Origin: Loktanella sp. D2R18
Lineage (GTDB): Bacteria; Pseudomonadota; Alphaproteobacteria; Rhodobacterales; Rhodobacteraceae
Assembly (NCBI RefSeq): GCF_003318235.1
Contig: NZ_QOCG01000006.1
Location: 1 to 64,000, forward strand
DNA: 64,000 nucleotides
Direction: 5' to 3'
Part shown: one piece after another, positions 1 to 64,000 of the stretch
Position numbering within the stretch: position 1 is the stretch's first letter
Layout: each line of letters opens with the position of its first letter
Made by a program: the position numbers and the translations under genes
Notes under the pieces: generated by a model
Database searches by the model: none
The model's input: the letters and a program-made list of their open reading frames with translations, nothing else
Told to the model about the DNA's origin: nothing

Positions 1-65
1 AATGTCCGCTTCGACAGGCCGCGCCGCAGCATTTTATCGTCACGGCCAACGGCGGCTTTGGGCCG
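1..65. repeat. Degenerate dispersed repeat, copy 1
   Basis: The window opens with AATGTCCGC and, 50 bases later, GGCGGCTTTGGGCCG (51-65). The same two blocks in the same order recur at 7368-7423 with slightly different spacing. Neither copy lies in a recognisable gene. This is probably a decayed dispersed intergenic repeat; its left edge lies outside the window. Confidence 0.4.
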
Positions 66-94
66 GAAGTGCCGATTGAAGGACAGATTTCTGC

Positions 95-406
95 TTGCCA
101 CACATTCTTGATATGTTTTCGCTGCGTTCCCTGTGGCAATCATTTCTCAGCAAACACACCCTAGATGCCAGCATGAGCCGCCGTGGGAATTGTCACGACA
201 ACGCAGTTGTAGAAAGCTTCTTCTACCTATTGAAACGCGAACGGATCAGGCGGCAGACGTACCTCACACGCGACGCAGCAAGGCAGGACGTGTTCGACTA
301 CATCGAGATGTTCTACAACCCGACACGCAAGCACACCAACAATGGCATGCTGTCGCCGGTTGACTATGAAATGAAACAACAGAAAATGAACGAGGCAGGC
401 GTCTAG
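95..406 (+). pseudogene. IS3-family transposase OrfB, C-terminal remnant
   Basis: The 103-residue frame matches the C-terminal end of the DDE integrase core of IS3-family OrfB. It has WQSFL, then SMSRRGNCHDNAVVESFF carrying the final catalytic Glu, and the closing YIEMFYNP block. Full OrfB is about 270-290 residues, so the N-terminal two thirds, with the first two catalytic Asp, are gone. The homologous part begins only around base 125; the first codons are not transposase-like. The natural stop and the element's right end follow at once (414-424), so the truncation is at the 5' side. It cannot be active. Confidence 0.85.
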
Positions 407-413
407 GGAACTA

Positions 414-424
414 GGGGCACCTCA
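414..424 (+). repeat. Right terminal inverted repeat of the IS3-family remnant
   Basis: GGGGCACCTCA, just after the OrfB stop, reads TGAGGTGCCCC on the other strand, a typical IS3-family end. The bases beyond it belong to a different IS3 OrfA in opposite orientation, so this marks the insertion boundary. No matching left end is in the window. Confidence 0.6.
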
Positions 425-547
425 CCATTTGTTCAGCGTCGACATGCCGACACCCAGATCGTCGGCTACTTGTTTACGCGTTAGCCCACTGGTCAACGCG
501 ATACGCACCGCATCTTGGCGGAATTCATCCGTCCGTTTCAGTCCCAT
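422..547 (-). pseudogene. IS3-family OrfA, N-terminal remnant interrupted by another IS
   Basis: The minus strand encodes 41 residues beginning MGLKRTDEFRQDAVRIAL, then a helix-turn-helix (LTRKQVADDLGVGMSTLNKW). This is the start of an IS3-family OrfA of about 90-100 residues. A ribosome site (AAAGGA) lies upstream of the ATG at 547. The frame ends at a TGA supplied by the terminal repeat of the neighbouring IS, so OrfA was interrupted exactly by that insertion. The rest of the element is missing. Confidence 0.75.
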
Positions 548-763
548 AGTCAGTATCCTTTGCTACAATAAATGCTATCAAAGGAGCGGCATCAAACCGT
601 GACAGGTCCAAACCGCCAAAGAATCCACCTAGAGGAATGCTAGTAGCGGTCTGCCCAGATGGGCAACGCGAAGAGGGGTTGAGCCCGATGGTTAGGTGCG
701 ACGATCCAGAATTAAGATAATATAGTTAGTGCTGCAGTTATCCCATATCATCTTGTGAATTCA
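548..763. other. Intergenic remnant without recognisable gene
   Basis: This 216-base stretch holds the upstream flank of the truncated OrfA, probably including what is left of its terminal repeat, and then AT-richer sequence. I see no gene, RNA or convincing signal. Confidence 0.4.
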
Positions 764-1096
764 TCAATCTGAAAGCCGATACATGCGCCTATTCAAATGC
801 GCGACTTCCGACAGGCCCGCCGCCCGCCAGCGCCTCAAACGGGCACCTTCAGGCGCGACAACCACGGTACGGCCACGGAAATCAACCAACTCAATGCCGA
901 CCCGATCCCGAAGTGTGATGAAATGCTCAAGTTCTTGTTGTACGGCATCCCTTTCTTGGGACATCGCCGCAAGGTCTGTCCCAATTTACGTAAGCTGTTC
1001 ATCGGCAACTTCGCTCCGCCGAGCAAGATCAGATTGAAGATCAGCCAAGACGGCTTCTCCCTCTTCACGCGCGACCGCGATTTCCGCCGCATAACA
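764..1096 (-). pseudogene. Degenerate ORF of unknown function with in-frame stop
   Basis: In one minus-strand frame, charged helical sequence (EEGEAVLADLQSDLARRSEVADEQLT) is followed by an in-frame TAA at 986-988. It then continues as an ATG-initiated 66-residue piece with coiled-coil character and an ELVDFRGRTVVVAPEGARLRRW segment. The upstream part also opens at a stop (TGA near 1097-1099), so no complete start remains. I do not recognise the family. Its place beside IS remnants suggests a decayed gene, but chance coding cannot be excluded. Confidence 0.25.
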
Positions 1097-1291
1097 TCAT
1101 CTTGTTTGGGGCTACCAAGGCTTTGCCGCGACCGTAGGAGCATAGATAAGTTCTATGGACCGCTGGACGCTCGCAACGGTCAACCCATGCGATCATGCCT
1201 TGCCCTAAGACCGTAGAAAGGGTCAATGGTCGAATTCCCACTGCGCAGAAAGCGATGCCAGTCATGATGTTTGAGAGAATTACATGGTTTT

Positions 1292-2656
1292 TCACTCCCC
1301 TGCGGCGGCCTTCGTAATTCCCGCACGCAGGATCGAAACCATTTCATCGATTTGAGGTTTCGTTATCGTAAGTGGCGGTGACATGACGCAGGAGTTGTAG
1401 ATTGGGCGCACGAGCAATCCGAGGTCCTGACATGCTTCGTCCACCTTTGTGGCGAAGGCGCAGTCGCGATCCTCATCGGGGTTATCCGCGTCCAGCTCGC
1501 ATTCAACGCCTGCCATAAGGCCAATCACACGCACGTCGGTTACAACCGATAGATCGCTTAGGGAATTCATGGCCTCGGCAAAATACGGGGCGATATTGCG
1601 CACATGTTCCAGCAATTTGTCGTCTTCAAAGATGTCGAGGTTCGCCATGGCGCAGGCCGCCGACGCGGGGTGGCCAGAATAGGTAAAGCCCGACGTGAAC
1701 GCGCGATACTCATTGGTGGATGCTTTGACATCGTTCATCAGCCGGTCCGAAATTAGTAGTGCGCCCATCGGCAAGTATCCTGATGTCAGGCCCTTGGCTG
1801 TAGTGATCATGTCGGGCTCGACGCCAAACACGTCTTTGGATGCAAAGTGGTATCCCAACCGCCCGAAGGATGTGACGACTTCATCCGCAATAAAGAGAAT
1901 GTCGTGTTTTTTGCAGACCTCGTGGCAGCGCTTAAAATAACCCTCAGGCGGAACAATGACACCACCAGAACCCATGACCGGTTCCGCGATAAAGGCACCG
2001 ATCTTGTCCGCACCGACCTCAAGAATTCTAGCTTCCAGTTCCGCAATCAACATATTGCCGAAGTCTTCAACCGACATGCCCTTTGGCCGATCCTTGGGTT
2101 TGGGGCTGGAGATGAAGTTAGTCAGCCCCTGCGCCATATCCATATGGGCCTTTTCGCTTTTCTTGCCCGATACACTGCTGCTCAGGTACGTGCTGCCATG
2201 ATAGCCGTTCACACGTGAGATGATCTGCTTTTTCTCGGGACGACCAAGGCAGTTGTTGTAGAAAAAGACAAAGCGCAGCGCTGAATCAACAGCCGTAGAC
2301 CCACCCGTGGTGAAGAAGACATTGTTCAAATCACCGGGCGCAATGCTGGCCAAACGTTCGGCCAATTTCGTTGTGATGGGAACGGACATCGTCCAAGGCG
2401 AAAAGTAGGAAAGTTCTTCCATCTGCTTCACAACAGCAGCAATGATTTCGCGGCGACCGTGGCCGACGTTGACACACCACATACCGCCAGGGCCGTCGAT
2501 AAGGTCATTGCCATCGGTATCTTTGACGTAAATCCCTGAGCTTCCTTCGAGAACTGTCGCCTCATCCTGCCCAAGTACGGTCACATCCTGCCAAGGGCGC
2601 ACGATATGGCTGTCTTCGCTGCGGACGTCGGTTTGGATGTTTGATGTATCGGTCAT
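1292..2656 (-). CDS. Class III (omega) aminotransferase, polyamine-linked
   Basis: A PLP-dependent fold-type I aminotransferase of 454 residues, the family's usual length. Cofactor residues are visible: Asp258 in IADEV, which pairs with the pyridine nitrogen, and Lys288 in TTAKGLTSG, which forms the internal aldimine. The start at 2656 is chosen for the AAAGGA seven bases upstream; a start 16 codons earlier has none. The gene is divergent from a TetR regulator and a Pot-type polyamine importer. It therefore probably transfers an amino group from putrescine, spermidine or a related omega-amine to pyruvate or 2-oxoglutarate in the cytoplasm. Family assignment is firm; substrate is inferred from context. 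Confidence 0.87.
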   Translation of the reverse strand: MTDTSNIQTDVRSEDSHIVRPWQDVTVLGQDEATVLEGSSGIYVKDTDGNDLIDGPGGMWCVNVGHGRREIIAAVVKQMEELSYFSPWTMSVPITTKLAERLASIAPGDLNNVFFTTGGSTAVDSALRFVFFYNNCLGRPEKKQIISRVNGYHGSTYLSSSVSGKKSEKAHMDMAQGLTNFISSPKPKDRPKGMSVEDFGNMLIAELEARILEVGADKIGAFIAEPVMGSGGVIVPPEGYFKRCHEVCKKHDILFIADEVVTSFGRLGYHFASKDVFGVEPDMITTAKGLTSGYLPMGALLISDRLMNDVKASTNEYRAFTSGFTYSGHPASAACAMANLDIFEDDKLLEHVRNIAPYFAEAMNSLSDLSVVTDVRVIGLMAGVECELDADNPDEDRDCAFATKVDEACQDLGLLVRPIYNSCVMSPPLTITKPQIDEMVSILRAGITKAAAGE

Positions 2657-2751
2657 GCTGTGTCCTTTGGAGTAGTGCCCGTTGCCGCGACGCAAATGCT
2701 GCACCCGTTTTATACAGTATTGCTATTTTTGTAGTCAGATATAAAATTATA

Positions 2752-2773
2752 ATCAACTATAATATTTGTTGAT
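2752..2773. promoter_or_regulatory. Candidate operator between aminotransferase and tetR
   Basis: ATCAAC and GTTGAT form six-base inverted arms ten bases apart inside a very AT-rich divergent intergenic region (about 2700-2775). A TetR-type operator is plausible here because the regulator is the adjacent gene. The arms are short, so this rests mainly on position. Confidence 0.3.
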
Positions 2774-2795
2774 CTTTGCTCAGAACCGCGTTTAC

Positions 2796-3434
2796 ATGCT
2801 GGTCATGGGTTTACGTGAACAACAAAAACTGGAGCGAGAACAGCTCATCCTTGACGCCGCAGCCGAGCTATTCGGGCGCGACGGATTTGAAGCTGTGAAG
2901 GCTGAACATATCGCTGAGTTGGCTAAGGTGTCGGTCGGGACGCTTTATAACTACTTTCCAGGTAAGAATGAGATCCTGATGACGCTTATCGCCATGGAAA
3001 ATGAGCGGCTTGAGGATATGGGGCGGGCATTCGTGCCGGATTTTGATGCTCCTGCGGCGGACATCTTTAGCGCCTTTCTACTTCAATACTTTGCACCGGA
3101 AACAGTGCTTTTGAACAAGGCGCTTTGGCGCAAGGGGTTTGCGATCTCCTTCGCGGACGTCACATCAGAAGAAGCTCGCCGCTTGCGTCGGTCGGACCGT
3201 GTGCTGAGTGATCATGTGGTTGCATTGGCTGAGGGCTTGCAGTCACGCGGCCTCTTGCGGGGCGACCTTGATAGCACGGTTTTTGGCAGGACGCTGTTTA
3301 ACAACGCGAACATGATGTTCTTGGATTTCACCCGTTCGGAGAACCGAACTTATCAAGATGTAACGGAAGGAATTGAAGCGATGACGCGTGCCCTTGTTAC
3401 AATTGCAATGCGCACAGAGCAGGCGACCAAATGA
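2796..3434 (+). CDS. TetR-family transcriptional regulator
   Basis: A 212-residue protein with a TetR N-terminal DNA-binding domain: a helix opening at ILDAAAELF, then a helix-turn-helix ending VGTLYNYFPGKNEIL, and a ligand-binding helical C-terminal domain that cannot be assigned a ligand. The start is uncertain. ATG codons at 2796 and 2805 are both reasonable, and the longer frame would need a TTG at 2766. It overlaps the next permease by four bases (ATGA), so it is co-transcribed with the importer and probably controls it and the divergent aminotransferase in response to a polyamine or its catabolite. Confidence 0.85.
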   Translation: MLVMGLREQQKLEREQLILDAAAELFGRDGFEAVKAEHIAELAKVSVGTLYNYFPGKNEILMTLIAMENERLEDMGRAFVPDFDAPAADIFSAFLLQYFAPETVLLNKALWRKGFAISFADVTSEEARRLRRSDRVLSDHVVALAEGLQSRGLLRGDLDSTVFGRTLFNNANMMFLDFTRSENRTYQDVTEGIEAMTRALVTIAMRTEQATK

Positions 3435-4312
3435 TGAAACGCTTGCAGCTGGATTCCGATGCGCGACGCGGGTTGTCGCAGATTAGTTTGCCGCTTGCGT
3501 TTTCGGTCCTGTTGCTGGCCGCACCACTGGCCATTTTGCTCGCGATGAGCTTCTGGACGCAGGACTTCTTGACGTTGGATCGCACATTCACGCTCGCCAA
3601 TTTCAAAGAGGCGTGGACCAGCCCAGTCTATCGGACTTTGATGCTGCGGTCTCTAAAGATTTCGATCATCGTCACTGTGCTAACAGTCGGGCTTGCGTAT
3701 CCGGCGGCCTATTACATGTCGTTTGTGGCTCCCAACAATCGCAAAGCTTTGCTGGTGTTCTTGATCACCATACCGTTTTGGACGTCCTATTTGATGCGGA
3801 TTTTTCTGTGGAAGGTCATTCTTGGTTTCAACGGGGTGGTCAACGGATCGCTCATGGGGTTGGGGATAATTGACGCGCCACTAGATTGGATCAGCTACAA
3901 TCAGTTTGCCGTTGTTATCACGCTCAGCCACGCATGGTTGCCGTTTGCAGTATTGCCGATCTTTGTGGTGATGGAAAAGGTGAACCGGTCCTATCTTGAG
4001 GCCGCGCAAGACCTCGGTGACACCCCGTTTCAGCGGTTTTTGCGGATCACGCTACCGTTGTCGATGCCCGGCGTTGTGGCGGCCACGCTCATTGTTTTCA
4101 TCCCGACGATTGGTGATTACGTGACGCCAAGACTGGTAGGCGGACCCGACGGCTTGATGATCGCCAACATGATCGAAATTCAGTTCAAGAATGCCAATAA
4201 TGCCCCATTGGGCGCCGCGCTTGCGTTATCGGCGCTGGTTTTGGTGAGCAGCGTTGCTGGCATCTATGTCTGGCTCAACCGCCGCTATCTGCAATCGGAG
4301 GGGGCAGCATGA
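3431..4312 (+). CDS. Polyamine ABC transporter permease (PotB type)
   Basis: An inner-membrane permease of 293 residues with about six hydrophobic segments. It has the EAA-loop signature used to dock the ATPase (YLEAAQDLGDTPFQRFLRITLPLS). Sequence style and order match the PotB half of spermidine/putrescine importers (PotABCD/PotFGHI class). It overlaps tetR upstream and the second permease downstream by four bases each, so translation is coupled. The substrate is probably a polyamine or related cation, inferred from family and neighbours. Confidence 0.88.
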   Translation: MMKRLQLDSDARRGLSQISLPLAFSVLLLAAPLAILLAMSFWTQDFLTLDRTFTLANFKEAWTSPVYRTLMLRSLKISIIVTVLTVGLAYPAAYYMSFVAPNNRKALLVFLITIPFWTSYLMRIFLWKVILGFNGVVNGSLMGLGIIDAPLDWISYNQFAVVITLSHAWLPFAVLPIFVVMEKVNRSYLEAAQDLGDTPFQRFLRITLPLSMPGVVAATLIVFIPTIGDYVTPRLVGGPDGLMIANMIEIQFKNANNAPLGAALALSALVLVSSVAGIYVWLNRRYLQSEGAA

Positions 4313-5115
4313 GCAAACGAATTCTGACAATTTTTATGATCATCTTCGTAATCTTTCTGTATGCCCCGACGATACTTTTGCCGATTTTCGCGTTCAATGA
4401 CAGCAGCATCATCGCGTTTCCACTGTCTGGGTTTACGTTTGACTGGTTCAAATCGTTGGGCGCAGCGGATGAATTGCGCAAAGCTGCCGGAACCAGCCTG
4501 ATCATCGCGACGTCCAGTTCCATCATCGCCACGATGCTCGCCCTGTTGGCGACATCCGCGACGGTAAGATACAAGTTCCCCGGCAAAGGGGCGATGATCG
4601 GCACGATCATGTTGCCGATGGTCCTGCCCGAAATCATCATCGGGGTGTCCCTTTTGACGGTCGTTCTTTTGGCGGGGCTGAAACTGTCAATTTACACAAT
4701 CATCATGGGGCACGTCCTGATCTGCACGCCATTTTGCATCGCCATATTGCGCTCGTCGTTCCAGCAGCTTGATCCAAGTTTGGAAGAAGCCTCGCTCGAT
4801 CTTGGTGAATCCCGCGCGACGACTTTTCGTCGAGTGACATTGCCGCTGATCATGCCCAGTGTGATCTCCAGCCTTCTCATTGGCTTTACGATTTCGCTGG
4901 ACGAGTTTGTGATCGCTTTTTTCCTCTCCGGAACCGAACCCACGCTACCCGTCTACATCTGGTCGCAGCTTCGTTTCCCACAGCGAATCCCAAGCGTTAT
5001 GGCCCTCGGTACACTCCTGCTGATCCTGTCGGTCGTCCTTCTGACACTTTCCGAATTCTTAAGACGGCGCAGTGCGCGTCGGCTTGGCCAAACATCGACA
5101 AGCGGGGCTTTGTAG
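4309..5115 (+). CDS. Polyamine ABC transporter permease (PotC type)
   Basis: A 268-residue inner-membrane permease, the PotC-like partner of the preceding gene. It has an N-terminal hydrophobic segment, several further membrane spans and an EAA loop (LEEASLDLGESRATTFRRVTLP). The segment SLDEFVIAFFLSG near the C-terminal side is typical of PotC/PotI proteins. The ATG lies inside the end of the upstream permease (ATGA overlap). The two permeases form the heterodimeric channel fed by the binding protein encoded at the end of the operon. Confidence 0.88.
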   Translation: MSKRILTIFMIIFVIFLYAPTILLPIFAFNDSSIIAFPLSGFTFDWFKSLGAADELRKAAGTSLIIATSSSIIATMLALLATSATVRYKFPGKGAMIGTIMLPMVLPEIIIGVSLLTVVLLAGLKLSIYTIIMGHVLICTPFCIAILRSSFQQLDPSLEEASLDLGESRATTFRRVTLPLIMPSVISSLLIGFTISLDEFVIAFFLSGTEPTLPVYIWSQLRFPQRIPSVMALGTLLLILSVVLLTLSEFLRRRSARRLGQTSTSGAL

Positions 5116-5119
5116 GGCG

Positions 5120-6196
5120 ATGATCAAACTTTCCAAAATTGAAAAATACTACGGCACGTACCACGCGTTGCGTGACGTGAATTGCCACATCAAAGAAGGT
5201 GAGTTCTTTTCGCTTCTGGGGCCATCAGGCAGCGGTAAGACGACGCTGTTGCGCACCATTGCGGGGTTTGAGGGGATTGATTCCGGCACGGTCATGATTG
5301 GCGGACAGTCCATGGACGGGGTGCCAGCCAACAAACGCCCTACGAACATGGTGTTTCAAAGCTACGCTATTTTTCCTCACATGAGTGTCGCGCAAAACGT
5401 GGCCTACGGACTTCGCTCGCAACGTTTGGACAAAGCCAAAACGGCCGAGATGGTAGAGGAGTCGTTGGGGAAGGTAGGCCTTGCAGGCTACGGCGAACGG
5501 GCTGCCCACGCGCTGTCGGGTGGACAACGCCAGCGGGTTGCTTTGGCGCGCGCACTGATCCTCAAGCCAAAGGTCTTGCTGCTGGACGAGCCGCTTTCCG
5601 CACTTGACCGTCAACTCCGTGAGGAAATGCAATCCGAGCTGAGACGTCTGCAACGCAGCCTTGGGATCACTTTTGTTCTCGTGACCCATGACCAAGAAGA
5701 AGCACTGACAATGTCGGACCGCGTCGCCGTTATGTTCGAAGGACAGATCGGACAACTGGACACACCGCAAGCGCTTTACAAACATCCCGCATCCAAACGG
5801 GTGGCAGAATTTTTCGGGGCGATGAACATCCTCAAGGCTGAAATCATCGAGGTGGACCGTGACATCGCGACAACTCAGATTGAAGGGCTGGGTGTCGCTG
5901 AGCTTGCAATTCCAACTGGCGCTAGCGCCGAAAGCGCCTTTTGCGTCGGCGTGCGCCCTGAATCGATGACGATTTTGGACGACGGCGAACAGGCTTACGC
6001 CAAAGAGACGCCAGCCATAGTCACCGACGTCGAGTATCGCGGCGAGATGACCTATTACGATGTCGCAATCGAGGGCTCAGGCAAGCCAGTCGTCGTGTCT
6101 ATGCGTAATACCAGCAACCGCGAACTAAGAGAAGTCGGGCAACAAGTCCGCATCGGCTGGGAGAGCGCTTCGGCGGTTCTTTTGCTGGATCAATAA
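5120..6196 (+). CDS. Polyamine ABC transporter ATP-binding protein (PotA type)
   Basis: A 358-residue cytoplasmic ATPase. The nucleotide-binding domain shows Walker A (GPSGSGKT), the ABC signature (LSGGQRQRVALARAL), Walker B (VLLLDEPLSALD) and the switch His in VTHDQEEA. The C-terminal extension after about residue 235 fits the TOBE regulatory domain of PotA/UgpC-type ATPases. The start at 5120 was preferred over an upstream ATG inside the previous gene because it gives a normal N-terminus (MIKLSKIEKYYG) four bases after the PotC-like stop. It powers the two permeases upstream. Confidence 0.9.
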   Translation: MIKLSKIEKYYGTYHALRDVNCHIKEGEFFSLLGPSGSGKTTLLRTIAGFEGIDSGTVMIGGQSMDGVPANKRPTNMVFQSYAIFPHMSVAQNVAYGLRSQRLDKAKTAEMVEESLGKVGLAGYGERAAHALSGGQRQRVALARALILKPKVLLLDEPLSALDRQLREEMQSELRRLQRSLGITFVLVTHDQEEALTMSDRVAVMFEGQIGQLDTPQALYKHPASKRVAEFFGAMNILKAEIIEVDRDIATTQIEGLGVAELAIPTGASAESAFCVGVRPESMTILDDGEQAYAKETPAIVTDVEYRGEMTYYDVAIEGSGKPVVVSMRNTSNRELREVGQQVRIGWESASAVLLLDQ

Positions 6197-6219
6197 TAAC
6201 CCAACACTGGAGATCGAAA

Positions 6220-7257
6220 ATGCTAAAAACCTTGAAACGAACGACGACAGCAATCGCTGTCGCTGCCATGCCAAGCCTTGCAGCAGCGCAGGAGCTTATT
6301 GTTCTGGATTGGTCCGGATATGAAGACCCAGGCTTTATCGGTGCCTACATCGAAGCGCACGGCGGCACACCGAATTATTCATTCTTCGGTGAAGAGGAAG
6401 AAGCGTTCCAGAAATTGCGCGCAGGCTTTGAGGTCGACGTGGCTCACCCATGTTCGCAGTCTGTATCGAAATGGCAGTTGGCTGGTTTGATCGAACCGCT
6501 TGATACCTCGCGCATTGATCGCTGGGATGACGTGAACGAGGTCAAGGAATCCTTTGCGATCGACGGCGAATACTACATGTTGCCGACCGACTGGGGCACG
6601 ACGTCTCTTGTCTACCGCACTGATCTGGTCGATGCGTCCAAAATGGATAGCCTGCAGGTGTTCTTGGACCCTGAATACGCTGGCCGCGTTTCGCTGCCCA
6701 ACAACGTCGATGACATCTATGCATTGGCGTTCTTGGCCACAGGTGTCACCGACTGGACGGAAGCGACACAGGAGCAATTCGAAGCCGCCTCTGCATGGCT
6801 GCGTCAGGCGCATCCGAATGTCGTAACATACTGGGCGGACGGCGCAGAGCTCGCACAGCTGATGACCACGGGCGAGGCGTCAGTGGCATGGGCGTGGAAC
6901 GAGACACCGACCACGCTGATTGGCGAAGGCGTTCCAGTTGCAATCAATCGCGAGGCCACCGAAGGGTCATCGACGTGGTTCTGTGGTTATGTGAACGTTG
7001 TGGACGGCCCGAACTCCGAAGACTTGATGTATGACTTCCTGAACGCATGGATGGAACCTGCTTCAGCAGAATATATCGTCAACGAATGGGGCTATGGTCA
7101 TGGCAACCAAACTGCGGTTGCGGCTTTGGGCGCTGAAACGCTGGATGGCGTCGGCCTCGGACCTGTTTCCGCGCCGGTATTGGCACAGGCTCCATTGGAC
7201 AATCAGATGCGTGAGCAGATGATCGTCGAATTCGAAAATATTAAGGCTGGTTTCTAA
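6220..7257 (+). CDS. Periplasmic polyamine-binding protein (PotD/PotF type)
   Basis: A 345-residue solute-binding protein with a cleavable Sec signal (basic MLKTLKR, hydrophobic core, AAAQ cleavage near residue 23). The mature start ELIVLDWSGYEDPGF resembles extracellular binding protein family 1 members of the PotD/PotF group. DWGTTSLVYRTD and the WAWNETP region match that family's binding cleft. It follows the ATPase by 23 bases with a GGAG ribosome site. It should capture a polyamine in the periplasm for the preceding permeases. Confidence 0.88.
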   Translation: MLKTLKRTTTAIAVAAMPSLAAAQELIVLDWSGYEDPGFIGAYIEAHGGTPNYSFFGEEEEAFQKLRAGFEVDVAHPCSQSVSKWQLAGLIEPLDTSRIDRWDDVNEVKESFAIDGEYYMLPTDWGTTSLVYRTDLVDASKMDSLQVFLDPEYAGRVSLPNNVDDIYALAFLATGVTDWTEATQEQFEAASAWLRQAHPNVVTYWADGAELAQLMTTGEASVAWAWNETPTTLIGEGVPVAINREATEGSSTWFCGYVNVVDGPNSEDLMYDFLNAWMEPASAEYIVNEWGYGHGNQTAVAALGAETLDGVGLGPVSAPVLAQAPLDNQMREQMIVEFENIKAGF

Positions 7258-7972
7258 AAGAAGCTAATCCCGATCAGGGGTTGTCCCAGAGACGCAGCTC
7301 CTGATCTAAACGCGTACCGTGTGACTAAAACGGATTTCGGTGTCTTATATTCTTAATACATCTTGCGAATGTCCGCTATGCGGGCTGCATCCCGACAAAG
7401 TGACGAATGGCGGCTTTGGGCCGTCGTTCCCGGGGTGTCGCACTTGACAGGCAAAATGCAGCAATCGATCTAATGGCCGCGAAGAGCCCATTGTGTCAAT
7501 TCAGTTTTCTCGCTGCATGCGCTTGGAGCGTGGAAATGCTGCGGCAACGTAAAATTTGGTGCTGCCACGCAGCAGCAAAAACGGCCATTCGGACAATGTG
7601 CAGCAAGGATCAGTTGACACATTCACAGGTCACGGACCTTCCCGTCTTTCGTATTTATTTCACGCAGCATTACTCTGCGCTTGCAGAAATTTCAGCTGCT
7701 GCGTCGTCGTTCACAGCGCTTATGCGGCCATCGACCTGTCACGTTCGAAACGCACTTTCGTTGCACGGTGTCAGGACTGTGAAGGTGCTGGGGCAACTTA
7801 AAGCCCGAGCGCCTATTCACACGGTTTGCAGCAAATATGAAATTTCAAATTTACACGCTGCAGACCACCCGAGACAATGAAGGTAAAACGGCGAATGGTT
7901 CTTTCCACCCAAGGCGTGACTGCAAGTGGTAAAAACGGACCAACTGATTATGAGAGCTTCGGGACTATTGTA
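7258..7972. other. 715-base intergenic region, decayed sequence
   Basis: No convincing gene lies here. Open frames up to 157 codons on the plus strand show no family resemblance and have cysteine- and serine-rich, coding-unlike composition. A weak seven-base inverted repeat (GATCAGG 7272-7278, CCTGATC 7300-7306) after the binding-protein gene could end that operon, though it lacks a T tract. A repeat copy sits at 7368-7423. The rest may be eroded former coding DNA. Confidence 0.45.
7368..7423. repeat. Degenerate dispersed repeat, copy 2
   Basis: AATGTCCGC at 7368-7376 and GGCGGCTTTGGGCCG at 7409-7423 repeat, in order, the two blocks at the left end of the window. Spacing is 41 bases here against 50 there. 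Intervening bases differ, so this looks like an old, diverged intergenic repeat family. Confidence 0.4.
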
Positions 7973-8782
7973 TTACTCTCCCAATTCAAGACTTCGATCA
8001 CGCGACGCCTGCGATGCCTTTTTCATTAGATTGAACAGACCTGTGTCAGGTTTCATAAGAACCTGCAGGGCTTGCGCCGTTGTTCCACCCTTGGAAGTCA
8101 CAGCGTCGCGCAAATCTGACGGGGGAGCGGCGGATTCGCGCATCATCTGACTTGCGCCCGTGATCGTATAAAGCGCCAGTGTTGCTGCTAATTCCGCAGG
8201 CAAACCCATGGCTTCCCCTGCCTCTGCCATCGCTTCGGCCATTGCGAATACATAGGCTGGGCCGGATCCCGAAATGCCTGTCACCGCATGAAGCTGGTCT
8301 TCATCCGCAAGCGGGATCGCGACGCCGACCGCCCCCAACAGCGCATTTGTCAGGTGCTGTCGGTGATCGTCGACAAAGGTGTTGCATGCATAAGCACTGA
8401 CACCCGCGCCCACGGCCGAGGGCAGGTTTGGCATCACCCGCACCACGGGCGTTCCGGTGCCGAATGCAGCATCATATGTCGATAACGGGTAGCCCGTTAC
8501 AATTGTCAAAACCAGCGTTTCACCGCCGCCAAAATCGGACAGATCTGGCAAAACCTGCGCCAGCATTTGCGGTTTGACCGCAATGACCAGAACAGCGGGG
8601 CTATTGGGCAAGGGCGCATTTACCGAAATACCGGCTTGGGCCAACACCCAATCTGACGGCTGCGGATCTTGCACATGGATGGCATGAGCTTTCACACCTT
8701 TTGCCATCCATCCTTCTAGCATGGCTTGGCCCATGAAACCGCACCCTATCATCACAAGGCCACGTTCATTGATGTCGTTCAA
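7973..8782 (-). CDS. proC: Pyrroline-5-carboxylate reductase family protein (ProC)
   Basis: A 269-residue NAD(P)H-dependent imine reductase. The Rossmann nucleotide motif GCGFMGQAM is near residues 13-21, and the ProC signature region (TGISGSGPAYVF, then TSKGGTTAQAL) is in the C-terminal dimer domain. Length is normal. In the standard role it reduces delta-1-pyrroline-5-carboxylate to proline. Here it is translationally coupled (ATGA) to a class IV aminotransferase and near an aconitase X gene, whose known bacterial product is delta-1-pyrroline-2-carboxylate. A specialised imine-reducing role is therefore possible but unproven; it could also be the housekeeping ProC. Confidence 0.85.
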   Translation of the reverse strand: MNDINERGLVMIGCGFMGQAMLEGWMAKGVKAHAIHVQDPQPSDWVLAQAGISVNAPLPNSPAVLVIAVKPQMLAQVLPDLSDFGGGETLVLTIVTGYPLSTYDAAFGTGTPVVRVMPNLPSAVGAGVSAYACNTFVDDHRQHLTNALLGAVGVAIPLADEDQLHAVTGISGSGPAYVFAMAEAMAEAGEAMGLPAELAATLALYTITGASQMMRESAAPPSDLRDAVTSKGGTTAQALQVLMKPDTGLFNLMKKASQASRDRSLELGE

Positions 8783-9702
8783 AACGTGGCCCCCGTTTCG
8801 GCTGAGATCAGGTTTTTGTAGAGCGTGCGGATACGGTCCATGACGGGGCGATCCCCCGTGCCTATCTGTTTGCCGTCAATTTCAGAAACCGGCGTTTGAG
8901 CGCCGAAGGTGCCGGTCATAAACGCCTCATCCGCGCTATAGGTGTCGAACAGGGAGTAGTTGCGTTCAAAGACGGGAATGTCGTTTGCGTGGCACAAATC
9001 AATCACCTTTTGGCGGGTCACGCCGTTCATGCAGTAATCCCCCGTTGAGGTCCAAACTGCGCCCTTGCGCACGATGAAAAAGTTGCAGGCGTTGGTGGTG
9101 TTCACAAAGCCATGCGGGTCCAACATCAGGCCCTCGTCAGCGCCCATCTGTTCGGCCTGCAAACAGGCCAATACACAGTTCAGTTTGGAATGGCTGTTGT
9201 ACTTGGCGTCCTGACTCATCGGCAGGCCACGCACCTGCGGTACCGTCGCCAGACGGATGCCTTTTTGCAGGCCACGGGACGGTTTGGAATGTTCCATGAT
9301 GATGACCAACGTCGGTCCCGACCGGCTGAGCGACGGATGCTGGTAAGGTTTGATCTTTTTGCCACGGGTCAGCATCAGGCGGCAATGCGCGTCGCTGGTC
9401 ATGCCGTTGGCTTTGGCCGTCATGTCCAGCGCGTTCAGGATGCCGTCGCGGTCCATGCCGACATCGATTGAGGCCGCTTTGCAGGACCCGAAAAAGCGGT
9501 CCATATGTTCGTCAAAGAACGACCATTTGCCGTTGTACAGGCGCAGACCTTCCCACATGCCATCACCCAGCATGAAGCCGCTGTCATAGACGGATACTTT
9601 TGCCTCGTCGCGGTGAAAAATCTCCCCGTTGACGTAGACTTTAGTATCGAGGTTGCGGGGGTCTTCTTCGGAATCGTGGGACGTGGCTTTTGCGTCATTC
9701 AT
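8779..9702 (-). CDS. Class IV aminotransferase (branched-chain/D-amino-acid type)
   Basis: A 307-residue fold-type IV PLP enzyme. The N-terminal segment KVSVYDSGFMLGDGMWEGLRLY and the central KYNSHSKLNCVLACLQAEQMGADEGLMLD region, carrying the catalytic Lys, are characteristic. FVNTTNACNFFIV and the GVTRQKVIDLC block complete the family pattern. A ribosome site (AAAAGGA) precedes the ATG at 9702. Members include branched-chain aminotransferase, D-amino-acid aminotransferase and aminodeoxychorismate lyase; which reaction applies cannot be settled by reading. It is divergent from the aconitase X gene and couples to proC, suggesting a shared catabolic theme. Confidence 0.82.
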   Translation of the reverse strand: MNDAKATSHDSEEDPRNLDTKVYVNGEIFHRDEAKVSVYDSGFMLGDGMWEGLRLYNGKWSFFDEHMDRFFGSCKAASIDVGMDRDGILNALDMTAKANGMTSDAHCRLMLTRGKKIKPYQHPSLSRSGPTLVIIMEHSKPSRGLQKGIRLATVPQVRGLPMSQDAKYNSHSKLNCVLACLQAEQMGADEGLMLDPHGFVNTTNACNFFIVRKGAVWTSTGDYCMNGVTRQKVIDLCHANDIPVFERNYSLFDTYSADEAFMTGTFGAQTPVSEIDGKQIGTGDRPVMDRIRTLYKNLISAETGATF

Positions 9703-9747
9703 TGGATTGTCCTTTTGGAATGGTGGTGCTTGTATGGGTGAAACAGG

Positions 9748-9759
9748 GCGCAGCTGCGC
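9748..9759. promoter_or_regulatory. Perfect palindrome between class IV aminotransferase and acnX
   Basis: GCGCAGCTGCGC is a perfect 12-base palindrome in the 88-base divergent intergenic region, a plausible operator controlling both directions. GC-rich short palindromes also arise by chance, so this is tentative. Confidence 0.25.
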
Positions 9760-9790
9760 TTGGGATTAACAGTAAAAGGCGACGTATCTG

Positions 9791-11467
9791 ATGGATCAAA
9801 TCATTCTTTCCCATGACACGGGCGGCGCAATTTTGACCTGTGCGCAGGGCGTCAGTTTCTGGGGTGGCGTAAATGCGCAAAACGGCGTCATTCAAGACGC
9901 GCATCACCCGCAGCACGGGCAGTCCCTGGCGGGTAAGATCGTTCTGATGCCGACCAGCCGCGGGTCGTGTTCCGGCAGTGGTGTGTTGCTGGAACTGGCG
10001 CTGAATGGTCATGCGCCCGCCGCGTTGGTGTTTCATGAGGAAGAGGGCATTTTGACGCTTGGCGCGCTCATTGCCGCGCGCATGTTTGATCGGCCTGTGG
10101 CGGTCGTGCGTCTGTCCAAGGCCAGCTATGATCATTTGGCGGAGCAAGATCACGCCCGCATCGCAGGACGCCAGATTGTGGCAGACGGGCTGACCATCGA
10201 TCTGAGCGAGCTGGACGCCGAAACGCTGACGCTGACCGCTGCGGACAAGGCGATGTTGGCTGGGGAAGGAGGCGTTGCCGTCCAACTGGCGATGGAGCTG
10301 ATCCAGACCATGGCCACCGCTCAAGGGGCGGCAAAGTTGATCGATGTCACGCGGGTCCATATCGACGGCTGCATCTACGCGGGCCCTGCCAATCTGACCT
10401 TCGCCGCTGCGATGGCGGACATGGACGCGCGGGTAAAGGTGCCGACGACCATGAACGCGATTTCTGTAGATTTCGACAATTGGCAGTCCCAAGGCGTGCC
10501 GGACCTGTTTGGTACCCCTGCCAGCAACCTGGCTAGCGCCTATGTCGCTATGGGGGCACAGCCGACATTCACTTGTGCGCCCTATTTGGCCGATGATCGC
10601 CCCGTGGAGGGGGAAAATATCGGCTGGTCGGAATCCAACGCCGTGATCTTTGCCAATTCGGTGCTGGGGGCGCGGTCGGTAAAGCACCCTGACTTCTTCG
10701 ATCTGTTCGTCGCGCTGACGGGTCGCGCGCCGCTGTCGGATGTGTATCTGCCCAAAAACCGGCAGGCGCGGGTGCGTTTGACTGTCGATTTGCCCGAAAC
10801 TTATGATGAGGCGATCTGGCCCTTGATCGGTTGGGTCGCGGGGCAGCAGGCGCCCGACCAAATTCCGCTGATCGAAGGGCTTGGCGATGCTGGACTGAAT
10901 GAGGATGATCTGAAAGGGCTGTGCGCGGCCTTTGGCACCACGTCGGCGGCACCGATGCTGCACATTCAAGGCATCACGCCCGAAGGCGACCGGCCCGTTA
11001 TGCAGGGCGCGCCGCAGATCGTTATCACGGCGGATATGTTGGCGTCGGCGTGGGAAACGCTCAACTCCGGACCGGAGCAGGTCGATCTTGTGGCACTGGG
11101 AAGCCCGCATTTCTCGCTTTCCGAAACGCGGCGGTTTGCAAATCTGATGGCGGGGCAGACCTGTGCGGCACAAACGGCATGCATCATCACGCTTGGCCGC
11201 GAGACGTTTGTTCAAGCCGAAACGGAAGGTTTGATTGCAGCGTTGGAAACCTGCGGCGTGCGCATTCTGCGCGACCTGTGCTGGTGTTCGATTTCCGAAC
11301 CGGTCTTCCCCCCCCACGCGCGTCATCTGGTCACAAACTCCGGTAAATATGCACATTATGCCCCCGGTCTGTCTGGCCGGTCGGTGCGCTTTGCAAGCCT
11401 TGCCGACTGCGCCCGCGCCGCTGTAGCTGGACGGTTGGCCGAAGGTTTGCCTGATTGGTTGAAATAA
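9791..11467 (+). CDS. Aconitase X dehydratase, fused small and large subunits
   Basis: A 558-residue protein joining an N-terminal swivelling domain (DUF126; GVSFWGGVN, SRGSCSGSGVL, about residues 1-135) to a catalytic DUF521 domain (PTTMNAISVD, TCAPY with Cys262, GWSESNAVIFANSVLGAR, KNRQARV). This single-chain arrangement is the bacterial type I aconitase X. Characterised members dehydrate cis-3-hydroxy-L-proline to delta-1-pyrroline-2-carboxylate using an iron-sulfur cluster; archaeal relatives dehydrate mevalonate 5-phosphate. Neighbours include an amino-acid importer, a DadA-like oxidase, aminotransferases and ProC, so an imino- or hydroxy-amino-acid substrate is likely. A longer open frame on the opposite strand (9695-11515) is its shadow. 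Confidence 0.85.
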   Translation: MDQIILSHDTGGAILTCAQGVSFWGGVNAQNGVIQDAHHPQHGQSLAGKIVLMPTSRGSCSGSGVLLELALNGHAPAALVFHEEEGILTLGALIAARMFDRPVAVVRLSKASYDHLAEQDHARIAGRQIVADGLTIDLSELDAETLTLTAADKAMLAGEGGVAVQLAMELIQTMATAQGAAKLIDVTRVHIDGCIYAGPANLTFAAAMADMDARVKVPTTMNAISVDFDNWQSQGVPDLFGTPASNLASAYVAMGAQPTFTCAPYLADDRPVEGENIGWSESNAVIFANSVLGARSVKHPDFFDLFVALTGRAPLSDVYLPKNRQARVRLTVDLPETYDEAIWPLIGWVAGQQAPDQIPLIEGLGDAGLNEDDLKGLCAAFGTTSAAPMLHIQGITPEGDRPVMQGAPQIVITADMLASAWETLNSGPEQVDLVALGSPHFSLSETRRFANLMAGQTCAAQTACIITLGRETFVQAETEGLIAALETCGVRILRDLCWCSISEPVFPPHARHLVTNSGKYAHYAPGLSGRSVRFASLADCARAAVAGRLAEGLPDWLK

Positions 11468-11470
11468 GGT

Positions 11471-11497
11471 GTTTCGGGCGCTGTGTGCGCCCGAAAC
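11471..11497. terminator. Bidirectional terminator hairpin between acnX and the ABC operon
   Basis: GTTTCGGGCG (11471-11480) and CGCCCGAAAC (11488-11497) form a perfect ten-base stem with a seven-base loop, between two convergent genes. There is no long T run, so efficiency is uncertain. Confidence 0.65.
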
Positions 11498-11517
11498 GGT
11501 CATCCGAGACGTCAAGA

Positions 11518-12369
11518 TCAGTTGTTGAACATCAATTCACGCTGGATGACAGGGGACGCTGCTGGGTCCAGACCGAATTCTGTCAGGAAGTCCGCATACC
11601 AGCCTTGCGTTTGGCCGGTTTCGTACCAGTAAAAAATCGAAGTATCGACCCAGTTCAGGAACCGCTGGTCGTCTTCCTGACGCACCGCGATGGATGTGGG
11701 CGACGAAAACGCAGGTGTCGGGATCACAAGTTGACCTGTGCCCAAACGCTGACGTGCGGCCAACAGGGGCGGGTGGAACAAGGACACCGCATCAACGCGG
11801 CCCGACTGATAGGCCGCAATCGCCGCGCCGTTATCAGGGAAGCGCTGGATATCGGCCAGTGGCAGGTTGGCTGTGACATAGGTGTCCATGCTGGACCCTT
11901 GCGGCACCGCGATTGAAACGTCTTCGCTGTTCAATTCAGCCCATGTGTCTGCGGCCAGATCTTCGTTCGCCAACACGGCGAGGGAGATATAGAGCAGCGG
12001 GTTGGACGGGAACGCCACGGACATTGCGCGGTCGGGTTTTGGGTCCAAGACCGGCATGGCGTCGATTTTGTTGGATTGCAGCGCGGCCACGGCGGTGCCC
12101 CATGTGACCTCAACTACCTCAAGGTCAACACCCAGCGTGTCGGCCATGTTCTGACCGATGGTGATGCCAAGGCCGCTGTCCCATTCGCCAGTAGCGGGGT
12201 TTTTGCTGAACCATGGTGGGGCTTGTGTGACGCCAATGCGCAGCACGCCTGTTTCCTGAATTTGATCCCATGTCGACATCTCTTGCGCCGAGGCGGGAAC
12301 CGCTGAAAGTGTCGCAGCGGTGGCAAGTGCGGCCACCCAGCTTGCGGTTTTGCGAAGTGTTTTGATCAT
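11518..12369 (-). CDS. Periplasmic amino-acid-binding protein, family 3
   Basis: A 283-residue solute-binding protein with a signal peptide (MIKTLRKTASWVAALATAAT, cleavage around ASAQ). The mature N-terminus WDQIQETGVLRIGVTQAPPWF is the start of bacterial extracellular solute-binding family 3 (GlnH/HisJ class). The ATG at 12369 is preferred because AGAGGA lies upstream. It is the last gene of the minus-strand operon 17170-11518. It binds a polar amino acid or imino acid in the periplasm; the ligand is unknown, though the linked enzymes suggest a proline- or hydroxyproline-like compound. Confidence 0.87.
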   Translation of the reverse strand: MIKTLRKTASWVAALATAATLSAVPASAQEMSTWDQIQETGVLRIGVTQAPPWFSKNPATGEWDSGLGITIGQNMADTLGVDLEVVEVTWGTAVAALQSNKIDAMPVLDPKPDRAMSVAFPSNPLLYISLAVLANEDLAADTWAELNSEDVSIAVPQGSSMDTYVTANLPLADIQRFPDNGAAIAAYQSGRVDAVSLFHPPLLAARQRLGTGQLVIPTPAFSSPTSIAVRQEDDQRFLNWVDTSIFYWYETGQTQGWYADFLTEFGLDPAASPVIQRELMFNN

Positions 12370-12397
12370 TTTGTAGTCCTCTCTGTTGAGTTCGGTT

Positions 12398-13171
12398 TTA
12401 TTCCGGCAATTTGAACAGGGCATGCCCGTCCAGGAATTCTCTCATGCGTTGGGTTTTCGGGGTCTTCAGCAGCGCCTGTGGCTGGCCCTCCTCATGGATT
12501 TCGCCTTGGTTAAGGAACAGCACGCGGTTGGCGACGTGATAGGCAAAGCCCAACTCGTGGGTGACGCAAATCATCGTCATGCCCTCTTCGGCCAATTGGC
12601 GCATAGTTTTCAAAACCTCGCCGACCAGTTCGGGGTCAAGCGCAGATGTGACCTCATCAAAAAGCATCACTTCGGGGTCCATCGCGAGGGCACGGGCAAT
12701 TGCGACCCGCTGTTTTTGCCCGCCCGAGAGGCGCGACGGGTATTCGCTCGCCTTTTCGGCCAGGCCGACCCGTTGCAATTGCGCCATGGACTTGTCCTTT
12801 GCCTCTTCCTGCCTGCGGCCCAAAACGGTGATCTGGCCTTCCATGACGTTTTGCAGAACGCTCATGTGTGGGAACAGATTGAAATGCTGGAACACCATCC
12901 CGATGCGCGAGCGCAGCTTGCACAAATCGGCCTCTTTGTAGCGCATCTTGCCGTTGACGTCGTCGCCTACGGCCTCGCCATTCAGATAGACGCGCCCTTC
13001 AGTCGGCGTTTCCATAAAGTTGATACAGCGCAACAGGGTGGATTTCCCCGACCCGCTTGAGCCAAGTAAAACAACCGTTTCACCCGCCTCAACTGTCAAG
13101 TTGATGCCTTTCAGGACATCCAGCGTGCCAAAACTTTTGTGTAGGTTTTTAACTTTGACAAGTTCGGTCAT
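12398..13171 (-). CDS. Amino-acid ABC transporter ATP-binding protein (GlnQ type)
   Basis: A 257-residue ATPase with Walker A (GSSGSGKST), Q-loop region [14 protein letters not shown] signature ([15 protein letters not shown]), Walker B (VMLFDEVTSALDPE) and switch His (CVTHELGFA). It has the length and sequence style of GlnQ/HisP polar amino-acid ATPases. It overlaps the upstream permease by four bases (ATGA) and precedes the binding-protein gene by 28 bases. Confidence 0.92.
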   Translation of the reverse strand: MTELVKVKNLHKSFGTLDVLKGINLTVEAGETVVLLGSSGSGKSTLLRCINFMETPTEGRVYLNGEAVGDDVNGKMRYKEADLCKLRSRIGMVFQHFNLFPHMSVLQNVMEGQITVLGRRQEEAKDKSMAQLQRVGLAEKASEYPSRLSGGQKQRVAIARALAMDPEVMLFDEVTSALDPELVGEVLKTMRQLAEEGMTMICVTHELGFAYHVANRVLFLNQGEIHEEGQPQALLKTPKTQRMREFLDGHALFKLPE

Positions 13172-13836
13172 TGGTCACTCCGGCTAAGTTTGCGCTCGAT
13201 CACATAGGTGGCCTGTACGACAGGGTAGAGGACCACAAAGAAGATCACGGCGACGGCTGTGTAAGATTCGATTGGGTTGTAGTTAAGATCCGCGATCAGC
13301 TTGGCTTGGTTCAAGGTTTCGACGTAGGCGACGACGGACGCCAGCGTTGACATCTTGAACACCTCGATGCCGCGGTTTGTCAGGGCCGGCAGAACTCGTT
13401 TTAGGGCAACAGGCAGGATGATGCGGCGCATGGTTTGGGCAAAACTCATGCCGATGGCCTTGCCGGCCTCCCATTGGCCCTTTTCGACAGATTGTATACC
13501 TGCGCGGTAGATTTCGGCAGAAAACGCCATGGTGTTCAAAGATATGCCAAGAACGGCCGCAAGAAACGGGCTGGTTTCAACCCCCGTGAGGATCGGGAAG
13601 GCGTAGTAGAACCAGATGATCTGCACCAGAACCGGCACGTTGCGGAATATCTCGACAAAAGCACGTGCGGGCCATGCTAAAATGGGTGTTTTCATGTAGC
13701 GCATGATGCCGATCACCAGCCCCCCGGACATGCCCAAGACAGCCGTGACGCCAAACATCAACAAGGTGCCCTGAAGCCCGATCCAAAAGACGCGCCAATT
13801 TTGAAAGAGTGTTGCGAAGTCCCAATTATAATCCAT
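13168..13836 (-). CDS. Amino-acid ABC transporter permease (His/Glu/Gln type)
   Basis: A 222-residue inner-membrane permease with about five hydrophobic spans. Typical features of the HisM/GlnP family are FRNVPVLVQIIWFYYAFP, the AEIYRAGIQSVEKGQWEAGKAIGMS docking loop and the C-terminal YVIERKLSR tail. The start at 13836 places the gene two bases after the preceding permease; an ATG 24 codons upstream lies inside that gene and would add an unusual leader. It pairs with the next upstream permease to form the channel. Confidence 0.88.
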   Translation of the reverse strand: MDYNWDFATLFQNWRVFWIGLQGTLLMFGVTAVLGMSGGLVIGIMRYMKTPILAWPARAFVEIFRNVPVLVQIIWFYYAFPILTGVETSPFLAAVLGISLNTMAFSAEIYRAGIQSVEKGQWEAGKAIGMSFAQTMRRIILPVALKRVLPALTNRGIEVFKMSTLASVVAYVETLNQAKLIADLNYNPIESYTAVAVIFFVVLYPVVQATYVIERKLSRSDQ

Positions 13837-13837
13837 G

Positions 13838-14512
13838 TTAATGCACCGTCCCTTCGCCTGATTTGGCCAAGCGCCGTTCGACGACGATGGACAACTGGCT
13901 GAATACAAAGATCAAAAGAAAGTAGATCACCGCGATCACTGTGTAGACTTCAAGTGGGCGGAACGTGCGCTGCGCGATGTCGTTGGCCTGATACATCAGG
14001 TCCGTGTAGGCGATGGTCGACACCAGTGTGGTGGTCTTGAGCAATTCGATCGAGCGTTCCATGAACGCGGGGATCATCCGTTTGACGGCCTGCGGCAGGA
14101 TCACGCGACGCAGGGTCTGGTTGCGGGTCATGCCGATGGCCTTTGACCCCTCCCATTGGCCCTTATCGATGGACTGGATGCCGCTGCGAAAGATTTCCGC
14201 AAAGAAGGCCGAAGACTGGATCGAGAAGGTGACGATTGCCGTGGTGAACGGGGTCATGTTGACGCCGAACAGGATCGGAAACGCAAAGAAGAACCAGAAC
14301 AGCTGCACCAGCGGCGGGGTGGTGCGGAAAAATTCTATGATGAACGCGGCCACCATCGACAGGATGCGCATTTGGGACAGCCGCGATAGCGCAAGGCCAA
14401 GCCCCAAGGGCACCCCGAACAACAGCGCCAGACCCGTAACCTTTAAGGTGTTGAGCAACCCCAAAAGTAAGATGTCCATGCTGCCGAGAACCGGAGCAAA
14501 ATTCCATTCCAT
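13838..14512 (-). CDS. Amino-acid ABC transporter permease (His/Glu/Gln type)
   Basis: A 224-residue permease, paralogous to its downstream partner. It shows FRTTPPLVQLFWFFFAFP, a FAEIFRSGIQSIDKGQWEGSKAIGM docking loop and a C-terminal VVERRLAKSG. It follows the FAD enzyme gene by one base, so the transporter and the oxidase belong to one transcript. Both permeases are needed for a working family 3 importer. Confidence 0.88.
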   Translation of the reverse strand: MEWNFAPVLGSMDILLLGLLNTLKVTGLALLFGVPLGLGLALSRLSQMRILSMVAAFIIEFFRTTPPLVQLFWFFFAFPILFGVNMTPFTTAIVTFSIQSSAFFAEIFRSGIQSIDKGQWEGSKAIGMTRNQTLRRVILPQAVKRMIPAFMERSIELLKTTTLVSTIAYTDLMYQANDIAQRTFRPLEVYTVIAVIYFLLIFVFSQLSIVVERRLAKSGEGTVH

Positions 14513-14513
14513 G

Positions 14514-15845
14514 TTACGCGGTTTCCTTATGTTGGGGTGTGTTCAAGGTCGGTCCAGACTGTTGGCGACGCATCGTAAAGCGGGCGGCACTGTAGGGTGT
14601 CAGATCAATGTTGGGGCGCTTGCCGCTTATCAGCTGCGCAAGGATTTGACCGGTGCGGGCTGATCCGGTCAAACCAACATGTTGGTGGCCAAAGCCCAAG
14701 AACACGCCTTTGATCGTGGACAATTCATCAATGATCGGCACCGAATCCGTTGGCGCGGGCCTGTGGCCCACCCAGCGTGTTTCCTTGGAATAGGTCAGAT
14801 CGGGCAACACGTCTTTGGTCGCGGCTTTCAGCAGTTCAAAGACCTTGTCCTGCCCTTTGTTCTTAAGGCCGCCGAACTCCACCGCTCCGGCGACCCGCAG
14901 GCGGCCTTTCATCTGGGAAAAGATCAGTTTTTTACTGGGCACTAAGGTCGGGACACGGGGCACGAATGACGGATCCCAGAACTCGATATGGTAACCTGTT
15001 TCAGCCTCCACAGGGATTTTCACACCGAGCTTTTTGGTCAACAGCGGCGACCACGCGCCCGCTGTGATCGCAATCCGGTCCGCCGTTACAGGGCCGTCAG
15101 TTGTCATCACTCCGGTTGCATGCCCGTTCTCATGCAAAATATTCGTGACTTCAGCCGATAAGATACGCCCGCCGGCGGCGACCAAATATTTACGAAGAGC
15201 CTCCATATAGCCGGCTGGATCGGTAATCTGGCCGTGTCCGGCCAGAGCCGCCAAAAAACCAAGACTTTTGTTGAAAACTGGATCGTAGCTGTCACGATTT
15301 GCGCCGTCATGCTCGGACCACTTGAACCCGAGATCAGAACGGATTTTCCAGCCAAACGCATCCTTCAGAAACGTGTCGCGGTCTTTATACAACACCGCAA
15401 AGTCGCAAGGTTTGATGAATGCCTCCGCCTCAGTCCCCTTACTCAAGGCAAAGTGGTCCTCAAGGCTGTTGCCGACGATTGGAAACAAGGCGGAAGATAT
15501 GCGTCGTACGTCGGTCGCGTTTGCATGTGACAGATAACGCGTCGCCCAAAGGGCTATACGCGGAAGATATAGCCAGCGCAGGAATATCGGCTCTGTCCGG
15601 CTGAGTACCATTTTGGGCAGTTTTGTCAGCAACCCCGGCATCGTCACAGGCAAAACCGACGCTGAGGCCAGAACACCCGCATTGCCATAACTTGCGCGAT
15701 CTTCGGGCGCACTTTTGTCGATCAACGTGACGGCGTTTCCCTCGTGTAACGACCATATCGCCGTTGCGATACCGACCATACCGCCGCCAACCACGATAAC
15801 ATGTGGTTGGTCGACAGGGTCTTTATCAGCGTGGCGCGTGATCAT
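14514..15845 (-). CDS. FAD-dependent D-amino-acid dehydrogenase-like oxidoreductase (DadA type)
   Basis: A 443-residue DAO-superfamily flavoprotein. The dinucleotide motif VVGGGMVGIATA is at about residues 18-29, followed by YGNAGVLASASVLP, a DadA-like N-terminal pattern; GHQHVGLTGSARTG near the C-terminus closes the FAD site. Known relatives oxidise D-amino acids or D-hydroxyproline to imino or 2-oxo acids and pass electrons to the respiratory chain. The ATG at 15845, five bases after the aminotransferase stop, is preferred over a start within that gene. With the importer and aconitase X nearby, an imino acid such as a proline derivative is a reasonable guess. Confidence 0.83.
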   Translation of the reverse strand: MITRHADKDPVDQPHVIVVGGGMVGIATAIWSLHEGNAVTLIDKSAPEDRASYGNAGVLASASVLPVTMPGLLTKLPKMVLSRTEPIFLRWLYLPRIALWATRYLSHANATDVRRISSALFPIVGNSLEDHFALSKGTEAEAFIKPCDFAVLYKDRDTFLKDAFGWKIRSDLGFKWSEHDGANRDSYDPVFNKSLGFLAALAGHGQITDPAGYMEALRKYLVAAGGRILSAEVTNILHENGHATGVMTTDGPVTADRIAITAGAWSPLLTKKLGVKIPVEAETGYHIEFWDPSFVPRVPTLVPSKKLIFSQMKGRLRVAGAVEFGGLKNKGQDKVFELLKAATKDVLPDLTYSKETRWVGHRPAPTDSVPIIDELSTIKGVFLGFGHQHVGLTGSARTGQILAQLISGKRPNIDLTPYSAARFTMRRQQSGPTLNTPQHKETA

Positions 15846-15850
15846 GATCG

Positions 15851-17170
15851 TTACACCAAACCCGACTTCTCGAGATCGGTAAAACTGCGATCCAAAGCAT
15901 CCAGCACCGGCTGAACATCTTCCATCTGCAAACACAGCGGCGGCACCATACGCAAAATATTCTTGTGCGGCCCGGTCTTTGACACGATCAGCCCGTGTTC
16001 GCGCGTCGTCTCAAACACAAAGGCGGTTTGGTCTGTAGCGGGCTCTTTCGTGTCGCGGTCGCTTACAAGCTCGATGGCCTGCATGAAGCCGCGCCCGCGT
16101 ACATCGCCGATGATTGGGTAGCGTGATTGAAGGTGCTTAAGGCCTTCGTGAAGCGCGGCCCCTACCGTTTTTACATTATTGATCAGGTCGTCTTCTTCGA
16201 TCACCTGCAGCACCGCGCGTGCAGCGGAGCATGAAATCGGGTTGGCGCCGTAGGTGTGAAACAACAATTTGCCGTCCATGGTGTCGGCGACCTCTTTTTT
16301 CACCACGACGGCTCCGATAGGAATGCCATTTCCAAGGCCCTTTGCGATAACCATGATGTCGGGAACAACGCCGTGATGATCAAAGCACCACATTGCGTCA
16401 CCGGTTTTCCCAAAGCCGGACTGAACCTCATCCGAGATCAGCAATCCACCAGCCGCGCGGACCTTTTCGGCGGCACCCTTGAGATAACCATCCGGCATCT
16501 GGATGATCCCGCCATAGCCCTGAACGGATTCGATGATCATCGCGGCCAGCTCACCACTGGTTTGGGACGCGATTGTATCGTCGATCGCATTCAAATAGGG
16601 GGCCGTGCCTGCGCCAAACAGTCCGCGATACTGGTTGGGTTCGGCGACAAAGCTAACGTTTGGCACCTGCGATACATTGTGGCGAAAGCCAGGAACGCTC
16701 GTGACAGATTGCGCGCCATAGGATGCCCCGTGATAGGAATAGCGCAGCGCGAGGATATCGTGATTTCGTGTGGCACGGCGGGCCATCATCATCGCTAGAT
16801 CAATCGCCTCGGTGCCAGAGTTTGTGAAATGCACGACCCAGTCGTGCCCCTTTGGCATGGTCGCCGCCAGTTCCTCTGCCAGATGCGCGGGAACGGGATG
16901 GTAAAACATCGTGGTGCAATGGGTCAGTTCCTGCACCTGCGCTGTCACTGCTTCGACCACCTTTGGGTGGCAGTGGCCAACGCTGATGCACAGGTTCATG
17001 CCCAACATGTCGATCAGCTTGTTTCCGTTCTCGTCCCAGACATATTGCATCTGTCCTTTCTTGATGATCAGCGGCTTTTGATAGGGGACAAAGGCGCGTT
17101 GGGACGCTGCATAATACTGCTCGCGCTTGTCGATAATGGATTGTGTTGACCAATCAACCGAGGTTGTCAT
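15851..17170 (-). CDS. Class III aminotransferase (AGXT2-like)
   Basis: A 439-residue fold-type I aminotransferase. It has NSGTEAIDLA (phosphate binding), YHGAS, Asp247 in ISDEVQSGFG and the aldimine Lys277 in IAKGLGNG. Overall it resembles the alanine-glyoxylate aminotransferase 2 and 3-amino-2-methylpropionate:pyruvate group, which act on D- or beta-amino acids. It is the first gene of the MocR-associated operon and is followed by the DadA-like enzyme five bases later. It may deaminate the imported compound or a product of its oxidation. Substrate unknown. Confidence 0.87.
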   Translation of the reverse strand: MTTSVDWSTQSIIDKREQYYAASQRAFVPYQKPLIIKKGQMQYVWDENGNKLIDMLGMNLCISVGHCHPKVVEAVTAQVQELTHCTTMFYHPVPAHLAEELAATMPKGHDWVVHFTNSGTEAIDLAMMMARRATRNHDILALRYSYHGASYGAQSVTSVPGFRHNVSQVPNVSFVAEPNQYRGLFGAGTAPYLNAIDDTIASQTSGELAAMIIESVQGYGGIIQMPDGYLKGAAEKVRAAGGLLISDEVQSGFGKTGDAMWCFDHHGVVPDIMVIAKGLGNGIPIGAVVVKKEVADTMDGKLLFHTYGANPISCSAARAVLQVIEEDDLINNVKTVGAALHEGLKHLQSRYPIIGDVRGRGFMQAIELVSDRDTKEPATDQTAFVFETTREHGLIVSKTGPHKNILRMVPPLCLQMEDVQPVLDALDRSFTDLEKSGLV

Positions 17171-17233
17171 TTGCTCATGTTTCCTTCAATTCAGGCGCCA
17201 AAATCGCGCGTAGGACAGTCACGCGTTGCGGTG

Positions 17234-17279
17234 CTTCTGACCCTTTCGAATCAAAGCATGTCAGAAGGATTTCGAGTCA
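17234..17279. promoter_or_regulatory. Candidate MocR operator upstream of the catabolic operon
   Basis: Within the 155-base gap between the MocR gene and its putative target operon, CTTCTGAC (17234) and GTCAGAAG (17260) are inverted arms. TTTCGAATCA (17244) and TTTCGAGTCA (17270) are direct repeats spaced 26 bases. Paired direct repeats are common in MocR/PdxR binding sites. Function is inferred from position. Confidence 0.4.
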
Positions 17280-17325
17280 GTAATGGACAGTTTAACGTAT
17301 TGTTCAGGACAGATTGACCGGAAAT

Positions 17326-18855
17326 TCAACCACGCATGCGTTTCACCTCATCAGCGATGACTTGAATGCCGTCGTGGATTGCAGCCCGCGGAAGAGCCGC
17401 AAATCCGATGCGGAAATTGCGCCGCCCCTGATCGGGGTCGCTGAAAAAAACAGCGCCCTCATCGATCAGCACACTGCGTGTTTTTAACCGCTGTGCGAGG
17501 ACCGTTGTGTCGACATCCGGCGGCCCCGTCAGCCAGAAACACGTCCCCCCCAAAGATGCCTGAATTTCGAACTCGGGCAGAAATTCCTTGATCGCGCCCA
17601 GCGTGATTTCCCAGCGCCCACGATACCGACGTTCCATTTTCCGCAAATGCACATCCAGCGCGCCTGTGGCGATGAAATTTGCCATGGCTTCCTGCATCAA
17701 TATCGGGGGATGACGCATCATATAACGACGTATAGCCTTGATTTCTTTGATGATATCCGGATGGGCGACCATGTATCCAATGCGCAGGCCCGGTGCGACG
17801 CTTTTGGACAGGCTGCCCACGTAAATCGCACGGCCAGAGGCCTCCATCGACTGGATCGGACGCCCGCGACCCTGCACGAAATTCATCTCCGCCTCGTAGT
17901 CATCTTCGCAGATTAGAAAGTCATCCTGCTCGGCGCGGGCGCACAGCTGACGCCGTCTGTCTTCGGGCATCGTTACTGTGGTGGGAAACTGGTGGCTGGG
18001 GGTCGTGTAGACCATCCCGACGCCCTTTGGTATTTTCGAAACAACCAACCCGTTCCGGTCAACCGGGACATTCACAACAGGGGCCCCCGCCACCGCGAAT
18101 GCGTTGCGTGCTTCGGGGTAACAGGGGTCTTCGACAGCCACGCTTCGGCCCGCATAGGCGGTCAGACAGCCCAACAAATAAATTGAGTGCTGCGCGCCGT
18201 TGGTGATTAAAATTTGATCATAGTCGGCAGAAATTCCGCGGTATCCGAACAGCCGTTGTTGCAATTGCTTCACCAACAGCACGCTGCCGGTTCCCGCAGA
18301 ATCGCGCGTCCAGCGTTCAATGTTGGATGTCGCCATTGCCACGCGCATACTTTCACGCCAACCAGCCACTGGAAAACGTTCCGGTTCGATTTGGTTGTAG
18401 ACGAATGGGTAGGTGTAAGACGTCCAGTCTACAGGATGATCGACTTTGCGCATCCCCGAGGGTCGTGGCTTTGACGCAAGCATTGTTTTCAGCGGGGACA
18501 GCGTTGCGGAGCGCTCTTTTTGCGCCAATGGGATCGTGTCCTGAAATTGTCCCAACGTATCGGCAACAAAGTAGCCGCTGCGATCCTTTGCGGTCACCAT
18601 CCCTAGATCCATCAAGCTGCAATAGGCGTCATAGACGGTATTGCGGGACACACCAAGATGTTCGGCCAGACTTCGGCAGGATGGCAAAGGCTCAGACTCT
18701 GAAAACAGATCCCTAGAGATGGCAGCGCTGACCAGCTCACACACTTGATCGCGCAATTTGGCCGATGAGTCGGCAGGGAGGCGCAAGAACTTGGCGTTTT
18801 CCATTTTTTCGATCTTTGGCGACATTCCAAAAGCGGACGCACTGGTTGAATCCAC
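17326..18855 (-). CDS. MocR/PdxR-family regulator (GntR HTH plus aminotransferase-like domain)
   Basis: A 509-residue chimeric regulator. The N-terminal winged helix (LPSCRSLAEHLGVSRNTVYDAY, about residues 55-85) is of GntR type. The large C-terminal domain is a fold-type I aminotransferase homologue retaining the PLP lysine (Lys351 in SLSKSVAPGLRIG). Such regulators use a PLP-amino-acid adduct as effector. The start is a GTG at 18855; ATG codons at 18825 and 18804 are alternatives. It lies just upstream of, and in the same orientation as, the aminotransferase/oxidase/importer operon, which it very likely controls. Confidence 0.88.
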   Translation of the reverse strand: MDSTSASAFGMSPKIEKMENAKFLRLPADSSAKLRDQVCELVSAAISRDLFSESEPLPSCRSLAEHLGVSRNTVYDAYCSLMDLGMVTAKDRSGYFVADTLGQFQDTIPLAQKERSATLSPLKTMLASKPRPSGMRKVDHPVDWTSYTYPFVYNQIEPERFPVAGWRESMRVAMATSNIERWTRDSAGTGSVLLVKQLQQRLFGYRGISADYDQILITNGAQHSIYLLGCLTAYAGRSVAVEDPCYPEARNAFAVAGAPVVNVPVDRNGLVVSKIPKGVGMVYTTPSHQFPTTVTMPEDRRRQLCARAEQDDFLICEDDYEAEMNFVQGRGRPIQSMEASGRAIYVGSLSKSVAPGLRIGYMVAHPDIIKEIKAIRRYMMRHPPILMQEAMANFIATGALDVHLRKMERRYRGRWEITLGAIKEFLPEFEIQASLGGTCFWLTGPPDVDTTVLAQRLKTRSVLIDEGAVFFSDPDQGRRNFRIGFAALPRAAIHDGIQVIADEVKRMRG

Positions 18856-19499
18856 ATATATATCTACCGAGTGGATGAACGCAGGTCTATCCCCGTGCGC
18901 GCGATCAACTTAGGTGTTGAGGATGTTGTTTTGAACGGCGTTTAGCGCCGCATGAGCGGACCTGTTCTCCTAGGCGAATGCATGCAGCAGGAATGTCTTT
19001 GAGGTATAGTTGGGCTCCTCACGGCCTGATGCATACACAGTGATGGCGTGCACAAGTGCTCCTTCATAGCGGCCACTCAATCCTGGTTGGCAGGCGACAA
19101 CTCGGACCGTATCTATTAAGTCCGGGCTGAACGCCGCGACAGTGCAGTTTGGATTCCATCCGTTTTTGTCCGTTTGAATGACCGGTTTAAAGAAATTCAA
19201 TACGCTGCCGAAGTCTCCATGCCGCGCGCGCGAGCAAATGCTGCGTCAGCAATAGCCGCGTCTGCATAAGACCGGTTTGCCCCGCGGGAAGCAGACGTTC
19301 TTTGTAAAATGTTGAAAGTTGCGTTCTTGCAAATAAAATGCCCTTTTCAATAAGCGATATAATGGTGATTTCGCGTTGAAATTGGCTACTAAACGAAGAA
19401 CATTTAGAAAGCGTCGTGCCATTCCGAAAAATGACACGCCACGCCAAATTGACCAGTCCTCTCAAGCGTAGCAAGCTAGATCTTGGAATTCAGAAGTAG
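18856..19499. other. 644-base region without a recognisable gene
   Basis: This stretch contains two short minus-strand frames (76 codons at 18970-19200; 95 codons at 19187-19474) that overlap slightly and resemble no family I know. They could be pieces of one decayed gene, since composition is AT-richer than the neighbours. No RNA gene or clear terminator was seen. Confidence 0.35.
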
Positions 19500-20459
19500 C
19501 TATTTCCCATATGTTCTTTCTGCAATATCAAACTGGGAGATCTCCGTTTCGATCATAGAAAGGAAGGCCAACTCGGCCTCGGAATAGCGTCGGGCGGGAT
19601 TGCTGATAAGGTAAATACTGACTTCCGGCAGATCCTCGTAGGGCGGGAGCTGGCGGATATGCCCCGCAGCAACGTCATGCCGAGCGACATGAATCGGCAA
19701 AGCGCCGATCCCCACATTAGCCATGATCAAGCGCCGTATTTCATTCAGACTGGAAGAGGCGCCACGCCAGTTGCGCGATAGGTTCAAACGGGACCGTAAG
19801 ATGGAAATGATCTCGAGCGGTCCACCTTCAGCCTCGGTTTGAAAGGCAACGAAAGGTTCGCCTTCTAGATCTTCTTCGGAAATGTTTTCGGCGTTGAATA
19901 AGCGGTGCCGTGCCCCGCAGAATAGACCGAAATACTCTTTATAGAGCACCATTGTTTTCAGCTTCTCGGGATTGCGCGATAGCAGGCAAATCCCGAAACT
20001 TGACTGATTTAGGGCGACCATCCTCTCAACCTCGTCACTTTCGTTAACAAAGAACGAATAGGTCACGCCCGGATGAGCAGTCGAGAAACGATTAAGAAAA
20101 TCATCAAAGTGCTCAGAGACCACTGAACTGGTGATTGCAACGGACAAATGCCCCCTTAGGTCGGTATTGTCTTCATTCAATATAGTCGGAAGCTGCGATA
20201 CTGCCCCGAAAATCGTGGCGCATTCAGCGTAAAGTACCTGACCTGCGCGTGTGACAGTGAATTCGTTTGGTTTGCGGATGACAAGTATCTTGCCGACAGC
20301 TTGTTCCAGACGTTGGAGGGCCGAAGAAATTGTTGGCTGTTTCAAACCAAGGAAAACTGCAGCTTTCGATATGCCGCGCTGTTCCACGACCACCATGAAA
20401 GTGCGAAGCAAGTTCCAGTCAAGGTTCCAAGGAAAACGGTTACGATGGGGTGAAGTCAT
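19500..20459 (-). CDS. LysR-family transcriptional regulator
   Basis: A 319-residue LysR protein. The N-terminal helix-turn-helix (about residues 18-75) includes GISKAAVFLGLKQPTISSALQRLEQAVG; the rest is a periplasmic-binding-protein-like effector domain. It is transcribed divergently from the amino-acid importer and catabolic operon starting at 20601, the classic LysR arrangement, so it probably activates that operon in response to a pathway compound. A palindrome overlaps its start codon, suggesting autoregulation. Confidence 0.9.
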   Translation of the reverse strand: MTSPHRNRFPWNLDWNLLRTFMVVVEQRGISKAAVFLGLKQPTISSALQRLEQAVGKILVIRKPNEFTVTRAGQVLYAECATIFGAVSQLPTILNEDNTDLRGHLSVAITSSVVSEHFDDFLNRFSTAHPGVTYSFFVNESDEVERMVALNQSSFGICLLSRNPEKLKTMVLYKEYFGLFCGARHRLFNAENISEEDLEGEPFVAFQTEAEGGPLEIISILRSRLNLSRNWRGASSSLNEIRRLIMANVGIGALPIHVARHDVAAGHIRQLPPYEDLPEVSIYLISNPARRYSEAELAFLSMIETEISQFDIAERTYGK

Positions 20460-20472
20460 AGATTGAATCTAT
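20458..20472. promoter_or_regulatory. Candidate LysR binding palindrome
   Basis: ATAGATT-G-AATCTAT is a perfect inverted repeat of seven bases with one central base. It overlaps the lysR start and sits in the 141-base divergent promoter region. AT-rich palindromes of this size are typical LysR recognition sites; no footprint evidence exists. Confidence 0.45.
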
Positions 20473-20600
20473 ATTGTTGATGTTGAATATCTATTTGCCC
20501 AATACCTCAGGACATGCAAGTCTTTTGTTCAGAGCGGGTACAATCCGCCGATTTCCCGCAGGTGAAATGCCTGTAACAAAAAACCAACATGGAGATAAAA

Positions 20601-21377
20601 ATGACATTACGCCGTACGCTCTTAAAGTCGGCCATTGTCGCGGCTGGCTTTGCTGTCGCCGGGCTGAATGCTGCTGCCGCAGATGAATTGGAAACCCTCA
20701 AAGAAAACGGCGTCATCCGCATTGCGATGTCGGGCGCCTACCCGCCCTTTAACTTCGTGAACGATCAGAACGAAGTTGTGGGCTTTGACCCAGCCGTTGG
20801 CGCCGAGATCGCCCGCCGCATGGGCATGGAAGCCGAGATCGTGACCACCGCTTGGGACGGGATCATTGGTGGCCTCTTGGCCAACAAATACGACGCGATC
20901 GTTGGTTCCATGACAATTACGGATGAACGCGACGAGGTCGTTGACTTTGTGGGCCCCTACTATTCGGATAAACGCGCCATTTTTACCAACCCCGGCTCTG
21001 GCATCAGCACCCTTGAAGATTTGGAAGGTAAGCGCGTAGGCTTGACCCTTGGTGAGACACATGAAGACTGGGCGCGCGAGCGGGGCTACGACATCAATAC
21101 CTACAAGGGCCTGCCTGAACTTTTGCTTGAGCTGGAAAACGGGCGTGTCGATGCCATCGTGAACGATTCCATCGCTGCGATTCTGGCGATGAGCGCAAAG
21201 GAACAGGAATTCGAGATGTTCGCGGATCCCACAACCGAGCCTTTTGGAGCAGGTATTGCGATTCGCGAAGGCAACCCTGAACTGGCCGCTGAAATGCAGG
21301 CGGCGTTGGATTCCATGATGGAAGACGGCACCTACCTGCAGCTTGCCGAAGAGTGGATTGGCGCGGACATCCGCTAA
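20601..21377 (+). CDS. Periplasmic amino-acid-binding protein, family 3
   Basis: A 258-residue solute-binding protein with a signal peptide (MTLRRTLLKSAIVAAGFAVA, cleavage near AAAADE). The mature start LKENGVIRIAMSGAYPPFNF and the later GFDPAVGAEIARRMG are typical of family 3 amino-acid-binding proteins. The ATG at 20601 is preferred because GGAG lies eight bases upstream; an in-frame ATG four codons earlier has none. First gene of the LysR-linked operon. The binding protein itself appears intact although one of its permeases is frameshifted. Confidence 0.88.
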   Translation: MTLRRTLLKSAIVAAGFAVAGLNAAAADELETLKENGVIRIAMSGAYPPFNFVNDQNEVVGFDPAVGAEIARRMGMEAEIVTTAWDGIIGGLLANKYDAIVGSMTITDERDEVVDFVGPYYSDKRAIFTNPGSGISTLEDLEGKRVGLTLGETHEDWARERGYDINTYKGLPELLLELENGRVDAIVNDSIAAILAMSAKEQEFEMFADPTTEPFGAGIAIREGNPELAAEMQAALDSMMEDGTYLQLAEEWIGADIR

Positions 21378-21384
21378 GCACAAA

Positions 21385-21416
21385 GTTCCCCCCGTCATCG
21401 TTCATGGCGGGGGAAA
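21385..21416 (+). terminator. Hairpin after the binding-protein gene
   Basis: GTTCCCCCCGTCAT and ATGGCGGGGGAAAC form a long imperfect stem eight bases after the binding-protein stop and about 100 bases before the permease. Hairpins here commonly cut read-through so that the binding protein is made in excess of the membrane parts. Confidence 0.5.
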
Positions 21417-21520
21417 CTATCCTTGAAGAGGTCCACTTGGAGGCCTCTGACAATTAAAGAGGCTGCCTACCGGCTTAGGTGATGCGCTCGTTCTTGCGAG
21501 ATCAACAATAGAGGCGTGAA

Positions 21521-22167
21521 ATGGACATCGAACTGATGCTCAGGGTCTATCCGTTCTTTCTCGAAGCAGCTTGGGTCACCATCTTGCTTTCGATTCTCAC
21601 GGCGATTCTTGGCCTGATCTGCGGGGCGCTGGGGGCGGCAGCGCGATTGTCGCGCTTTGCACTCGTACGCTTTCTAGGGGCAGCCTATGTAAGCGTGTTT
21701 CGCGGCACCCCGGCGCTGTTCAACTGTTTATTCTCTACTTCGGTGGCCCTCAAATCGGCATTCAGCTGGACGCGTTCGAGGCAGGAGTCATTGGGCTGGG
21801 GATCAACGCCGGAGCCTACATGACCGAAACGATCCGCGGTGCAATCATCTCGATCGACAAAGGCCAGCGTGAAGCCGCCCGGACTTTGGGCCTGAGCCAG
21901 TGGCAGGCGATGTACAAAATAACCTTGCCTCAGGCCGCTCGCCTGATGGTGCGCCCACTTGGCGTCAACCTGAATATGCTGATCAAGGCGACCGCACTCG
22001 TTGCTGCGATTTCGGTCATTGAACTGACTTACACCGCGCAGCGCTACATCGGATCAACCTACAAGCCGTTCGAAATGTTCCTGTTGGCAGGGATTCTTTA
22101 CATGATCATCATCTATGTGACCGGCCGGGGCGTTGCCTGGCTGGACCGCAAAGTGCAGATCAACTGA
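21521..22167 (+). pseudogene. Amino-acid ABC transporter permease, frameshifted
   Basis: Two overlapping frames together make one HisM/GlnP-type permease. The first (from 21521) runs through MDIELMLRVYPFFLEAAWVT to VFRGTPAL and then loses homology. The second resumes at VQLFILYFGGPQIGIQLDAF and continues through DKGQREAARTLGLSQWQ to the normal C-terminus at 22167. One G appears lost near 21718-21719, where family members read PALVQLF. The intact product would be about 215 residues. As written it yields a 100-residue truncated protein, so this importer should be inactive unless the shift is a sequencing error. Confidence 0.85.
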
Positions 22168-22185
22168 CCTGGAAGGACAAAGAAG

Positions 22186-22842
22186 ATGGGTCTCGATTTT
22201 TCGGTTGTTCCACAATACCTCGATATCATCCTGCTGGGCTGTGCCTGGACGATCGGCATTACGCTCGCCGCTGCTGTGCTAAGCTTTTTCGGGAGGATCA
22301 TATTTGCGGTAATCGCACTTTATACACCTTGGGTCATTCGGCAGCCGTTTCGCCTGATTGCTTGGGTCTTCATGGGCACACCGCTGCTCTTGCAATTGTT
22401 CCTTATCTATTTCGGTCTTGTACAGATTGGGATCGACCTACCGGCTTTCTTAGCGGGCATCATCGGGTTGGGACTGCATTTCGCAGTCTATAACTCGGAA
22501 CTGATCCAGACTGCGATTCTATCCGTGGACAAGGGCCAGATGGAAGCTGCTCGCACTGTAGGGCTTAGCCGCGGTCAGGCCCTACGCAAGGTGGTTATTC
22601 CACAGGCAGTGCGCAGCGTTATCCCGCCAATTGGCAACAACATGATCGCGCTTCTTAAGGATAGCGCACTCGTCTCTGTCATCGGGGTGAGCGAACTAAC
22701 TCTATCAGCGCAGCGGGTGATTGGCCGAACCTATCGTCCATTTGAGTTTTATCTCATGGCTGCCGCTTTTTACTATGTCATCAACCTCGGTATGGAATGG
22801 GTGCTCAGGAAAATTGAACGCCGCATCTCTTTATCGCGCTGA
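22186..22842 (+). CDS. Amino-acid ABC transporter permease
   Basis: A 218-residue His/Glu/Gln-type permease, intact. It has hydrophobic spans, [16 protein letters not shown], the [27 protein letters not shown] docking loop and the C-terminal [13 protein letters not shown]. It lies 18 bases after the frameshifted permease, with an AAGGA site. It would pair with that broken partner; alone it is unlikely to form a working channel. Confidence 0.88.
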
Positions 22843-22858
22843 TCTCAAGGGGCCACAT

Positions 22859-23629
22859 ATGACCGATCAGAAAGACTTCGTCCAAATTCGCCACGCTCAA
22901 AAAGCCTTTGGGAAGCTCGAGGTTCTCAAGGATATCAGCCTGAACGTCGAGCGCGGGCAGATCGTTGCGATCATCGGTCCATCAGGATCTGGGAAATCAA
23001 CTTTACTGCGTGCCATCAACGATCTTGATCCTCTGACAGGGGGCGAAATCCTTCTAGATGGAGTGCAGGTGAACAAAACGCTGCCACACCGGCAATATGA
23101 AAAGCATATCAATGAAATGCGCCAGCAGATCGGTATGGTGTTCCAGCATTTCAACCTTTTTCCACATTTGACCGCACGCGAAAATGTCACCATGGCACCG
23201 AAGATGCTCAAGGGATTGTCCACAGAGGAAGCCGACGCACTCGCAGAAGAACAGCTTGATAAAGTGGGAATGCTTGAGCGTATAGATTACTATCCATCTC
23301 AGTTGTCTGGCGGTCAAAAACAGCGCGTTGCGATCGCGCGTGCTTTTGCAATGAGGCCTAAGCTAATGCTCTTTGATGAGGCAACATCAGCGCTTGATCC
23401 CGAATTGGTGGACGAAGTGAACCAGGTCATGAAGACGCTGGCCGAAGAACACATGACCATGATCATCGTTACCCATGAAATGGACTTTGCCGCTGCGGTC
23501 TGTGATCGGGTGCTGTTCATGGATCAAGGCGTTGTTGTTGAAGAAGGTCCGCCCGAGGTGGTGTTCAGGAACCCGACTCAGGAAAGAACCCGTGAATTCC
23601 TACGCAAGCATTTGGCAGGCGCGAAATGA
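22859..23629 (+). CDS. Amino-acid ABC transporter ATP-binding protein
   Basis: A 256-residue GlnQ-type ATPase. Walker A (GPSGSGKST), [14 protein letters not shown] signature ([15 protein letters not shown]), Walker B ([14 protein letters not shown]) and switch His (VTHEMDFA) are all present. The start at 22859, with AAGGGG upstream, is chosen over an ATG inside the previous permease. Its stop overlaps the start of the aminotransferase gene (ATGA), tying uptake to catabolism. Confidence 0.92.
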
Positions 23630-24978
23630 CCGACGAAACCTCTTATCTCTTTTATCAGTCGCGCAACCCACGCCCGTTTCTTGATCACGGCGAGGGCATC
23701 TACCTGTTCGATGAAGATGGCAAACGGTATATCGACGGTTCATCCGGGGCGATGGTATCCAATATCGGCCATTCCAATCCGCGTGTTCTGGCTAAGATGA
23801 AGGCCCAAATGGACAAGGCCACGTTCGGCTACCGTCTGCATTTCCGCACACACCCGTCCGAAGATCTGGCCGCCAAGACCGTGGCCATGACGCCTGACCG
23901 ATTGGATCGCGTGTTCTTTGTCTCGGGCGGGTCCGAAGCGGTGGAAAGTGCTGTAAAGCTGGCGCGGCAGTACGCGCTGACACAGGGGCAGTCGGAACGC
24001 TACCGGGTCATCTCCCGTTTCCCATCTTATCATGGCTGCACATTCGGCGCGCTGGAGTTGACGGGCTATGCCCCTTTGCGTGATCCTTTCGCGCCCATGA
24101 TGCAGGACATGCCAAAGATCGCGGCACCCGCGACCTATCTGGATCGGGACAACCTGACCGAGGAAGAGCGCGGCCTGAAATATGCCGAGCTTCTGCGCGA
24201 CAAGATCGAGGAATTGGGATCAGAGACTGTTCTGGCCTTCCTAATGGAGCCTGTCGGGGGTGCCTCGACCGGAGCACTTGTGGCGCCCGACAGCTATTAT
24301 GGCCGCGTGCGTGAAATCTGTGATGAATACGGCGTGCTGCTGATTTACGATGAGATCATGACCGGCGCGGGTCGGACAGGCAAGTTCCTAGCGGCGGAAC
24401 ACTGGGGCATCACCCCTGATATCGTGGCCATGTCCAAGGGCTTTGGTGCGGGCTACGCGCCACTCGGTGCAATTATTGCGGGCGCCCGTTTGGTCGAGCC
24501 GGTTCTAGATGCAGGCGGATTCCTGCATGGGTTCACCTATGCGGGCAATCCTTTGGCCTGTGCGGCCGGGCTAGCTGTACTGGAAGAGATGGAAGACCAG
24601 GGATTGATCGAAAACGCAGCGCGCATGGGCGAAGTGCTCATGGATGAATTGCGCGCATTGATGGATCGTTACCCCTTCATCGGTGATGTGCGCGGCAAAG
24701 GGCTTTTGACGGCGTTCGAGTTTGTCGCGGACCGTCACACCATGGCACCGCTTGATCCAAAGCTGAACGCCTACGAGCGACTTGTCGAACTGGCCTATTC
24801 ACGTGGCCTGATTATCTATTCGCGGCGCACAAGGGGCGGAAAAGAAGGGGACCATTTCCTTGTTGCCCCCCCACTAATCATCACTGAAGAGCAGATCCAA
24901 GAAATGATGGTAATCCTGCGTGACGCCTTGGATGCGTTTGCAGATGAAGTTGGTTTGTCAGTGGAGACGGCGGCATGA
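23626..24978 (+). CDS. Class III aminotransferase
   Basis: A 450-residue PLP aminotransferase with [14 protein letters not shown] (phosphate binding, about 101-114), YHGCTFGAL, Asp242 in [11 protein letters not shown] and aldimine Lys271 in MSKGFGAGY. It is coupled by ATGA overlaps to the importer ATPase and the CoA-transferase A gene. Being followed by a 3-oxoacid-type CoA-transferase and a thiolase, it could convert a beta-amino acid into the matching 3-oxo acid; omega-amino acids are the other common substrate class. This is inferred from gene order. Confidence 0.87.
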
Positions 24979-25667
24979 AGCTTCCTGATAAGCGATGCGC
25001 CATCCCGGACGCGGTTGCCAAGATCAAAGACGGCGACACAGTCATGGTCGGTGGCTTCGGCGTACCGGGCACGCCCATGACGCTGATCCATGCTTTGGTC
25101 GCACACGGTGCCCGGAACCTGACCCTGATCAAGAACGATGCGAATGAGCCGGGCATGGGCATTGATCACCTTTTGCAAAGCGGGCAGGCCACGCGCTTGA
25201 TCACCACACACCTTGGTTTGAACGGCACCGCGATTGCCTTGATGAATACCGGTAAGCTGGCAGTGGAATTCAATGCGCAAGGAATTCTAGCTGAACGCAT
25301 CCGAGCCGGTGGCGCAGGCATCGGCGCTATTCTCAGCGATATCGGGATCGGGACAGAATTGGCCAACGGCAAACAGGTCGTCGAAATGGAAGGCGAAGAC
25401 TATGTGGTAGAGCCTGCCCTGCGCGCCGATGTCGCCCTGATCCATGCTGATCGCGCCGACAGTTTTGGCAATCTGGCCTATGTCGCGACTGCTCGGAACT
25501 TTAACCCACTGATGGCAATGGCCGCCAAATGCGTCATCGCCGAAGCCGAGACTGTCCTGCCACTGGGTGAGCTTCGGGCGGACGATGTTCACACGCCCGG
25601 CGTATTTGTCGACCACGTCACAGCACTCGGCGAACTATCAAAGGAATACGTTGTTGTCCGACGTTAG
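24975..25667 (+). CDS. 3-oxoacid CoA-transferase family, subunit A
   Basis: A 230-residue CoA-transferase family I alpha subunit. The N-terminal CoA-binding glycine-rich stretch VMVGGFGVPGTP (about residues 24-35) and the GGAGIGAILSDIGIG segment are typical of AtoD/PcaI/ScoA-type subunits. It is flanked by the beta-subunit gene, which begins within it, and by the aminotransferase. Together the pair would move CoA from succinyl-CoA or acetyl-CoA to an organic acid, most likely a 3-oxo acid given the downstream thiolase. Confidence 0.87.
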   Translation: MKLPDKRCAIPDAVAKIKDGDTVMVGGFGVPGTPMTLIHALVAHGARNLTLIKNDANEPGMGIDHLLQSGQATRLITTHLGLNGTAIALMNTGKLAVEFNAQGILAERIRAGGAGIGAILSDIGIGTELANGKQVVEMEGEDYVVEPALRADVALIHADRADSFGNLAYVATARNFNPLMAMAAKCVIAEAETVLPLGELRADDVHTPGVFVDHVTALGELSKEYVVVRR

Positions 25668-26307
25668 AGAACGCATGGTGGCCCGCGCCGCGCGGGAAAT
25701 CACATCGGGCATGGTGGTCAATCTCGGGATTGGTCTGCCGACGAAGGTGGTCAATCATCTGCCAGCTGATTTCCCCGTGTGCTTGCATACCGAAAATGGC
25801 CTGACTGGTATCGGCCCGACCCTCTCCCCGGAGAAAGCGGATCGAAACTTGATCGATGCGGGTGGCGCCTATGTCTCCACAGTTCCGGGGTCGGCCTTTT
25901 TTGATAGTGCCACCAGCTTTGCCATCGTCCGGTCCGGTCGCCTAGATCTGACGATGCTGGGCGCGTTCGAGGTCAGCGCTGCGGGCGATCTAGCCAATTG
26001 GAAGATCCCCGGCAAATTCAGTCCCGGCGTCGGCGGCGGAATCGAGCTTGCGCAAAAAGCGCGGCGGGTTGTGGTTTTGACCACCCATACCGACCGCGCA
26101 GGAAACCCTAAGCTGAGGCAGACCTCTTCACTGCCGCTGACGGCCCGCGCTTGTGTTTCGCGGATTTTTACCGACATGGCGGTGATCGACGTTAGCGCAG
26201 ATGGTTTTGTCCTTGTTGAAACCGCAGACGGTATCAGCACCGCCGACGTGGTCGCGGCAACTGATGCGCCCTTGATCGTGCCTGATACGTGCCTGCCAAT
26301 ATTCTGA
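25654..26307 (+). CDS. 3-oxoacid CoA-transferase family, subunit B
   Basis: The beta subunit, 217 residues from a TTG at 25654. TTG is preferred because AAGGAA precedes it and it gives the family's usual N-terminus (SDVRERMVARAAREI); the next ATG is at 25675. The catalytic glutamate is in the conserved TENGLTG segment, which in this family forms the covalent glutamyl-CoA thioester; VNLGIGLPTKV and GGGIELAQKARRVVV are also characteristic. It overlaps subunit A by 14 bases. Confidence 0.85.
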   Translation: MSDVRERMVARAAREITSGMVVNLGIGLPTKVVNHLPADFPVCLHTENGLTGIGPTLSPEKADRNLIDAGGAYVSTVPGSAFFDSATSFAIVRSGRLDLTMLGAFEVSAAGDLANWKIPGKFSPGVGGGIELAQKARRVVVLTTHTDRAGNPKLRQTSSLPLTARACVSRIFTDMAVIDVSADGFVLVETADGISTADVVAATDAPLIVPDTCLPIF

Positions 26308-26315
26308 GAAGTCCA

Positions 26316-27608
26316 ATGCAAGATGACCTGAAGACCCGCCTGTGTGATGCCGTCGATCAAGAGTTCGACAGACAGATTGCTTTTTTGTCCACGCTGACCT
26401 CGCATCCTTCGACCCGCGGAAACGAGCAATCGGCCCAAAGCTTCATGGCCGATGAACTGGCCACGCGTGGCTATCAGATTGACCGCTGGCAAATTGATAT
26501 CGTTGACATCCAGCATTTACCGGGCTTTTCGCCAGTGCTGGCCCCCTACGAGGATGCAGTGAATGTCGTTGGCATCCACCGGCCCAAAACGCAGCAAGGC
26601 CGGTCGCTTATCCTGAACGGTCACATCGACGTGGTCCCTGCCGGGCCGCTGGACATGTGGGACAGTCCACCGTTTGAACCACGGGTCGCGGACGGTTGGC
26701 TTTATGGCCGCGGCGGCGGCGATATGAAGGCTGGTCTTGCGTCGAATCTCTTTGCGCTTGATGCGCTGACGACTTGCGGGCTTGGACCGGGGGGCGATGT
26801 CTATTTTCAATCCGTGGTCGAGGAAGAATGTACCGGCAACGGGGCGTTGGCATGTTTGGCGCGCGGCTATACCGCCGATGCAGCGCTGATCCCGGAGCCA
26901 TTTTCCGAACACCTTGTCACCGCCCAACTGGGTGTCATCTGGTTTCAAGTGCATCTAAAAGGCCTGCCGGCCCACGTCGCCTATGCCGGGAGCGGATCAA
27001 ACGCAATCGAGGCGGCCTTTCCGCTGATCCACGCTTTGCATGAGATGGAGCATCGTTGGAACGCGCCGGAAAACCGGCCCGCCGAATATGGGCATATGGA
27101 CCACGCGCTGAACCTCAATATTGGCAAGTTTGAGGGGGGCGACTGGACAAGTTCCGTTCCCGCGTGGAGTGTGTTCGACGTCCGCATGGCGATCTTCCCG
27201 GGACAGTCGATTGAGGCCGCCAAAGCTGAAATTGAACAAGTTATCATGGATGCGGCGCGTGAAAACGCATTTCTGCGGAACTCACTACCCGAGATCGCTC
27301 ATCACGGGTTTCATGCCGAAGGATACGCGCTATCGCGCGACAGCTCTGCGAACGCGACCTTGGCCATTGCGGCGCTGGACAATGCGCACGTAAGCGTCAG
27401 CGGAGAAGCCTTACAGCGCGAGGCCATAACTGCAACCACAGATGCGCGTTTTTTTGGACTTTATGCGGACACACCAGCATTGGTCTATGGCCCGCGCGCC
27501 GTAGCGATCCACGGGTTCAACGAACGCGTCGATCTTGAAAGCATGCGTCGCATCACCAAGGCAACCGCACTATTTATCGCCGATTGGTGCGGCACAGAAG
27601 AGATATAG
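26316..27608 (+). CDS. M20-family metallopeptidase/deacylase (ArgE/DapE type)
   Basis: A 430-residue metal-dependent amidohydrolase. The metal-binding GHIDVVPAG (His then Asp) and YGRGGGDMKAG (bridging Asp), then VEEECTGNGAL with the catalytic Glu, follow the ArgE/DapE/CPG2 pattern; a dimerisation domain lies in the middle. The ATG at 26316 follows the CoA-transferase stop by eight bases. It should hydrolyse an N-acyl or peptide bond. In this operon it may strip an N-acyl group from the imported amino acid. Confidence 0.85.
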   Translation: MQDDLKTRLCDAVDQEFDRQIAFLSTLTSHPSTRGNEQSAQSFMADELATRGYQIDRWQIDIVDIQHLPGFSPVLAPYEDAVNVVGIHRPKTQQGRSLILNGHIDVVPAGPLDMWDSPPFEPRVADGWLYGRGGGDMKAGLASNLFALDALTTCGLGPGGDVYFQSVVEEECTGNGALACLARGYTADAALIPEPFSEHLVTAQLGVIWFQVHLKGLPAHVAYAGSGSNAIEAAFPLIHALHEMEHRWNAPENRPAEYGHMDHALNLNIGKFEGGDWTSSVPAWSVFDVRMAIFPGQSIEAAKAEIEQVIMDAARENAFLRNSLPEIAHHGFHAEGYALSRDSSANATLAIAALDNAHVSVSGEALQREAITATTDARFFGLYADTPALVYGPRAVAIHGFNERVDLESMRRITKATALFIADWCGTEEI

Positions 27609-27618
27609 GGGCTATTTC

Positions 27619-28794
27619 ATGCGCGAAGCTGTCATTGTTTCAACCGCCCGCACACCGATTGGCAAAGCCTATCGTGGGGCGTTCAATAACCTAGAGGTTC
27701 CCAGTCTAGTTGCCCCTGCAGTCAAGGCAGCTTTAGCCCGCGCCGGATTAAGTGGCGGCGAGGTGGAAGAAGCCGTTTTCGGCTCGGCCCTGACGCAGGG
27801 ATCAGCTGGTATCAACGTCGCGCGCCATATCGTTCAGGCCGCTGGACTGCCGGATAGTGTGGCAGGGGCGACAGTCGACCGTCAGTGTGCCTCTGGCTTG
27901 AACGCGATTGCCATCGCATCCCACATGGTGCGCTGTGAAGGCGTAGATGTGGCGCTGGCCGGTGGTGTGGACAGCATTTCACTGGTGCAGAATGCGCATT
28001 GGAACAGCTACCGCTACCGCGACCCCTTGGTGCGTCAGGAATACTACCTTGGGATGCTCGACACGGCCGAGGTGGTCGCCGAACGGTATGGTGTCACCCG
28101 CGCGGCACAGGATGCCTATGCGCTGCAAAGCCAGATGCGCACAGCCAAAGCGCAGGGGGCGGGGATTTTCGCGGACGAAATCGTGCCGCTTGAAGCCGTC
28201 AAGCTTGTCACGGATAAGGGTACGAGAGACACCCGTGAAGAAACGGTGCACCTTGAGCAGGACGAGTGCAACCGCCCCGGCACCACAGCCGAAGGGCTGG
28301 CCAGCCTCGCCGCCGTGCAAGGCGAAGGCAAGACTGTCACAGCAGGCAATGCGAGCTAATTATCCGACGGGGCCGCAGCTTTGGTCGTCATGGAAGCGAC
28401 AGAAGCGGAGCATCGCGGGCTTGCGCCTCTTGGGGCACTGCGTGGCTTTGCCGTGGCGGGTGTTGCGCCCGAGGAAATGGGGATCGGCCCGGTGGTGGCT
28501 ATTCCACGCCTTTTGGCCCGCGCTGGCCTGACTTTGGATGACATCGATCTGTGGGAAATCAATGAAGCATTTGCCGCCCAACTGCTTCATTGCCGCGATG
28601 CTTTGTCGATCCCTGATGATCGGCTGAACGTGAATGGCGGTGCCATTTCCATTGGCCACCCCTACGGCATGTCCGGGGCGCGCATGGCGGGGCATATCCT
28701 GCTCGAAGGCCGCCGCCGGGGCGTGAAATGGGGCGTCGTTTCCATGTGCGTTGGTGGCGGACAAGGTGCGGCTGGCCTGTTCGAAATTTTCTGA
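27619..28794 (+). pseudogene. Acetyl-CoA C-acyltransferase (thiolase) with premature stop
   Basis: A thiolase-family gene. The first 246 codons run from MREAVIVSTARTPIGKAYRG through the nucleophilic Cys90 (VDRQCASGLNA) to TAGNAS. The next codon, at 28357-28359, is TAA where the family has Gln (AGNASQLSDGAAA). In the same frame translation would continue through INEAFAAQ, the active-site His ([16 protein letters not shown]) and the second Cys (CVGGGQG) to the normal end, 391 residues in all. A single C-to-T change (CAA to TAA) explains it. The truncated product lacks half the active site. Confidence 0.9.
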
Positions 28795-28804
28795 AGGTAT
28801 GACA

Positions 28805-29962
28805 ATGCAAACGCTCACGCCGCAACAACTTATGCAGCTAACATCGCTGCGGCACGAACTGCACCGCACTCCTGAAATTTCGGGTGAAGAACGCTCAACA
28901 GCCAAGCGTATCAGCGCCGAGCTTGAGGGGCTTGGGTCTGACCGTATCTGGCGTAATCTTGGTGGAAACGGCGTCGCGGCTGAGTTCAAAGGTGCAGCCC
29001 CTGGTCCCACTGTGTTGCTGCGTTGCGAACTTGACGGGTTACCAATCCGCGAACTGTCCGATCTGCCGCACAAATCCATGGTTGATGGCAAGGGTCACCT
29101 TTGCGGGCATGATGGCCATATGGTGTCCATGCTGGGCGTTGGTATGCGACTCACGCTTCGACCTGCGTCTGGCCGCGTGATCTTGCTGTTCCAACCCGCC
29201 GAAGAAACTGGTGCGGGCGCGAAGGCTATCGTCGAAGATGAGAGATGGGCGGAAATTCGTCCTGACTATGCCTTTGCCTACCACAATGTACCGGGCCGCC
29301 CGCTAGGGGAAATCGGGCTGCGTTCGGGGCCTGGCAATTGTGCGTCGCGCGGCATGCAGATTCTGCTTGAGGGAAAAAGTTCTCATGCTGCTGCACCCGA
29401 AGACGGGTTGTCACCCGCCAGTGCGATGGCCGCTCTGATGACCTCTTTACCGGCGTTGGGAAATGGGCAGATCGGGGATGATGATTTCGCGCTATCCACG
29501 CTGACGCACGCCCATTTGGGCGAGCCAACCTTTGGCATTTCACCCGCAGAGGGCGAGTTGCGGTTGACCCTGCGCACCATGTCAAACGCGCGCATGGAAA
29601 CGTTGATCGCCGACGCGCTGGCGGAGGTGGACCACAGAAAGGGCACGCTGAAGGTGGACGTCCATTGGCATGATATCTTTCCGTCCGTCGTGAACGATAA
29701 TGATGCAACGGCCATCGCACGAGAGACGGCTCTGGGATTAGGACATGCGATTAACGAAATGGACGTGCCAATGCGTTGGTCCGAAGATTTTGGGCGCATC
29801 GGTGATGACGGGCCCAAAGCGACCATGCTATACATCGGTGCAGGTGAGACACAGCCTCAGTTGCATAACCCCGACTATGATTTCCCTGATGCTTTGCTTC
29901 CCGTCGTCATCGACCAGTTCTGTGGGATTGTCGAAAGGCTGTTAGGCCCACCCCGATCATGA
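28805..29962 (+). CDS. M20D-family amidohydrolase (N-acyl-amino-acid/hippurate hydrolase type)
   Basis: A 385-residue hydrolase of the HipO/IAA-amino-acid hydrolase group. The N-terminal LRHELHRTPEISGEE, the metal-binding CGHDGHM, and FQPAEETGAGAKA are characteristic. ATG codons at 28799 and 28805 are possible; the second has the better distance from GAAGG. It would release an amino acid from an N-acyl conjugate. Two different M20 enzymes in one operon suggest that acylated amino acids are the natural substrates. It ends by overlapping the truncated alanine racemase (ATGA). Confidence 0.85.
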   Translation: MQTLTPQQLMQLTSLRHELHRTPEISGEERSTAKRISAELEGLGSDRIWRNLGGNGVAAEFKGAAPGPTVLLRCELDGLPIRELSDLPHKSMVDGKGHLCGHDGHMVSMLGVGMRLTLRPASGRVILLFQPAEETGAGAKAIVEDERWAEIRPDYAFAYHNVPGRPLGEIGLRSGPGNCASRGMQILLEGKSSHAAAPEDGLSPASAMAALMTSLPALGNGQIGDDDFALSTLTHAHLGEPTFGISPAEGELRLTLRTMSNARMETLIADALAEVDHRKGTLKVDVHWHDIFPSVVNDNDATAIARETALGLGHAINEMDVPMRWSEDFGRIGDDGPKATMLYIGAGETQPQLHNPDYDFPDALLPVVIDQFCGIVERLLGPPRS

Positions 29963-30308
29963 CCGTAGATAATCATCTTGGGTCGTGGTGCGAAATCCAT
30001 CTCGATCGGATTTCCCGCAATTTGAAGCTGACGCTCGGGCTTGTTCCCTCAGGACGCAGGCTCTGCGCGGTGCTCAAGGCCGATGCCTATGGCCATGGGA
30101 TCAAACAGGTCGTGCCCTTGATGCAGGCACAGGGCGTCAGATGTATCGGCATTACGTCAAATGCCGAGGCCCGCGCCGTGCGCAAAGCGGGATTCAACGG
30201 CACCATAATTCGCCGGCGCGCTGCGACACCTGACGAAATCGACAACGCATTGGACGCGCAGATAGAAGAACAAGTCAGTTCTATCGCCATTGCTGAAAGG
30301 TTGGCCTC
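29959..30308 (+). pseudogene. Alanine racemase, truncated by an IS3-family fragment
   Basis: About 116 N-terminal residues of a fold-type III alanine racemase. The PLP lysine (Lys40 in VLKADAYGHG) and ITSNAEARAVRKAGFNGTIIR are present. A complete enzyme is about 360-380 residues with a second catalytic Tyr in the C-terminal half, which is absent. Near 30306 the sequence switches to IS3 transposase in another frame; the alr frame runs on as nonsense to 30429. A racemase here would have supplied or removed a D-isomer for the operon. The junction is approximate. Confidence 0.85.
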
Positions 30309-30788
30309 AATCAAAAGTGGGCCGGAGACATCAGCTACATCTGAACCAGTGAAGGCTGGCTTTATCTGGCCGTCATCCTTGACCTGTACTCTCGCCGCGT
30401 CATCGGTTGGGTCGTCAGCAACCGGATGAAGCGAGATCTGGCGATCAGGGCATCAGATATGGCCGTTGCTTTGCGACAGCCGCCCGAAGGCTGCATTTAT
30501 CATACGGACCGCGGGTCGCAATATTGTTCCAATGAGTATCAACGTCGTCTTTCAAAGCATGGCTTCAAGGTCTCAATGAGTGGCAAGGGCAATTGTTACG
30601 ACAATTCCATGGTGGAAACGTTCTTAAAATCCTTCAAGGCAGAGCTGATTTGGCGGAACCGTTGGGAAACACGACGTCAGGCTAAGGGCGCAATATTCCA
30701 GTACATTAATGGCTTTTATAACCCGCGCCACCACGACTCATCGCTCGGCGGCAAAAGCCCCTTGGCTTTCGAGCGAAAGGCCGCATAA
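30309..30788 (+). pseudogene. IS3-family transposase OrfB, C-terminal half with internal stop
   Basis: In one frame the DNA reads NQKWAGDISYI, then TGA (30342-30344) where the family has Trp, then EGWLYLAVILDLYSRRVIGW. It continues through HTDRGSQYCS, SMSGKGNCYDNSMVETF and YINGFYNPRHHDSSLGGKSP, the three DDE catalytic blocks of an IS3-family integrase core. The N-terminal part and OrfA are missing, so this is a fragment whose 5' end is fused to the broken alr. It differs from the IS3 remnant at the left end of the window. Confidence 0.88.
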
Positions 30789-30974
30789 ATGAGTTGAGAG
30801 GCCGGAACATAAGCGCGACAAGACCACCTTATGCAAAGCTCTGTGTTGTTCTCATCCCATCAAACGCCAGCGACAATCAATATGTAAAGACAACAAAGTG
30901 CGCATCAAGACTGGCGGGTCACGCGCGGTTTTACCTGCGCGCGCTCGTGCCCATTGATGTATTTTTCGTGCAGG

Positions 30975-33818
30975 CTATGTGTCTGCGTCGGCATAGCTTT
31001 CCATCGGGGGGCAGCTGCAGGTCAGATTACGGTCGCCCCATGCGTTGTCGACCCGGTTCACAGGCGGCCAATACTTGTCGACCCGGAACGCGCCCGGCGG
31101 GAAGCAGCCAGTTTCGCGGCTATAGGGGCGGTCCCAGTCTTTGACGAGATCTTCCATTGTGTGCGGCGCATGTTTAAGCGGGCTGCTCGTGGCGTCGATT
31201 TTGTCCTCCTCGATCTCGCGAATTTCAGCACGAATGGCGAGCATCGCGTCGCAGAACCGGTCGAGTTCTGCTTTGTTTTCGGATTCTGTGGGCTCGATCA
31301 TCAAGGTGCCCGCGACTGGCCAGCTCATGGTTGGGGCGTGGAAACCGTAATCGATCAGGCGCTTGGCGATGTCGTCCACGGTCACGCCTGCACTTTCGGC
31401 ATAGGGACGCGTGTCGATGATACATTCATGTGCGACCCGACCTGTCGGGCCCCTATACAAAACGTCAAACGCCCCTTCGAGCCGCTTTGCGATGTAATTA
31501 GCGTTCAGAATGGCCACCCGCGTCGCTTGGGTCAGCCCATCACCGCCCATCATCAAACAATAGGCCCATGAAATTGGGAGCAAGGATGGCGACCCGAATG
31601 CGGCGGCAGAAACCGCGCCTTCGCCGCTCGTGGGATCGCCGGGCAGATGCGCGATTAGATGGCTTTTGACGCCTATTGGTCCCATACCTGGGCCGCCGCC
31701 GCCGTGCGGAATGCAAAAGGTTTTGTGCAGGTTCAGGTGGCTGACGTCGCCCCCCAAATCACCGGGGCGTGACAGGCCCACCATGGCGTTCATGTTGGCG
31801 CCGTCGATGTAAACCTGACCCCCATGGTCATGCACAATCTTGCAGACATCGATCACGGTTTCTTCGAACACACCATGGGTGGAAGGGTAGGTGATCATGC
31901 AAGCGGCTAGGTTGCTCGCGTGTTCCGTGGCTTTGGCGTGGAAATCTTCGAGGTCGATATCGCCGTTCTCTGCGGATTTCACAGGGATCACTTTCCAACC
32001 GACCATTTGCGCTGAGGCCGGGTTCGTGCCATGCGCGGACATGGGGATCAGGCAGATATTGCGATGCCCTTGACCATTTGCGCGGTGATACCCTGCGATG
32101 CTCAGCAGCCCCGCATATTCGCCCTGCGCACCAGAATTGGGCTGCATGGAAATCGCGTCATAGCCCGTCACATCGCACAGCTTCGCTGAAAGATCGTCGA
32201 TCATCTCCGTATAGCCAGCCGCCTGATCGCGTGGGATATACGGATGGAGCAGAGAAAATTCATCCCAAGAGACGGGCATCATTTCGGCAGCTGAATTCAA
32301 TTTCATCGTGCAGGACCCTAGCGGGATCATTGCACGATCCAGCGCGAGATCACGATCCGCAAGGCGGCGCATGTAGCGCATCATTTCAGTCTCAGAACGG
32401 TTCATATGAAACACCGGGTGGGTCATGAATTCTGAACGTCGGATTAGTTTTTCAGGCACATGATAATGCGGGGTGTAATCTTTGTCGGTGCGATCAATGC
32501 CAAAGGCACGCCAAACGGCCTCAATGGTGCCTGACCGTGTGCGTTCATCAAGCGTGATGCCTACCTGCGTTGTCCCGACTTTGCGTAGGTTGATGCCTTC
32601 GTCCACGGCCGATTTCATCACGGCGGCCTGCATCGGGCCGACGTTGACGGTGATCGTATCAAAGAACGTTGCGGGATGAATTTCAAACCCAGCAACGCGC
32701 AACCCTTCGGCCAAGCGGGCCGTTTTGCGGTGGATGCGTTGGGCAATCGCGCGCAGACCAACCGGCCCGTGAAAAACCCCATAGAACCCGGCCATCACAG
32801 CCAATAGCGCTTGCGCAGTACAGACGTTTGATGTCGCTTTTTCGCGGCGGATGTGTTGTTCGCGAGTTTGTAACGATAGGCGGTAGGCGCGATTGCCAAG
32901 GCTGTCGATGGACACCCCAACAATGCGACCCGGCATAGAGCGCGCGTAGTTCTTTTTGGTCGCCATATAGGCAGCATGGGGGCCACCGTAACCAACAGGC
33001 ACGCCAAAGCGTTGCGTGCTGCCCACGGCAATATCAGCGCCCATCGCACCCGGTTCTTTGAGCAAAGTCAGCGACAATGGGTCTGCGGCTATGACGCCAA
33101 TCGCCTTGGCTGCGTGAAGCTTTTCCATTTCAGGCGTGAAATCACGCAGATGGCCATGGGTGCCGGGAAACTGAAAAATTGCGCCGAAAACGGCGTCAGG
33201 GTCCAGATCATCGGGGTGGCCCACTGTGATCTCAATCCCGAGCGGGGCGGCACGGGTCTTCATGACCGCGATGTTTTGCGGATGACAGTTTTCGTCGATG
33301 AAAAAGCCTTTAACCTTGGTCTTGGCGATACGTTGGGCCATTGTCATGGCTTCAGCGCAAGCTGTCGCCTCGTCCAGCAAAGACGCATTTGAAATTTCAA
33401 GCCCGGTAAGGTCAGACACCATCGTTTGAAAGTTCAACAGGGCCTCAAGCCGCCCTTGCGAGATTTCCGGCTGATAGGGCGTATAAGCCGTGTACCACGC
33501 GGGATTTTCCAATATATTGCGTTGGATCGCGGGCGGTGTGACCGTGCCGTGATACCCTTGTCCAATCAGCGAGGTTAGCACCTTGTTCTTTGATGCGGTG
33601 ACCTTCATGTGGTGCAGTAATTCTTGCTCAGACAATGGCCTGCCAAAATCAAGCGGCTTTTCTTGCAAAATTTTTGCAGGCAGCGTGTCCGCGATCAACG
33701 CATCAAGATCGTCAGCCCCTACGACATCAAGCATGTCATCCATCTCGGCCGGGGAAGGGCCGATGTGGCGACGATTGGCGAAATCATAAGGCAAGTAATC
33801 GGTAGGGGTGAAGGTCAT
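30975..33818 (-). CDS. gcvP: Glycine dehydrogenase (decarboxylating), P protein
   Basis: A 947-residue single-chain P protein of the glycine cleavage system. It decarboxylates glycine with PLP and passes the aminomethyl group to lipoylated H protein. The N-terminal half starts [17 protein letters not shown]. The PLP lysine is Lys699 in [17 protein letters not shown] in the C-terminal half. Length is normal for the fused bacterial enzyme. It is the last gene of gcvT-gcvH-gcvP, 15 bases after gcvH, under the upstream glycine riboswitch. Confidence 0.96.
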
Positions 33819-33833
33819 GACAGGTTCCGCGCG

Positions 33834-34193
33834 TTAAGAGATCAGGGAAGTATAGGCAGCTTCGTCCATGTAGCTGTCCATCTGTGAGGGGGCGGACGGT
33901 TTGATTTTAAAGAACCAACCAGCGCCTACCGCGTCTTCGTTAACGAGCCCGGGGTTATCGCCCAACGCCTCGTTCACGGCGATGATTTCACCGTCGATTG
34001 GGGCCATGATGTCGGACGCGGCTTTAACGCTTTCGATCACGACGACTTCGTCGTCTTTTGCAACAGTTGTGCCCGTTTCAGGCAGTTCAACAAAGACGAT
34101 ATCGCCCAGCTGTGTGGTTGCGTGTTCTGTGATGCCGACTACAACAACGTCGCCTTCGGTGCGTAGCCATTCGTGTTCTTTGGTGAATTTCAT
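33834..34193 (-). CDS. gcvH: Glycine cleavage system H protein
   Basis: A 119-residue lipoyl carrier. The lipoylation lysine is Lys57 in VVVIESVKAASD; the N-terminal MKFTKEHEWLR and GITEHATTQLGDIVFVELPE are family hallmarks. It shuttles the aminomethyl group from GcvP to GcvT. It lies 20 bases after gcvT with a GGAG ribosome site. Confidence 0.96.
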   Translation of the reverse strand: MKFTKEHEWLRTEGDVVVVGITEHATTQLGDIVFVELPETGTTVAKDDEVVVIESVKAASDIMAPIDGEIIAVNEALGDNPGLVNEDAVGAGWFFKIKPSAPSQMDSYMDEAAYTSLIS

Positions 34194-34213
34194 GATTAGG
34201 TCTCCGGGGGTGA

Positions 34214-35335
34214 TTAACGTTTGAAATTGGCGGGGGTAAACGGCAGCTGTGTGACGGTCAGGGGCAGACGCTTGCCGCGTAATTCGCCGTAAACTGTGGT
34301 GTCATTGGTGGCCAATGCGGTGGGCAGGTAGCCCATCGCGACAGGGCCGCCGACAGTCGGGCCAAATCCACCTGAAGTGATTTTGCCAATGGGGTCCGCA
34401 TCGTCTGCATTCGCAAAAAGCAAGACACCTTCGCGCATCGGTGCGCGCCCCTCGGGGCGCAGGCCAACGCGTTTTACGTCAGCACCATTAGCGAGTTCAG
34501 CGAGGATAACGTCAGCGCCGGGAAACCCGCCTGCGCGGTCCCCATCTGTGCGGCGCACCCTTTGGATCGCCCAATTTAGTGCGGCGGTCGTTGGCGTGGT
34601 GTCTGTGTCGATGTCATGGCCATAAAGGCAAAGTCCGGCCTCAAGCCGGAGGCTGTCGCGTGCGCCCAGCCCAATTGGTGCGACGTCATCATGCGCCAAA
34701 AGCTGCTTGGCCAACGCACTGGCCTGTGCTGATGGGACAGAGATTTCATAGCCGTCTTCGCCCGTGTATCCGGACCGCGATACCCAGCATTCCACGCCGG
34801 CAAGCGTGAGTGTCGCAACATCCATGAACCGCATGTCCGCGGCTTTGGGATCAAGCGTTGCTAAAACTGATTCTGCTGCCGGACCCTGAAGTGCCAGCAA
34901 CGAGCGGTCCGTGATTTCGGTAACAGTGACGCCAGTCAGGTTTGATTGCATATGCGCGATATCTGCGGCCTTACAGACGGCGTTCACGACGACAAATACA
35001 TGGTCGCCACGGTTTGCGAGCATGAGATCATCCATGATCCCGCCTGCGTCATTGGTAAAAAAACCGTAACGCTGGCGATCAACTTCCAGCCCAAGGATGT
35101 TCACGGGGATAAGGGCTTCGAGCGCTAATGCCGCCGTTTCAAAATTGTCACCTTTGACGATCACTTGGCCCATATGGCTGACGTCAAATAACCCGGCTTT
35201 GGTGCGGGCCTGCGTGTGTTCTTGCATCACGCCCATCGGATATTGTACGGGCATAGCGTAGCCCGCAAAAGGCACCATTTTGGCCCCAAGTTCTACATGC
35301 AAGTCATAAAGCGCAGTGCGCAGTAATTCGGACAT
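34214..35335 (-). CDS. gcvT: Aminomethyltransferase, T protein of glycine cleavage
   Basis: A 373-residue tetrahydrofolate-dependent aminomethyltransferase that releases ammonia and forms 5,10-methylene-THF from the H-protein intermediate. Visible blocks are PVQYPMGVMQEHTQAR, GLFDVSHMGQV, SGYTGEDGYEISVP and the LRLEAGLCLYGHD signature. The ATG at 35335 (MSELLRTALYDLHVELGAKM) is chosen over an upstream start that would add atypical residues. First gene of the operon, about 90 bases downstream of a tandem glycine riboswitch. Confidence 0.94.
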   Translation of the reverse strand: MSELLRTALYDLHVELGAKMVPFAGYAMPVQYPMGVMQEHTQARTKAGLFDVSHMGQVIVKGDNFETAALALEALIPVNILGLEVDRQRYGFFTNDAGGIMDDLMLANRGDHVFVVVNAVCKAADIAHMQSNLTGVTVTEITDRSLLALQGPAAESVLATLDPKAADMRFMDVATLTLAGVECWVSRSGYTGEDGYEISVPSAQASALAKQLLAHDDVAPIGLGARDSLRLEAGLCLYGHDIDTDTTPTTAALNWAIQRVRRTDGDRAGGFPGADVILAELANGADVKRVGLRPEGRAPMREGVLLFANADDADPIGKITSGGFGPTVGGPVAMGYLPTALATNDTTVYGELRGKRLPLTVTQLPFTPANFKR

Positions 35336-35427
35336 CAACGGCCTCTTTCCATTCGGCCGATCAGATATAAAAATATCCAACGGCACCACTTCGGCGCAAC
35401 GGCGAAAGCCTTGCGCGTGATGCCCCC

Positions 35428-35573
35428 TCTGTCCTTGCGCCTGAGATTGCTATCCCTTCGGCGGGCACGCTTATGTGCCACTCTCCAGAGTCTTCTTGTC
35501 AACATCGGTCCGTGGGCCTGAGAGTTTCCGAGGCGGTTGCTCCTTCGGCACCAGTGAACTGGTTCTCCCGATA
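35428..35573 (-). promoter_or_regulatory. Tandem glycine riboswitch
   Basis: On the minus strand two glycine aptamers follow one another. The first (about 35573-35505) has GGGAGAACC, TGCCGAAGGAGCAA, AACTCTCAGGCCCA and CGGACCG. The second (about 35492-35428) has CTGGAGAGTGGCAC, CGCCGAAGGGATAGCAA, TCTCAGGCGCAAGGACAGAG. These are the conserved cores of the gcvT-type element. It sits upstream of gcvT and should raise expression when glycine is abundant. Confidence 0.93.
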
Positions 35574-35699
35574 TTGTGGCCGTTACATGCCCTGTCAGCG
35601 CGATCCAATCAAGACTTATGTTTGATATAGGTCCTACAATTAGATGCACCCAAGCGCTTATTTTGATGCTATGTTTATGTAAAATAGGGGAGAATAAGC

Positions 35700-36437
35700 G
35701 TGACGAAAATTGCATTGGTAACGGGTGGCGGGTCCGGAATTGGGCGGGCCTGCGCGGTGGCGCTCGCGCAAAACGGATTCAAAGTTGTGGTGACTGGCCG
35801 CAAAATCGCTGCCTTAGAGGAAACCGTGGCGATGATGCAAAGCGGTGCAGCGATTGTCTGCGATGTCACGGATGCCGATGCTGTTGACGCGCTATTTGCA
35901 CAGATTGAACGTGACTATGGGCGGTTGGATTTGCTGTTTAATAACGCGGGCAATAATGTGAAGGCGGCGCCGATCGGGGATATTCCGCCCGAAGATTTTT
36001 TGACCGTAATGAATGTGAACCTATACGGTGCATTTCTAGCCGCGCGCGGTGCTTTCAATTTGATGCGCAAACAAGACCCGCAAGGCGGGCGTATCATCAA
36101 TAACGGATCTATTTCGGCGGCTGTGCCACGCCCGGGATCAACCCCCTATACGGCGTCAAAACATGCGATAACGGGGATGACCCGGTCGGTTTCATTGGAT
36201 GGGCGTCCCTATAACATCGTGTGCGGTCAGATTGATATTGGAAACGCCGCCTCTGAAATGACGGTGCAATTTGAAAAAGGGGTGCCGCAGGCGGATCTTT
36301 CGATCAAATCCGAACCTGTGATGGATGTCGCGCATGTTGCCGAGACGTTGGTACATATGGCCAAATTGCCGCTATCAGCGAATGTGCAATTTGTGACTGT
36401 GATGGCGTCGACCATGCCATTTATCGGGCGGGGGTAG
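35700..36437 (+). CDS. Short-chain dehydrogenase/reductase (SDR)
   Basis: A 245-residue classical SDR. The NAD(P)-binding TGGGSGIG is at residues 8-15, NNAG at 81-84, and the catalytic Ser137, Tyr150 and Lys154 (PYTASKHA) are present. Translation starts at a GTG (35700) preceded by GGGGAG. It stands alone, divergent from the gcv riboswitch and convergent with the next gene. Substrate cannot be assigned. Confidence 0.87.
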   Translation: MTKIALVTGGGSGIGRACAVALAQNGFKVVVTGRKIAALEETVAMMQSGAAIVCDVTDADAVDALFAQIERDYGRLDLLFNNAGNNVKAAPIGDIPPEDFLTVMNVNLYGAFLAARGAFNLMRKQDPQGGRIINNGSISAAVPRPGSTPYTASKHAITGMTRSVSLDGRPYNIVCGQIDIGNAASEMTVQFEKGVPQADLSIKSEPVMDVAHVAETLVHMAKLPLSANVQFVTVMASTMPFIGRG

Positions 36438-36466
36438 CTGCGCCCCACTGATGCCGGGGGGCGCAG
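36438..36466. terminator. Bidirectional terminator hairpin
   Basis: CTGCGCCCC (36438-36446) and GGGGCGCAG (36458-36466) form a nine-base stem between two convergent genes. No T tract follows. Confidence 0.6.
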
Positions 36467-36473
36467 ACGTTGA

Positions 36474-37364
36474 TTAGCTCGGTTTCAAACGATCAGCGAA
36501 GTAGTCGAGCATTTCGGGAACCATCGCATCACCGCGCCCCTGATCAACTGCTTCGCGCAAGGCGCCAAGCGCGCCGGCTGCCATGATTGATGGCGCACCT
36601 GCGTCGCGTGCCATTTGGTCGTAATAGCCTACATCTTTGGTCGCGTTGCGGATTGAGAACGCCAGTTTGTTTGGATCGCCTTCAAGCGCGTAGGCTGACC
36701 AAAGGTTCATGAACGGTGATCCGAGCGGACCCGCAAAGATCACGTCAAACAGCTGACGGCGATCAACACCGACGATGTCGCCCATGGTGAATGCTTCGCC
36801 CAAGGCAGCACCAATTGTTTGACCAAAGAAGTTGTTGATCAGCTTGATCGCATGGCCGTTGCCCAATTGTCCAAGGTGAAAGACGTTTTCGCCCAGATCG
36901 TTCAGCACGGGCAGGACCTGATCAAAGGCGGCCTTGTCGCCCGAACACATCAGGTTCAGTTTGCCGTCATATGCTTGGGTTGGCGTGCGGCCAATCGGTG
37001 CGTCTAAATAGGTACCGCCCGCTGCGGCGACTTCTTCACCCAAAGCACGCGTAGAGCCGGGCAGGGACGTGCCAAAATCGATCACGATCTGACCGGGTTT
37101 CATCCCCGCGATAACACCGTCATCGCCGCGCATCCGACCTTCGACGTGCTCTGATGTGCCCATGCACAACAGCACAACGTCACAGTTTGCTGCGACGTCC
37201 CGCGCAGATGTCGCCTCGGTCGCGCCGCGCGCGATGGCTTTGTCAATTTCTGTCCGGTCACGGTTGCCAAGAACGGTGACAGCATAGCCTTGATCCTGTA
37301 GCCGCGACACCATCGCCCCGCCCATTAAGCCTAGCCCAATAAATCCAATATGTGGTTGTGTCAT
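36474..37364 (-). CDS. Beta-hydroxyacid dehydrogenase family (3-hydroxyisobutyrate/tartronate-semialdehyde type)
   Basis: A 296-residue NAD(P)-dependent dehydrogenase. The Rossmann motif HIGFIGLGLMGGAM opens the protein; LDAPIGRTPTQAYDGKLNLMCSG is the substrate-binding block and the catalytic Lys lies in GHAIKLINNFF. GGAGG precedes the ATG at 37364; an upstream start would add 25 residues with no ribosome site. Relatives reduce tartronate semialdehyde, 3-hydroxyisobutyrate or succinic semialdehyde; the reaction here is undetermined. Confidence 0.86.
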   Translation of the reverse strand: MTQPHIGFIGLGLMGGAMVSRLQDQGYAVTVLGNRDRTEIDKAIARGATEATSARDVAANCDVVLLCMGTSEHVEGRMRGDDGVIAGMKPGQIVIDFGTSLPGSTRALGEEVAAAGGTYLDAPIGRTPTQAYDGKLNLMCSGDKAAFDQVLPVLNDLGENVFHLGQLGNGHAIKLINNFFGQTIGAALGEAFTMGDIVGVDRRQLFDVIFAGPLGSPFMNLWSAYALEGDPNKLAFSIRNATKDVGYYDQMARDAGAPSIMAAGALGALREAVDQGRGDAMVPEMLDYFADRLKPS

Positions 37365-37535
37365 GGTTTCCTCCAATTTGTCGTTGCCATTGGCGTAACG
37401 GCTCACTTCGCGTAAAGCAACAGGGTTACTAGTATACATTTTATTCGCCGGTGCTCAAACGGCTCTCAACCTATGTATTTGACACAATTGTCTGGTTGCG
37501 CGATGCAGGCGCATCTTTTTTGAAGGACGCCATTG

Positions 37536-38486
37536 ATGTCAGAACTCCTTATCCTGAGCACAATTACGGATCACATGCGTAGCCGTATTGAGGCTGCATT
37601 TGATGCAACTGTGCTTGCAGATGTCGATCAGGATGCCTGGCTTGCACAGTATGGTGCTGATGTTCGATTTATCTTGACGGGTGGCCATCTCGGTGTGCCT
37701 GCAGACATTTTTGCGCGTTTGCCCAACGCAGAGATCATTAGCAGCAACGGGGTGGGCTATGATGGGGTCGATACAGATGCCGCGACCGCGCGCGGTGTGC
37801 CCGTCTGCCATACGCCAAATGTGCTGAACCAAGAGGTCGCGACGACGGCGCTCATGCTTTACATCGCAGCGCTACGTAACTTTGAGGCCGAAATCGCCAA
37901 TGCGCGTAGTGGCAATTGGGAAAAGTCGGGCAACCTGCCTTTGGCCCGTTCCGCAGACCAGCGGAAGATCGGGATTCTGGGGCTTGGGCGGATCGGCAAA
38001 GCGATTGCTGCGAAGCTTGCGCCGTTTGATCCCACGATTGTCTACTATGGGCGCTCACAACAAGACGTGCCGTTTCCCTACTACGATGATTTGGTGGCGA
38101 TGGCGCGTGATTGCGATGCGCTTATCTGTGTGGCACCGGGCGGTGCCGCGACCCATCATTTGATCGACCGTGCTGTGATGGATGCGCTGGGCCCGGAAGG
38201 CGTTTTGATCAACGTTGGGCGTGGGTCTGTGGTTGATGAGGCCGCGCTTATTGCCGCCTTGCAGGAAGGGCGATTGGGAACGGCCGCCTTGGATGTGTTC
38301 GACGCAGAGCCGCATATCCCTGCAGCCTTGCGCGCGCTCCCAAACGTGATTTTGACCCCGCATATCGGCAGCGCGACCGTTGAAACGCGTCACGCGATGG
38401 GGGATTTGGCGATTGATAACCTCATCGCGTGGAAAAACGGACAGCCGTTGATTTCACCCGTCCCTGAAAGTGCCGGGTTGCTGTGA
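37536..38486 (+). CDS. D-isomer-specific 2-hydroxyacid dehydrogenase
   Basis: A 316-residue NAD(P)-dependent oxidoreductase of the glyoxylate/hydroxypyruvate reductase group. The dinucleotide motif GILGLGRIGKAIA is central. The catalytic Arg is in the LICVAPGG region, the Glu in DVFDAEPHIPA, and the His in LTPHIGSATVETR. The ATG at 37536 has AAGGA eight bases upstream. It ends only four bases from a convergent protease gene, so no terminator fits between them. Confidence 0.87.
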   Translation: MSELLILSTITDHMRSRIEAAFDATVLADVDQDAWLAQYGADVRFILTGGHLGVPADIFARLPNAEIISSNGVGYDGVDTDAATARGVPVCHTPNVLNQEVATTALMLYIAALRNFEAEIANARSGNWEKSGNLPLARSADQRKIGILGLGRIGKAIAAKLAPFDPTIVYYGRSQQDVPFPYYDDLVAMARDCDALICVAPGGAATHHLIDRAVMDALGPEGVLINVGRGSVVDEAALIAALQEGRLGTAALDVFDAEPHIPAALRALPNVILTPHIGSATVETRHAMGDLAIDNLIAWKNGQPLISPVPESAGLL

Positions 38487-38490
38487 ACGC

Positions 38491-39708
38491 CTAGCAGCCG
38501 ATATCGCGCACAAGCCCCCACCCGTACTGCGGATCATGCCCGGGGTCACCAAGGTCTACGGTTTGGGTGCGTAGTCGTTCACGCACTACGCCAACAGAGT
38601 TCCCGCCAACACGCGCGGCAAGTGCGGTGATGATCGGCGCAGCATAAGACGTTCCCGTCGCATAGCCACCGCCATTAGGTCGCGCAACATAGATGTCCAC
38701 ACCCGGGGCTGCAAATGCGATATGATCGCCCCAATTAGCAGAGCGATAACGTCGCATCGCGGCATCAACGGCGGTTACGGCGATCACAGATGGCGATACG
38801 GCAGGCAGCGTGTCAGCGTCGCGCCCACCATTGCCGGCCGCCGCAATCATGATCGCGCCAGCCTGTTCGGCTTGTGTAAGAATATCTGCGAGAACCAGAT
38901 TGGGCGGCCCGGCAAAGGACATGTTGATCAGGTGCACATCGTTGGACAGCATCCAGCTGAGCGAAGCGGCGATCCGGTCAACATCTGCGGCGACCCCACT
39001 ATGTTCGCGGGCAAATGCGTTCATCGCAAACAGGTGCGCGCCGGGGGCGTAACCTAACAAGGTGTCATTCGGATCTTCACCAACAATGAGGGCTGCAACG
39101 GCCGTGCCATGCCGTGCCCCAGAGGCGCGTTGGTCACCAAATAGCGCGGTCTGGGTGGTAACAGACGCCTGCTGCAAGGCTGGGTGCGTGACATCAACCG
39201 GGCCGTCGATAAGCCCGATCTTTTGGGTTTGGCGCTGGCGACACGCACCGCTATCGCCGATAAGACTTGACGCATAAAGCCGCGGTGCCCCCTGCGCGAA
39301 CTGGTATAGGTTGTTGAAATCAACCCGATGACCAGACCCTGTTCGGTCTAGCAAGCGCTGCGCGACCCCACGGTCAAGCTGACGACCAATATCAAACACC
39401 ATCATGCGCCGATCAAGTGGGACCAGATCGCGCGATGAAATAAGGCGCGCCCCCGCATCTTCGAGCGCAGAAATCGCGATGGGTGCGGTGCTGATCGGGC
39501 CGCTCACAACAAATTCGGCGCGGTCACGCGATAGATAGGCGACGTCGACATCACGTTCTGGCCATATCGGGCGCGGCCGATCATCCCGCTCGCTCGTGTT
39601 AGGTACTGGTGCGGGTGCGGTGATTTGCGCCGCAGCAATGGATGGCAGTGCTGCAAAAATAATTAAGGCAACGATCTGTAACAGACGAATTAACGGGTTA
39701 GATGGCAT
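38491..39708 (-). CDS. Secreted S8 (subtilisin-like) serine protease
   Basis: A 405-residue subtilase. A signal peptide (hydrophobic LLQIVALIIFAALPSIAAAQ) is followed by an N-terminal region of about 125 residues and the peptidase domain with Asp168 (IGLIDG), His200 (RHGTAVA), oxyanion Asn292 (AAAGNGG) and Ser354 (GTSYAAP), so the triad is complete. The ATG at 39708 follows AGAGG; an in-frame GTG is just before. It is the third gene after an ECF sigma factor and a membrane protein, suggesting an extracytoplasmic job under that sigma factor's control. Confidence 0.88.
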   Translation of the reverse strand: MPSNPLIRLLQIVALIIFAALPSIAAAQITAPAPVPNTSERDDRPRPIWPERDVDVAYLSRDRAEFVVSGPISTAPIAISALEDAGARLISSRDLVPLDRRMMVFDIGRQLDRGVAQRLLDRTGSGHRVDFNNLYQFAQGAPRLYASSLIGDSGACRQRQTQKIGLIDGPVDVTHPALQQASVTTQTALFGDQRASGARHGTAVAALIVGEDPNDTLLGYAPGAHLFAMNAFAREHSGVAADVDRIAASLSWMLSNDVHLINMSFAGPPNLVLADILTQAEQAGAIMIAAAGNGGRDADTLPAVSPSVIAVTAVDAAMRRYRSANWGDHIAFAAPGVDIYVARPNGGGYATGTSYAAPIITALAARVGGNSVGVVRERLRTQTVDLGDPGHDPQYGWGLVRDIGC

Positions 39709-39732
39709 CACTTACCTCTTGGTTTCGAGTAC

Positions 39733-40299
39733 CTATTCGAGCGACTCAATAATTGTTGTTGCAGCTTGTAGACGGGCTTTGGCCGCGTTTATGTCAGCCC
39801 CTTCTATCAGGGCCAAACGGTAAAGCCCAAGCGCAGAGGGTCCAGACACAATTTCAACCTCAGCATCAAGTAACAGCGCGCGCAAGGCGGATTCAGTCGT
39901 GTCAGGGGCGACAGTAACCGTGAAGGCCGCGGGGGTTTCACCTGCAAGCTCAAACCCTGATCCGGTATCACCGGGTTGCATGAGCAATGCCGTTTGCCCA
40001 ACCGCCACCGCGAGAAGGACCGCAGCAGCGATCTGCCAGATGCGCGCGCGCGGGGCTGCGGATTGCGCTGCAGGTGCATCGATGTCGCGCATAAGTCGCG
40101 CAAGTCCCAATTCGCCGGGGCTAAATCCGGTATTCTCGGCTTGCATCGTTGCACGCATGTTTTTGAGCGCGGCCAGTTCCGCAGCAAGGCTTAGATCATT
40201 TTCAACGGCAGCTTGGACCTGCGCCAGCTCTGCGCCTTCTAACGTTCCATTAGCAAGGAACGGGAGCATTAGCGCGGCGTCTTGTGATGACATGCTCAT
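39733..40299 (-). CDS. Membrane protein, candidate anti-sigma factor
   Basis: A 188-residue protein with an N-terminal cytoplasmic helical region of about 85 residues, one transmembrane segment (IWQIAAAVLLAVAVGQTALLM) and a periplasmic C-terminal domain. It overlaps the ECF sigma gene by four bases and precedes the subtilase, the usual position and topology of an anti-sigma factor. It contains no cysteine, so it lacks the zinc-binding HxxxCxxC motif of the best-known class. The role is inferred from context. Confidence 0.7.
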   Translation of the reverse strand: MSMSSQDAALMLPFLANGTLEGAELAQVQAAVENDLSLAAELAALKNMRATMQAENTGFSPGELGLARLMRDIDAPAAQSAAPRARIWQIAAAVLLAVAVGQTALLMQPGDTGSGFELAGETPAAFTVTVAPDTTESALRALLLDAEVEIVSGPSALGLYRLALIEGADINAAKARLQAATTIIESLE

Positions 40300-40844
40300 G
40301 TTGCGGCCCCCGTTTCAAAGGCTGACAGGCAGCGCATCAGCAGCTTTTTCGCGTGGAATATCCGCGTTTTGATCGTACCTTCGGCGGTGTCACAGACCTT
40401 TGCAATTTCGCGGTAGCTCATGTCTTCCCAAAATGCCAATGCGATGGCGCTGCGATGTTCATCGCTCAGGCCATCCATACAGTGCCGGACTTGGGCCGCG
40501 TCTTGACTGGCGACAATGCAGGTTTCCGCGCTGTCGCTGTCATCAATGACCTCGGGTGGGGTATCTGTCACGCTGGTGCGGCCAGCCTTGCGGTGTCGGT
40601 CGATCACCTTGCGGTAAGCAATGCCAAATATCCACGTCTGCACTTTCGATCTCCCTTCAAAACGGCTGGCAGAGCGCCAGACTTCGATAAACACGTCATG
40701 AAGTATGTCGGATGACTCGTGCGGATCGTTCAATCTTGAGAGAATAAATCTGTAGACGGGTTTTTCTAATGCGCGGTAGAGCGCGGCCAATGCTGTCCGG
40801 TCGCCGTCCGCGATACGGTGCATGAGCTGTGCCTGTTGGTCCAA
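40296..40844 (-). CDS. ECF-family RNA polymerase sigma factor
   Basis: An extracytoplasmic-function sigma factor of about 182 residues. Region 2 includes AALYRALEKPVYRFILSRL and ILHDVFIEVWRSASRF; region 4 ends DMSYREIAKVCDTAEGTIKTRIFHAKKLL with its helix-turn-helix. No ATG suits the N-terminus. A TTG at 40844 preceded by GAGG gives a normal length; ATG 40823 and TTG 40907 are alternatives. It is translationally coupled to the candidate anti-sigma gene and probably directs transcription of the operon including the protease. Confidence 0.87.
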   Translation of the reverse strand: MDQQAQLMHRIADGDRTALAALYRALEKPVYRFILSRLNDPHESSDILHDVFIEVWRSASRFEGRSKVQTWIFGIAYRKVIDRHRKAGRTSVTDTPPEVIDDSDSAETCIVASQDAAQVRHCMDGLSDEHRSAIALAFWEDMSYREIAKVCDTAEGTIKTRIFHAKKLLMRCLSAFETGAAT

Positions 40845-41056
40845 AATATACCTCGTTATGCTGCGCGCGACTGCTTCTTGACTACGCAAAATTACGATCC
40901 CTGCCAAGAGAGATGCGTTCGCACCCCGGTGCCAAGGGCTTTCGGTGGCGATTTTGCGCGTATGTTGCTGTACGCGCCAAAATACTTGCCCGTTTTGACG
41001 ATAGTGCGCGTATAACTGAGCCTATTGAAGATATTTTTATAATAAGGACATATACC

Positions 41057-42052
41057 ATGTGGGATTTTAGTATGGGAACTGCGCTGGGATTGATGCGCAA
41101 GACGGCGCCGTTCCTGTTGTTTCGGATCGTTGTCTATTTTGGCATCGCCCTTGCCTATATTCTGGCGACGGGGACCGGTGCAGGGATTGGTTATGGCGTT
41201 GGTGGGTTCGGTGACGATGATTTTCAAGCGAGCACGACAATGTGGGGCGGTGCGATCGGATTTGGCGCGACGGCGACAGTGCTTTATTTGATGCGCGAAT
41301 ACCTGCTTTATATCGTCAAAGCAGGCCATATTGCCGTGATGGTTGAGGCCTTGGATGGCCGCGAACTACCAAACGGGCAGGGGCAAATCGCCTATGCAAA
41401 AACAATCATCACAGAACGGTTTGGTGAAGCCTCGGTGCTGTTTGGCATTGATCAGCTGATCAAAGGTGTGGTGCGGGCCGTCACCGGGTTGATCCAAGGC
41501 CTGCTTTCAATAGTACCGATTCCGGGGCTTGATAAGGTGATGGCCTTGGTCCGCGCCTATTTGAGACTCGCCGTAGGTCTGGTGGACGAGGTGATCTTGG
41601 CCCACGGATTGCGCACCCGCGCCGAAAACCCCTATGCGTCGGCCAAAGAGGCGCTGGTGCTTTACGGACAAAACGCCAAGCCAATGTTGATCAATGCAGC
41701 TTGGCTGACGCTGTTCACATGGGGGCTGTCGCTGGTTGTGTTTTTGGTGATGTTGGCACCTGCAGCGGCGATTGTTTACGCGATGCCGGGCGCGTGGTCG
41801 GCGGGCGGCATGGGCTTTGCGCTTTTGTTTGCTTGGGCCGTGAAGGTTGCCGTGATCGAGCCCTTTGCGATTGCCTGTCTTTTGCAGGCATTTTTTAAGG
41901 TGACCGATGGCCAAACGCCAAATCCAGAATGGGAAGCCAAACTGGATGGCGCTTCCAAAAAATTCAAAACGTTGGGCGAACGCGCAGTCAACTGGGCCGG
42001 TGGGGGGCGCAGTAAACCAGTATCAGACGTGCCCGAAACGCCCAACGCTTGA
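41057..42052 (+). CDS. Multi-pass membrane protein of unknown function
   Basis: A 331-residue protein from the ATG at 41057 (AAGGA upstream), although the frame is open 76 codons further. Hydrophobic stretches near residues 18-40, 58-78, 130-160, 215-245 and 255-285 suggest five or six membrane spans. The C-terminal 50 residues are hydrophilic. I recognise no family. It is divergent from the ECF sigma operon and might belong to its regulon. Confidence 0.7.
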   Translation: MWDFSMGTALGLMRKTAPFLLFRIVVYFGIALAYILATGTGAGIGYGVGGFGDDDFQASTTMWGGAIGFGATATVLYLMREYLLYIVKAGHIAVMVEALDGRELPNGQGQIAYAKTIITERFGEASVLFGIDQLIKGVVRAVTGLIQGLLSIVPIPGLDKVMALVRAYLRLAVGLVDEVILAHGLRTRAENPYASAKEALVLYGQNAKPMLINAAWLTLFTWGLSLVVFLVMLAPAAAIVYAMPGAWSAGGMGFALLFAWAVKVAVIEPFAIACLLQAFFKVTDGQTPNPEWEAKLDGASKKFKTLGERAVNWAGGGRSKPVSDVPETPNA

Positions 42053-42062
42053 TCCTGAATAT

Positions 42063-42087
42063 GGCCCGCATGTGCAGAATGCGGGCC
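42063..42087. terminator. Terminator hairpin between convergent genes
   Basis: GGCCCGCAT (42063-42071) and ATGCGGGCC (42079-42087) form a perfect nine-base stem with a seven-base loop. CTTTT follows a few bases after it on the plus strand. Confidence 0.7.
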
Positions 42088-42133
42088 GTACTTTTGATGA
42101 CCTCGTGCGCTGTAGCTCGCTGTGGTGGACGGG

Positions 42134-42916
42134 CTAACACCCTTTCCATACAGGATCGCGCTTTTCGGCAAATGCGCGCGCGCCTTCGGCGTTGTCGTCG
42201 GACCCATACAGTACGTCGACTGTTTTCAGTTGGCGTTTAGTGATGCGGTTCATCGCGTCTTGGAATTTGCTATCTTCGGCATCGCGCACGATTTCCTTGA
42301 TAGCAGCATAAACCAGCGGCGGCCCTGATGCCAATGTGCGGGCCATCTCCCAAGCCTGTGCCATCAAATCGCCTGCTGGGTGGATATGGTTCACAAAACC
42401 CCAACGGTGGGCTTCTTCGGCATCCAACCACCTGCCCGTGAACAGCATTTCCATCGCGATGTGATAGGGGATACGTTTTGGCAGTTTCACCGATGCGGCA
42501 TCAGCAACAGTCCCTGACGTGATTTCTGGCAAGGCAAAGCTGGCATGATCTGCCGCTAAAATAATGTCCGCGGACAGGGCCAATTCAAGCCCGCCACCAC
42601 AGCAAATGCCGTTTACGGCCGCAATGACCGGTTTGTTCATGTCACGCAGTTCTTGTAGGCCGCCAAAGCCGCCAACCCCGTAATCCCCATCGACCTCATC
42701 GCCGTCAGCGGCTGCTTTCAGATCCCAGCCGGGGCAAAAGAATTTTTCGCCAGCACCTGTGACAATGGCGACCCGCAATTCGGGATCATCGCGAAACTGG
42801 GCAAATGTCTCACCCAAGATACGGCTGGTTTGCAGATCAATGGCGTTGGCTTTGGGGCGATCCAAGATCACCTCTAAAATCGCGCCGTCGCGGCGGGTTT
42901 TTACGGGGCTTGTCAT
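42134..42916 (-). CDS. Enoyl-CoA hydratase family, carnitinyl-CoA dehydratase-like (CaiD)
   Basis: A 260-residue crotonase-fold protein. The oxyanion-hole segments (KFFCPGWDLKAAADG and AAVNGICCGGGLELALSADI) and the acidic LPEITSG region match CaiD-type crotonobetainyl-CoA hydratases. The start at 42916 overlaps the upstream ligase stop (ATGA). In a gamma-butyrobetaine route it would hydrate crotonobetainyl-CoA to carnitinyl-CoA. The CaiD assignment rests on sequence style plus linkage to carnitine dehydrogenase. Confidence 0.8.
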   Translation of the reverse strand: MTSPVKTRRDGAILEVILDRPKANAIDLQTSRILGETFAQFRDDPELRVAIVTGAGEKFFCPGWDLKAAADGDEVDGDYGVGGFGGLQELRDMNKPVIAAVNGICCGGGLELALSADIILAADHASFALPEITSGTVADAASVKLPKRIPYHIAMEMLFTGRWLDAEEAHRWGFVNHIHPAGDLMAQAWEMARTLASGPPLVYAAIKEIVRDAEDSKFQDAMNRITKRQLKTVDVLYGSDDNAEGARAFAEKRDPVWKGC

Positions 42917-44931
42917 GATGTTCCTTTCACCAAAAGCGTGTCGGCAATGATTGCGCGGTCTTTTGTACATATCAATGGATTGATTTCGATTTCTGCGATC
43001 TGATCAGCGTGCGCGATCACATAGGTTTGTAAGCGCAGAACCGCGTCTACAATCGCGTCCAGATTGGCCGGCGCAGCGCCACGAAAGCCAGTCAAAAGCG
43101 TATTGATTTTGAGCTTTGCCAACGCCCGTCGTATGTCACCATCTGTTGTCGGCAGCAAAAGCGATTGTCGATCATCAAGCAATTCGGTCAAGGTTCCCCC
43201 CGCAGCCAAGGTCAGGACGAACCCATGTGCGGGATCAGCGACGACACCGATCAACAGTTCTGCAATCGTGCTGGTGATCATTTCTTCGACCAGAAAGCTG
43301 GTTGTAGGCATTGCCTGCGCCGCCCGAAGCAACTGATCGTTGTCCATGATATTCAGCACAACAGCACCGGCTTCGGTTTTATGTGCGATACCTTCGCCCT
43401 TTAAAACTAAGGGAAACCCGATTTTTTCGGCTTGTTCAGTCAACGCCGACAATGCGAGCCCGCCTGCGCTTTGCGGAATGTCCAGTCCGTAACCTGCAAG
43501 GGCGCGTTTTGCGTCGCCTTCGCTTTGGGCGGTTGTCGCGTCAAAAATCGGTGCGGTCAGTAACGGGCTATGGGCGCCAGCCCCAACCGCCGCCGCCGCA
43601 GAAATGGCTTCACAGCTTGTCCCGAAATCACATAGTGGCACGATCCCGGCGGCGAACAAACGCTTTGCAATCGTTTCAGGTAAATTCTCCGCTATCGACG
43701 CGAGCACAGCGAATGGACGGCCTGTTTGTTGCGCGGCATCTTCGATGGCCTCTATCGCGATCATCCATTCATCGGCCTCACAAATGTCGAGCCGGGGGAA
43801 ATCAAGCACGATGACCGTCAGATCGATATCGTCGCCGGTCATCGCGGCATAGACCGCCGTCATTGCGGCTTTGTCGCGCCAAATTTGAGTATGGTAATCC
43901 AGCGGATTCGCCAGATGTACAAGCGAGCTAAGGTGCTTGTCCAACGCAGTTGCTTGATGCGGCTGCAATGGTGGAAAGGTTACCCCAAACTCTGCGGCAG
44001 TATCTGCCATTACACTTGCTTCGCCGCCCGAACAGCTAAGCGACGCGATCCGTCGACCGGACAATGGGCCGTGACAATGCAGTATTTTGAGCGTCTCAAG
44101 CAGTGCGACAGGCGATGCCACGCTGGCAATGCCAAGTCGTGCGAGTAAGGCGTCCGACCCAGCGCTGCTGCCCGCAAGCGACGCGGTATGCGATATGGTC
44201 GCGATTTGCGATTCAGTAGATCGTCCAACCTTCAACGCGACGATTGGTTTATTTAATTCTTGTGACAATCGCGCCAATTCTTCAAACGCCAACACGTCGC
44301 CAAAGCTTTCGATATAAAGTCCAAGCGCCGTTACCCGTTCGTCACGGATCACCGTCTGCGCAATATGTGCCAACCCTTGTTGTGCCTGATTGCCCGCTGT
44401 GATCACATAGGTGATTGGTAGACCGCGTTTCTGCATCGTCAAGTTAATCGCGATATTCGATGATTGGGTCAGGATCGCGACGCCTGTTTCAACCGGGCTA
44501 AGACCGTGCTGATCCGGCCAAAGGGCCACCTGATCAACCGCATTCAGAACGCCGTAACAATTTGGCCCGAGAATGGGCATATCGCCCGCGGCGGCCAACA
44601 GTTGGTCGTTCAAAACCTGACCATCATCGGTTTCTTTAAACCCACTGGCAAAACAAACCGCACCACCAGCACCCAATTCGTGCAATTCACCAACCAATGT
44701 GATCGTGGCATTGCGGTTGACGCCGATAAAGGTCGCATCAGGCGCGGCGGGCAGATCTGCCAAGCTGCGAAAGGCGGTCAGGCCAGCGACCGTATCTTTT
44801 TTTTGGTGTACCGGCCAAATCTCGCCGGAAAATCCGATTTTCTGGTTCTGTGCGATGACAGCTTCGCACCAGGCCCCACCGCCGACAACGGCGATGGTTT
44901 TGGGACGCAACAGGCGTTCAAGATCAGTCAT
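42913..44931 (-). CDS. Acyl-CoA synthetase (NDP-forming), predicted betaine-CoA ligase
   Basis: A 672-residue protein of the acetate-CoA ligase (ADP-forming) superfamily. It has a CoA-binding Rossmann domain (KTIAVVGGGAW), succinyl-CoA-synthetase-like ligase domains (ILGPNCYGVLN; SHTASLAGS with the phospho-His) and an ATP-grasp domain in the C-terminal third (FPLVLKGEGIAHKTEAGAVVLNI). It forms acyl-CoA with ADP rather than AMP. In this operon it would activate gamma-butyrobetaine, crotonobetaine or carnitine, replacing the AMP-forming CaiC or CoA-transferase CaiB of enterobacteria. Substrate is inferred. Confidence 0.83.
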   Translation of the reverse strand: MTDLERLLRPKTIAVVGGGAWCEAVIAQNQKIGFSGEIWPVHQKKDTVAGLTAFRSLADLPAAPDATFIGVNRNATITLVGELHELGAGGAVCFASGFKETDDGQVLNDQLLAAAGDMPILGPNCYGVLNAVDQVALWPDQHGLSPVETGVAILTQSSNIAINLTMQKRGLPITYVITAGNQAQQGLAHIAQTVIRDERVTALGLYIESFGDVLAFEELARLSQELNKPIVALKVGRSTESQIATISHTASLAGSSAGSDALLARLGIASVASPVALLETLKILHCHGPLSGRRIASLSCSGGEASVMADTAAEFGVTFPPLQPHQATALDKHLSSLVHLANPLDYHTQIWRDKAAMTAVYAAMTGDDIDLTVIVLDFPRLDICEADEWMIAIEAIEDAAQQTGRPFAVLASIAENLPETIAKRLFAAGIVPLCDFGTSCEAISAAAAVGAGAHSPLLTAPIFDATTAQSEGDAKRALAGYGLDIPQSAGGLALSALTEQAEKIGFPLVLKGEGIAHKTEAGAVVLNIMDNDQLLRAAQAMPTTSFLVEEMITSTIAELLIGVVADPAHGFVLTLAAGGTLTELLDDRQSLLLPTTDGDIRRALAKLKINTLLTGFRGAAPANLDAIVDAVLRLQTYVIAHADQIAEIEINPLICTKDRAIIADTLLVKGTS

Positions 44932-44940
44932 TGTCGCCCC

Positions 44941-46101
44941 TTACGCGCCAAGCGGACGTAATAGATCACGGCTGATGATGTGGCGTTGAATTTCGGATGT
45001 GCCGTCCCAGATCCGTTCGACCCGCGCGTCGCGCCAGAAGCGTTCAATCGGGAAATCATCCATCAACCCCATACCGCCATAAATCTGAAGCGTGGCATCG
45101 GTTACCCGCGCCAGCATTTCAGATGCATACAGCTTTGCACTCGCGATTTCGCGGTTTGCTGGAAGCCCTTGATCCAATCGCCACGCGGCAGCCATTGTTA
45201 GATGATCTGCGGCGTCAATCTCGGTGATCATATCAGCCAGTTGAAAGCTAATCCCTTGAAATTTACCAATCGGCTGACCGAATTGCTTACGCTCGGCCGC
45301 ATAATCTAAAGCCATCTCAAAGCAGCGGCGCGCGCGCCCAACTGACATGGTGGCGACGGTGATCCGCGTCGCGTAAAGCCATTCGTTCATCACGGCAAAG
45401 CCACCGTCGACTTCGCCAAGCACTTGTGCGTCGGGTAGGCGGCAATTGTCGAATTCCAAGATCATATTCTTATAGCCACGGTGCGATACGGATTTGTAAC
45501 CATCGCGGATGGTAAAGCCGGGAGTGCCCCGATCGACCAAAAATGTTGTGATCCGTTTTTTCGGGCCGCGCGGCGTGTCATCTTCGCCTGTGGCTACAAA
45601 AACGATAATGAAATCAGCGTGTTCAGCGCCCGAAATGAAGTGCTTGGTTCCGTTCAAAACCCAATCGCCGCCGTCGCGTTTGGCGGAACACTTCATGCCG
45701 CGCACGTCCGATCCCGCATCAGGTTCGGTCATCGCCAGCGCATCCATTTTTTCGCCGCGCACAGCTGGGGTCAGATAGCGTTCGATCTGATCATCTTTGC
45801 AGGCCATCAAGATATTTTGGGGACGTCCAAAGAAATGGTTCAACGCCATTGAACCACGTCCCAATTCGCGCTCTACCAGCGCAAATTCAAGATGGGATAG
45901 ACCGGCGCCACCGGCGCTTTCTGGAAAGTTACAGGCGTAAAAACCCAGATCTAACGTCTTTTGTTTAATCGCCTCAGCAACGTCTGTGGGGACTTCACCT
46001 GTGCGTTCGACTTCTGACTCGTGTGGATAAATTTCGTTTTCAACGAATGAGCGCACGGTAGAAACGATCATTTCTTGTTCTTCGGTTAAACCAAAATGCA
46101 T
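44941..46101 (-). CDS. Acyl-CoA dehydrogenase, predicted gamma-butyrobetainyl-CoA dehydrogenase
   Basis: A 386-residue FAD acyl-CoA dehydrogenase with TEPDAGSDVRGMKCSAKRDG, a GTKHFISGAEHAD flavin-binding stretch, ERKQFGQPIGKFQ and the C-terminal YGGMGLMDDFPIERFWRDAR block. It resembles the CaiA branch. It would introduce the 2,3 double bond into gamma-butyrobetainyl-CoA to give crotonobetainyl-CoA. It shares its start base with the stop of the carnitine dehydrogenase gene. Confidence 0.84.
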   Translation of the reverse strand: MHFGLTEEQEMIVSTVRSFVENEIYPHESEVERTGEVPTDVAEAIKQKTLDLGFYACNFPESAGGAGLSHLEFALVERELGRGSMALNHFFGRPQNILMACKDDQIERYLTPAVRGEKMDALAMTEPDAGSDVRGMKCSAKRDGGDWVLNGTKHFISGAEHADFIIVFVATGEDDTPRGPKKRITTFLVDRGTPGFTIRDGYKSVSHRGYKNMILEFDNCRLPDAQVLGEVDGGFAVMNEWLYATRITVATMSVGRARRCFEMALDYAAERKQFGQPIGKFQGISFQLADMITEIDAADHLTMAAAWRLDQGLPANREIASAKLYASEMLARVTDATLQIYGGMGLMDDFPIERFWRDARVERIWDGTSEIQRHIISRDLLRPLGA

Positions 46102-47519
46102 CAGTTAATCTCCGGCTTGGGCAGGGCGGCTTGGGCCGCGATGATCGTTGCTAGTTTTTCGGCAACATGTGGGGCTGGATCGCAGGATTTGCGTGTTTCC
46201 AAGCTGACGTGCAGCAAGAATTGATTGCAGGTCGCAACGACATCGCCGCGCGCATTTTTCATTTCGTGGAACAGCCGCAGCTTTTTGCCTGCCCCTTCAA
46301 GAATGTGGGTGGTTACAGTGATCGTGTCGCCCGCATGGCATTCATCAAGAAATTTCGTGTGGGTATCGACGGTGAAATAGCTAAGCCCAGATTTGATGTA
46401 GTCAGCATCTGCCCCAATCAAAGTCATCAACGCATCGGCGGCGTCAGACCACACCTGCCCATAGCGGCTTTCGTTCATGTGGCCGTTGTAATCGGTCCAG
46501 TCAATTGGGATCGCGCGTGCGACGCTGATAATTGGCTTGGTGAAATCAGGTGCCGTTTGGGCGCTAAGCCGTACATCATGTTCATTCAGCAACGCGCCAG
46601 CCCCCCAATCGCGCCCCTTAAGAGCCCGCATCATGGACACCAAATTGTCGTCGCGAATTCGTTCCAATTCACGGATAGAGTGTGCGCCGGATTGGGCGTC
46701 AGACTGATCTGCGATCATTGTCACCAATTCATCCGTCAGCTCTGGCACATCCATCAACTTGGTCCAAGGCCATTGCAGGCAAGGTCCAAATTGCGCGATG
46801 AAATGGGCCATGCCCGCTTCGCCGCCCGCAACGCGGTAGGTTTCAAACAACCCCATTTGCCCCCAGCGCAGACCAAAGCCAAAGCGGATCGCGTCATCGA
46901 TTTCTTCGGTTGTCGCAATGCCGTCTTTGATCAACCACAGGGCCTCGCGCCAGACGGCTTCTAGGAAACGATCCGCAATATGCGCGTCGATTTCTTTGCG
47001 CACCTTCAACGGCTTCATGCCGATGTCGGTCAACATTTCATGCGCGCGTGTCGTTGTCGCGTCGTCGCCGACCAATTCGATTAGCGGCAGCAGATACACC
47101 GGGTTAAAAGGGTGTGCGACGAAAATTTGCGCCGGGCGCAGGGCCCCTTGCTGTAGCTCGGATGGTTTAAAGCCAGATGTCGACGACCCGATCAACGCGT
47201 CTTCACGACAGTACGTTTGAACGTCTTTCAAGATGCTGTGCTTCATCTCAAGGCGTTCTGGTGCGCTTTCTTGAATCCAATCAGCGCCAGACACCGCCTC
47301 TGCAATTGTTGGAACGATTTTGATTTGTCCCTCAGATGGCAACGCAACCTCTGACAAGGCTGGCAAAGACCGCCGGGCGTTGGCCAGCACTTCGCTAATT
47401 TTACGTTCGGCTTCGGGATCGGGGTCAAATATTTGGACGTCCCAGCCGGACAACGCAAATCGCGCGGCCCAACCGCCGCCAATAACACCACCGCCGATGA
47501 TTGCTGCTAATTTGGTCAT
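46101..47519 (-). CDS. L-carnitine 3-dehydrogenase fused to a thioesterase domain
   Basis: A 472-residue fusion. Residues 1 to about 320 are a 3-hydroxyacyl-CoA-dehydrogenase-like enzyme with the NAD motif IIGGGVIGGGWAARF, SSTSGFKPSEL and HPFNPVYLLPLIELV, the pattern of L-carnitine dehydrogenase, which makes 3-dehydrocarnitine. From about residue 325 a hotdog-fold thioesterase follows (IDWTDYNGHMNESRYGQ). In known pathways the thioesterase hydrolyses betainyl-CoA to glycine betaine after the next enzyme has acted. It overlaps the cleavage-enzyme gene by four bases. Confidence 0.9.
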   Translation of the reverse strand: MTKLAAIIGGGVIGGGWAARFALSGWDVQIFDPDPEAERKISEVLANARRSLPALSEVALPSEGQIKIVPTIAEAVSGADWIQESAPERLEMKHSILKDVQTYCREDALIGSSTSGFKPSELQQGALRPAQIFVAHPFNPVYLLPLIELVGDDATTTRAHEMLTDIGMKPLKVRKEIDAHIADRFLEAVWREALWLIKDGIATTEEIDDAIRFGFGLRWGQMGLFETYRVAGGEAGMAHFIAQFGPCLQWPWTKLMDVPELTDELVTMIADQSDAQSGAHSIRELERIRDDNLVSMMRALKGRDWGAGALLNEHDVRLSAQTAPDFTKPIISVARAIPIDWTDYNGHMNESRYGQVWSDAADALMTLIGADADYIKSGLSYFTVDTHTKFLDECHAGDTITVTTHILEGAGKKLRLFHEMKNARGDVVATCNQFLLHVSLETRKSCDPAPHVAEKLATIIAAQAALPKPEIN

Positions 47520-48424
47520 TGCGCGGCCTGCTTTGTAAGACCTAGTTTTTCGCGAACGGCGGCGGGGCCCATGATCTTAGCGCCCATGGCTTCGATAATG
47601 GTCACCGCGCGCGCGACAAGCGCCTCGTTTGTCGCCAGTTCGCCCTTTGCAAGCCATAGATTGTCTTCCAAACCAACGCGCACGTTACCGCCAGCTAGGA
47701 CAGAGGCGGCTACATATGCCATCTCATCACGTCCAATCGAAAAGGCAGACCAGTTCCAATCATCTGGGACGTTGTTGACCATCGCCATAAATGTATTCAG
47801 ATCGTTCGGCGCACCCCAAGGGATGCCCATGCAAAGCTGGATCAGCGCGGGCGACGACAATACGCCGTCCTTCACCAGTTGTTTTGCATACCAAAGATGG
47901 CCTGTATCAAATGCTTCGACCTCCGGCTTTACGCCTAATTCTTCCATACGTGCGCCCATCGCTGTCAGCATCCCGGGCGTGTTGGTCATGACGTAATCTG
48001 CTTCGGCAAAGTTCATTGTTCCGCAGTCAAGGGTGCAAATTTCAGGGCGGCATTCTTCGATATGGACAAGGCGCTCCTCGGCGCTGACCATATCGGTTGC
48101 GTCACTTAAGGGCAGGGGGGCGGATGGGGGGCCAAAGACCATGTCGCCTCCCATGCCTGCTGTAAGGTTCAAAACCACATCAACATCTGCATCGCGGATA
48201 CGGTCGGTCACTTCGCGGTATAGCTTTGGATCGCGTGACGGCACCCCGGTTTCAGGATCGCGCACGTGACAATGCACAATTGCAGCACCGGCCTTGGCGG
48301 CGGCAATCGCGGAATTTGCGATCTGTTCAGGGCTGCGGGGCACATGGGGTGAACGGTCTTGGCTGCTGCCGGACCCAGTCACGGCACAGGTGATGAAAAC
48401 GTCGGAGGTCATTTCCAATGGCAT
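47516..48424 (-). CDS. Beta-keto acid cleavage enzyme (BKACE, DUF849), dehydrocarnitine-specific
   Basis: A 302-residue TIM-barrel, metal-dependent Claisen-type enzyme. The metal ligands His51 and His53 lie in IVHCHVRDPETG. GMGGDMVFGPP and the GNVRVGLEDNLWLAKG substrate-CoA region are typical of BKACE proteins. It would condense 3-dehydrocarnitine with acetyl-CoA, giving acetoacetate and betainyl-CoA. The ATG at 48424 has AAAGGA upstream; a frame open to 48688 runs into the divergent regulator. First gene of the carnitine operon. Confidence 0.87.
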   Translation of the reverse strand: MPLEMTSDVFITCAVTGSGSSQDRSPHVPRSPEQIANSAIAAAKAGAAIVHCHVRDPETGVPSRDPKLYREVTDRIRDADVDVVLNLTAGMGGDMVFGPPSAPLPLSDATDMVSAEERLVHIEECRPEICTLDCGTMNFAEADYVMTNTPGMLTAMGARMEELGVKPEVEAFDTGHLWYAKQLVKDGVLSSPALIQLCMGIPWGAPNDLNTFMAMVNNVPDDWNWSAFSIGRDEMAYVAASVLAGGNVRVGLEDNLWLAKGELATNEALVARAVTIIEAMGAKIMGPAAVREKLGLTKQAAQ

Positions 48425-48434
48425 ATTGATTTCC

Positions 48435-48450
48435 TTTGCGATTTCGCAAA
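48435..48450. promoter_or_regulatory. Candidate CdhR operator (perfect palindrome)
   Basis: TTTGCGATTTCGCAAA is a perfect 16-base palindrome in the 58-base gap between the carnitine operon and its divergent regulator gene. It touches the ribosome site of the cleavage-enzyme gene, so binding there could block both transcription and translation. Function inferred from position. Confidence 0.45.
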
Positions 48451-48482
48451 AGCCTACAAGGATTGAAACGCCATGATGTGCT

Positions 48483-49457
48483 GTGTTAGACGAAAATATG
48501 CAAAAATGGACAAAAAGATCATCGGGCACCACCAAAATTGTCGTTTTGCTTTTTGATGGGTTCTCGAACCATTGCCTGGCCAACACGTTAGAGCCCTTTC
48601 GCGCCGCAAACACGGTGTCGGGGCACAAGCTATACCAGTGGCAACTGCTGTCTTTGGCCGGCGGGTTGGTGCGATCGTCGAGCGACATGTTGGTGGAAAC
48701 CCATGCGGCAACCGGCGCCGATTGGGATTGCGACTATTTGATGGTCGTTGCGAGTTACGGTCATCAGGCATTGAGCCAAAGCAAACTATTATCGGGGCTG
48801 CGGGTTCTGTGTGGCAAAGCGAAATGCGTTGTCGGCATGGATACCGGGTCTTGGCTTCTCGCGGCGGCTGGGTTGCTTGACGGTAGGGCTGCAACCATCC
48901 ACGCGGATATTTTTGACAGTTTCACCGAAGCGTTCACGCAGGTGGATACCCGCAAAGAAAGGTTTGTCATTGATGGTGATCGGATTACCTGCGGCGGTGC
49001 CATGGCGTCGTTTGATCTGGTGCTGAACCTGATCGGGGCGCAATGCGGCGAGGCGATCCGTCTGGATGTTGCCGCCTTATTTTTGCATCAGGCGCACCAA
49101 GCCTTTGGGGAGGTTGGCATCGCACCAGTCCAATCAAAGCTGGTTGTGCGGGCCTTGGTCTTGATGAACGAAAACATCGAAGAACCTCTCGCGGTCACGG
49201 CCATCGCCCAGCAACTAGGGTGTTCAGCGAAAGCGCTACACCGGCGGTTTATCGCAGACCTTGGCGCACCACCGGGCCAAGTGTACCGGTATCGGCGGCT
49301 TATCGCGGTGCGCAGCCTGATCGAAAATACGACGCTCTCGATCACGGAAATCGCAGCGCGCTGCGGCTATGAGAACACCAGCGCCATGAGCCGCGCCTTT
49401 CGCCAGCAGTATGACATGACACCGACCGCGCTACGAAAAGCGCCAGTGATTAGATAG
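48483..49457 (+). CDS. GlxA-family AraC regulator, CdhR-like
   Basis: A 324-residue regulator from a GTG at 48483; an ATG at 48498 is an alternative. The N-terminal half is a DJ-1/PfpI-like domain (IVVLLFDGFSNHCLANTLEPF) and the C-terminal about 100 residues hold two AraC helix-turn-helices (LAVTAIAQQLGCSAKALHRRF; SITEIAARCGYENTSAMSRAF). CdhR, the known activator of carnitine dehydrogenase genes, has this architecture, and the divergent position fits. It probably responds to carnitine or dehydrocarnitine. Confidence 0.87.
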   Translation: MLDENMQKWTKRSSGTTKIVVLLFDGFSNHCLANTLEPFRAANTVSGHKLYQWQLLSLAGGLVRSSSDMLVETHAATGADWDCDYLMVVASYGHQALSQSKLLSGLRVLCGKAKCVVGMDTGSWLLAAAGLLDGRAATIHADIFDSFTEAFTQVDTRKERFVIDGDRITCGGAMASFDLVLNLIGAQCGEAIRLDVAALFLHQAHQAFGEVGIAPVQSKLVVRALVLMNENIEEPLAVTAIAQQLGCSAKALHRRFIADLGAPPGQVYRYRRLIAVRSLIENTTLSITEIAARCGYENTSAMSRAFRQQYDMTPTALRKAPVIR

Positions 49458-49799
49458 TAAATTGTAGGGGGGGGGTGCTTCTTACTGCTTGCAGCCAATT
49501 CGAGAACGAAACAGTCACGCGAACGCCTATGTTGATCGACCTGTCACAGTGATTTGGGCTAACGATAACAAGCTGGACCTGTCGCGGTTTGATGCCGCTC
49601 CTTTGATAGCATTTAAGGCCAGACATGGGGTGGGTCGCATTCCCTCACACACACCTTCACACACACTTTCTCTCCACCGTTGGTCATCACCCAATCTTTT
49701 CCAGTGGTGGGGAACTGTAAAAGTTTTTGTAACACTCACAACGTTCGTTGACATTTGCAACGGTCGTGGCTATCTCACCCGCAATCGAAAGGGGTGACC
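49458..49799. other. Intergenic left flank of the recombinase element
   Basis: No gene is evident in these 342 bases. A run of nine G (near 49469-49477) and a CA-rich tandem stretch (about 49645-49675, TCACACACACC then TTCACACACAC) are visible. Composition differs from the regulator gene before it. The element's attachment site may lie here, but I could not find a core repeated at its other side. Confidence 0.4.
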
Positions 49800-50459
49800 A
49801 TGAAACAGTATGTGATCTATCGTCGTGTATCGACAACTGAGCAGGGCAAGTCAGGCTTAGGCTTGGAGGCCCAAGACAGAGACATCCGGCTTTATCTGGA
49901 TGGATACAGCGAACAGCCTTACGAGATCATTGGTGAGTTCTTGGAGGTTGCCACAGCGACTGATGACAATCGACCAGAGTTGACCAAAGCCCTTAACATG
50001 GCCCGTTCGCATGGCGCTGAGTTGCTTGTTGCCAAGCTAGATCGCCTTTCCCGCAAGGTGTCATTCATCGCGACCCTTATGGATGACCGCAAGGTGAACC
50101 TTCGGGTTGCCTCAATGCCGCATGCCGACAAGTTCCAATTGCACATCTATGCAGCCCTTGCTGAGCAGGAGAGAGAGTTCATTTCGATTAGAACTAAGGC
50201 AGCGTTGAAAGAGGCCAAGGCCCGTGGCGTTAAGCTGGGCGGTGCCCGTGACAAGACCATGAAACGCAATGCAGCGGTGCAGGCGAACGCCAAGGCAAGG
50301 GCAGAGAAGGTGCAGGGTATTATTGAGCCGTTAAGGGACGCCGGAAAGAGCCTGCGAGAGATTGCCGCTGAGTTGAATAAAGCTGGTGTGAAGACTGCGA
50401 GAGGTGGCGAATGGCAGGCATCGCAGGTTAAGCGGACAATTGAGCGGCTTGCTGCATAG
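49800..50459 (+). CDS. Serine recombinase (resolvase/invertase family)
   Basis: A 219-residue small serine recombinase. The catalytic Ser11 is in YRRVSTTEQG; the supporting Arg pair is in AKLDRLSRKV and the long E-helix in AALAEQEREFISIRTKAAL. A C-terminal helix-turn-helix (SLREIAAELNKAGVKTARGGEWQASQVKRTIERL) binds DNA. The ATG at 49800 follows AAAGGGG. It could catalyse integration, excision or resolution of the small element between 49.46 and 51.69 kb next to tRNA-Ser. Codon use and AT content differ from the flanks. Confidence 0.88.
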   Translation: MKQYVIYRRVSTTEQGKSGLGLEAQDRDIRLYLDGYSEQPYEIIGEFLEVATATDDNRPELTKALNMARSHGAELLVAKLDRLSRKVSFIATLMDDRKVNLRVASMPHADKFQLHIYAALAEQEREFISIRTKAALKEAKARGVKLGGARDKTMKRNAAVQANAKARAEKVQGIIEPLRDAGKSLREIAAELNKAGVKTARGGEWQASQVKRTIERLAA

Positions 50460-50633
50460 TGTTTTTCGATTATGTCAATATTGCTGACTTATATTTTGGT
50501 GAAACGTAAGCGATGCGGTGTATCGGTTTTTTCTTAGAGTGAATGTGGGCGCAGTTCGGTATGCTTTAGGTTGAAGCCCTCGGGGGATTCGGCTTCTTAA
50601 TTAAAACAAATAGATCGGGGGTAGCTGCTCAGG

Positions 50634-51584
50634 ATGAAGCGTCAGTCTTTAATATATTTAGATAATTGCGTATACAGCCGCCTTCTTGAACCCGAATTCG
50701 CGGAAACACGTGCTCTGTTCGCCCGATCAAATGACCGCTTAGCATTCTCGCAAGTGCATATCATAGAAATGCAGAGCAAGCGCGGTGAATATGGAGAGTT
50801 GTTGGATGATCTCGACACAGTGTTTATCCAAAATTCCGGGGGTGAGGATGGTTATTATCATCCGATCTGTTCAGTTGAAGAGGGTAAGGCATCCCTTAGG
50901 CTGTTAGAGCAATATGAAGAGAGGTCTTCATATGAAATGATGACCCCAATCATGCTAACACTCCAGCACTTTATGGGGGGCATTAGAGAAGACGGAATTG
51001 AGATTATAGCGAACTCAGCAGAGACCCACATAAAGGATACGCTTGAGAACCTGCCAATAGAAAATTTGCCCGTGACCTTTAACGAATCGTTGCGGAAAAT
51101 GGGTGGGGAAGTTGATGAAATCATTGATGGTTTACGTGACGTTGATTTTGAAGGTGGGTGGGGGCGCATAGACCCCCTAGTGAAAGAAGCAAGGCATGGC
51201 GACCCAATGAGGGACATGCACCCCATCCAAAAAGTTGATTTTCTGATATCACTGCTCAGCGATAAGGAGCGGCAAGGATTTGTGGAGACGTACCCAAAAA
51301 ACTTTGCAGCCAACAGGCTTCTGGAAAATGGAGAGCTGGCGGGCTTTGCATTAGCGTTGTTTGGTATGGGGCTTACTAAGAATAAGGGAGAATTTACTGG
51401 TCGTAAACAGCGAGAGTTTAGATCCCAACTCAGGGATACACAGCATATTGAGGAGGCGTCACGTTGCGAGGTATTCGTTACTTTTGACAAGGAGGCGGCC
51501 AAGTTAGCAAGATCGGTATTTGCTTACGCTGGGTTTGCAACTGAAGTTGTCTTATTAGCCCACACTCAAAACGGCGCTGCTTAG
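50634..51584 (+). CDS. PIN-like domain protein of unknown function
   Basis: A 316-residue protein of low GC compared with the region. The N-terminal IYLDNCVYSRL places an Asp (residue 10) at the end of a beta strand. A later acidic helix and the C-terminal RDTQHIEEASRCEVFVTFDKEAAKLA are arranged as in PIN-fold nucleases, including the second acidic cluster. The roughly 200-residue insertion between them is helical and unlike ordinary VapC. No antitoxin-like partner lies beside it. It travels with a serine recombinase, so it may be an accessory or defence function; this is inference. Confidence 0.6.
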   Translation: MKRQSLIYLDNCVYSRLLEPEFAETRALFARSNDRLAFSQVHIIEMQSKRGEYGELLDDLDTVFIQNSGGEDGYYHPICSVEEGKASLRLLEQYEERSSYEMMTPIMLTLQHFMGGIREDGIEIIANSAETHIKDTLENLPIENLPVTFNESLRKMGGEVDEIIDGLRDVDFEGGWGRIDPLVKEARHGDPMRDMHPIQKVDFLISLLSDKERQGFVETYPKNFAANRLLENGELAGFALALFGMGLTKNKGEFTGRKQREFRSQLRDTQHIEEASRCEVFVTFDKEAAKLARSVFAYAGFATEVVLLAHTQNGAA

Positions 51585-51687
51585 TTCAGGCATGTGGCGT
51601 GATCGCATTTTTGATTGGTCAGTGATGGTGGTCAGTTTTGGTCAGTGGAGCCCCTTAAGTGCTTGTTAATAAACACTTTTAGGTCTC

Positions 51688-51777
51688 TGGCGGAGACGAA
51701 GGGATTCGAACCCTCGAGACGGTTTCCCGCCTACTCCCTTAGCAGGGGAGCGCCTTCGACCACTCGGCCACGTCTCC
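51688..51777 (-). tRNA. tRNA-Ser (anticodon GCU)
   Basis: The minus strand folds as a 90-nucleotide class II tRNA. The acceptor stem is GGAGACG/CGTCTCC, the anticodon stem-loop CTCCCCTGCTAAGGGAG has GCT at the anticodon, a long variable arm follows (TAGGCGGGAAACCGTCTC), then the T loop GGTTCGAATCC, discriminator G and an encoded CCA. It reads AGC/AGU serine codons. tRNA-Ser genes are common integration targets, and a recombinase element ends next to its 3' side. Confidence 0.95.
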
Positions 51778-52105
51778 GCCGACGCGTATAAGTGCGTGAA
51801 ACCTGAGAAACAAGGCCAAAAAATCTTAGGTTGTGAAATAGTCTTGGCAGGAATGGTGTCGCAAACATTTGCCAGCATTATCACACCCATATTGGACGGT
51901 TGGACCGCAAGGTGAAGGGGGCTGTGACATGTTCGGATCGACGCAAGATGCTTGGTTGCCGTTGTTACTTGTGGGTCATGCCGCTGTCTCATCGTCGCAA
52001 GCGTCACCCGAAGTCGCGTTCGGCCATTGAGGGGAAACGTCGGTTTTCGGCGCGCGCTGCCTGATTAGGCTTGCAATAGCGTCGCCTATTTTCTATATTT
52101 CTGTT
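51778..52105. other. Intergenic region between tRNA-Ser and the GbsR-like gene
   Basis: These 328 bases hold the tRNA promoter region and the regulator's upstream sequence. TTTCTGTCATAACAGAAA overlaps the next gene's start region as an imperfect palindrome (about 52094-52115), a possible autoregulatory site. A minus-strand frame (51666-52007) reads through the tRNA and is not credible. Confidence 0.4.
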
Positions 52106-52666
52106 ATGACAGAAATTACAGACATAAAACGCACGCAGGCAATTGATCAGTTTATTCTGTATTGGGGTGATATGGGCGGGCAGTGGGGCGTTAATCGTTC
52201 GGTCGCGCAGGTGCACGCGCTTTTGTATTTGGCCGTCGATCCAATGAATGCCGAACAGATTTCCGAATGCTTGGGGATTGCCCGTTCAAATGTGTCGAAT
52301 TCGCTCAAGGAATTGGTCGCGTGGAGGCTAATCCGGCGGGTGCCAATCGCGGGGGATCGCCGCGAATATTTTGTGGCCGAGGTCGACGTTTGGGAAATGG
52401 CTTTGCGCATTGCTCAGGGGCGACGTGAGCGTGAGATTGATCCCGCCATTTCAGCCATCGCAGAATGTGTTGAGCTTGCACAAGACGATCAATCTGTCGC
52501 GCCCGAAGTCCTGCAACGTTTGACCGAAATGCAAGGATTTTTGGACAATACGACGCGGTGGTATGATCAAATGCGTGGAGTTCCCAAGGCGCAGCTCGTC
52601 CGGTTGGTCGGGCTTGGCGATAGGGTCATTAAACTACTGAATTTTGCGGGTGGAAAACGGAAATAG
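52106..52666 (+). CDS. GbsR/MarR-type transcriptional regulator
   Basis: A 186-residue winged-helix protein. The HTH lies in MNAEQISECLGIARSNVSNSLKELVAWRLIRRVPIAGDRREYFVAE (residues 47-92 or so), followed by a helical dimerisation region. This layout fits the GbsR subfamily, known for betaine-synthesis repression, though membership alone does not give the ligand. It is followed 38 bases later by a DUF4166 gene, its likely partner or target. Confidence 0.83.
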   Translation: MTEITDIKRTQAIDQFILYWGDMGGQWGVNRSVAQVHALLYLAVDPMNAEQISECLGIARSNVSNSLKELVAWRLIRRVPIAGDRREYFVAEVDVWEMALRIAQGRREREIDPAISAIAECVELAQDDQSVAPEVLQRLTEMQGFLDNTTRWYDQMRGVPKAQLVRLVGLGDRVIKLLNFAGGKRK

Positions 52667-52704
52667 CCCGCTGATAGATTATCGAAGATTTGGAAGGAAG
52701 CATC

Positions 52705-53400
52705 ATGCCATCGATCCATATTGCGCCTAAGGTCAAGCAAACCCCAATCTGCATCGACCCGCAAACTACCGATCTACGGTTTCGCAATCTTTTGGGCGCA
52801 CGCGCTTGGGCACGGTTGCCCGCGGCCATTCAAAAGCGTTTCGGCAAACGTCTTTGCGCCGGACAAAGCGTCGCTTACCAAGGCGTCGTGACCGCAATGA
52901 AAATGAATGCGGCGGGTTGGGTCCTTGCGCAGGCGGCACGTGTGATAGGTGCGCCGTTTCCGTTTGACCGCAGTAGCTTACACCAGCCCGCCGTGGTTGT
53001 CGTGACCGAAGACAGGGCAAGCGATGGCCAGTTTTGGATGCGTCAATACGGCCGCGCGCATGGATTTCCGCAAGTTGTGCATAGCTCAAAGCGGTTTGCG
53101 GGCGTGACCGGGCTAGAGGAATACATCGGCTATGGGGTTGGGATGGCCTTGCAGGTGGAAGCCACTGACGATGCGTTGCTGTTCAAAAGCGACCACTTCT
53201 TTCTACAGATTGGCGGGCGCAGGTTCCGCTTGCCGCACGTGTTTAGTCCGGGCAAAGTAGTGGTTGGGCATCACGATCTGGGGGATGGCTGCTTTCGGTT
53301 TTCATTGGCGGTGGCCCATCCGCTATTTGGCGATTTGCTGCACCAAGACGCAGTATTTCGCGATGCGAATGAATCAAGGATCGGACGAAGATGCGGTTGA
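52705..53400 (+). CDS. DUF4166 domain protein
   Basis: A 231-residue protein whose central and C-terminal part (RFAGVTGLEEYIGYGVGM, FFLQIGGRRFRLPHVFSPG, DGCFRFSLAVAHPLFG) fits the DUF4166 family, often found fused to or near saccharopine-dehydrogenase-like proteins. The ATG at 52705 follows GGAAGGAA. Its N-terminal region (about 1-45) is basic and proline-rich. Function is unknown. It overlaps the LysR gene start by ten bases. Confidence 0.7.
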   Translation: MPSIHIAPKVKQTPICIDPQTTDLRFRNLLGARAWARLPAAIQKRFGKRLCAGQSVAYQGVVTAMKMNAAGWVLAQAARVIGAPFPFDRSSLHQPAVVVVTEDRASDGQFWMRQYGRAHGFPQVVHSSKRFAGVTGLEEYIGYGVGMALQVEATDDALLFKSDHFFLQIGGRRFRLPHVFSPGKVVVGHHDLGDGCFRFSLAVAHPLFGDLLHQDAVFRDANESRIGRRCG

Positions 53401-54296
53401 ACCTCAAACAGCTTGAAGCCTTCATTTGGGTTGCGGATATGCAAAGCTTTCGGCGTGCGGCTGATCGGTTGAATACGACGCAGCCGAATATCTCGGCACG
53501 TATTGCGCGGCTTGAGGCGGTGTTGAACACGCAATTGATGACACGCGACGCGGGGTCAGTGCATCTTACGGACAAAGGGCGCGACCTATTGGTGCACGCG
53601 CGGCGTGTCATGGACGCGGCGGATGCGATGGTTGTGGCTGCCGATCAAAAGCAACTGGTGTCAGGGACGTTGCGGCTTGGGGTAACCGAAATGATCGTGC
53701 ATACGTGGTTGCGTGACTATTTGCGTGCGCTCAAAGAGGGCTACCCGAATCTATCGGTCGAGTTGACCGTGGACCTTTCCGCCAATCTTGAACGTGGCCT
53801 TGAAGAACGGACACTAGATTTGACTGTGCAAAACGGGCCGTTCCAACGACTTTCCAGCGGTGAAACCCCGCTTGGTTCCTATGACATGATCTGGGTTGCT
53901 GCGCCCGATGTTGCCGTGACAGGCCCGGCTTGTATGGATGATTTGGCGCGCCATCCGATCCTGACACATGCGCGCAATACCCGCCTTTTTGATCAGGTTG
54001 CCGCACATTTTGCACAGCGGCGTGATTTGAATGTGCATTTGGTGCCTTCCAGTAATCTTGCGGCTTGTTTGCATATGACACTTGATGGGATGGGCATTGC
54101 GACGCTCCCAGCGGCGATGGTGGCCGCCGAAATCGCGTGCGGGGCGCTGCAAAAAATGACCTATGACTGGGCGCCGACGCCGTTGGATTTTTATGCCCGA
54201 TTTGATGCCGAAAAGGCACCCTGTGTCGTAGCCCAATGCGCCGCAATCGCGGCGGAAACTGCGCAAGCGTATGATAAAAAAATGTTATCCTTATGA
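53391..54296 (+). CDS. LysR-family transcriptional regulator
   Basis: A 301-residue LysR protein. The HTH (MRLNLKQLEAFIWVADMQSF then AADRLNTTQPNISARIARLEAVLN) is at residues 1-60 and an effector-binding domain follows. It lies 75 bases upstream of, and co-directional with, the hydantoinase-like operon, so it may control that operon even though the classic divergent layout is absent. Effector unknown. Confidence 0.88.
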   Translation: MRLNLKQLEAFIWVADMQSFRRAADRLNTTQPNISARIARLEAVLNTQLMTRDAGSVHLTDKGRDLLVHARRVMDAADAMVVAADQKQLVSGTLRLGVTEMIVHTWLRDYLRALKEGYPNLSVELTVDLSANLERGLEERTLDLTVQNGPFQRLSSGETPLGSYDMIWVAAPDVAVTGPACMDDLARHPILTHARNTRLFDQVAAHFAQRRDLNVHLVPSSNLAACLHMTLDGMGIATLPAAMVAAEIACGALQKMTYDWAPTPLDFYARFDAEKAPCVVAQCAAIAAETAQAYDKKMLSL

Positions 54297-54371
54297 TCGT
54301 ATTAAACAATTTGTGGTGATTTATCGTTACGGCTAGCATTCTCTTAAACAACAGTTTGGGACCCGTCGTTT

Positions 54372-56456
54372 ATGCAACATAACATCAGGCTAGGCGTCGA
54401 TATCGGCGGCACATTCACAGATGTCGTGCTCGAGCGCGGCACAGCGCAGTTTTCGACCAAAGTTTTGACCACCTACGCAGCCCCCGAGGACGCGATTATC
54501 GACGGGATGCATCAAGTTTGTGCCAAGGCGGGGATCGCTCCCGGTGCGATTTCTCAGATCATTCACGGCACGACTTTGGCGACAAATGCGTTGATTGAAC
54601 GGCGCGGAGCTAAGACCGCCTTGATCACCACCGAAGGCTTTCGCGACGTGATTGAGATGCGTACCGAAAGTCGGTTTGAGCAATATGATCTGAATTTGCA
54701 ACTGCCCGAACCGCTACTGCCGCGCCAGCATCGGTTCACCTTGTCTGAACGGATGGACGCGCAAGGCAATGTGTTGATTCCGCTTGAACGTGCGGATGTC
54801 GAAGCCCTTGCTGATCAGATTGCACCAATGGGGTTTGAAAGCATCGCGGTTGGGTTGATCCATGCCTATTTGAATGACTCGCATGAACAGATGATCCGCG
54901 AGGTGCTTGCGGAAAAACTGCCAAATGTGATGGTGTCTATTTCGTCGGAGGTTTCACCGCAGATGCGCGAATATGAACGGTTCAACACGACCGTGGCGAA
55001 TGCCTATATCAAGCCTTTGATGAAATCATACCTTGGGCGGCTTAAAGGGCGGTTGGCTGAGGAAGGGGCGGAGTGTCCAATCTTTTTGATGCATTCAGGC
55101 GGCGGAATTATTAGCCTCGAAAGCGCGGCAGAGTTCCCTGTGCGTTTGGTTGAATCCGGGCCCGCTGGCGGCGCTGTGTTCGCAGCGAACATCGCAGCAC
55201 GTTATGGGCTGGACAAGGTGCTGTCGTTTGACATGGGCGGCACCACCGCCAAGATTTGCCTGATCAAGAACCAGACCCCCAAAACCAGTCGTGTATTTGA
55301 GGTCGCGCGCACCTATCGGTTCAAAAAAGGGTCCGGTATGCCGATTTCCATCCCGGTGATCGACATGGTTGAAATTGGTGCCGGGGGCGGCAGTCTTGCC
55401 CATGTCGATGCGATGCACCAAATCCGAGTTGGCCCCGAAAGCGCCGGGTCAGAACCCGGCCCGGCCTGCTACGGGCGCGGTGGCGCGCGCCCCGCCGTCA
55501 CCGATGCGGACCTGATCCTTGGCCGCCTTGATGCCAAGGATTTTGCTGGCGGCACCATGACGCTGGACCGCACCGCCTGCGAGGCCGCCCTTAAATCCCA
55601 CATCGGCGACACCCTGTCGATGGACGCGCGCGAGGCTGCCCATGGCCTGTCTGAGGTTGTGGATGAAAACATGGCCAACGCCGCCCGTGTGCACGCCGTC
55701 GAAAACGGTGAAGATCTCTCAGAATATACCATGATCGCCTTTGGCGGCGCGGCTCCCCTCCATGCCGCGCGCCTGTGCGAAAAGCTTGGCATTGACCGCC
55801 TGCTCGTCCCGCCGGGCGCAGGCGTTGGAAGCGCAATCGGCTTCCTGCGGGCACCCTTTTCCTTCGAGGCAAACCGCTCCGTCTACATACGCCTCGCCGA
55901 TTTCGACCCCGCCGCCATCACCGCCCTGCTCGCCGATCTGCAGGGCGAGGCCACCGGTTTCGTGCGCAGCTGCGACGCCGAAAGCCCGATCCTGTCGGAA
56001 TTCAAAGTCTACATGCGCTACACAGGGCAAGGCTGGGAAATCCCTATCACACTGACAGAGGAACAGGCACAAAACCCCGACGCCGCCACCTTCAAACAAC
56101 GCTTTGAGGACGAATACGCCAAGCTCTTTTCGCGCACCGTCGCGGGCATGGACATCGAAATCACCGTCTGGTCCGTCAACGCCACAACCCCGCCAGAGCC
56201 AGCCACCCGCACCAAAGAGGTCATAACCCGGAGAACCGCCGTGATAAGTGGAAAATGCTCTGTCTTTGACCCCGCGCATGACTGCTTCTTGCATGGCTAC
56301 AGCTACGACCGCACCAGATTGGCACCTGGCGATCACATCACCTTCCCCGGAAAAATCACCGAACCCGAAACCACAATCATCATCCCCGGTAGCCGTCAGG
56401 CCGTCATCCAACCCGATGGTTGCGTGGACATCACTGTAAAGGAGCCCGCTCAATGA
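54372..56456 (+). CDS. Hydantoinase/oxoprolinase family, subunit A (HyuA type)
   Basis: A 694-residue ASKHA-fold ATP-dependent amidohydrolase subunit. The N-terminal phosphate loop GVDIGGTFTDVVLE, HGTTLATNALIERRGAKTALITTEGF, SSEVSPQMREYERFNTTVANAY, LVESGPAGGAVFAA and FDMGGTTAKICLI are all family blocks. With HyuB it forms N-methylhydantoinase, 5-oxoprolinase or acetone/acetophenone carboxylase-type complexes; the substrate is not readable. By eye, codons from roughly 55,480 to the 3' end favour C in the third position far more than the 5' half or hyuB, suggesting a recombined 3' segment. It overlaps hyuB by four bases. Confidence 0.88.
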   Translation: MQHNIRLGVDIGGTFTDVVLERGTAQFSTKVLTTYAAPEDAIIDGMHQVCAKAGIAPGAISQIIHGTTLATNALIERRGAKTALITTEGFRDVIEMRTESRFEQYDLNLQLPEPLLPRQHRFTLSERMDAQGNVLIPLERADVEALADQIAPMGFESIAVGLIHAYLNDSHEQMIREVLAEKLPNVMVSISSEVSPQMREYERFNTTVANAYIKPLMKSYLGRLKGRLAEEGAECPIFLMHSGGGIISLESAAEFPVRLVESGPAGGAVFAANIAARYGLDKVLSFDMGGTTAKICLIKNQTPKTSRVFEVARTYRFKKGSGMPISIPVIDMVEIGAGGGSLAHVDAMHQIRVGPESAGSEPGPACYGRGGARPAVTDADLILGRLDAKDFAGGTMTLDRTACEAALKSHIGDTLSMDAREAAHGLSEVVDENMANAARVHAVENGEDLSEYTMIAFGGAAPLHAARLCEKLGIDRLLVPPGAGVGSAIGFLRAPFSFEANRSVYIRLADFDPAAITALLADLQGEATGFVRSCDAESPILSEFKVYMRYTGQGWEIPITLTEEQAQNPDAATFKQRFEDEYAKLFSRTVAGMDIEITVWSVNATTPPEPATRTKEVITRRTAVISGKCSVFDPAHDCFLHGYSYDRTRLAPGDHITFPGKITEPETTIIIPGSRQAVIQPDGCVDITVKEPAQ

Positions 56457-58147
56457 CAACGCCTTTAGCCGTCGCTTACCAAGTCATGTGGAATCGCCTG
56501 ATTTCGGTGGTCGAGGAACAGGCGCAGGCCCTTGTGCGCACCGCGTTTTCCACCAGCGTCCGAGAGGCTGGCGATCTGTCCGCTGGCGTCTATAACGCCG
56601 ATGGATTGATGTTGGCCCAAGCGGTGACAGGCACGCCGGGGCATGTGAACGCGATGGCTGATGCTGTCGCGCACTTTATCCGGCGTATCGGGCGCGATAA
56701 TATCTGCGAAGGCGATGTCTATATCACCAATGACCCATGGGAGGGTACCGGGCATCTGCATGATATCACGGTCGTCACCCCGTCGTTTCATAATGGCAAC
56801 CACGTGGGTTTCTTTGCTTGCACTGCCCATGTCGTCGATATCGGCGGGCGTGGGTTTGGCGCGGATGCAGCCAGCGTCTATGAAGAAGGCATCTATATAC
56901 CAATCATGAAATTCGCGGATCGCGGCGCGGTGGATCAAACCTTGATCCATATGTTGCGTGGCAATGTGCGTGAACCTGATCAACTGATTGGTGATCTGTA
57001 CGCGTTGGCCACCTGCAATGAGATCGGTCAGCGGCGGCTTGCCGAAATGATGGACGAATTTGCACTTGTTGATTTGGACGGGATCGGCGCGTTTATCTTG
57101 GACAACTCGCGCCGTGCAACGCTTGAAAAAATCGCGGCTCTGCCACAGGACAGCGCGGATGGCGGCATGACGATTGATGGGTTTGATACGCCGATTGATT
57201 TGCGGGTCAAGTTGACCATCGAAAAAGATCGGATGATTTGCGATTTCGCAGGGACTTCGGGGCTTGATAAAAAAGGGATCAACGTGCCGCTGGTCTATAC
57301 AAAGGCCTATGCGTGTTATGCGCTCAAATGCGCGGTGGCACCCGAAATCCCGAATAATGCGGCTTCGCTTGCCCCGTTTGAGGTCACGGCCCCGGTCAAC
57401 AGTATCGTCAATGCGGTGCATCCGGCTCCTGTCGCGCTGCGCCATATCATAGGGCACATGATCCCGGACACGGTATATGATGCGCTTGACAAAATCCTGC
57501 CCGCAACGGTGCCCGCCGAAGGGGCAGGGTGCCTGTGCAATTTCCAAGTCAGCCTGCGCCCCGCACCGGGGCACGATGGCGTGCGGTCGGAGGTTCTTGC
57601 CTTTAACTCTGGCGGTGCAGGTGCGCGCGCCACCGTCGACGGGTTGAACGCCACGGCCTTTCCCTCGGGCGTCATGACCATGCCGATCGAGGCCACAGAA
57701 CATACCGGCCCGGTGATCATCTGGCGTAAAGAACTGCGGCCTGATAGCGGCGGCGCGGGGCAATTTCGCGGCGGCTTGGGCCAATATATGGAGGTCGGCG
57801 CGACCAAGGGCTATGAGTTTGATTTTTCAGCGATGTTTGACCGGGTTGGTCACCCCGCGCGCGGGCGGCGGGGCGGCGAAAGCGGCGGCCCCACCACAAT
57901 TTCACGCGATGATGGTGCCGCAATGCAGGGCAAGGGGAAACAATTTGTACCGGATGGCGCACGGGTGATCCTTGGTCTGCCTGGGGGTGCAGGTTATGGT
58001 GATGCCTCAGCCCGTGATCCTGAACGGGTCAAACGCGATCTGACGCGTGGCTATATTTCTGCGCAATCTGCGATGGACGACTACGGGCTGTCGGAACAGA
58101 CTGTGGCCGCAATTTTGGACGCTGTAGCAAAAGGAGAAACCGCATGA
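56453..58147 (+). CDS. Hydantoinase/oxoprolinase family, subunit B (HyuB type)
   Basis: A 564-residue HyuB subunit. The N-terminal VAYQVMWNRLISVVEEQAQALVRTAFS, TGTPGHVNAM, YITNDPWEGTGHLHDITVV and the C-terminal GGAGQFRGGLGQ and FDRVGHPARGRRGGESGGP blocks are typical. The ATG at 56453 overlaps the hyuA stop (ATGA); a start 11 codons earlier is unlikely. HyuA and HyuB act as one ATP-driven enzyme on a cyclic amide or ketone-like substrate. Confidence 0.9.
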   Translation: MTTPLAVAYQVMWNRLISVVEEQAQALVRTAFSTSVREAGDLSAGVYNADGLMLAQAVTGTPGHVNAMADAVAHFIRRIGRDNICEGDVYITNDPWEGTGHLHDITVVTPSFHNGNHVGFFACTAHVVDIGGRGFGADAASVYEEGIYIPIMKFADRGAVDQTLIHMLRGNVREPDQLIGDLYALATCNEIGQRRLAEMMDEFALVDLDGIGAFILDNSRRATLEKIAALPQDSADGGMTIDGFDTPIDLRVKLTIEKDRMICDFAGTSGLDKKGINVPLVYTKAYACYALKCAVAPEIPNNAASLAPFEVTAPVNSIVNAVHPAPVALRHIIGHMIPDTVYDALDKILPATVPAEGAGCLCNFQVSLRPAPGHDGVRSEVLAFNSGGAGARATVDGLNATAFPSGVMTMPIEATEHTGPVIIWRKELRPDSGGAGQFRGGLGQYMEVGATKGYEFDFSAMFDRVGHPARGRRGGESGGPTTISRDDGAAMQGKGKQFVPDGARVILGLPGGAGYGDASARDPERVKRDLTRGYISAQSAMDDYGLSEQTVAAILDAVAKGETA

Positions 58148-59349
58148 CGCAAGCGCCGCTTAAATCCAGCTATGATGTCGTGATCGTCGGGGGGGCGATG
58201 CTCGGCTCGTCTGTGGCTTGGTTTCTTACCGATAACCGCGGCTTTGACGGGTCGATCCTCGTGGTGGAACGTGATCCGACTTATGAATTCACGTCAACCT
58301 CGCACACGAATTCGTGCATGCGCCAGCAATTCAGCCAAGAGATTAACATACGCATCTCGCAATTCGCTGCTGATTTCGTCAAGAATTTCCGCAGCTACAT
58401 GGGCGATGACCCGCGCGTGCCAGAAGTCGTGCTGCAAAGCTATGGCTACATGTATTTGGCCGACAATGCCGCGTTTGCGGACACGTTGCGAGAAGGCCAA
58501 AAGCTCCAAGCCGCTTGCGGCGCGGGCACCAAACATATGACACGTGATGAAATCGCCGCCGCCTATCCATTTTATAATCTCGATGATATCGTTGCGGCGA
58601 ACCACAATCTGATCGACGAAGGCTATTTCGACGGCAACACTTTGTTTGATTGGTGGAAACGGTCAGCGCGGGAACGCGGAGCGGAATATGTCACAAATGA
58701 AGTGGTCGCGATGACAAAAGACGCGAGCGGCACACGCATTGAAAGCGTGACGTTGAAATCCGGCGAAGTGATCAATTGCGGCACTGTGGTCAACGCCAGC
58801 GGCCCGCGTGCGGCGCTGACGGCAAAGATGGCGGGCATCAATATCCCCGTGGAGCCGCGCAAGCGCTACACCTATATATTCGAGGCGGAAAAACCGCTGG
58901 ATCGTGACCTGCCGTTGACCATTGATCCATCGGGCGTGCATATGCGGTCTGAAGGCACATATTATCTTGCTGGCTGCCCGCCCGATGATGATCCGGCCGT
59001 AGGCCACGATGATTTCGTGCAAGATCATAGTCTTTGGGAGGAAAAGGTTTGGCCAATCCTCGCGACGCGTATTCCACAGTTTGAGGCGATTAAATTGCGC
59101 AACTCTTGGGCGGGGCACTACGCCTACAACGTCTTTGATCAAAACGCGATTGTTGGGCCGCATCCCGACGTTGCAAACTTTATCTTCGTGAATGGATTTT
59201 CAGGACATGGGTTCCAGCAAAGCCCCGCAATGGGGCGCGGCGTAGCAGAGTGGATTACCGCAGGCGCATATTCTAATTTGGATTTGACCCCGTTTCACTT
59301 TGACCGCATCGAGAGCGGCATCCGTTTTGAAGAAAAGGCCGTGATATGA
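58144..59349 (+). CDS. FAD-dependent DAO-family oxidoreductase
   Basis: A 401-residue flavoprotein. The nucleotide motif VVIVGGAMLGSSVAWFLTD opens it; TSHTNSCMRQQFSQEINIR and the C-terminal FVNGFSGHGFQQSPAMGRGVAEW are characteristic of glycine oxidase/sarcosine oxidase/FOXRED1-like DAO enzymes. It overlaps hyuB and the aldolase gene by ATGA. It would oxidise an amine or amino acid released by HyuAB, such as an N-methyl amino acid; this is inference from gene order. Confidence 0.85.
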   Translation: MTQAPLKSSYDVVIVGGAMLGSSVAWFLTDNRGFDGSILVVERDPTYEFTSTSHTNSCMRQQFSQEINIRISQFAADFVKNFRSYMGDDPRVPEVVLQSYGYMYLADNAAFADTLREGQKLQAACGAGTKHMTRDEIAAAYPFYNLDDIVAANHNLIDEGYFDGNTLFDWWKRSARERGAEYVTNEVVAMTKDASGTRIESVTLKSGEVINCGTVVNASGPRAALTAKMAGINIPVEPRKRYTYIFEAEKPLDRDLPLTIDPSGVHMRSEGTYYLAGCPPDDDPAVGHDDFVQDHSLWEEKVWPILATRIPQFEAIKLRNSWAGHYAYNVFDQNAIVGPHPDVANFIFVNGFSGHGFQQSPAMGRGVAEWITAGAYSNLDLTPFHFDRIESGIRFEEKAVI

Positions 59350-60131
59350 AAATGCAAACCAACAAGTTCCTCGCAGCGATGCAAGCGGGTGAAAAGCAGA
59401 TCGGTTGCTGGATAAGCCTTGCCAATGCCTATTCCACCGAAGTTGTGGCGGGCGCCGGTTTTGATTGGCTGGTTGTTGATCTCGAGCATACGCCGGGTGA
59501 TATGCAGGATGTGCTGGGGCAGTTGCAGGCCATAGCGCCCTACCACGCAACTGCGATTGTGCGCACGCCGGTCAATGATCCAGTGATCGTTAAACGGCTG
59601 CTTGATCTGGGGCCGGATGGGATTTTGTTCCCAATGATCCAAACGGCCGATGAAGCCCGCGCCGCTGTGGCTGCAACCCGTTACCCGCCGCACGGTATCC
59701 GTGGCGTGGCTGGGATCGCACGGGGCAATCGGTTTGGGCGCGTCACAGACTATTATGAAAACGTCGCAGCGCAAACCAGCGTTATCTTGCAAATCGAAAC
59801 CTGCGCTTCACTTGATCAAGCGGTCGAGATTGGCACTGTCGATGGGGTTGATGGCGTGTTTTTTGGGCCTGCGGATATTTCGGCTGATATGGGGCTGCTG
59901 GGCCAGCCGTTGCATCCTGATGTCTGGGCGCGGATCATGCCTGCTGCGCGCAAACTGATGGATTTGGGCGTGCCTGTAGGCACGTTGGTCACTGACCCGG
60001 CGTTTGCGGCTGATCTGATTAATGATGGGTTCACATTTGTTGCCTGTGCCACTGATATCGGTGTGCTGGCGAAATCCACTGATAGTTTGATGGCGCAGAT
60101 GCGCCAATCCACCAATAAGGAAAACACATGA
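59346..60131 (+). CDS. HpcH/HpaI-type aldolase
   Basis: A 261-residue class II TIM-barrel aldolase. The segments GCWISLANAYSTEVVAGAGFDWLVVDLEHTP, catalytic-region Arg/His and the metal ligands in LQIETCASLDQ (Glu) and FFGPADISADMG (Asp) match HpaI/GarL 2-oxo-3-deoxy-acid aldolases. These cleave 4-hydroxy-2-oxo acids to pyruvate plus an aldehyde. In this operon a pyruvate-yielding final step is plausible. Translation is coupled at both ends. Confidence 0.88.
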   Translation: MKMQTNKFLAAMQAGEKQIGCWISLANAYSTEVVAGAGFDWLVVDLEHTPGDMQDVLGQLQAIAPYHATAIVRTPVNDPVIVKRLLDLGPDGILFPMIQTADEARAAVAATRYPPHGIRGVAGIARGNRFGRVTDYYENVAAQTSVILQIETCASLDQAVEIGTVDGVDGVFFGPADISADMGLLGQPLHPDVWARIMPAARKLMDLGVPVGTLVTDPAFAADLINDGFTFVACATDIGVLAKSTDSLMAQMRQSTNKENT

Positions 60132-60964
60132 AGAAACTTGTTCTGACCGGGGCCGCTGGCCGTTTGGGGTCATATTTGCGCGAACCGCTGACAAAGATGT
60201 GCGACGAACTGGTGTCGACCGATCTGGCAGCAGACATTGGCAACACATTGCCCGGCGAGACCTATGTGCAGGCTGACCTTGGCGATCTTGCTGCGCTTGA
60301 AGCGATCCTAAAGGGTGCTGATATGGTGGTGCATTTTGGCGCCATCGGGGATGAAGCCGCCTGGGACGATATCCTGCATTCTAACATCATCGGGGCCTAT
60401 AACGTCTGGGAGGCCGCCTACCGTCAAGGCGTGCGCCGTGTTGTCTACGCAAGCTCTGTCCACGCTGTAGGGATGCATTTGAAAACCGACGTGATTGATC
60501 TAGATGCGCCGCATAAGCCGGACACTTACTACGGGCTGGCGAAATGCTTTTGCGAGGACCTAGCGAGCCTGTACTGGGACAAACGCGGCGTGGAATCGGT
60601 CTGTATGCGAATTTTCTCATGTGCACAGGCGAATAACGCGCGGTCGCTTGGGACGTGGCTATCCTATGATGACCTGATCCATCTGGTCGAACGATCCATC
60701 GATTCACCAGTTGTGGGCTTCACGAAGGTTTGGGGGATTTCCAACAACGACCGCGTCGTTGTCGACAACACCAAGGCCGCGCATTTGGGCTATCGCCCGA
60801 AAGATAACGCCGAAGTCTTTGCCAAAGAAATTCTGGCCGACACGCCGCCATTGGATAACAAGGACCTTGCCAACCTGTGCATCGGTGGGCCGTTCGCAAC
60901 GGTTGATTTGGGGAATTCCGGTGTTGCCGCGTTGGGTGTCGTGGATGACCGTAAAGAAAATTAA
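60128..60964 (+). CDS. NAD-dependent epimerase/dehydratase, uronate-dehydrogenase-like
   Basis: A 278-residue extended SDR. The TGAAGRLGSYLR dinucleotide motif is at residues 7-18; YASSVHAVG and the catalytic Tyr135/Lys139 (YYGLAKCF) match uronate dehydrogenase (Udh)-type proteins, which oxidise hexuronates to aldarolactones. Its partner here is an HpaI aldolase, which in hexuronate pathways acts on aldarate-derived 2-oxo acids, so a sugar-acid moiety in the substrate is possible. Last gene of the operon, ended by a strong hairpin. Confidence 0.83.
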   Translation: MKKLVLTGAAGRLGSYLREPLTKMCDELVSTDLAADIGNTLPGETYVQADLGDLAALEAILKGADMVVHFGAIGDEAAWDDILHSNIIGAYNVWEAAYRQGVRRVVYASSVHAVGMHLKTDVIDLDAPHKPDTYYGLAKCFCEDLASLYWDKRGVESVCMRIFSCAQANNARSLGTWLSYDDLIHLVERSIDSPVVGFTKVWGISNNDRVVVDNTKAAHLGYRPKDNAEVFAKEILADTPPLDNKDLANLCIGGPFATVDLGNSGVAALGVVDDRKEN

Positions 60965-60968
60965 AATA

Positions 60969-60999
60969 GATTTGCCCCGATGCAAGGTCGGGGCAAATC
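60969..60999. terminator. Bidirectional terminator
   Basis: GATTTGCCCCGA (60969-60980) and TCGGGGCAAATC (60988-60999) form a perfect 12-base stem with a seven-base loop, with A/T-rich tails on the operon side. It separates the HyuAB operon from the convergent small secreted-protein gene. Confidence 0.8.
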
Positions 61000-61009
61000 C
61001 AAGACAGGC

Positions 61010-61273
61010 TTAGCTGTCCATTTTTGCAGAAATTTCATCAAGTGATGTGCAAACGGCTTCGATGTCGTCAGCTTCGGCAGCAGCTGCGATCGCAGTCTGA
61101 AGCTCAGTTGAAATTTCCATCATCATTTCGGGGTCTGTTGCAGCCAAAGCTTGCATTCCGGTTGAGATTTCCATTGTCTTTTCTTGAATGGATGCTTCCG
61201 TGCACTCAGCAGATGCAGTTGTTGCGATTGATGCGAATGCGATAGCGGCTGAGATTTTTAACACGTTGTTCAT
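61010..61273 (-). CDS. Small secreted protein of unknown function
   Basis: An 87-residue protein. A signal peptide (MNNVLKISAAIAFASIATTA, cleavage near ASA) is followed by a 65-residue helical, acidic, Met-rich mature part with exactly two cysteines, near its start (ECTEAS) and in its second half (EAVCTSL), which could form one disulfide in the periplasm. AGGAAAAA lies upstream of the ATG. No family is recognised. The clean signal sequence and composition make it a real gene. Confidence 0.72.
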   Translation of the reverse strand: MNNVLKISAAIAFASIATTASAECTEASIQEKTMEISTGMQALAATDPEMMMEISTELQTAIAAAAEADDIEAVCTSLDEISAKMDS

Positions 61274-61429
61274 TTTAGGTTTTTCCTATTTTAAGTTTCG
61301 AACAGTGGCTATCTGTTCCAAAAAATGAACGCTGTCCATAGGCATTTTTAGATTGGCAAAATGCCGCCTAAAATTCAACTTATAGGCGCATTTATTTCGC
61401 GCATCACGGATTTTTGATTGTACTTTTTA

Positions 61430-61870
61430 TCACCCTTTTTTGCCGCGCTTTGTGGGGCTGCGTGCCACCCAAACCCCAACCAAAATGCACAAAATACCGA
61501 TGACGCGCGCGGAGGTACTGCCGGGGGCTTTGAAAATAATATCGAGAAGTACCCCCGAAATCATCTGGCCCGCGATAATAAGCATCGCCGTATGCGCAGC
61601 GCCGATTCGTGGAATTAGCCAACTGCCGGCCGCGATAAACACGACGCCGATTGGGCCGCCCAGATAAGCCCACCATGGGGCGTTGCCGGGGGATCCGGCG
61701 AACAACCCGCCGACAGCCAGGGCAATACAAGTGATAAAGAAAAGCCCAACAAAATGGTTCCAAAATGATGATTCAAGCGCAGAGGTCGACAGCGCAAGTC
61801 TCCCGTTGATCTGCCGGCTAAGCCCAACCAACAGCCCTGCAAGGACTGCAAGTGCCGCATAGATCATCAT
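61430..61870 (-). CDS. DUF606/YdcZ-type DMT membrane protein
   Basis: A 146-residue, five-span inner-membrane protein. MMIYAALAVLAGLLVGLSRQINGRLAL, the ESSFWNHFVG segment and PWWAYLGGPIGVVFIAAGSW are typical of YdcZ/DUF606 members of the drug/metabolite transporter superfamily. It overlaps the preceding paralogue by four bases (ATGATG). Such half-size proteins often work as pairs. Substrate unknown. Confidence 0.8.
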   Translation of the reverse strand: MMIYAALAVLAGLLVGLSRQINGRLALSTSALESSFWNHFVGLFFITCIALAVGGLFAGSPGNAPWWAYLGGPIGVVFIAAGSWLIPRIGAAHTAMLIIAGQMISGVLLDIIFKAPGSTSARVIGILCILVGVWVARSPTKRGKKG

Positions 61871-62334
61871 GCGTCGCCCCCCAAAAAGATCAAAATCGAA
61901 CTCCCGGCCAAGATCAGTGCGAGCGAAAGATAATCACGCTGTTTCGGCAGACGTTTGGGCAGGCCAAACAACCCGCGCACATCCGCAAAAAGGCTAAAGA
62001 CGACTTGCCCCGCCAACCCCAGCGCAATGGTCCCTGAAAGCGCTAGCGCAGTGTTCATCGTCGCCGAGGTTAACATCACGGTCACGCCGCCTGAAATTCC
62101 GCCCAAATAGGCCCAAAGCGGCGGGCGGATAGGGGTGGCGCGTTTCGGGCGTAATATAATCAGAAGAAATAGCGCCACGCCGCTACCTGTCAGATGTGGC
62201 ACCCATGATGCAAAAAACAGTGATCCATGGGCTGCGAGGGTCCCGTTGCATAAGACCATCAGGGTCAACAAGCCGCCGGCCCCAAAAGCCGCTGCAAAGT
62301 GGAAAAGTTGTGTACCGCGCGCCAAATCTGTCAT
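61867..62334 (-). CDS. DUF606/YdcZ-type DMT membrane protein
   Basis: A 155-residue membrane protein from the ATG at 62334. The longer open frame to 62454 would add 40 residues that are not family-like. AAAFGAGGLLTLMVLCNGTLAAHGSLFFASWVPHL and PPLWAYLGGISGGVTVMLTSATMN mirror its downstream partner, so the two are likely a heterodimeric exporter or importer. The pair is not linked to an enzyme that would indicate the cargo. Confidence 0.78.
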   Translation of the reverse strand: MTDLARGTQLFHFAAAFGAGGLLTLMVLCNGTLAAHGSLFFASWVPHLTGSGVALFLLIILRPKRATPIRPPLWAYLGGISGGVTVMLTSATMNTALALSGTIALGLAGQVVFSLFADVRGLFGLPKRLPKQRDYLSLALILAGSSILIFLGGDA

Positions 62335-62592
62335 TTGCACTGCATTGCGGTTTTGTACTGCAGGAGCAAGAGCAGATTGCGCGCATGTCGGGTTAAATAG
62401 AACCGCCACATGCGCGCCAAAATCGTAAACACAATACAGACTAATCAGAAACAAATTACTCGTTACGCATGGAAACTGACATTCATCAGTGCCATGAGCG
62501 GTTTTTAGCCCATCGATATGTTAAGAATTTGACGTAATTTGTGCATTCCTAAGACTCTGGTGTGCTCAATTCGGTCACAATTCGATTAGTCA

Positions 62593-62620
62593 TTGACAGC
62601 AATCAGATCACCACTATAAG
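62593..62620 (+). promoter_or_regulatory. Sigma-70-type promoter for rpsD
   Basis: TTGACA (62593-62598) and TATAAG (62615-62620) are spaced 16 bases, close to consensus, about 108 bases upstream of rpsD. The resulting leader contains the small hairpin CCTCGCAAGAGG. No known ribosomal-protein leader motif could be identified with confidence. Confidence 0.65.
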
Positions 62621-62727
62621 CGCGCTTTCATTGGTGTTGGTGGACCTCGCAAGAGGAACCCTGTCGTTCCGGCAAAATCCGGGAAAAAGGACAACGCCCT
62701 TCGCAAACTAAAGAAGGAGATCAGCGT

Positions 62728-63348
62728 ATGACTAAACGTACCGCTGCCAAGTACAAAATTGACCGCCGGATGGGCGAAAACATCTGGGGTCGTCCGAAAT
62801 CCCCAGTAAACCGTCGTGAATACGGCCCCGGCCAGCACGGTCAGCGCCGCAAAGGCAAACTTTCCGATTTCGGTACACAGCTGCGCGCAAAGCAAAAGCT
62901 AAAAGGTTACTATGGTGACCTGACCGAGAAACAGTTCCGCCGCATCTACGGCGAAGCCGAGCGTGTTAAAGGCGATACAGGTGAAAACCTCATCGGTCTG
63001 CTCGAGCGCCGCTTGGACGCTGTCGTTTACCGCGCGAAATTCGTGCCAACTGTTTTTGCCGCACGTCAGTTCGTGAACCACGGCCACGTCACAGTGAACG
63101 GTAAGAAAGTGAACATTCCTTCCTACCGTGTGAAAGAAGGCGACGTGATCGAAGTGCGTCAGAAGTCTAAGCAGTTGGAACTGGTTTTGGTTGCTTCACA
63201 ACTGCCAGAGCGTGACGTTCCTGACTACATGGAAGTTGACCACTCCAAGATGGTAGCGACATTCGTACGCACACCAACTTTGGGCGATGTGCCTTACCCG
63301 GTCACAATGGAACCAAACCTCGTGGTCGAATTCTACGCCAAGAACTAA
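62728..63348 (+). CDS. rpsD: 30S ribosomal protein S4
   Basis: A 206-residue S4 protein, full length. It has the N-terminal basic domain ([23 protein letters not shown]), [38 protein letters not shown], then the S4 RNA-binding domain with [25 protein letters not shown]. It nucleates assembly of the 30S body by binding 16S rRNA. An AAGGAGA ribosome site precedes the ATG. It stands alone, as in many Rhodobacterales. Confidence 0.97.
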
Positions 63349-63370
63349 TCGTTCTTGCAATTGCGATTTC

Positions 63371-63399
63371 AAAGGCCGCGCCATCTGGTGCGGCCTTTT
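63371..63399 (+). terminator. Rho-independent terminator of rpsD
   Basis: AAAGGCCGC (63371-63379) and GCGGCCTTTT (63390-63399) form a GC-rich stem with a ten-base loop, followed by a T tract (TTTTGCGTTTT), 23 bases after the rpsD stop. Confidence 0.85.
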
Positions 63400-63474
63400 G
63401 CGTTTTGCGGTTTGATCTACCACAAGGCCCCTATGTGCGTTTCGCGGTAAGGTTGCACTGGAAGGGAGCCCCCA

Positions 63475-63972
63475 ATGGCCGCAACAACCAAAACAGCACT
63501 CCTTGAGATTTCACAAAAAGAATTCGCCAAGCTGTCAAAGCTTGTCGGTGCGATTGATGCCAATATGGCAATGAGGAAGGGTGATGAAGATACCTCAATC
63601 AAGGACGTTATCGCGCACCGCGCCCACTGGATCAGCCTATTCTTAGGGTGGTATGCAAACGGGCAAGCAGGAAAGGCTGTGTTCTTTCCCGCTGAAGGGT
63701 ACAAGTGGAACGATCTAAAACGCTACAACGCCGATCTACGCCAGCGCCAGAGCGACCTAGACTGGAGTGGCGCGAAATCTGCGTTGGTATCGAGGTATGA
63801 CGATTTGATTGTATTTATCACTTCGAAGTCCGAGGCAGAGCTTTACGGTGGTCCGATGAAAGGCGCCAATAACAAATGGACGCCGGGGCGCTGGGCTGAA
63901 GCGGCCGGACCGAGCCATTTTCGATCGGCTGCGAAATTCTTGCGCGCAGAATTACGTTCACGTGAACTCTAA
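63475..63972 (+). CDS. ClbS/DfsB-family four-helix-bundle protein (DUF1706)
   Basis: A 165-residue protein with the DinB-like helical pattern of the ClbS/DfsB family: LLEISQKEFAKLSKLVGAI, SIKDVIAHRAHWISLFLGWY, WNDLKRYNADLRQR and the C-terminal WAEAAGPSHFRSAAKFLRAEL. GGAG lies upstream of the ATG at 63475. ClbS is a colibactin self-resistance protein, but most family members are uncharacterised and no such toxin genes are seen here, so the name gives fold, not function. Confidence 0.8.
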   Translation: MAATTKTALLEISQKEFAKLSKLVGAIDANMAMRKGDEDTSIKDVIAHRAHWISLFLGWYANGQAGKAVFFPAEGYKWNDLKRYNADLRQRQSDLDWSGAKSALVSRYDDLIVFITSKSEAELYGGPMKGANNKWTPGRWAEAAGPSHFRSAAKFLRAELRSREL

Positions 63973-64000
63973 CTTGAGATCAATAAATTAGACGCGTATG

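Follow-up and report, generated by a model that had tools for sequence, protein, structure and literature searches.

The degradation of L-beta-lysine by a Pseudomonas was reportedly worked out by Barker's group in about 1979-1981 and is said to pass through N6-acetyl-beta-lysine: the substrate is first N-acetylated and then transaminated to a beta-keto acid, after which come a cleavage that depends on CoA and a deacetylation. To our knowledge, the steps of beta-lysine and N6-acetyl-beta-lysine breakdown are known biochemically, without genes having been attached to them. In bacteria, accessory regions whose boundaries are marked by insertion sequences (IS), and accessory operons that have become pseudogenes, are general knowledge. 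The operon described here lies in the window, i.e. the whole analyzed stretch of 64,000 nucleotides from Loktanella sp. D2R18 (contig NZ_QOCG01000006.1, positions 1 to 64,000), and was compared with the operons of 42 relatives. It is probably a recently damaged accessory operon for the use of an N-acylated beta-amino acid, of which N6-acetyl-beta-lysine or beta-lysine are the most likely candidates. Features of the locus are summarized in Table 1.

Table 1. Genes and remnants of the operon, with positions in the window
Feature	Position	Strand	State	Basis
LysR-type regulator, divergent from the operon	19500..20459	-	intact	85% identity to L061 orthologue
Solute-binding protein, family 3, amino-acid ABC importer	20601..21377	+		PF00497; 94% to L061
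Permease A	21521..22167	+	frameshifted between 21709 and 21724	41/42 relatives intact
Permease B	22186..22842	+	intact	comparison with relatives
ATPase of ABC importer	22859..23629	+	intact	comparison with relatives
Class-III aminotransferase	23626..24978	+	intact	PF00202; 92% to L061
CtfA, 3-oxoacid CoA-transferase subunit A	24975..25667	+	intact	TIGR02429 above cut-off
CtfB, 3-oxoacid CoA-transferase subunit B	25654..26307	+	intact	TIGR02428 above cut-off
M20 deacylase, ArgE/DapE-type	26298..27608	+	intact	NF005306 above cut-off; PF01546
Thiolase	27619..28794	+	internal stop (TAA) at 28357-28359	Thiolase_N before stop, Thiolase_C after
M20D amidohydrolase, weak DoeB2 similarity	28805..29962	+	intact	TIGR01891 above cut-off
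Alanine racemase (alr) stub	29959..~30306	+	first third only	PF01168 only; no C-terminal domain
IS3-family remnant, 3'-terminal	30308..30826	+	right end marks where the accessory region meets the core chromosome

Three genes of the operon are damaged in this assembly. Alignment of permease A with its intact L061 orthologue places residues 1-68 in one frame (21521-21724) and residues 64-215 in the other (21709-22164), so the shift must lie where the two segments overlap. Apart from its stop codon, the thiolase aligned over 391/391 residues with 89% identity. The racemase stub matches residues 1-124 of a protein of about 371 residues, although the end of this alignment, a few residues long, already lies beyond the join with the IS sequence. 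The initial annotation had claimed these three lesions within one operon, and the frameshift, the stop and the stub were all recovered; they are absent from the orthologous operons of 41 of the 42 relatives, in which every gene present is intact. The genes between the lesions, described there as undamaged, are likewise intact in comparison with their L061 orthologues, as are, by appearance, the genes tested in the neighbouring operons. The one exception among the relatives is L052, where permease A is damaged and the operon itself is broken; this second broken case belongs to another genus and carries different lesions.

From position 30308 the sequence matches IS3-type elements in other genomes of the genus. 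The frame 30426-30785 corresponds to positions 255-369 of 369 in the IS3 transposase profile NF033516, scoring 136.7 bits against a whole-protein cut-off of 160, and just the end of the protein is left. The remnant comprises 519 bases, lacks its left end and extends beyond the interval covered by the initial annotation (20601..30788). No complete IS3 element with both ends and a target duplication was found at the locus; a search of the genome found the remnant only once, and two other copies have 1231 bases in common. Its right end meets the core chromosome. The aminotransferase was found at an identity of at least 85% in four of 56 genomes of the genus, and not in G024 or G039. The operon thus appears to form the margin of an accessory region that spans 30.8 kb or more, and the loss of alr coincides with the IS-marked boundary of that region.

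The frequency of lesions was compared between the operon (12 genes, LysR to alr) and a control set of 113 orthologous frames from the same contig (minimum length 100 aa and minimum identity 60%, compared with G024), a frame comparison that is blind to wholly deleted genes. Lesions affect 3/12 operon genes and none, as confirmed, of the 113 control frames. Fourteen control frames were flagged. For three of them, all short (107, 182 and 164 aa), a counterpart frame of at least 90 aa is lacking, which sets an upper count of 3/113; Fisher's exact p is 0.0007 with no control lesions and 0.012 with three. When the IS event is left out (2/11 genes), p ranges from 0.007 to 0.062. Among the remaining flagged frames, an apparent frameshift at ~154.4 kb of the contig proved to be an artefact of the start codon, lying ahead of an intact frame that we take to be ribosomal protein L25. 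The other ten, once their counterpart frames had been inspected, were read as frames with starts set too far upstream, as shadow frames or as having divergent partners. The reverse comparison with G024 used 111 frames, flagged 14 and bears on lesions in G024. Damage is denser in the operon than nearby.

These counts also bear on whether errors of sequencing or assembly account for both point lesions, the racemase truncation alone being real and the operon otherwise working. Downstream of the frameshift, the protein sequence of permease A has hardly changed (window-branch omega 0.004), as expected of an intact gene. However, no lesion was confirmed among the 113 control frames, and the probability of two or more in the operon is ~0.03 at the 95% upper error rate, a figure that assumes no control lesions and 900 bases per frame and that rises if the three short frames are lesions. 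We regard an error as an unlikely explanation.

Selection on the remaining genes was estimated with a single hand-written branch model on a fixed tree. For the eight intact genes, omega on the window branch is 0.045 versus 0.065 elsewhere (p 0.0009), the 95% upper bound of the former being no higher than 0.058, with synonymous sites near saturation on this branch (neutral time ~1.9 per codon for the intact set). LysR, fitted alone and outside the set of eight, gave 0.047, and the gcvPHT control, drawn from a different genome set and with its own tree, gave 0.037. The racemase stub alone is raised (0.184 versus 0.080, p 0.054), while the rise for the thiolase is non-significant (0.079 versus 0.041, p 0.11). 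The initial annotation had read the damage as relaxed selection on a whole pathway, to be checked by elevated dN/dS in the intact genes, and had named strong purifying selection as counter-evidence. No elevation was seen, and the purifying selection that was found speaks against old decay; the clustering of the lesions holds, and lasting relaxation does not.

A long-standing relaxation would accommodate three lesions in one unit and the values of the racemase stub and thiolase, yet full neutrality across the branch predicts 272-841 point lesions and two are observed. Those two imply ~0.4% of the branch (95% 0.05-1.6%). In both calculations each codon is taken to have undergone 1.5 neutral substitutions on the branch, with 0.07 frameshifts for every neutral substitution. 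The window-branch omega speaks against relaxation over the whole branch, and we consider such a history highly improbable. Because the intact genes are more constrained on this branch, any relaxation must be recent, and a share of ~0.4% leaves dN/dS without power for very recent decay. Long-lasting relaxation is contradicted; only a recent onset survives.

The gene content of the relatives separates a lesion in the core from losses that they tolerate. Permease A is present in 42/42, whereas 12 of the 32 CtfAB-type operons that are informative have no thiolase and 15/42 operons have neither M20D nor alr, one of the latter (L052) being cut by a contig end. By this comparison the three lesions are not equivalent: only permease A is part of the constant core, and relatives can do without the thiolase and racemase. 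The damage could accordingly represent tolerated trimming of an operon that is still useful, with permease B working alone, another thiolase stepping in and a racemase that was never essential. Permease B might replace permease A, which it resembles (52% over the tested part). Another alanine racemase occurs in an open frame elsewhere in the genome, and the eight intact genes are strongly constrained; both, with the losses in relatives, would suit such trimming. Against it, the only relative with a damaged permease A is L052, which has a broken operon, and we hold trimming to be rather unlikely.

In relatives, one of two modules stands behind a common importer and aminotransferase: CtfAB with an ArgE-type deacylase (33/42) or a beta-keto-acid cleavage enzyme (BKACE) with an HDAC-type deacetylase (9/42). 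Both together were found in 0/42 within 9 kb at >40% identity; these counts ignore shared ancestry. Two CtfAB-type operons, L049 and L050, have a distant HDAC-family match (30-35%, below the identity threshold) ~7 kb upstream. Judged by gene content, the aminotransferase is thus followed by CtfAB or BKACE, and a deacylase or deacetylase, ArgE-type or acetylpolyamine-type, is present in 42/42 (one cut by a contig end). The best PDB matches of the HDAC-type deacetylase are the acetylpolyamine amidohydrolases 3men, 9gkz and 6phr, and those of the BKACE are two uncharacterised DUF849 proteins followed by 3-keto-5-aminohexanoate cleavage proteins. A GNAT acetyltransferase, below every NCBIfam cut-off, occurs in 5/42 operons, with examples of either module type, as well as in plasmid operons of rhizobia (six of 16 plasmid matches examined); the window operon has none. 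A Phyllobacterium plasmid operon carries the enzymes without this importer beside them, and one plasmid stretch (L148, hit H3) has no gene annotation.

Two unrelated module pairs exchange behind a single importer and aminotransferase, which confines the choice of substrate to an N-acylated beta-amino acid. The modules would fit the breakdown of an N-acetylated beta-amino acid, our best guess being N6-acetyl-beta-lysine or beta-lysine. The alternative-module BKACE scores above the NCBIfam cut-off for the 3,5-dioxohexanoate enzyme (507-533 bits, cut-off 430), a predicted assignment that counts against the beta-lysine reading; against NF052387 (Kce) it reaches 225-244 bits, less than the cut-off of 382. 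An endogenous route from lysine was set aside, as lysine 2,3-aminomutase (TIGR03820) was found in 0/16 operon-bearing genomes of a chosen set.

In the pathway we propose, the solute would be taken up by the ABC importer, and the class-III aminotransferase would convert its beta-amino group, giving a beta-keto acid. CtfAB would turn this into a CoA ester, to be split by the thiolase of the operon or by a different one that the cell possesses. Removal of the acyl group would fall to the ArgE-type enzyme and could yield, for example, 4-aminobutyrate. M20D (178 bits against NF038260, cut-off 550) and the racemase are without a clear place in this scheme. The permease frameshift would halt or weaken uptake, so that the pathway may now be idle or on its way to being lost. 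Since the damage would be young, the intact genes would still show the signature of prolonged purifying selection.

More tentatively, the operon family could supply genes for the beta-lysine and N6-acetyl-beta-lysine steps (transaminase, keto-acid cleavage, deacetylase), two unrelated modules swapping in place. No title in the open-licence literature searched assigns genes to this pathway, and passages of PMC4619459 and PMC6522883 do not describe them. The functional reading matters more than the decay, as it names genes to test for the pathway. N-epsilon-acetyl-beta-lysine is a methanogen osmolyte (PMC1224877); if the reading is true, marine Rhodobacterales would be consumers of this osmolyte and would close part of its cycle.

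As a decaying operon the case is ordinary: its patchy distribution, the IS remnant at the junction, the adjoining truncated gene and the clustered lesions are those of known IS-marked boundaries and pseudogenised accessory operons, with no fundamental difference. Among functional counterparts, the alternative-module deacetylase resembles acetylpolyamine amidohydrolases of the histone-deacetylase superfamily, but its operon context is a putative beta-keto acid pathway and not polyamines; the window operon has the M20 deacylase in its place. The alternative-module BKACE is homologous to Kce, the 3-keto-5-aminohexanoate cleavage enzyme of clostridial lysine fermentation, although the genomes searched, unlike that system, lack the aminomutase and the pathway would pass through another keto acid. 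Compared with the Pseudomonas beta-lysine route, the operon has its own importer, and operons of the window type lack the acetyltransferase and add M20D and the racemase. Like that route, as far as genes can tell, the operon's relatives would combine a GNAT acetyltransferase (in some), an aminotransferase, BKACE or CtfAB with or without a thiolase, and a deacetylase.

The window lies at the left end of contig C19 in a 3.65 Mb draft genome comprising 33 contigs. The catabolic operon encodes, in order, a binding protein, permeases A and B, an ATPase, a class-III aminotransferase, 3-oxoacid CoA-transferase subunits A and B (CtfAB), an ArgE-type deacylase, a thiolase, an M20D amidohydrolase and a racemase stub. 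All three lesions reported in the initial annotation, i.e. a permease frameshift, a thiolase stop and a racemase truncation, are present in the assembly. The C-terminal domain of the operon's own racemase was not found when the genome was searched; the one alanine-racemase C-terminal domain identified lies outside the operon, within a 374-aa open frame.

Lesions of the operon, in window coordinates
Lesion	Position	Basis
Frameshift in permease A	between 21709 and 21724	alignment to the orthologue in the sister operon (L061)
Stop codon inside the thiolase gene	28357-28359	
Break-off of the racemase gene	about 30306	

The density of damage was assessed by comparing 184 kb of the window's contig with 172 kb of G024, which is among the two genus members closest in gcvP DNA (88%; gcvP match in 32 of 56 genomes). 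The comparison flagged 14 of 113 orthologous frames, confirmed none of them as a lesion and left three short frames as possible ones. Set against these frames, three damaged genes out of 12 in the operon gave a Fisher p of 0.0007 to 0.012 (0 to 3 lesions among the 113), and two out of 11, with the IS event left out, gave 0.007 to 0.062. In the assembly, the lesions form a real cluster.

This cluster had been interpreted as relaxed selection on the whole pathway, a reading that the analysis bears out in part. In a tree of eleven operons the window operon groups with L061 as its sister at full support. A codon branch model gave the eight intact genes an omega of 0.045 on the window branch (95% upper bound at most 0.058), versus 0.065 for the background and 0.075 for L061; the difference from a single omega (p 0.0009) is in the direction of stronger constraint on the window branch, so the elevated dN/dS expected of a decaying pathway was not observed. 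Control genes, fitted on a different tree, gave 0.050 (gcvPHT alone, 0.037). Among the damaged genes, permease A had a window-branch omega of 0.018 (0.004 downstream of the shift), the thiolase 0.079 (p 0.11) and the racemase stub 0.184 (p 0.054); the racemase may have been the first to go, although its 115 codons give only a hint. If the branch carries 1.5 neutral substitutions per codon, and frameshifts arise at 0.07 for each neutral substitution, the two point lesions translate into neutral evolution along about 0.4% of its length (95% 0.05-1.6%), and the pathway was therefore in use during nearly all of it. Decay as recent as that would leave no mark in dN/dS. What stands is a genuine cluster of damage, recent at most, composed of lesions that are unequal and differ in cause.

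The inequality emerged from comparison with orthologous operons. Of 51 loci returned, 11 distant ones were left out; 40 named loci (L022-L061, aminotransferase identity at least 62%) and two further genus genomes (L085, L086) made up a set of 42. With L061 proteins as reference (L061 itself being among the 42), genes were scored as intact at coverage >90% with no internal stop, and as absent where matches fell below 40% identity. Every present gene was intact in 41 operons. The exception, L052 of Tropicibacter naphthalenivorans DSM 19561 (L052:8514-11176), carries a stop in the binding protein gene, and deletions have fused permease A with B and the ATPase with the aminotransferase; this operon is a second, independently damaged case, with the importer struck again. 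Of the 32 informative CtfAB-type operons, 12 lack the thiolase, and 15 of all 42 operons lack both M20D and racemase (including L052, cut by a contig end), so the thiolase stop and the racemase loss strike optional parts. All 42 operons have permease A, which is damaged in L052, and of the three lesions its frameshift is the likeliest to matter. The distribution of the operon is patchy: four of the 56 genus genomes carry the aminotransferase at ≥85% identity and a further four at 61-66%, and at E values up to 1e-150 it occurs in 88 of 395 family genomes plus 16 plasmid records.

The racemase damage has a different setting. From 30825-30827 rightward, G024 and a second genus genome, G039, align collinearly with the window at about 90% identity, with interruptions farther along; to the left, no collinearity with either was found, and the next 20 kb of G024 had no window match in that search. 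A more sensitive search placed the G024 junction at 30825, and in the genus the eleven best other copies of the IS3-family element all stop at the position corresponding to 30826; the right end of the IS therefore abuts core chromosome. Its left part and the 3′ two thirds of the racemase gene are gone. Between 1.3 and 19.4 kb, the longer matches in six genus genomes (40 of 74-107 candidates scored per genome) were confined to patches at 64-74% identity and at most about 2 kb long. On the other side, beside the contig's left end, a putative IS3-like transposase C-terminal fragment was read from translation at 95-406. Together these features place the operon at the edge of an accessory region, which spans at least 30.8 kb, and the racemase damage is best explained by the events from which this boundary arose rather than by decay of the pathway. 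An IS21 transposase gene (L061:17683-18528) directly follows the operon's racemase gene in the sister genome, so an IS element adjoins the right end of the operon in both genomes.

Elsewhere in the window, an Aconitase X (AcnX) gene (9791-11467, plus strand) sits among genes on the minus strand that encode ProC, an aminotransferase, an FAD D-amino-acid dehydrogenase-like protein and an amino-acid importer. A 606-aa minus-strand frame over AcnX, without Pfam or NCBIfam match, appears to be a shadow frame.

The analysis yielded, as its most valuable result, a functional hypothesis. In raw operon counts, uncorrected for shared ancestry, 33 of the 42 operons have CtfAB and the ArgE-type deacylase next after the aminotransferase, and nine have a beta-keto-acid cleavage enzyme (BKACE, PF05853) and a histone-deacetylase-type enzyme (PF00850) in that place (L039, L040, L041, L043, L044 and L056-L059; Pfam domains were assigned in L039 and L059, and the remaining loci were recognised by their match to L059). 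No operon carried both modules within 9 kb at >40% identity; in the CtfAB-type L049 and L050, a distant histone-deacetylase match (30-35%, below that threshold) lies about 7 kb upstream. Beta-keto acids are the substrates both of BKACE and of CtfAB plus thiolase, and the best solved-structure matches of the histone-deacetylase-type enzyme are acetylpolyamine amidohydrolases. We hypothesize that a beta-amino group would be transaminated to give a beta-keto acid, which would be cleaved with CoA, and that an amide would be hydrolysed, a logic predicted to be common to both modules. Another BKACE, encoded in the window at 47516-48688 (minus strand), shares 32% identity with the operon-type enzyme of L059 and adjoins a 3-hydroxyacyl-CoA dehydrogenase/thioesterase fusion within the carnitine operon of the initial annotation.

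Lysine 2,3-aminomutase was found in none of 16 operon-bearing genomes searched, which makes uptake of the substrate more likely than its synthesis in the cell. Beta-lysine is a candidate, against which it counts that the four alternative-module BKACEs tested pass the 3,5-dioxohexanoate model cut-off, and that M20D and the racemase have no clear place in such a pathway. A GNAT acetyltransferase gene occurs in five of the 42 operons (four BKACE-type and one CtfAB-type, L045:11422), never together with M20D or racemase, and also in Shinella and Phyllobacterium plasmid operons (L146:11283-11777 and L149:9274-9774), the Phyllobacterium stretch being without the operon's importer. The order in these plasmids is aminotransferase, BKACE, GNAT, deacetylase. 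In Barker's work on beta-lysine in Pseudomonas, the substrate is reportedly acetylated, transaminated, cleaved and then deacetylated, and this order of reactions is matched by the gene content of these operons.
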